From Saccoglossus kowalevskii (lineage: Eukaryota; Hemichordata; Enteropneusta; Harrimaniidae), in assembly GCF_000003605.2 (NCBI RefSeq), contig NW_003109087.1, positions 25,460 through 55,036 of the forward strand: DNA of 29,577 bases, read 5' to 3'. Below the pieces are notes generated by a model. The model ran no database searches and was not told the origin of the DNA. It worked only from the letters and a program-made list of their open reading frames with translations. Positions 1 through 29,577 of this stretch are shown here, piece by piece. How positions within the stretch are numbered: position 1 is the first letter of the stretch; each line of letters begins with the position of its first letter. Position numbers and translations under genes: made by a program.

Positions 1-251
1 TATAGGTGCGTATCGAACGTGAGAGAAAACACGTAAGCGGGAAATACAAAATGTAAGTACGCGGGAGAAAAAGATACAATACAGAGTGAAATGATTGGCT
101 GAAATTAAATGATTCTAATTGGTCGAGAATTACTCAGAGGAATCCTTCAGGCGAAAGGTAAAACGAATTAACTATAGCGAAATGACATGTAATAATAATA
201 TTAGCAATATGAAAACGAATACAAATATATATTATGAATCTCCGACAACGT

Positions 252-345
252 GTGGTGATATCATTGACCATACATATCATACGTTTGTTGTAATATCATT
301 GACCCTACGTATCATGACATGTGTGGTGATATCATTGACCATAGA
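252..345. repeat. Three short direct repeats of atatcattgacc
   Basis: The 12-base core occurs near 258, 293 and 329 with related flanks (gtggtgatatcattgaccat). It lies just downstream of the copy 1 stop, probably in its 3' region. The rest of 1-365 shows nothing recognisable and no clear AATAAA on the minus strand. Confidence 0.6.
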
Positions 346-365
346 TGCCATTGGCTCAACACATG

Positions 366-1188
366 TTAATGTCTACGACTCGCGATATTCGGGAATATGG
401 TCGTAGTTAGCCACAGGAGGGCGATTAGCAACACGACAATCCAGAAAAGGGCTTTTGATCGTTCCCCGTGATCGTTATTATGGGTGACAATGTTGCCATG
501 ACGATACGGTTCTCTGTGTGTACTTTCCCCGTACTGGTTGTGGTATGCATGACATATTGCAATATTTGTACCTGCAAAACACAAACAAATAATTTTTAAA
601 AAAATCATGAAATATTTATACTAATTTGAATAATGTAGTGTGGATCACCTTGAGTAGCCGGTATAATTTGTGTTATATTGCGTAATTCCCTTTGTAGAGC
701 AATTATCGGAAGGTATCTAACATTTTCAACATCGTTATAGCGAATCTGTAATTTGCTCTAAATGGAGCGCGGGAAGACTGTTCAGATATCTTACCCCTGC
801 GATTTGATCTCCACTCTCTGACAATGTTCTGCATTTTTGCTTCAAACTGCCGGGCGTTGCGTATTGAGACTGACCTCCCACCATTAGTAGTAGTGTTTCT
901 TTTTTTCCACTCGTCGGGGTCGATCTTCCGAACTTTCCATGCAGTTATATACTTCACGACCCCATATTCCTCTAGTTTCCGGAACAGATAAAGTCTTCTA
1001 TTACCTGCGTACACCCACCATTTGTCGTTCTTATCGAATACAGCAATTGGTTGAATTGCCGCTGGGTTTATCTCTTTGTACAACAATTGTCGGAAGGTTT
1101 CCAGCATGTTTGTCTTGTCTTGAAAACGACAGTCTATAGAGTCGTGCAGAAAATATATCTGCGACGGTCTCAGTACAACGTTCGGCAT
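366..1188 (-). CDS. Tail-anchored ParB/sulfiredoxin-fold protein (copy 1), two exons
   Basis: Exon 1 runs 1188-795 and exon 2 runs 571-366. The donor after 795 (GGGGTAAG) and acceptor before 571 (tttgtgttttgcag) join in phase 1 and give 199 residues ending in TAA. Residues 1-131 form a ParB/Srx-like domain: LRPSQIYF at 6-13, HDSI at 15-18, and GNRRLYLFRKLE at 62-73, which resembles ParB box II (GERR). Exon 2 adds a polar His/Asn-rich linker and one hydrophobic segment at 172-191 (ALFWIVVLLIALLWLTTTIF), followed by only 8 residues, so the topology is that of a tail-anchored protein facing the cytosol. ParB-fold proteins bind or hydrolyse nucleotides or cut nucleic acid; which applies here is unknown. 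Two paralogues with the same domain lie at 13492 and 27108. The start ATG aligns exactly with both. The domain is confident; the membrane tail rests on a predicted splice with a frame-preserving join. Confidence 0.8.
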
Positions 1189-1337
1189 AATGGCTGTCTA
1201 CATTAAAGCCCAGTGTTTACCCTATACTGCGCAACCGTATTCAATTTCGTGGAAACAATGTACATTTACAGGAATGTATTACGTTACAACACCGAGTATC
1301 ACGGTTGTTTGTTTGGACCTACCAAATGTTATCTAGA

Positions 1338-1348
1338 CTGCGCATGCG
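1338..1348. promoter_or_regulatory. NRF1-like site CTGCGCATGCG
   Basis: The sequence matches the GCGCATGCGC core bound by NRF1/Ewg family factors. A second copy lies at 1496-1506 in the other half of the duplication. Identity to the motif is seen; binding is inferred. Confidence 0.45.
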
Positions 1349-1495
1349 GAATAAAATAAACTGTCCCCATTTCGTAGAAAATATGACGCTCGCTCGCAAC
1401 CTATACAGTCGATTGGTTTTATTTCCGCTTACTACATGTTTCTAACGTGGTGAGGTTGCATGACGGTTATTTGAACCTACCAAATGTTATCTAGA

Positions 1496-1506
1496 CTGCG
1501 CATGCG
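1496..1506. promoter_or_regulatory. NRF1-like site CTGCGCATGCG (second copy)
   Basis: Same motif as at 1338, preserved in the second repeat unit upstream of the minus-strand ParB-like gene. Confidence 0.45.
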
Positions 1507-1634
1507 GAATAAAATAAACTGTCTCCATTTCGTAGAAAATATGACGCTCGCCAGGTTTCTGGCAAACCACGCGACCTATACAGTCGATTGGGTTTATTTC
1601 CGCTCACTACATGTTTCTAGCGTGGTGAGGTGGT

Positions 1635-3744
1635 GTGTAAACTGACAATACCGCTTTTATAGTATTGTTGTCATGGTAACTCATGTCTACACATCATTGA
1701 TTTTGCGAAGCCTGAACTATTGTAGTTGCCCCTGTTGTTGAATGTAAACAATAAGGGTGTCGGGTCACTTCATTGTCAATCTGACACGTTTCTCACACAC
1801 GGAGCATAAGAATTCAACTACTTTTCTTTCGAAACATATGCTAGGTTTACCGAATAGGTGTCTAGACGGGTATAGTAGAATGATCCCTCCAAATACTTAC
1901 TTGTCAGTCAGATGGGATCGCCTAAATAGCCTTAACTTCGAAAGACATCCAATGAATAATAAATTCACCGTGCTATCCGGTTTATTTGTGTTATGTTTTG
2001 ATAGTATTTTCAAATGGTTTCGTCGCTTCAAGACCATAAACGAGACTGGCATGTTCGAAATGTACGACTCAGTCCAAATCGAAAAATGCTAATGATATCG
2101 TGGACGAAACAATTATGAAACAAAATACAAGATATTTTACATGCAACAGATTCGGCGAAGATGAGTGTGTAGATCTACAAAAGCGGTTGCTACGTTACTC
2201 GGATTTTATTCTCTGTTAATTCTGTGTGCAAATTTAATTGATTGGAAGATTCAGTTGTGAGCTTAACAATATTCGTATTAAATATACACACAAAATACAC
2301 ACTACGCCATTATATCTATATTGAATGTCCTTACCAATTTGACACGTATGACACGTTCCGCTATAAATGTGAAATTCCGCTAAACTATTATGAAGAACTG
2401 GGTGAAAGCGTCCTGCATTCGAACGTTTTCAAAAAGCGCGCGGCCATGTCTTGCACACGCTAGACGTACGTATTCTGAAACTCGGAATCTGAGCAAGACG
2501 CAAAACTAATACATGTACGAGTTTGATCAAAACATGTCACCACGGAAATGCTCGTAGTATTGTTTTTTTCCTCATTTTTAGAAAAAAATAAAAATATTCA
2601 TGTATTATTTCTAGTTTTGTATTATTAAACCCATGCACTTTTGCCTACCGCCCTTGGTTCCCAGTGGTACATCTGTAAACGGTAAATGTTTGCATCTTTT
2701 ATGGAAAATGCTAATTTATTAGTCAGTTTACCTGCAGTAGATTACGTAAATGGCTGTCAAAATATGTTCGAGAACGAGAGCTAAGAAGGTGCCCAAGTCT
2801 TTCCCGCCATCGCGTACATTATTCCACATATTATGTTTACAGATATCAGGACGCAATGCCGAATAAAACGAAGGAATGACATATTATTTAAGGGAAAAAC
2901 AAGTCTCTTCGCTCTCTCGCGCACAACAAGATCTCGTTGGCCATTTTCGTCTTGTGTTTATTTGTATAGCATTACTGAAAATATCTGTGCAGACAAATTC
3001 TGAACAAATATTTGGAAAAAAAGTTGCACAACAGAGCAAACCTGTGAACTAAAAAATAGTGTAAAGACCATTATACAAGTAAAAGCAATCCATATTGATG
3101 ACGCAATTTAACAAATATATTGATTTCGTTATTTAGCTGAACACTCGAAAAACAAAACGATTTAAGAGATGGAGGCTGCAGCTGAATTTGACGAATGCCT
3201 GATTTTTTTCGGCAAGGTGTATTAACGTGCCAAGCTATTCATTTTTTTTTTGACATTCACATATATTGTATTTGAATAATGATGTCACTGACAACACTGA
3301 AAAGAGGATTATAACCATCTATCATCGCCCGTACACTCGATGAGCTTGTAGTCGCTGTCTATGACAGCTGAGTTGTGTGCACAAAGGATACTCAATGCTG
3401 CTGTTACGTGTGGGCATGGTCGACTAAAACTGCATTAGACAATGTGAGTTTAATTAAAAATAATCTTTGTATTAGATTATACACCTATATGTATTTTAAA
3501 GTTCATCTCACTGAATACACACTAGAATCCATCGATGTTGGTATAGCGTCCGTCACAACACCCACAACAATAATCAGCGACGTATTTGCCAACAGCTGCA
3601 AGTGATGTAATTAATCTGAATTAAACGATTTGTCATCCAAAGTGTCTTTTTAGTATATATGTTTACCCATAACTACATCTGCTACCATTTGCGACACATA
3701 ATTGATCTTCCGTTTGTGGAATACACAATCGACGATGTATCACA
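1635..3744. other. Intergenic region, no recognised gene
   Basis: Between the divergent ParB-like and fucosyltransferase genes I see no recognisable domain. An open frame at 1757-2092 starts at GTG and looks like chance. An X-box-like palindrome (GTTGTCATGGTAAC) lies at 1667-1680. A possible donor (AATGTGAGT) near 3440 could end a 5' untranslated exon of the fucosyltransferase gene, but no matching transcript evidence exists. Confidence 0.5.
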
Positions 3745-6700
3745 ATGATTACCACAATACGCGTGGTATACCTGTGTGCCATTATTTCTATGGTAATAAC
3801 GTTTCAGTTGGCCAAGCTCAGCCGTTTTCTGCCGGTCTTACCACTTCAATTCGAGGGGAATCACTATTCGTTAAAAAACAACCCGGAAAAAATACAATTC
3901 GTTACAATTGTATCACCTACAACAACACCACTTTTGAACATTGACGTCACGCCCGCTTGCAATACAACTATAGAGGTCAAAACAAAGACAACTGATGAGG
4001 TAGGTATATTTTAAAATCCAACAATTCAATGAAACCTTTCATGAAAATTTAACGTACTCTCCATTGCCCAGGGTGGATCATATCATCATTTGCAATAGTG
4101 AACAACTATGAACAATGGTGTACGGCACATGGTATCACAATTTATTGACAATTAAGTGCTTAGCGACGAATTATGAAAATCAGTACATCCCTAATATTCG
4201 CATCGTATATCAGAAATTATATTATACCAGTATATGGATGATGGTAATCCATCGATTTGATTGGTCGAAACACAAAATTTGCATATATTGGCTGATAATG
4301 CACGGCTAAACCAAGTGGCCCTGGAACTTCAGGTCTAATGCGGAAATACATAAAACCGGTAGTATTTGATTTTTAGGGAAATACTTGGAAAAATATTGGA
4401 AAAAATACCGAATTAAAAACATCTGAAAAATTATATAACCATGATATTGCTTTTCTTTTGTTAATGGCAAGATCTAAGTTGTGAGCGTCAGTCGTTGGGT
4501 GATCGTCGCTCGCCACACAAACCTAAACCTCCGTCCCGCAACACCGTGAGGGACGGTGTCTAGACAAACGCCAGAACGCGGTGTTCTTCGTGTTGTTACT
4601 TTGAAATTAACTTGTGACCAGCTAGATGAGACTGTGGGATTGAAGGACAAAAAAAATGTTAAAAACTACGAGTCACAGGCAAAATATTTGCCACCAATAA
4701 CAACCAGTGTCCCGTAGCGGCGTTCGAATCTAGCTGACAAAATTGCAGTGAAATTGCACCCGGTTAATTGCCATCCAAAGAACACGGGACAACTCAGAAT
4801 TCGACGACGATATATGGTATTGTAATTCTTCACTATGGGTAAATAAATTATAGGAGATGATGAAGGTAATTTTGAAATCTGCAGATTTGTGCCGAGTGTA
4901 CACCAACCACAGTACAGAGCGCCGGCATGCAAAGTCCTTCATTCGGCCGAAGTTGAGGCATATCATGTACGTGCCACAAAAACGATGCGAGAATCCGATT
5001 TTACACCAACAAACTTACCCTAGAACAACGACAAAACCTGTCAGGCACACTGTCACAACACTTTGGTTATTATACCAAAAATGTATCCAGGTCAGATGTT
5101 GGGACTGAGGTCGCCGAGCCGGTCACCGTACATGTTACACTACCGCGCCTCGCCATGTCCCAAATTTCGGTCTTATATCAGGGGGGAATTCTTCGCCTCT
5201 AGGGTTCTCCACACGTGCCAGGGGGAATCTCGTCTCGTCTCTATGTCACGTCCCCTTGGGGTACGGGATCGGGTAAGTCATTTAAGCTTTACTGTCAAAT
5301 AGACACACACAACACAATACGTTTCAACTCTCGTCTTAGTCGGTCAGTCGAGCACTCTATAAGACACAGCGCCCTGGAGAAAAGTCTCCAAGACTATCGC
5401 AAGGCTGACTCAAGACTCTCTAAAAGTGCCCTTAGACTCGTCCCAAGACTCTCCAGGACTGCGTCAAGACTCGCCCCAAGACTCTCCAGGACTGCGTCAA
5501 GACTCGCCCCAAGACTCTCCAGGACTGCGTCTCTCCTCGTGTACTCGCTAAGACCAACTAAAACAACTTTATTCATTTTCAAAACCTTAACCAATTACAA
5601 AGCAGTAAAAATACTCTACGGCGTAACCTTCAATCATACAGCCAATCACACTAAGCACTGAACACGTCATATCTTTTGATTAATCGTTCACTACATTAAT
5701 AACTGCGAATACCAACTGTCAGAAATAGTAGTACGAATAGCGACGGTTATCTCGTAATTAGTTCCAAATCACTGAGCCAATTTCCGTCCAGGACCTCGCA
5801 TGGCCTAAACGGTGCCAGACACAGCCATTCACTAGTAATCAGCTAATTAAGTCGATTAACAGATACGTGCAAACAATTTCATCATACATACCAAGTACCG
5901 CTGAACGTCAAATATCCATAGTTACAGGTAGTATGATGAGTCACAAAACCGGTTTATTTCACATCTGTACTTTCAATGGGCAAATTATAATTCAAATTGT
6001 ACAAAAACCTGAATGAAAACGTGGAAAATCCGTTGTTTTAATGATCCAAACTGTACACGACCCTGTATTTTAAATGGCGTTGAAGCGGTCAGTAAAAGGG
6101 CAGACAGGTCATCTTTTGTTATGCTAATTTTTGTGTTTACGCTTCTCTATTTCACTGGATATACGTTTTGTTTTCATGCGGAATACAAATTATTTTGTAG
6201 TCAATTTGAACTGTGTTGCGTGTGAATTTTTTGTATGCACTCAGTGTATAACTACATACTATTCTCATAAATATTCATGTTCAAGAAAACTCTTTTTTTT
6301 ATAGTTTTATCAATCGTCAATATACTGGTATAATATAATAGCAATAACCCCCCGCCGAAGGCGGGCATACCACTTGATATTGCACAATTGACTCCATATA
6401 TGCACTCACCTGCGGCTCGTGCATTTATGTCGTGAATTTTGCAATATCTCGTAGTATACCTGCCTTCGACGGGGGTTTTTTGCTTAAATATCTAGCTTAG
6501 AGACGTGATATTTCAATCTAGTGACGTAATATTTACACTCAAACAATTAGTATTGGGTTTAACTGAAACAATAATATTCCATTTACCAAGTGTTGACCAG
6601 ATTGCATACCTGGATATCCAACATTTCATAAGCGGTTACTCCAACTTGTTCTTGCCACTTCAACTGAACATGATCGTTTGTTCTAAACCAATAAAGGCGA

Positions 6701-9366
6701 CATTGGTCAGAAGGTATGCACTGGATACTGTGAACGTATTCTTACCTCTCAGCCTCTGTGACCCAGTTCCGTTAATACCCATTAGATACATGTTTATTTT
6801 CGTGTCACCGCTTTATAATGACAACAATACATTTCTGGTTGGTTACTGGCTTACTAAAATAAGTAGAGTACAATGAAAGACGGGGATTAAGAACTCGAAT
6901 ATGGCGCCTGTCATATACAATCTATCATCGAGGAAAGGCCACATGATACACATTGTTAACGCTAATTCCTTTTAACCAATATAGGAAAACAAATCAACCA
7001 ATACATCGAGTTCTTCCAAACAGGATGTCACTACACCTCACGAGAAGAAAATAAAACGTTACCTGCTTCCAGTTCATTTATTTTCTGCAGGACCCAATTT
7101 CCATTTTAAAAGTTTCATGACTGCGGTCGGTTTCGCCCTTTCCCAAGGAAGGGTTATAGTTGAGATTCCGTTTCGCACACATGGGAAAACCCAAGCAAGG
7201 AGTATGATGGGATTTAAACCATTTAATCTTACATTTGACGTGGCTCGTCTACGTGAGTTGATTGACGTGGTACACGTGGATGAATACATACAGTCCTGTA
7301 CTACTGTTGTGGATAATATCATCATGGATCCATACGCTAAAACTGTTTCCGGTTTCCGAACAATGGACGATTTCATGACTGACTACGAACACCATAATCG
7401 TACATTATATCAGCACTTTGGAATTACACTTCCGAAAACAAATAATATTCCGAAAAGTCCTCGAGAAGTTCAAAATTCATTGTCATCCTCCTCAGAAGCA
7501 CGTTGTTTAGCTATGTTCGAACCTAAATACATAACAGGTTTGAATATCACAGAAGGAAATGCAAAGTATGTACAAATGTACAAACACTTATCATGGGCTA
7601 CGTACATCCGGGATATTGCACTAGACATCATAAGAAAACACCTCTCTCCTGCTAACTTCAGTTTTGTTGCCATTCATTGGCGAAACAAAACAGGAGAAGC
7701 GTAAGTATTGTTGTGATCTTATTGCGATGCTGGATTATTTTATCTTCGCATTGTAAAAAAACAAAAAAAAACGAACACTTCGTTCGACCTTTACCAAATA
7801 GTAGATGAGTGTTATTACTATACTAGCAATTGAACAGATATTTGTTGCGCGTTGTATACATCACATGGTACCCTATCAAACGTGACGCATTACGACGACT
7901 GTATTGTACTAACATATGTAATAAGAGTGTAGCTGTCACTTGTAAACATGCATAACGAAAAGTCAAAAGTAATCATGTGTTTGTGTGTAGTTTTAAAATT
8001 AACAAATGTATATGACTTATCGCATTTCAACATTTTATTTCAATTCTCAGATGCGTTCAACAAAACCTATCACAAGACCGCGACAACAAGTATTGTATAG
8101 CTTATAACGTAGAACAAATTAACTATGCTGCGTTACGTCTGTCGAAACATTTGAAATCAATAATGACGGAAAGATATCTGGGAGCAGTTTATGTAGCATT
8201 TCCTGCATATGCAAAGGTAGTATTTATTTATGTAGATTATTTCAAGCAATTATATTGATAACTCGGTTCACAAGAATCGCCTTACACATTTTGTAATTGT
8301 TTTAGATTTTAAAACGAGCTAAAAATGAAATATTTTCAACTTGTTGTGACCTGCTCATATGATTGATTGAATGAACAAAATATACTTAGATACTATGATA
8401 TCGCAACTTTAATACTTTAAGCTCTATACTGTATTTCACGTCTGTATTTAGTTAGACAAGGAAATTAATGTTCACACGATAATGATTTTCACCTGAACTG
8501 AGAAGTTCAATATGAGAACCGCTTGATACATTTGATATAATCTTTGTATGTTCCGTTACCCTTGAATGAAATTTGCTATTATTTTCTCACTTAATTCGTT
8601 TCCATAACAACCACCATGTTACTGGTTTGATAAATGCCTATACTTATTGTGAATCTATTAACTGTATTGTAGGATATTTTAAAATACTTTGCGAAACTTG
8701 AAATTCCGAATGTGGTCACATGGAAAGATATTTTAAAGAAATCTCGGCCGAATGTATCAGCGTTCTCCGACGACAACTACGTCATATCTTTAATAGAGCA
8801 AGAAATCTGTTTCCGTAAGTACACACCCTTTAATTGAATCATTTTATTATGAGCATAAAACATGAAGCAATAATGCATAACTTGTATACAATTGAATAAC
8901 AAGTATTCAGAATCGCAAATTGATAAACTAGATTTCCAATGCGTGGAGTGGCGTTTGGGTCATTCCCATATAAAATTACCTAAATATAGTTACCAATAAT
9001 GTAAATTTACTATGAGTAATGTGTGTGTCTTAAAAACTTTTTAAATTTATGGTGCATACGAACTGTGTATAAATAATAGTATGAGTCATGTAGCTAATCA
9101 ACTGACAAATTTTTAACGTTATACATATTTTAAGTATTCACTGTATTAAATGCATCAGATGGGAACTAATTTTGTTTTGTAATTCTATAGTAACCCGACT
9201 TCTTTTTCTTTTGCTTTTAATCACATTTTTTTTTACAGAAGCCGAATTATTCATAGGATCTAGAATCTCGAGCTGGACAGACGTAGTGGCGTGGCAGAGA
9301 AGCGCCAATGAAAAAGAAACAATGTTTATTCAAGATTTCCGTGACATCGGAATGCGAATAAAATGA
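3745..9366 (+). CDS. GDP-fucose O-fucosyltransferase-like type II membrane protein, five exons
   Basis: Exons are 3745-3999, 6985-7700, 8051-8216, 8673-8814 and 9239-9366, with introns of phase 0, 2, 0 and 1. All use GT-AG, and the join gives 468 residues and a TGA stop. Residues 1-22 (MITTIRVVYLCAIISMVITF...) form a short cytosolic tail and signal anchor, then a Thr/Ser-rich stem to about 105. The catalytic region begins at KRYLLPVHLF; GPN at 121-123 starts the first nucleotide-sugar fold. IHWRN at 315-319 corresponds to the HxR-containing donor-binding motif of the O-FucT family, and the C-terminal EQEICFQAELFIGSRISSW (421-439) matches that family's last conserved block. N-glycosylation sequons (NRT, NIT, NFS) fit a Golgi lumen enzyme. 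It probably transfers fucose from GDP-fucose to a protein or glycan; the acceptor is unknown. The phase-0 join TTDE|ENKS between exons 1 and 2 across 2,985 bp is inferred but frame-consistent. Confidence 0.88.
5434..5532. repeat. 33-bp minisatellite, three units
   Basis: Three tandem 33-bp units (5434-5466, 5467-5499, 5500-5532) differ at one internal base and at the last base. Each is itself built from related pieces (agactcg..., caagactctcc). A degenerate partial unit precedes them (from about 5398). Because 33 is divisible by three, the array stays open in several frames, which makes a spurious ORF of about 148 codons. Confidence 0.92.
6341..6483. mobile_element. 143-bp palindromic foldback (MITE-like)
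   Basis: Two 65-base arms (6341-6405 and 6419-6483) are inverted copies at about 80 percent identity around a 13-base loop (tcacctgcggctc). Termini read gcaataacccccc and ggggttttttgc. It sits inside intron 1 of the fucosyltransferase gene and would fold into one long hairpin in the transcript. A non-autonomous foldback element is likeliest; a structured RNA or miRNA-like precursor is possible. No clear target-site duplication was found. Confidence 0.8.
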
Positions 9367-10674
9367 AGTTCGATAATATAGTGTGTGGTGTCTGCCATAG
9401 ACAATGTTAGTTCAGTTTAAATGTGCTTTGCGGACATAATAATGCACATTAAGTTCAAACAAATGACACCAATGTCTCGTGAATTATCACGTTATTGAAC
9501 TACCACATATGAAAATACTAAGTGTCTATCATCAATAGACCATTTTCCATTCACTGCGAGAATCACGCGTTATGCGTGAAATCGAAGTAAAAACAGGACA
9601 AACGGTCATAGCGTCGTAGTGGCGTCAAACATCGCGTGGGATTCGACAAACGCGAAAGTATTTTGGGGAACATTTCCATGCTTAATAATGTACTGTCCAC
9701 ATTTGATGATAGGCAATTTCGATTAAATGAGGGTATTCGGAAGCAATATTCCTCTGTCGAAGATCGGCCGGTCGATGTGAGCTACGAAATAACGAAATTC
9801 TAGTTAAAAATCAAATCGTTCAATTTTTTCGGCAGACGTTCAACGCGCGTCTTTCATGCATCTCGCGGGATCTCGCAATTATACGGAAAATCACCCATTG
9901 AATGCAGATTGATGGCGTTGTTTTTTATTAAGTATATCATAATAGCAATCGCATTATATTAGTTTGTTTTAGTTTTTAAGTAAATGAATAACTTATCACA
10001 TTATATATGATACTGTTTTAATTGTTAGCTCAATTGTTTAAGTCTAGTAAATTCTCAGTGACATAACGTCTTTTATTTCTGTTATCCATGCTATTCTACA
10101 ACATTGTGCTCAGTATATTATAAATTCCACTCTGTCGACGATGATTATGATGTCCATTGAGTGATGGTCATGGGCATGGGAAATGCATGGCAGTGACATT
10201 GGCGCACTAGTTGCGATGTCAATAACTGAATATTGAAGAATATAATCCAATCTGTATTAACGTGTATTTAACCTGAAAGCAGTATGTGTTAAACTTCACG
10301 ATAGTATATTGACTTGTCTTGTATAGAAGTCCTTTAATGAGAAAATCAATTGTATTAACAACCCACGTTTTACGTGACCGCACTATTGATGGCATCAGTA
10401 ATAAGACAAGCACTCATGAGATGTAATGGTCAGCAATTTTATTCATTTCAAACAAATATGAACCTCTCTTATATACACTTCACAAGCAATGAAGAAACTC
10501 TTAGCCGTCTTAGATACTATTTAAGCTTTTGAGCCTCATTATTTGTTCCAGGAAAATATTTTGCCTGCCTTTTACGCACATGTTTATTAGAATATTTTGA
10601 AAAATTGTATAAAGGTATAACATTTGTGAACGGTGGGAAAAGTTGACTTAGCCCTCAAATGATTAAACACAATA
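9367..10674. other. Intergenic region between convergent genes
   Basis: The 3' end of the fucosyltransferase gene faces the 3' end of the minus-strand gene. I see no recognisable coding sequence. An ATTAAA near 9722 could serve as a weak poly(A) signal for the plus-strand gene. Confidence 0.5.
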
Positions 10675-10680
10675 TTTATT
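10675..10680 (-). terminator. Poly(A) signal AATAAA of the minus-strand gene
   Basis: AATAAA on the minus strand, about 150 bases beyond the TAA at 10832. It fits as the 3' end of the gene starting at 13492. Confidence 0.5.
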
Positions 10681-10831
10681 GCTTTTTCCGAATATAAACA
10701 ATAAAAGAAATGTCAAAACTGTCAATGCATAAAACACTTGCGGTCTAATTTCACAAAACTATTACAATAAAACTATACGTAATGACTGAAGTCAAGAATG
10801 GTGACACACGTGCATAGTCTTGTCTATGTCA

Positions 10832-11038
10832 TTACGTAATCGTCATATTTCCGAGGCGATCGTTTAGTACGCGTCGGTCTCGTCGAAACAGGTGTATTTG
10901 TTTGCTTCTCATCCTGTAATAATTATCAACACAATCTTTTATTATTATATTTTCTTTTCCGTCAATTTCATGTGGTAATTGTACAAACTTGGCTTCCCAA
11001 ATGTCCCAATGTTTCCAGTATTTCGGTGTTCCATATTT
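10832..11038 (-). CDS. Putative terminal exon of the minus-strand ParB-like locus
   Basis: After a cattcag acceptor, 68 codons are open to TAA at 10832. The product begins KYGTPKYWKHWDIWEAKF and is rich in charged and aromatic residues, with an Arg-rich C-terminal part (FRRDRRVLNDRLGN). I do not recognise a domain. The frame is phase 0 and joins cleanly to the 29-nt exon at 11356-11328 if that exon is entered in phase 1. It has no transmembrane segment, unlike the tail of copy 1. An alternative frame through the same acceptor ends after about 31 codons and looks less protein-like. Confidence 0.45.
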   Translation of the reverse strand, partial: KYGTPKYWKHWDIWEAKFVQLPHEIDGKENIIIKDCVDNYYRMRSKQIHLFRRDRRVLNDRLGNMTIT

Positions 11039-11220
11039 CTGAATGCCCAAAACGTCATTTCGATTTTTTTTAATTTAACTCGAGAAGGTGTAGATTCCCG
11101 AAATGTCAAATTTGCAGATTGTTCATTGTTTGGCATATTTCGTACACGGAGGTATACTGGCGTTATTGCAAGAATCGATTTGACAGTGATATCGGTGCTT
11201 GGCATTAATCAGAAATTCAC

Positions 11221-11285
11221 ATTAAAAATTAAAATCAAATTAAAATTAAAATTAAAATTAAAAATTAAATTAAAAACTCAAAATC
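11221..11285. repeat. Low-complexity AT tract (aaaatt-rich)
   Basis: Repeated attaaaa/aaattaa units, probably a decayed microsatellite inside the last intron of the minus-strand gene. Confidence 0.75.
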
Positions 11286-11327
11286 AAGTGAAAATAATAG
11301 CATCTTCGATCGTGTAAACGAACTTAC

Positions 11328-11356
11328 CTTCTTAAGTCTTGTGATGGTAGAAACTG
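11328..11356 (-). CDS. 29-nt mini-exon of the minus-strand locus
   Basis: A pyrimidine-rich acceptor (ttattgttttttgcctag) and a strong donor (AAG|GTAAGT) bound 29 bases. Entered in phase 1 it encodes (x)VSTITRLKK and leaves in phase 0, matching the terminal exon at 11038. Entered in phase 0 it encodes QFLPSQDLR and leaves in phase 2. Splice signals are strong; use is inferred. Confidence 0.45.
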
Positions 11357-11979
11357 CTAGGCAAAAAACAATAATGGAAATAGATTTCACTACATGAAAT
11401 GCAACTATGTATATACGTATTACATTTCAATGTCACTATACACTGTTCAGGTTGTTAAAGCAATGTGTTCACAGAAGTGCTAGTTTACTGTGCATTGCAA
11501 TATGTTATCAGTCGTTTGATTTTGTTCTTGTTTTGTTCTCAGATTTTTATTTCGATATATTACGATATTATAATACGATATTCCATTGTTTTTATGATAA
11601 TATAACAAATTTTTTTTATACTCACTCTCGTCGTCTGTTTTCTGTCTAGTTCTTCGCCATTTATTCTTTTCTGCAAAAATACATTTATGTGTTTATGTAA
11701 GATGCTTTTATGTTATTTTAATACTATCATTTGCATATTATACAATTGGACAATGTGGCAACTAATAATACATGACTATCACATTAATAGCACAGAGTTA
11801 ACATTACTGTGGTGAAAATGGAAGAATATGTTATACATCCAGTGAGCTGACATGTATTGCACTTTTGATACTATTATGAGCAAACAGTTGCAAATTATTT
11901 ATTGCGATAACCCCTGCATATTTATCTATAGTAAGATTAGATCAAGACTGAAATATTAAAATTGAATAATACAACATAC

Positions 11980-12011
11980 CTTGGATTCATCGATCGACTT
12001 AGACGGTGGTT
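11980..12011 (-). CDS. 32-nt mini-exon, copy b
   Basis: Bounded by a gcttttag acceptor and an AAG|GTATGT donor. Entered in phase 1, as after the ParB-like exon, it encodes EPPSKSIDESK and leaves in phase 0. It is duplicated almost exactly at 12502-12533. Confidence 0.5.
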
Positions 12012-12501
12012 CTAAAAGCAAAAAAATTTATAGTATGAATAAACTGGCACTTATGAACAAATACGGAATTAATATTAGTTTGCACCATTGTGTCCGTAAA
12101 CTTGTGATTATTTGTATATTATATTGATTACATTTGTGTCTATGTCGTTACAATTCACAACATCGTTGTTAATGGCAACGTGATAATTGGGTTACATAAC
12201 TCATTAGTTTGTCTGTTATGTAGGCGTACGTTATTTTATGTGTGTAGGTTAGTGATATGTACATTCAGAGACAGAGTTTCCTTACTCAATCCACGCATTT
12301 ATTCACGAACGAGTGCAGGCAAACAAGAAAAGACACCATGGTATAGCAACGAATTTGTGTACGGTTTGTGATGACGAACCCCTCCCCTCCAGACCGAAGC
12401 AATATTAGTGCAGTTGCTGGTCTAATAATGAACTTTGACGGTTGACAGGGTTTATCTATTGTGTTCATGATCGTAAACACACACTATTATATACAACATA
12501 C

Positions 12502-12533
12502 TTTGGATTCATCGATCGACTTAGACGGTGGTT
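12502..12533 (-). CDS. 32-nt mini-exon, copy a
   Basis: Same sequence and splice sites as 11980-12011 except the last exonic base, which changes AAG to AAA and keeps Lys. It lies nearer the ParB-like exon. Because 32 is not divisible by three, including both copies would break the frame, so they would have to be alternatives. Confidence 0.5.
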
Positions 12534-13137
12534 CTAAAAGCAAAATATTTTATAGTATGAGTAGACTGGCACTTTTAAACAAATACGCAATAATATTAGT
12601 TTGCAATGAGCGCGAGCTTCATTACAAATCGCCCCCTTAGACTACTTAATTCAATAAACTATCTTTATATGGCATCATAGCAGACATATTTTTTGTGTCA
12701 TCTATTATATGCCAATTAACGCACTGATTCATTTTGAAAAACAACATACAGTTTTCTATATTTTCTTTAGGCACTAGATGCTATATATAAACAAAAAAGG
12801 AGAGATAGTCATGGAATATAATTCTATTGGTCCGCTGGTTATGTTGATTATTTATTTTCACCTTGGGCTAGGATAGGTTACGCTACGACTTCTGTAACTG
12901 TAACGCAGCACATAATACGTTGTATATTCACACACAGATCAAAATTAACGACATCTGAAATTGCATTGTTATCAATGACGCAGCATTTCAAAGAATCACA
13001 ATATTGTGAATCACAATATTGAGTGACGTTGAGTTTCAGAGAATTTGCCTATATTTCAAGGTTTCCATTTGAATTTATAGACGAATTGCATGGATATATC
13101 AATTTGTTTGTAGATTTAAAAACATATACTAACCAAC

Positions 13138-13492
13138 TCTTGTAGAGTCATGCCGCACCTCCACATATACTCCATCGTTTATAGTTGAATGTGTTGCGCC
13201 TATCGAACTTCACCCAGTCCATTGTCTCCAGTGGGATTGCGTTAACTGTTAAAGTAATGATCACACCAAGCTGTTATAATTTCCGATAGAGATATAGTCG
13301 ACGGTTACCAGAATATGCCTTCCACTTATTGTTGTGTGATATTACTTCAATATGTCCAAGTTCTTTTGGCTTGAGTCTTCCATATAACAATGTTTCAAAT
13401 ATGTTCAATAGACTTTGGCGATTTCTGAAACGAGGCTGAATTGAGTCGTGTAGGAAATGTATTTCCGACGGCCTTAATTCCATTACCGGCAT
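13138..13492 (-). pseudogene. ParB-like domain exon with stop and frameshift (copy 2)
   Basis: From ATG 13492 the product aligns position for position with copies 1 and 3: LRPSEIHFLHDSI and GNRRLYLYRKL are intact. The codon after RKL is then TAA (13276-13274), where copies 1 and 3 have Glu73. Similarity continues past the stop (QLGV..., then a counterpart of the KKRNTT block), then shifts frame near the Asn/Gly/Gly segment, where INDGVYVEVRHD in another frame matches NGGASVRIRND of copy 3. It ends at a phase-1 GTTAGT donor, as in the other copies. Two lesions make a full-length product unlikely. A 72-residue truncated product, an unannotated splice or a sequencing error remain possible. Copy 1 is on the same strand, copy 3 on the opposite one. 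Confidence 0.8.
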
Positions 13493-13533
13493 GATTGTTG
13501 CGATCGTTACTGGCGTTAGATGCTGTTATTGTG

Positions 13534-13545
13534 TTATATATAAAG
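13534..13545 (-). promoter_or_regulatory. TATA box upstream of ParB-like copy 2
   Basis: The minus strand reads ctttatatataa 42-53 bases before the ATG at 13492, a good TATA position for a short leader. Copies 1 and 3 lack a TATA box. Confidence 0.5.
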
Positions 13546-13557
13546 GTATGAAATTAG

Positions 13558-14160
13558 GTACCACCGCTGAACTCAACCACAGGCGATGAATAACGGTTTA
13601 TGCGATACAACACATGAATGGATGAACAATGCTCGTTAGTGTTGTGTTTCTATAAAATGACGTCATTACCGCATTGCATTGTGGTACATGAGAAAAGGTG
13701 GTCTTAGGGGGGTCGTCAGGTGCTTCTAAAACCCATCCTGCTAGCTCGTAGGTCGTATTGTCACGTGACAAACGTAACTCTTTATATATACATCGTACAC
13801 TGCAGGGGCGGATACAGGATTTTTTTAATGGGGGGGGGCAAACTTTAAAATCGCCCGATCACAGAATGATGATTGAGGCCTATATTACTTGTCTCACAAN
13901 NNNNNNNNNNNNNNNNNNNNNNNNNNNNNNNNNNNNNNNNNNNNNNNNNACTGATACTATGTACCACCCCTCAACTCAACCACAGGCGATGAATAAAGTT
14001 GTATGTGATGCAACATGGGAATGGATAATCAATGCTCGTTAGTGCAATGATGGTCTGGGGGGGGTCGTCTGGTGCACCCTTCTAAAACCTATCCTGCTTA
14101 CCTCGTAGGTCGTATTTAAAGAGTTGTCACGTGACAGACGTAACTATCTATATATACATC
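13558..14160. repeat. Direct repeats flanking the assembly gap
   Basis: Copies at about 13558-13794 and 13961-14160 share long blocks (ctcaaccacaggcgatgaat, caatgctcgttagtg, ctcgtaggtcgtatt, tatatatacatc). Each holds the palindrome GTCACGTGAC (13760-13769 and 14126-14135). The sequence aggggcggatacaggattttt at about 13804 and the G-run after it look like the end of a dispersed transposable element inserted between the copies. Confidence 0.8.
13900..13949. other. Assembly gap (50 N)
   Basis: Fifty N bases between two direct repeats; the true length is unknown and the repeats are the likely reason the assembly broke. Confidence 0.99.
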
Positions 14161-15010
14161 AACATAATACCTGAAGTGTACCAACTATGTGATGTCCGCA
14201 TCATTTACAGCAAGCAATAAGCACATTGCTATTAACATGCTAACATATCAGTTGGGTCACGTAACCTTCATTATTCCATAGTATGTGGGCGTATGGTATC
14301 TTGTGTGTGTAGTTTAGTGATACGCATGCGCAGAGTTCTAGACCTTGGACATATAGGTAGGCATATGAAATACAGAGTAACAAAGCACATATATATCTTG
14401 ACGATGTAAACGACTATACTTATTTAACAAAGCTGACAAGGTATGTTTCCCCGTGTCACCATATAATTGTAGGCACAGTTATCAACTTTATTTTCCCAAT
14501 GTTATTCAACGACATCGAATAAGGCAATCGTCATCAAAGGGTATTTGTTATGGCTTTCATGCGACGTACACAAGTCATGTAACAATTATTTACATGAACT
14601 TTGAACGGGCGTGGGGTAGCCACCCTTTAAAATGCCCTGACACGCAGGGATCGGGGGTATAAAAGTCTTCATGAAACCTTGATCATCTATATTAAGTAAT
14701 ATGGCAGCTATAAACTGTTTTCAAACTAAATGTACATGTTTCAAAACTACTAGAGTTACGTTTATGTATATGTTTTGTTATGTTATGTTTATTTGTTACA
14801 TTATATGACCTCGTCTATATCACGAAGGAAAACCTCATAGCGTAATACTGCAATATAGGTCAAATGGTGATGATAATTATTAACCAGGTTGGATAGAGGG
14901 CTGCATATGAGTGGAAATGCAACAATGGCGTAGTCAGAAAGTTATTTAGAGTAGATATAAGTCCGTCGCATCTCTTCATCTGTCGGTGAAAATTATTGTT
15001 GTGATTACAG
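14161..15010. other. Presumed promoter and 5' region of the TIR-FN3 gene
   Basis: An NRF1-like palindrome lies at 14323-14333. A donor-like AAG|GTATGT follows at 14442 and could end a non-coding first exon. No coding exon is recognisable. Sequence around 14606-14660 (accctttaaaatgccctgac) resembles that near 25660 and may be repeat-derived. Confidence 0.35.
14323..14333. promoter_or_regulatory. NRF1-like site CGCATGCGCAG
   Basis: Reverse complement of the CTGCGCATGCG found upstream of ParB-like copies 1 and 3. It lies about 690 bp upstream of the first supportable exon of the TIR-FN3 gene. Confidence 0.4.
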
Positions 15011-15079
15011 ACAATTCAACAACCCAGATCGATACGACAGTGAATGAGCTTCAAAATAATGTTCTCATAGATGACGTCG
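15011..15079 (+). CDS. Possible upstream exon of the TIR-FN3 gene
   Basis: Bounded by gtgattacag and G|GTAAAC. It is 69 nt, phase 1-1, open through 23 codons (DNSTTQIDTTVNELQNNVL...). It joins in frame to the acceptor at 15371. The part VNELQNNVL resembles VNEFKNVL at the start of the exon at 18091, both just after a splice acceptor. It holds no in-frame ATG, so if coding, another exon lies upstream; otherwise it is 5' UTR. Confidence 0.45.
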
Positions 15080-15370
15080 GTAAACGCATCAACGCATCAT
15101 CTTTTTTGTTTGGAAAAAAATAAAGTGCACTTATATGTGTACGGACATGACAGTAAGTTTTGTGTATCACTTTCTTGTCCTTCATTAGTGTCTTGTTCAT
15201 TGAAAAAAAGTTACAAAACAAATTCATACATTTTTTTACAAAGTTGTATAAATAAGTTTCACCTTTCTCTCACAACGTATCACTTATCACGTATCACTAT
15301 TTTTTTCAGCACAATGCAGTTGAATAAATATCAATGACACTATATAATTTCATTCTCCGCAGATCCACAG

Positions 15371-18300
15371 TGAACAACGTGCCAAAAATGAACGCCGGCG
15401 AGCCAGTCAAAACGCACAATGGAGAAAACATAGATGAGGGTGAACCTCACATTTTTTTCATCCATAGTGAGAAGGACATAATGTGGATCGAGAAACATAT
15501 CCCACTGATTGAAAAATCGGGTATCCGATGTGCCTACCGAGAGCGGGATTACATTCCGGGAAAGCCTAAAGTTGACAATGTCATTTCGTACGTCAAAAGT
15601 TGTCCGAAAATAGTGATAGTACTGTCTTCAACATTAACTGCCTCGTCTGAATGTGAATATGAGTTACATCAAGCTATAGAGGAAGAGAAAAATCGAGGGG
15701 AAAAAATATTAATTCCGATTAAAATTGGTGACTGTGAGATTCCAAGATCAATATCACACATCTCGTTACTGGATGCAACTCAAGCTAATTTTTTGGACGT
15801 CTTGCAGAGAGCTATTTTACCAGGTAACTAAAGTTCAAATAAATTATTTTAAGTGAAATTAAGTGTATTATTAGTTTATTATTAAAATTTGTTTATTTTA
15901 TGTAAATAGGTGAGCGACAGCAATGGAAATATGTAAAACGGAGAAGTAGAAAACTAGACAAGAGTGGATGTACATCCCCAAAGCAGAAGCATAAACGTTA
16001 TGGCGTGATATTCGATCCTCAGGATCTCGCACATCTGACATCTCCATGTAATATATGGCATGATTACAAACTTGAAGAAGATATGACACAGCCAGGTAAA
16101 TACATATATATATATATTCAACTTAAAATAACAGGTTATCCAACATTATCGGGACAGAAGCATAATCCATTACCAGTGGCATCAATTTTCCCTTTAATCA
16201 CAACAATGGGAAGTGATGTTTTCAGTGAATGAGCCATTTGGATAAATATATAATTTTCAGTTTTATCACAGTAACTTGCATTGTTGATAACACAAAATAC
16301 GTTGTTATATTGTCCCATATATAATTCTACCAAGATGCCATATTTCATTCTGTAATATGACATTTTATTAGATAAATAACTATTAATTGCACAATGAATA
16401 CAATGATTGACTTGCTATTTGGCCAAAGGAGGTCCTTACTGTACTAGGTGATAATAATTGAAAGACTGTATTGTTTGTTTGATCAGGAATTTGAGATTAA
16501 AAGGTTATCGTCTGAATCTCGTGTAAGTGTTTCGGTCTAACAGCGTAGATATCACATTTATTACTTAATTACTGGGCCCAATAAACTTCGCCAATTAAGT
16601 GTATCTCATACACGACGCATTTTCGGAAATGAAAAAAAGTATATATAACATGAATCGCTAACTACTATATTTGTGTAGCATATCTGTGTCCAGATTTTAA
16701 ATTTTGAAATTCTCTAAACTTCATAGTTCCGGACATTTGTATTCGGCAATATTGCCTTTTCATTTAACTAACCAGACTATGTTGCATCAATCGTAGTCTT
16801 GAAGTCTTTACAAGTTACAAAGACAACCATTAACTCCATTGAAATATCATGGACATGTACTGACGCCCTCTACAGTGGTGTTCGTTTGACATGTACACCT
16901 GACGATAGTCGCATATCAGCGTTCACTGTTCTGGTAACTGGACAGGGCATGTCCTATCTATTTAGTGGGTTATCTGCAGGGAGATACCGAATATCAGCAT
17001 GTCTTTTCTATGGTGATAAGAACCCGAACTTGGCGCTTTCTAGTCCTGTCAAACACATTTACGCTGATACTCTGTCTGGTAAGTCATTGACTCCACTTAG
17101 ATAACATGAATCATTATCATGTCCATGTGTGAGTAGTCTGATAAATGACGAAATGAAATATTAGTAACGTTCGTTTGCACTTTCCATTCCACTCAAACTA
17201 TATACTGTGGCGTAGAGTACAGGAAGGGCCTTTGTTGGTCTACGCCGCATTTAGGAGTTGGGAACTTATCTTCAATACAGGTCTTTTAAGGTTCCCTACC
17301 TATAATAAATAAAAAGTACTGGCGCTAGTCGTTTTTGTAGCACTGTCGAAGCATCTGCACTACAATTTAAACTCGTGCTCTGTGTCCATGGAGTATCGGC
17401 AACTGCACTAGTAGCGCTAATATTAGCGCCGATACAACGGGAGCATTTCTGGTAGTGAGCTTCAGTGGTTCCTGTTGATCAGCAGGGGTTACTGCAAAGC
17501 ACGTCTGCATATGTATCCCAGGGTACAGCGCACTGGAGTCAGGAATCAGCATCGCAGGCTTTTACAGAATCAGGTCTGGTCTCCTTCCTGACTAAATGTT
17601 TTCACACATGTTTCAACTTAAATAATACAACTGAATTATGGTCATGCAAACAATAACATGTATCCAACGAAATGATTAGTTATCTCAAAATAGCGGACAA
17701 ATCAGTGTATAGAGAATGCTAATAATGATAGTTGAATAAATCACTTTTTATCCAAGCTCCACCAATTTAAAATATGAGACTCGGGTCAATGATGTCACAT
17801 TTATTTTCATTGCCAGCAACACTTGGCTCATGATCAGCACATTCCAATGTAATCCACAATCACCATGCAACTATCTGAGACATACCATTATACTACAGGG
17901 GAGACAGGATGTATGTATATCAAATTCTGCTGACAATAGAACCCATTGAGTGTACCCAGCAGTCTAAAAATAAACATGTGTAATGGGTTGTTTAAAAATA
18001 TCCAAATATGTGTGCGTTTCATTCATTCGCCAAGGACTTTTCATTTACAATTTACATTTCGTATACATGTACATTTGCTTCATTTTACAGCACCAGTGAA
18101 TGAGTTTAAAAATGTACTCAAGGAAACAAAGTCCACCCAGACGTTACCATTGGATATTACTTGTCAACAGAAATATTCATTTGAGTCGAATTCAACGAAT
18201 GTGAGTTGTTTTAATTATGCCGATTCAAGTTATGACTTGTTATAGCTAACGTGTTGTATTATTCAGTAATTAAGATGTTGTCTTCCATTGTGTTTCAATG

Positions 18301-18524
18301 TTATGGAATGTTGTGTGATGTACATAGTATAACGAATTGTAATTTGCCATTGCATTATGTGACATTTCCTTGTGATGTATTTATATGTGCCAATGTTGTT
18401 TCCACAGGACAGTAAAGACAGAGCAACTAGAGAAACAGTGATGCGTACATCTTTCTTCTGTCTAGATAAAACTGTACTATTAATCTCCCCTGATGGTAAA
18501 GAGTCAGAAACTACGTATCTTTAA
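15371..18524 (+). CDS. TIR - linker - fibronectin III protein, five exons
   Basis: Exons are 15371-15823, 15910-16095, 16776-17078, 18091-18200 and 18408-18524. Introns are phase 1, 1, 1 and 0, all GT-AG. From ATG 15388 (context aaaATGaac) the product has 383 residues. Residues 20-145 are a TIR domain: box 1 HIFFIHSEKD, box 2 RERDYIPG (51-58), and SSECEYEL (86-93), whose Glu92 aligns with the catalytic Glu of NAD-cleaving TIRs. Residues 146-207 are a basic linker (KRRSRKLDK, KQKHKRYG). Residues about 208-308 are an FN3-like domain (SIEISW, GLSAGRYRISACLFYG). The tail of about 75 residues ends TTYL, which fits a class I PDZ-binding motif. No signal peptide or membrane segment is seen in this part. 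TIRs either signal by assembly or hydrolyse NAD; the preserved Glu allows the latter. Exons upstream may add more. TIR and splice structure are confident; the exact start is less so. Confidence 0.82.
16380..16775 (+). other. Intron between linker and FN3 exons (3' part)
   Basis: Nothing recognisable here; the acceptor is tttaactaaccag at 16775. Confidence 0.5.
17079..18090 (+). other. Intron after the FN3 exon
   Basis: No recognisable exon. It contains a perfect 16-base palindrome (GCGCTAATATTAGCGC) near 17408 within a GC-richer patch (about 17340-17600) that may be an old insertion. Confidence 0.45.
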
Positions 18525-19300
18525 GAAATTACCCAGCTGCTATTAACACATTTGATTTTCTAAATTAATCATGTCTATCTAAGTCATCAATAGTACAATT
18601 TAACTTGTTTCTATAGTTATATGTTGAGACACTGTCATCTATTGATGTACCCATTCACCCAGTTGCTACGTGCGTGCATATAGGTGAATGACCTCGTTGC
18701 ATTGTGCCTTGGTAGCTTTGGTGTTAGTTTGATATTTCCTGCATCAGAACATTTAACTGCAGTCAATTTTGTTTGAATTTTATCTATTTCTATATAGTTG
18801 ATTTTTTTTCTGTGTTTTTCTTAGTTATGCATCTGACATTTCACACGTCTGTGTGAGTGGCAATGAGTTGTTATATTATTTTTTTATTAATTTTATGCAG
18901 ACGTATATGTGAATCTATGTGTGGCCAGTGTGCCGGTTGTAACATTGTTATGAAAGCAAGTATTTACAATGTTCTATATGATAATTTGCTAAATTACTTG
19001 CATTAAATTATGTACATTAAGTACATTTTTATATTTTTTCACAAAATATGGCCTGATTACAGACAGTCATATGTTTCCATAGGAACAAATGTTAATAGCA
19101 TAAAAATGATGTAACATTTGGTGTGTATTCTGGTAGGTTGGTTGTTCCATAAATATTGTTCTTGAGGTGTTATTTCTCAGTGTCTGTATAATGGCACCAA
19201 AATATTGTATAATAAGAGAATAAATGACAAAATGAACAAAAATCAGATTAATTATTTTCTAGGTGTGTGTGATTTTTTTGTGTCTTCGCGTAATAATTAT
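18525..19300 (+). other. 3' UTR / downstream region of the TIR-FN3 gene
   Basis: No coding sequence. T-rich and AT-rich; a canonical AATAAA lies at 19219-19224. Confidence 0.5.
19219..19224 (+). terminator. Candidate poly(A) signal of the TIR-FN3 gene
   Basis: AATAAA about 700 bases after the TAA at 18522-18524; it would give a 3' UTR of ordinary length. Confidence 0.45.
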
Positions 19301-19760
19301 TCTGTGATTTTTTTGGCTGGGCAGATTTCGCTTAAACGTGGCAGGCAGGTGTCACCTTCACTCTAGTTAGGTGGTAAAGTCTAAACCACATTCTTGGCCC
19401 ACTGTTGCCATGGCAACTGATTTTTGAATACCTTCGCGCCAAATGTACCTCCCCCTACAAACCAAGGAATAACAATCTCGTACATAGCTCATTTTACTCA
19501 GCTTGAGTGTCGACACAAAGTTACGGGTTTTTTTATATCTTTTTTCGTTACCAAGAAATTTGACCTAAAAGCAGGGGTAACTTTTCACCAGTAACAGCTT
19601 CTTCTGTGATTTTTGGCTGGGCCACCCTTTTGTCCATACTTGACAGGCAGGTCATACCGTTACTCTAGTTGGGCGGTAAAAATAAAAAAATAAATTTATT
19701 CCTGGCCCATCGTTGCCATGGCAACAGCAAAAAAATGATTTTCGTCCCAAATGTATTGCC
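19301..19760. repeat. Duplicated element of about 150 bp with X-box palindromes
   Basis: Diverged direct copies at 19301-19449 and 19603-19760 share tctgtgattttt, ggctgggc, gacaggcaggt/ggcaggcaggt, actctagtt, ggcccatcgttgccatggcaac and ccaaatgta. The best preserved block in both is the 14-base palindrome GTTGCCATGGCAAC (19404-19417 and 19712-19725). Confidence 0.75.
19404..19417. promoter_or_regulatory. X-box (RFX-type) palindrome
   Basis: GTTGCCATGGCAAC matches the canonical RFX X-box exactly; an identical second copy lies at 19712-19725. Function here is not shown, and the motif may simply be part of a repeat. Confidence 0.4.
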
Positions 19761-21395
19761 TTCTACCAATCTTGTAATAGAAGTGTTAAAATTGTCATGC
19801 TTTTTATTTTGTTACACTTTATCAAAGTCCCAACGCAAGTTTGAACTTTGAATAAACTGTAAATGCAACGTTTAATCATAGAATCTGGATAATACATTTA
19901 ATCGAAAACGGTCGAAAATATTAATTATAATTATAACAGCATAATACGTGCTGGTAATAAGTTAAAGTGACTTCTGAAGACTGAATGCTCTTTGCAAACT
20001 TCGTATACGGGCCCGGTTTTAGCTATAAACCGACGTTAGCTTCAAGTTCATGTCCTACTATGGCAACAGCCGAAAACATGTTGCTTGTTTTTACGGGCTA
20101 GTATATTTATTTGCTTGCATAATATTCTCCATTTGTTGTTAATAAATGTAAGAGTTATTTGACATGGATGAATAACATTACAGCTGACAAATAAGCTTAC
20201 TAAAATTCAATATGAGAATTAATCACTCAGAGTGGTACCGATGACCCTTATTTATACATGTCTTTGTAGAGCATACACAGCAAAGAGTAGAACACGAACG
20301 TTGTTGAAAAACAGATCCATCAAATAATTCATTCATACAACTATTTCTACCGATGTTTTTTTTCAACGAAAATAGCATATCATTCTGATGCTCATGCCTA
20401 TTTCAATCTTGTGGAAATGCCGTCAAATGAATATGTAATAATTTAATAGTAAATAAACCATTAATTGTACTCTCTTGCCCGAGACACTACTTAATGTAAA
20501 TAACCTCTTCAGCCTGACACTATCAACGCCTTGCCCTAGCAATAACTTATTATCACTCTATAACTCTGTCTTACTCTACACGTAACATCGTGTATCAATC
20601 AATAAATATTACAGAAGTAAATCAATATCCCCACAAACACAGGAACACGTTTAACCCAGTAATCAACGTAGTTTTCAAGCTTTGGTGAATATAGCATAAT
20701 TGTCTACTAGATTATCTAAATTCAACTACTCAATAAAGCTTGTCCGTTCCTTTGGTTTATATTTTCTAATCAAGGTAACATTGCATCATACTCTTCATTT
20801 AGCTAGGAATATTACTCAAAGTCAAACCGTTGTTTCATTGGCTAGTCTACATACAACACTATTTTAAGTGCGCCAACTGCAGCTGCAATATTTCACACTG
20901 TCAGGGTTCTATATAACAAGATAAATTAGAAAATTACCTTAACGGTTTATTATTCAACCCTCTGCATCCAAATTTGTCATTTATCAAATCACTCCGGTCT
21001 AAAAAATACAAGTCCAACGAGGGACGAGGACGATTACAAAATTTAACAGTCTTTTTTTAGTAAATGGGGTTCACCAAAAAAATTAGGTTTAATAGGTAAG
21101 CGTCTAAATAATCCAAAATTGACAGGTAATCGCGGAAAGTTAAATAAATTTGCGATTAAACAATACAGTTTCTGGAGACAAAGAGTGATATAATTGAGAC
21201 GATACAACCATTTACGACAATCAAAATCAAATCTCTAATTCTTCGTTAAATATTAGACAATTATCAGCTCTCAAATGATGTTTGTATTTATATCCAACAT
21301 CTGTTGCAGTACAGCAATAGCGACACCAAGCAGGCTTACTAGATTGCAAAGATACACACATACAGTATAAATATTAACGTGTCTAGACGCTACTG
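19761..21395. other. Intergenic, nothing recognised
   Basis: AT-rich sequence without a domain-bearing frame or a clear repeat family. Confidence 0.5.
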
Positions 21396-21422
21396 AAATA
21401 AATAAATAAATAAATAAACAAA

Positions 21423-21497
<75 letters not shown>

Positions 21498-21499
21498 AC
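21396..21499. repeat. (AAAT)n microsatellite
   Basis: About 26 units of aaat/aata with one aaac interruption near 21417 and one at the end. Confidence 0.97.
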
Positions 21500-22154
21500 A
21501 GTAGGCGTTATTAGGGATCACTAGAAACTTTGAGGTGGGAAATGGAAATTATTTTTCAGTTTTGAGCTACATTGTTTGTTCACGGTGACCTGGTCGTGTG
21601 CAGAATTAGCATATTTATTTAGGATTAGCTTATTTATTTGTGACGTCACATCCAGTCACGTGTCATTTGTTGCTCGTAAACATACTGCAAACAATTTGCT
21701 CAATAGGGGAATATGTCTATCGGTATGGTTGCTAGTCAATGGCGTACTTACCACGACAAACACCCACAACAGAAATCGTGTATTTAGTCACAGGAGGCAG
21801 AAACATATCACATGCGTTATCCCGCCTGCTTATGCTGTGATTCAAGCAATGTACGTATTTCAGATCGTCCATGTTTAACTTGATACAACTTCCTTATCGT
21901 CCGGCGATTCGAGTCGCATTTATTTCAAAATAAGTGTGATGTCGTCGACTAATTTCTATACGTGACGTAATTTTATTAATGATATTTTGTCTGCGGGACT
22001 CCATCAGACACCATTGAACGTAAACGCTCATACGATTATGCTGTTGTTATTTTTCCGTCTGGATGACAGCCATTGTTGTAGGTGATATAAATCAAAGATG
22101 TGACCTTTTTACTTTGAGACCTTATTTAGTATTTGCATAAGTGATAGCGTTGTT
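21500..22154. other. Region upstream of the second TIR exon, nothing recognised
   Basis: An open frame at 21576-21878 starts at a non-ATG codon and shows no family features. No clear promoter element. Confidence 0.4.
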
Positions 22155-22626
22155 ATGACCACTGACCAGAATCGCACCTCGAATTAGTGTCAGTATGTGA
22201 TTGTTGTTAGTAAGACGGTACATCAATCAGAGATATCCACGACACCGTCAAACTATCCTAAAGATTTATACATAATTCATGCTCCGAATAAAGAAGAATG
22301 GGTGATGAATTTCGCCAGAACCTTTGAGAAAGATAAGCAAATGACATGCTTGTATCCCGCAAAAGATCACGTCCTTAGCGAACATGTCTTCAATAATATC
22401 GTGAATTTGCTACAGGAATCTAAAAATATTCTAACTAATGACCTAATCGACCATTGTCGATACGATATAATGCAAGCGATTTCTGAAGAGAAGGACAGGA
22501 AAACTAACATTATAATTCGAGTTTTTTTAGAAGACTGCAAAATTCCGAAATGCATTAGACAATATGATACTTTAAAAGCAAGGAGACAAGGATTTCAAAG
22601 ACTAATTCTTGCAGCTGTACGTTCAG
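22155..22626 (+). pseudogene. Second, degenerate TIR exon
   Basis: From about 22188 the frame is open to the phase-1 donor TCAG|GTAAAC after 22626, the same exon end as the intact TIR at 15823. The product aligns along its length: KDLYIIHAPNKEEW for box 1, CLYPAKDHV for box 2, IMQAISEEKD, LEDCKIPKCI, and FQRLILAAVRSG. It has lost the Pro-Gly of box 2, four residues of the strand before the active-site helix (KNILTNDLIDHCRYDI), and the catalytic Glu, which is Asp (CRYDI). An ATG at 22155 in the same frame is cut off by TAG at 22185-22187. So it is a pseudogene, or a regulatory TIR spliced in at an acceptor near 22187 or 22193. No linker or FN3 exon follows recognisably; a short candidate terminal exon lies at 23101-23132 (phase 1, GSKLRSNTKF, TAA). 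The open frame past 22626 is probably intron. Confidence 0.65.
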
Positions 22627-22709
22627 GTAAACCATTGATTGAGTCCAAATATATTGATTGCTCCAGCACTGCAAAGGAGGTGATGTTGTCGGCACCTTTA
22701 GTTCGCATA

Positions 22710-22756
22710 AGTCAGTCAGTAGTCAGTCATTCAGTCAGTCATTCAGTCAGTCAGTA
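22710..22756. repeat. CAGT-type microsatellite
   Basis: Repeats of gtca/cagt with ttcagt interruptions, just after the donor of the second TIR exon. Its translation (SQSVVSHSVSHSVSQ) is not evidence of coding. Confidence 0.85.
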
Positions 22757-25700
22757 CATATCAGTTTGTTCAAAAGAAAGGAATACATCTTCAGAGCGGA
22801 ATGCACGTCTAACATTTCAGACTAATACACAACACGTAATTGCACAATTATAGTTTTGTCACAAAATCCAAGAAAGCGGCCAAACCATATCATTGGTCAA
22901 AACTATTTTTCTTTGTATACAAAATATCAAGTTCAATTGGTAAAGAGCAACTTAAGAGCAACAAATGTCCTAAATTGTGTCATTTTTTCTGAATATCCAG
23001 GATAAATCAGAATGACAGAAGTAGAATTCTGCGGGCCAGGCACATGCTAACCAAGCTTTAGTATTGTAGTTACAAAATATTATTACGCATCAATTTTCAG
23101 GTTCTAAGCTGAGAAGCAATACAAAATTTTAAGTCTAAATATCTGCCTAACCAAGAGACCGATCGCAATGCTGTAAGTTAATTGCACCAGTTCCCATTGG
23201 CTATACATATTATATTTAAAATATCAAGTTGATCGGTTGAATCACTCATGAAAAACGAATGCCTCAAATTGTGATTAACTGTGCGACTGGGGCAGTGATT
23301 CAACAAAAATTTCAAATCAATAGCACAAATCTGCCCAGTATGATACTATTTGTGTTTAGACGAAATCTAAAATGCTGCTTAAACCGCTTCACGCCAGATA
23401 ACTTGGAAATGAATCAATACACATATAGACACATTCACACATATTTCATTAGATTATAAAGTAGATTGATAACTGAAACTTACTCCCACGTGTGCAAGGA
23501 TTGTTGTGAAGTTTGAAAAAGTGTTAAACGAAACAAAATATTATAACAAGATAAATTCAAAAAAGCTACGTAAATCTGACTATACACTTTCTCTACTCGA
23601 ACGACAGTAATATTTAAAAAAAATGGTTGTTTCACATATCCGCATTTCATCATGGATTAATTAAACCGTAATTCGTTGATTCCTGATTCATCGCGTCACT
23701 ATTTTGGTGCCTCGGGTGAAGTAGCGATACAATGTATAGTCAACTGGCCTTCTAGTTAACTGGCCCTGTTAAACTGATTCTCGCGACTTTTCAACTGTAA
23801 ACTGACGTAATGACCATGGTACACTGGGTCGAAAATCCGATTAACTAAGTCCTATAACCTGGTTCATATTTATGTCATATTAATTTACTTTATTCCCAAA
23901 ATATATATATATGTTCTACTTATTGAAAGCAACCTTCCCAACTAAAATAAATTGTAATATTTAAAAAATGAGTTAGTCTCTGAACCGAGTACGTTCATTC
24001 TCATACAAGAGAAGAGACCCCTGAGACATGTTGGTGGACTTGCCTTGCATTCTGGGTATTTGTTTACATGCTGTTTGAAAAACATCAGTTTTTTTACCAA
24101 AAAAAGTTAAAAATGGAAACTGTAGAACTCAGATCATTATATTCCACACACATACTATCTCTATTTAATTTATTTTATGTTATTATATTTCCACTTAATT
24201 CTTTGAAACGTATTTACTATATAGGTTGTACTGTATTTCGCTTGATATCATAGGATTTGTACTTTCACTTTGTACATGGCATACTATAACACCTAGAAGT
24301 GCTACATAGTAATTTAAAACTCATATAGTTTGTCAGATTAATTTATATCAGATGTATTTAGCTCATAAAAGACACCAATGTGCATAGTTTCATCAAGTAT
24401 GGGGTAGACCAGTAACAATAGTAGCGAAACGGGGAGGAAGGAGAGAGAACATGGTGGATTTGACAATAACTTGCACTGTTGTTACAATACATTTGGGTAA
24501 ATCCTATTTCTGGAAATTGAAAAAAAAATGACATTACATCACAAACATTACATCTTCTGAAAGCCATTACTTTAAATGGCCCACCCCTAACAGCGTGCGT
24601 GAGTATCAATAATACCTAACTGGTACCATACACAAATTACTTGATATTTATATCAAAACCAGGTTTGTGCGACAGTATTTCATCTTCATGTTTTACAATT
24701 GAAGCATTTATTTTAGAAGCATAACAATACAAAGACCAGCTTTGATGGCGCAATTTATTTATTTATAGTTCTCTGGATCAACGAAAGTGATAAATACACA
24801 GAAGCTACCATATCGAATACAGTTCTAGTCATCCAATTGTCATTGTGTGAGGGACTTGTAAAATAGTGAATGACACTTATCGAACGGTGTCACGCCAAAT
24901 AATTAATATAAGTGTTCATACTCATTTATTTCAGTACTGACATAGGATATTTCAAAAACACCCAGTTGTATTTTATGTTTGAGAAAATTATCCGAACAAT
25001 TTGACATCTAACGATTACGTCATTAGGTATCTTTTCTCCAAACTTCCCCGGCACTGTGAGCAGGAGCGGTAATAAATTCCCGAGAGACTCTAGTTGTCGC
25101 AGTCAAATGAAAACTGCCCAGACTCAAGACGTCCTATGGCACCCGAATCAGCTGCGCGAACCCACTTCTGATGCACTCTTCACTGTAGTGCTATTTTCAA
25201 GTTCATATTTACAACAGATACGAGATATTACACTTATGCATTTAATAAAATCACATGGTCGTCTGGTATTTCAGTCATATCTCTTGTCCGCTCCCTTTAC
25301 TGTAAAACTGGTTGCATGGTCCTATCTGCAACAATGCTTGAGATATGACACTTATGCATATTAATGAGGTCACATGACCATATATGGTCACGTGGTGTTT
25401 CAATCATATCACCGGGCCCCCGCATACGAAGTCACTTTATTTTATCGCTAGGACGTATTCTGCTGTTAAATTTATTATTTCCAACCGTTTTGCGGTAGTA
25501 TTTTCTAGATTGAAGGCAGCATTTACAGGTCATCAAAAGTTGCGTTGGGATTACGTTGATACCCCAGGGGTCACTCTATATGCTGTTACTACCCAAATTT
25601 AGCGGGAAGCGGGATGTTTTTCACTTTCTAAAGCGGGTCCGCGCGGGTGGCAAATATACCCCCTTTAAAATGCCAATGTCTGCAATAGGCCCCCAGAAAG

Positions 25701-27053
25701 ACACTCGCTGTAGGCCCCTCTTGCAGCAGCCACTCATATACACCGCCCATAGCCCCGACCAGTCCGCAAACGTCCGCTTAACTTTTCCAGTAATTTTATT
25801 GCAGCTCCTAATTACTTATTAGTGAGCACCTGATGTAAAAGTGTAGCAACAAATAAATAAATAAAAATACTGGTAAAGATTCGTCCGACAGTTGTGAATA
25901 TTGTACGTGTCAGACCCTTGTTTCGCTGTTAATAGATTTTTGATTATCTGTAATTAGCGAAATGAAATATTAAATATTATTATTTTTCTGCAAATATTTT
26001 GTAAATATTGTGGGTATAAAACCCATTTTCACTGATTACAGTTTAATTTACATTATGTGTGTTATCCCATTTTGTTTCGGGATTACTATAAACTACATAC
26101 TGAAAGTCATACCCCAAAGTCAACCACACATCCGAAACTCCTTTCGCGCCTTTTCTGCTTTTTTCTGGGTTTTCTGCCCTGTTTTCATGCCAAAGTTACT
26201 CGGAGCTGAACATAAAATTGCGTAATGGTATCTGATGGAATAAGAATCCTGACAAAGTTGTGTGCATTGTGTATTAAACTATCAAACAAAGGATCATATT
26301 CATAATCATGTCAATAGTTCTCATCTTTCTTCATCAAACAACGACACCAACAGAAGTTGCATACACAAGAACTTGTTTGAGTTGATCACACGCCACTGCA
26401 AAAAACTGCAGGATGTTCTCAATATATGTCTGAAATAGGGGGTGTTTTTTTTCAATATGTCTGGTCTAGGGGGTACAAAATTTACATTCCGTCTGCAATA
26501 GGGGTATGGTTTGCCAATGTGCTGCCAGCCCTAGGGACCTATTATTTCTTTATTATATTAAGGTTTTAATATAGAGTGTAACAAAGTCGGCGCCGGTGAT
26601 CTCTTACCGGTGTGCAACGTAGCCAAAATAAACAGCATGATCATTTGAACACTGATATTACAAGACTGGTAGGTGGTAATAAATTTGAGGCGAAAGTATT
26701 CCAATTAGTGACGGTACGACCTGTCAAGTATGAACAGAGTCAGCCAAACCAAAAAAAAATCATAGAAGAGTTAAAAGCCGTTGCTGGTGAAAAGTTACCC
26801 CAAGTTTGAGGTCAATTTTCTCGTTAATGAAAATAGACATAAAAAACCAGTAAATTCATGCCCACAGTAGAATATAGAATGAGTAGAACGAGCCATGACC
26901 GTGCTTTTTAATCCTAGAAATGAAGAGTGAGATACTAGCGGAGCGGATTGCCAATAAACACAGCAATTTTAAAAGGGTTTCGCGCCCTAATGAGTTAATG
27001 TCTATAAATAAATAATTCTAAGAACGTTTGACTCACTGAATAGTCCAGTTCTT
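22757..27053. other. Long intergenic stretch with old repeats
   Basis: No domain-bearing frame recognised. About 25200-25420 holds two degenerate direct copies, offset about 115 bp (gagatat..acacttatgcat, tcacatg, tttcaatcatatc). About 25590-25760 and 26420-26540 share G-rich phrases (gtctgcaatagg, cccta/ggggta) typical of decayed mobile-element ends. The remainder is AT-rich and featureless to me. Confidence 0.45.
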
Positions 27054-27064
27054 CTGCGCATGCG
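27054..27064. promoter_or_regulatory. NRF1-like site CTGCGCATGCG
   Basis: Lies 43-53 bases upstream of the ATG of ParB-like copy 3. The same 11-mer occurs upstream of copy 1, so the motif is shared by the two intact paralogues and absent from the TATA-driven broken copy. Confidence 0.5.
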
Positions 27065-27107
27065 TGCAAAAACAGATTGAATACCACGACATAGTTAGGA
27101 AACAGTA

Positions 27108-29358
27108 ATGGCGGACATACAACTGAAACCTTCTGAAATTTATTTTCTTCACGACTCGATAAAAGGTCAGTTTAGAGATGGCAGGCATTTGTTAGATACG
27201 TTCAAAGAATTGTTGTATAAAAGAATAAGTCCATCCCAGATCGAGAAGATCGTTGTATATAGCGCAAACAGCAAATGGCGAGTATACGCCGGAAATAGAC
27301 GACTTTACATTTATAAAAAGTTGGAAGTCCTTGGAGTTGTGGAATATATTACTGCATGGAAAGTATTGACATTGAATCCATACACGTTGAGGAAACGGGA
27401 TACTACTAAAAACGGAGGAGCATCGGTAAGAATACGTAATGACCCTCTGTTTGAGGGAAAAATTACGTGGATCGTAGAAGAATGGAAGACATGGGCTACA
27501 AAAGGTGAGTTGGGGATTGTAAAAAGGTCGTTTTAGTTGAATATATCGTTTGTTGTTAAAACAAGCGCCCGAGTCCATATTCTATGACCTTTTGATATTC
27601 GTCAAAATAATACACACGTACATGTCTAGCTAACGATATTTCTTTCACGGGAATTTTTACAATGACGATGACGGTATTGTATCACGTGACGGTATTGTAT
27701 CACATATATATTTGTTAGTTTGTGCTATACAAACTATGAAACGAATCGTGAATCTTGTTATATTTTTTTCACAAACAATTTGCATATTAAAATTTTGACA
27801 GATAAAATAGCCTCAAGAAGATTGTATAATGTATATTATTATACATCTGTCACCGTAACGCCATAAGTTGCAGCGTGTCGTAATTTTGCGGTATTTTACG
27901 GGTATTTTCATCCTACCATATTAGGAAATGCGAATTCCAAATATGGAATAATTACGCGCGTAAGCGTCCTCTAATAATAAAAACAAACATGACTGCCACC
28001 AGAGTTGACCGGACTCCACACAAAGAAGTTCGCTGATTCTGTTCTAAACATTTTGAATTTTGGCATTCCCATGGTGTACCCTTGGAACGAAAAGATGTAT
28101 AATAATAAGGTTATTACGAGAATACCTCAAAGTATATACTCAGACAGTACTCCGCGCATCGACCGCCGCTGCGCGTCGGTGGATACTCCAGCTGCTTTCA
28201 AATGTATAAGACTAACAATATTTTCAATTTTAATAAAATGGTTTTCAAAGGAATCACAAATTTGTGGTGATGCAATGTTTAGCAAGCTATAACCAATCGT
28301 TCAAGGTTTACCAAACATATTCTCAAAACTACAATATAGTTATGCAAAGGTGGTTGAAGTCTACAATAAATCCCTATGAAAGTATGTGTACATGCCAAGT
28401 TTTTCCTGATTTTTTATATAGAATGGTTTAGAAAAGAGAACCTAATTTTTTTATGCAAAACATTTGCTGTTGCATTCTCGATGTTGACACAATTTTAGCT
28501 GTATTTAGCAGATAAATCAGCCCAAGCAATGTATGTATTGAAACGTTACATTTCCACAAGAAACACAGAATATTTTCCAGATATTCAATTTCTTGATAAC
28601 TTAAAAAGTTCATGTGATAATAATATATTATATATATATTTACAAGTAATTTCAATCAAGAAATGACAGTGCCATGTGATCTTGTTGCTTTCTCATATAT
28701 TGTTCTCCTTGACCATATTGAATCGTTTGTCAAAGGATATGTTTCTAGCAATATCATTGCTAAAAATGATTCATACAGCAGGTCCGGCAGGATTTATTAA
28801 TAGTTATAATATGGACATGATATTAGTTCAAAGTCAGTGATCTACATAGAGTTCCAGGTAGATCAGTAACAGAGCCTGAATTGCAACACTCATTTTGAAG
28901 TTTGGATTTTTGCTCAGTTGTGGTAGCTCTCCTCACTACTGCTAATCGTTTCCAAGGGAATGTTGTCAATGTTCAAAACTGTATAACTCTATGTCAGACA
29001 AAAAATGTGTGGAAGGATGTGTATGTGCCACTTCACTTTACAAAAAGTTGTTATGTATAATTAGTGGCTAGAAGAACGGTCTCACTCATTCAAAGAATGT
29101 GTTTGCTACATTCATGATGTTGACACTGCTTCACCAGTATAGGTAATATTTATATTCCTTTTTTTAAAATTGGTCTTCCTGTTTATATTATAGCTTCTAT
29201 CCAAGGCCAAACTGCTGCAGATGATATTGGTCAAAACGGTGCATACATCAGTGACTGGCAGCAAGATCGTCAAGATTGTATTGGATTTTCATCTCGTGCT
29301 CTCCATACTCCAGGGCATGAGCCCTGTGACTATATTGACGAGCAAGGAAAACAAACAA
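27108..29358 (+). CDS. ParB/sulfiredoxin-fold protein (copy 3), 5' part; continues beyond window
   Basis: Exon 1 is 27108-27504: ATG in context agtaATGG, 132 codons plus one base, donor AAAG|GTGAGT. The domain matches copy 1 residue for residue in its landmarks: LKPSEIYFLHDSI at 6-18, GNRRLYIYKKLE at 62-73, VEYITAWKV, and NGGASVRIRND. A likely exon 2 is 29194-29358 (acceptor gtttatattatag, donor ACAA|GTAAAA), 165 nt, phase 1-1, open throughout. It encodes a polar segment (ASIQGQTAADDIGQ..., HEPCDYIDEQGKQT) unlike the copy 1 tail and without a membrane segment. The gene must go on past 29577. The GNRR motif is the counterpart of the nucleotide-contacting ParB box II; the activity is unknown. 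Exon 1 is confident, exon 2 moderately so. Confidence 0.78.
27505..29193 (+). other. Intron of ParB-like copy 3 with internal duplication
   Basis: Phase-1 intron. The open frame at 28005-28292 shows no family features. Segments near 28430-28510 and 29069-29140 (tttgctgttgcattctcgatgttgacac against tttgctacattcatgatgttgacac) are related, part of a larger duplication. Confidence 0.5.
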
Positions 29359-29553
29359 GTAAAAGCAGATTGTTTTTTTTTTTTAAATACATATGAATAT
29401 AGAATTGATTGTCATTTATTTATTAAAATAACAGAAATTCTTGTATTTAAATAGCGGTCCAGTTAAATCAAGAACAGAGCCTGAATTGCAACACCCATTT
29501 TGATAGTTCGGATTTATGCTCAGTTGTGATAGCTCTTCTTACCACTGCTAATA
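28848..29553. repeat. Direct repeats of about 100 bp, 600 bp apart
   Basis: Copies at about 28848-28946 and 29452-29553 share cagagcctgaattgcaacac, attttga, tgctcagttgtg and actgctaat at roughly 85-90 percent identity. They flank the candidate exon 29194-29358, and with the related pair at 28430/29069 suggest tandem duplication units of 600-640 bp. Confidence 0.8.
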
Positions 29554-29577
29554 AAAATTATATGATGATAAATCCCC

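What the first reader, a model, noticed from the sequence alone, without database searches (positions are those of the whole stretch)
366..1188. A ParB-fold domain carried on a tail-anchored membrane protein in an animal
The splice from 795 to 571 preserves frame and adds one hydrophobic segment with an 8-residue C-terminus. ParB/Srx-fold proteins are known as soluble nucleotide or DNA-handling proteins; a membrane-anchored animal version is, to my knowledge, unusual and would place the domain on the cytosolic face of an organelle.
Basis: partly seen in the sequence, partly recalled or inferred. Interest (0 to 1): 0.8.

Follow-up and report, generated by a model that had tools for sequence, protein, structure and literature searches.

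The report
Membrane-tailed ParB-like gene in an animal
A small two-exon animal gene appears to join a ParB-like domain, a kind already reported in animals and thought to derive from bacterial toxins, to a membrane-anchoring tail; the gene model looks sound, but the domain itself is not new and the anchor is so far only a prediction.

Summary
On the minus strand, exon 1 (1188-795) splices in frame to exon 2 (571-366), giving 199 residues with one hydrophobic segment (172-191) and an 8-residue tail. Both splice sites rank near the top of the window. Exon 1 belongs to a six-copy family in this 572-Mb genome. All 5 intact copies have a phase-1 donor at the end of the domain exon and third-position-biased differences. 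No other good acceptor tested gave a membrane tail (0 of 134).

The fold reading is plausible but weakly tested: no Pfam ParB match, uninformative AlphaFold models (pLDDT 48 and 40), and a weak profile match to bacterial ParB that pairs GNRR with GERR and beats 430 of 430 shuffles.

The novelty claim is too strong. Zhang et al. 2012 described Tox-ParBL1, a ParB-like family, in metazoans, with a conserved N-terminal Ser and an [NT][RT][RT] motif; Ser9 and NRR (HRR in one of six copies) fit. It is not a sulfiredoxin. What may be new is the tail anchor, found in this copy alone; localisation and activity are untested.

The parts
795..1188 (-). Exon 1 of gene A: 131 codons + 1 base, the whole ParB-like domain; ATG at 1188-1186, stop in frame 4 codons upstream
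   Evidence: four intact paralogues 37-54% identical; third-position-biased differences
1162..1164 (-). Codon for Ser9, the same in 6 of 6 copies; candidate for the conserved N-terminal [ST] of Tox-ParBL1
   Evidence: definition from PMC3482391
994..1002 (-). Codons for N63-R64-R65 (AGNRRLY), placed against ParB GERR
   Evidence: hhalign pairs GNRR with GERR; GNRR in 5 of 6 copies, GHRR in copy D
572..794 (-). 223-nt phase-1 intron, GTAAGA...TTTTGCAG
   Evidence: phase-1 donor in all 5 intact copies
366..571 (-). Exon 2 (completes a split codon, then to the stop; 68 residues with the split codon), no second copy found in the genome
393..452 (-). Predicted membrane segment ALFWIVVLLIALLWLTTTIF (residues 172-191), followed by the 8-residue tail PNIASRRH
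   Evidence: GRAVY 2.5; chance control
27108..27504 (+). Paralogue B, first coding exon of the same domain, strong donor AAG|GTGAGT, phase 1
13190..13492 (-). Paralogue F, same domain, with an in-frame TAA after 72 codons: a broken copy or a sequencing error

Best explanation
Gene A is a probable member of the animal ParB-like (Tox-ParBL1-type) family. Its first coding exon encodes the whole domain; a phase-1 intron joins it to a private last exon that adds a linker of about 40 residues and one C-terminal hydrophobic helix. The product would be a 199-residue tail-anchored protein, put into the ER or outer mitochondrial membrane after translation, holding the domain in the cytosol. Most likely mechanism: the domain binds a nucleotide or phosphate through its GNRR segment, as ParB and sulfiredoxin do through GERR/GCHR, and acts on or senses phosphorylated substrates or nucleic acid next to that membrane. 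Shown by sequence: exon, frame, splice signals, family, hydrophobic tail. Inferred: ParB-like fold, membrane insertion, orientation, ligand. Not known: activity. Reading the intron through would give a soluble 161-residue form.
For: Splice model and frame; phase-1 donor in 5 of 5 intact copies and a Met at the same place, five residues before the conserved L, with an in-frame stop upstream in 6 of 6; third-position bias in 10 of 10 pairs of intact copies; membrane tail rare by chance. ParB-like: hhalign against 26 bacterial ParB domains scores 20.2 (P 0.011, probability only 3.9%), above 30 of 30 (max 15.9) and 400 of 400 (max 19.9) column shuffles, pairing the query segment ending in AGNRRLY with the ParB segment ending in IAGERRWR; NCBIfam Noc model at E = 0.043 on residues 43-74, in 1 of 5 copies, gene A; Ser9 and NRR fit the published Tox-ParBL1 motifs.
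Against: No Pfam match for gene A; the only Pfam match among 5 copies is one copy to a polymerase model, E 0.0025. PF02195 finds nothing in the whole genome. The hhalign probability is low and its margin over the best of 400 shuffles is small (20.2 against 19.9). AlphaFold models are poor (pLDDT 48.2 and 39.6) and the structural second look had no match. No second copy of exon 2 was found. Behind paralogue D, whose fetched downstream DNA has no N, no membrane exon was found within 6 kb. Of four poly-A hexamers sought behind the stop, only AATATA at 233 was found. No transcript data.
Confidence: 0.62

Rival explanations
1. The ParB-like gene is real, but its main transcript uses another last exon or retains the intron, so the usual product is soluble and the hydrophobic frame at 571-366 is not part of it.
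For: No second copy of exon 2 was found; no matching membrane exon behind B, D or E in the readable DNA scanned; another acceptor at 757 scores 8.3; the unspliced frame adds only 30 residues before a stop.
Against: The 571 acceptor is the best-scoring of those listed between the donor and the window's end (10.8) and is among the best in the window (7 of 2775); the 757 alternative would leave an intron of only 37 nt; phase and a long open frame follow at once.
Confidence: 0.2
2. The hydrophobic frame is a separate tiny gene: an ATG at 608-606 opens an 80-residue frame MIFLKIICLCFAG... that looks like a signal peptide plus one membrane helix.
For: The frame 620-366 is open with an internal Met.
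Against: Its signal-like start is encoded by the polypyrimidine tract and AG of a top-ranked acceptor, which suffices to explain the hydrophobic residues; no homologue found in the genome with exon 2; the Pfam matches of the frame (DHHC E 0.0054, COX6A E 0.0076) are below their curated cut-offs.
Confidence: 0.07
3. The domain is not ParB-like but an unrelated small alpha+beta fold sharing a GxRR helix start.
For: No curated ParB profile matches above its cut-off; hhalign probability is 3.9%; structure prediction was uninformative.
Against: The match falls on the GERR segment and exceeds every shuffle; the low-confidence model of gene A has strands and helices in a ParB-like order; the published Tox-ParBL1 motifs fit.
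Confidence: 0.15

Closest known systems
Tox-ParBL1 family (Zhang et al. 2012, PMC3482391; section 25 read, other mentions and Table 2 seen as passages)
   Same: Predicted ParB-related fold, conserved N-terminal Ser/Thr, [NT][RT][RT] motif mostly with RR; reported in metazoans and other eukaryotes
   Different: The bacterial members are toxin domains of polymorphic toxins; here a lone domain on a predicted tail-anchored protein. The paper's domain-architecture figure and supplement were not seen
Bacterial ParB / Noc N-terminal domain (PF02195)
   Same: GxRR segment aligned by hhalign; weak Noc match
   Different: No Pfam match; N or H instead of E in GERR; the 199-aa product has no recognised DNA-binding or dimer domain (that ParB has these is recalled)
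Sulfiredoxin
   Same: Same superfamily, small single-domain animal protein (recalled; relation to ParB stated in PMC3482391)
   Different: Lacks the F(S/G)GCHR motif described as strictly conserved (PMC9925728 passages); the position of the Cys is Asn. That paper also reports seven animal species with a ParBc domain but without this motif

Membership tests
Tox-ParBL1 | Conserved N-terminal Ser/Thr | tested here: met
   Ser9 in 6 of 6 copies; that this is the paper's Ser is my inference, its alignment was not seen
Tox-ParBL1 | [NT][RT][RT] motif, last two mostly R | tested here: met
   NRR in 5 of 6 copies, including gene A; HRR in copy D
Tox-ParBL1 | Profile similarity to ParB | tested here: inconclusive
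   hhalign P 0.011, probability 3.9%, above 430 of 430 shuffles
Tox-ParBL1 | Sequence similarity to its known members | not tested
ParB (PF02195) | Match to the Pfam ParB_N model | tested here: not met
ParB (PF02195) | GERR motif | tested here: not met
   GNRR or GHRR
Sulfiredoxin | F(S/G)GCHR catalytic motif | tested here: not met
   YAGNRRL, no Cys
Tail-anchored protein | Single C-terminal hydrophobic segment with a short tail | tested here: met
   Residues 172-191, tail of 8; best window before residue 150 0.40, so no hydrophobic N-terminal signal
Tail-anchored protein | Post-translational membrane insertion | not testable with these tools
   Needs localisation and extraction experiments

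The most novel reading that the evidence does not exclude
A toxin-derived ParB-like domain has been domesticated in an animal as a tail-anchored, cytosol-facing enzyme or sensor on an organelle membrane, in a small family with three copies lying among TIR-domain genes, and may serve intracellular defence.
Probability: 0.2. Interest if true: 0.65.

Novelty: new variant of a known kind. Interest (0 to 1): 0.35.

Why it matters
For the animal Tox-ParBL1 domain I found only the 2012 description and no tested function in the library searched (searches; seen as listings, three papers opened). A copy with a membrane address would give a first handle on where the domain acts, and copies with and without the anchor would allow a direct comparison. 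If the anchor proves to be a mis-called exon, the finding is an ordinary new member of a known family.

Full report
What was checked. The finding claims a two-exon gene on the minus strand joining a ParB-fold domain to a membrane tail. Splicing exon 1 (1188-795) to exon 2 (571-366) gives 600 nt, 199 residues and a stop. The intron is 223 nt with GTAAGA at the start and TTTTGCAG at the end; of 16 neighbouring donor/acceptor pairs tried it is the only GT...AG one. Of the six acceptors listed behind the donor down to the window's end it scores best (10.8, next 8.6 at 144 and 8.3 at 757).

The first exon is coding. The genome in which the window lies (G000, 572,110,611 bases, 4830 contigs) yields six copies of the domain: A (this gene), B and F in the window, C on the same contig, D and E on two others; the same six come up with A and with E as query. 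The search scores only its best candidates, so six is a lower bound, and a search with D never ran. Copies B, C, D and E are 54, 53, 42 and 37% identical to A. In all 10 pairs of the five intact copies the third codon position differs most. All five have a phase-1 donor at the end of the domain exon, in E about 20 codons further on, and all six have a Met at the same place, five residues before the conserved L, with an in-frame stop upstream. Copy F carries an in-frame TAA after 72 codons.

The membrane tail. Exon 2 supplies one hydrophobic stretch, residues 172-191 (mean hydropathy 2.54 over 19 residues), and the tail PNIASRRH; the best window before residue 150 scores 0.40. As a chance control I followed every AG site of the readable fetched DNA in the same phase, the focal site lying outside the scanned range: 3 of 5348 give a C-terminal segment of 2.5 or more, 0 of the 134 acceptors scoring 7.5 or more do, and none of the three frames reaches 50 codons. 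Against the anchor: no second copy of exon 2 was found in the genome (the only other match has E 4.4). Within 6 kb behind B, D and E no similar exon was found and behind C only weak ones. About 65%, 42% and 88% of the fetched stretches L008, L009 and L012, which serve B, C and E, read N, so for these three the absence is not firm; the stretch behind D (L010) has no N.

The domain. Pfam gives nothing for A; the single Pfam match among five copies is one copy to a polymerase model at E 0.0025. PF02195 finds nothing in the whole genome although it rings in 11 of 14 control genomes. The best library hint is the NCBIfam nucleoid-occlusion (Noc) model, E 0.043, on residues 43-74 of A, in 1 of 5 copies. 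I built a profile from 26 of the 30 ParB loci fetched and compared it with the five-copy alignment: score 20.2, P 0.011, probability 3.9%. 30 of 30 and 400 of 400 column-shuffled alignments score lower (maxima 15.9 and 19.9), so the margin is real but thin. The aligned segment pairs AAIQPIAVF...WWVYAGNRRLY with the ParB segment that ends in IAGERRWR. AlphaFold with the few rows allowed gave pLDDT 48.2 and 39.6.

What is known. Zhang et al. 2012 (PMC3482391; section 25 read in full, other mentions as passages) describe Tox-ParBL1, a family related to ParB by profile comparison, with a conserved N-terminal serine, a motif given as [NT][RT][RT] mostly ending in RR, and members in several metazoans, fungi, plants, stramenopiles, ciliates and kinetoplastids. 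They read it as an acquisition by eukaryotes from polymorphic toxins, distinct from sulfiredoxin. Here Ser9 is present in six of six copies and NRR in five of six, HRR in the sixth. I therefore file the domain as a probable Tox-ParBL1 member. PMC9925728 (passages) adds that seven animal species have a ParBc domain without the sulfiredoxin motif. A search for ParBL1 returned three papers, of which I opened only the 2012 one; the other two titles concern ParABS segregation and orchid cell-cycle genes. A search for 'ParB domain' with 'tail-anchored' returned none. So the animal ParB-like domain is known; a tail-anchored form I did not find in print by these searches, but the 2012 paper's figure and supplement were not seen.

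Mechanism. By analogy with ParB and sulfiredoxin, whose equivalent of this segment (GERR, GCHR) lies at the nucleotide site (recalled), the GNRR segment probably binds a nucleotide or phosphate. The tail would hold the domain at the cytosolic face of the ER or outer mitochondrial membrane; high hydrophobicity (GRAVY 2.5) leans to the ER and the two tail arginines to mitochondria (recalled rules). Both steps are inferred. Neither the ligand nor the activity is known; the lack of the Cys motif argues against sulfiredoxin chemistry.

Setting. The window also holds a TIR-domain frame, a second TIR-like frame and an O-fucosyltransferase-like exon (the second TIR-like frame is my reading, Pfam does not call it). 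The mitochondrial COX1 match has 7 TGA inside, read as Trp, which with these genes fits an animal; the phylum was not determined. The nearness of TIR frames to three copies of the domain is suggestive of a defence locus, no more.

Verdict. Observation confirmed; gene model likely (about 0.7 by my judgement); ParB-like fold likely (about 0.8); tail anchoring likely if exon 2 is used. The claim of an unprecedented animal ParB-fold protein is not upheld; a new architecture of a known family is the better reading.

Noticed in passing
window 15328-15831 (+): TIR-domain frame (PF13676, E 7.4e-13), between copies F and B of the ParB-like family; a weak fn3-like frame follows at 16772-17104 (E 0.0079, below cut-off).
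   Followed up: partly
window 22188-22853 (+): Frame that by eye resembles a diverged TIR domain; Pfam does not call it.
   Followed up: no
window 6985-7704 (+): O-fucosyltransferase-like exon (PF10250, E 8.3e-8).
   Followed up: no
window 1309-1631: Repeats of 85 and 62 nt (96% and 94% identical), two copies each, upstream of gene A: a recent local duplication near its putative promoter.
   Followed up: no
L009:3404-4986: Downstream of copy C there are several hydrophobic frames behind weak acceptors, one a 70-residue frame ending in a hydrophobic segment plus SHR; possibly a second tail-anchored copy, possibly chance.
   Followed up: partly
L009:448-1503: Long frame that by eye looks like a carbohydrate sulfotransferase upstream of copy C.
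   Followed up: no
window 29195-29360 (+): Possible next exon of copy B in matching phase behind a weak acceptor (read by eye); no membrane segment seen in it by eye.
   Followed up: no
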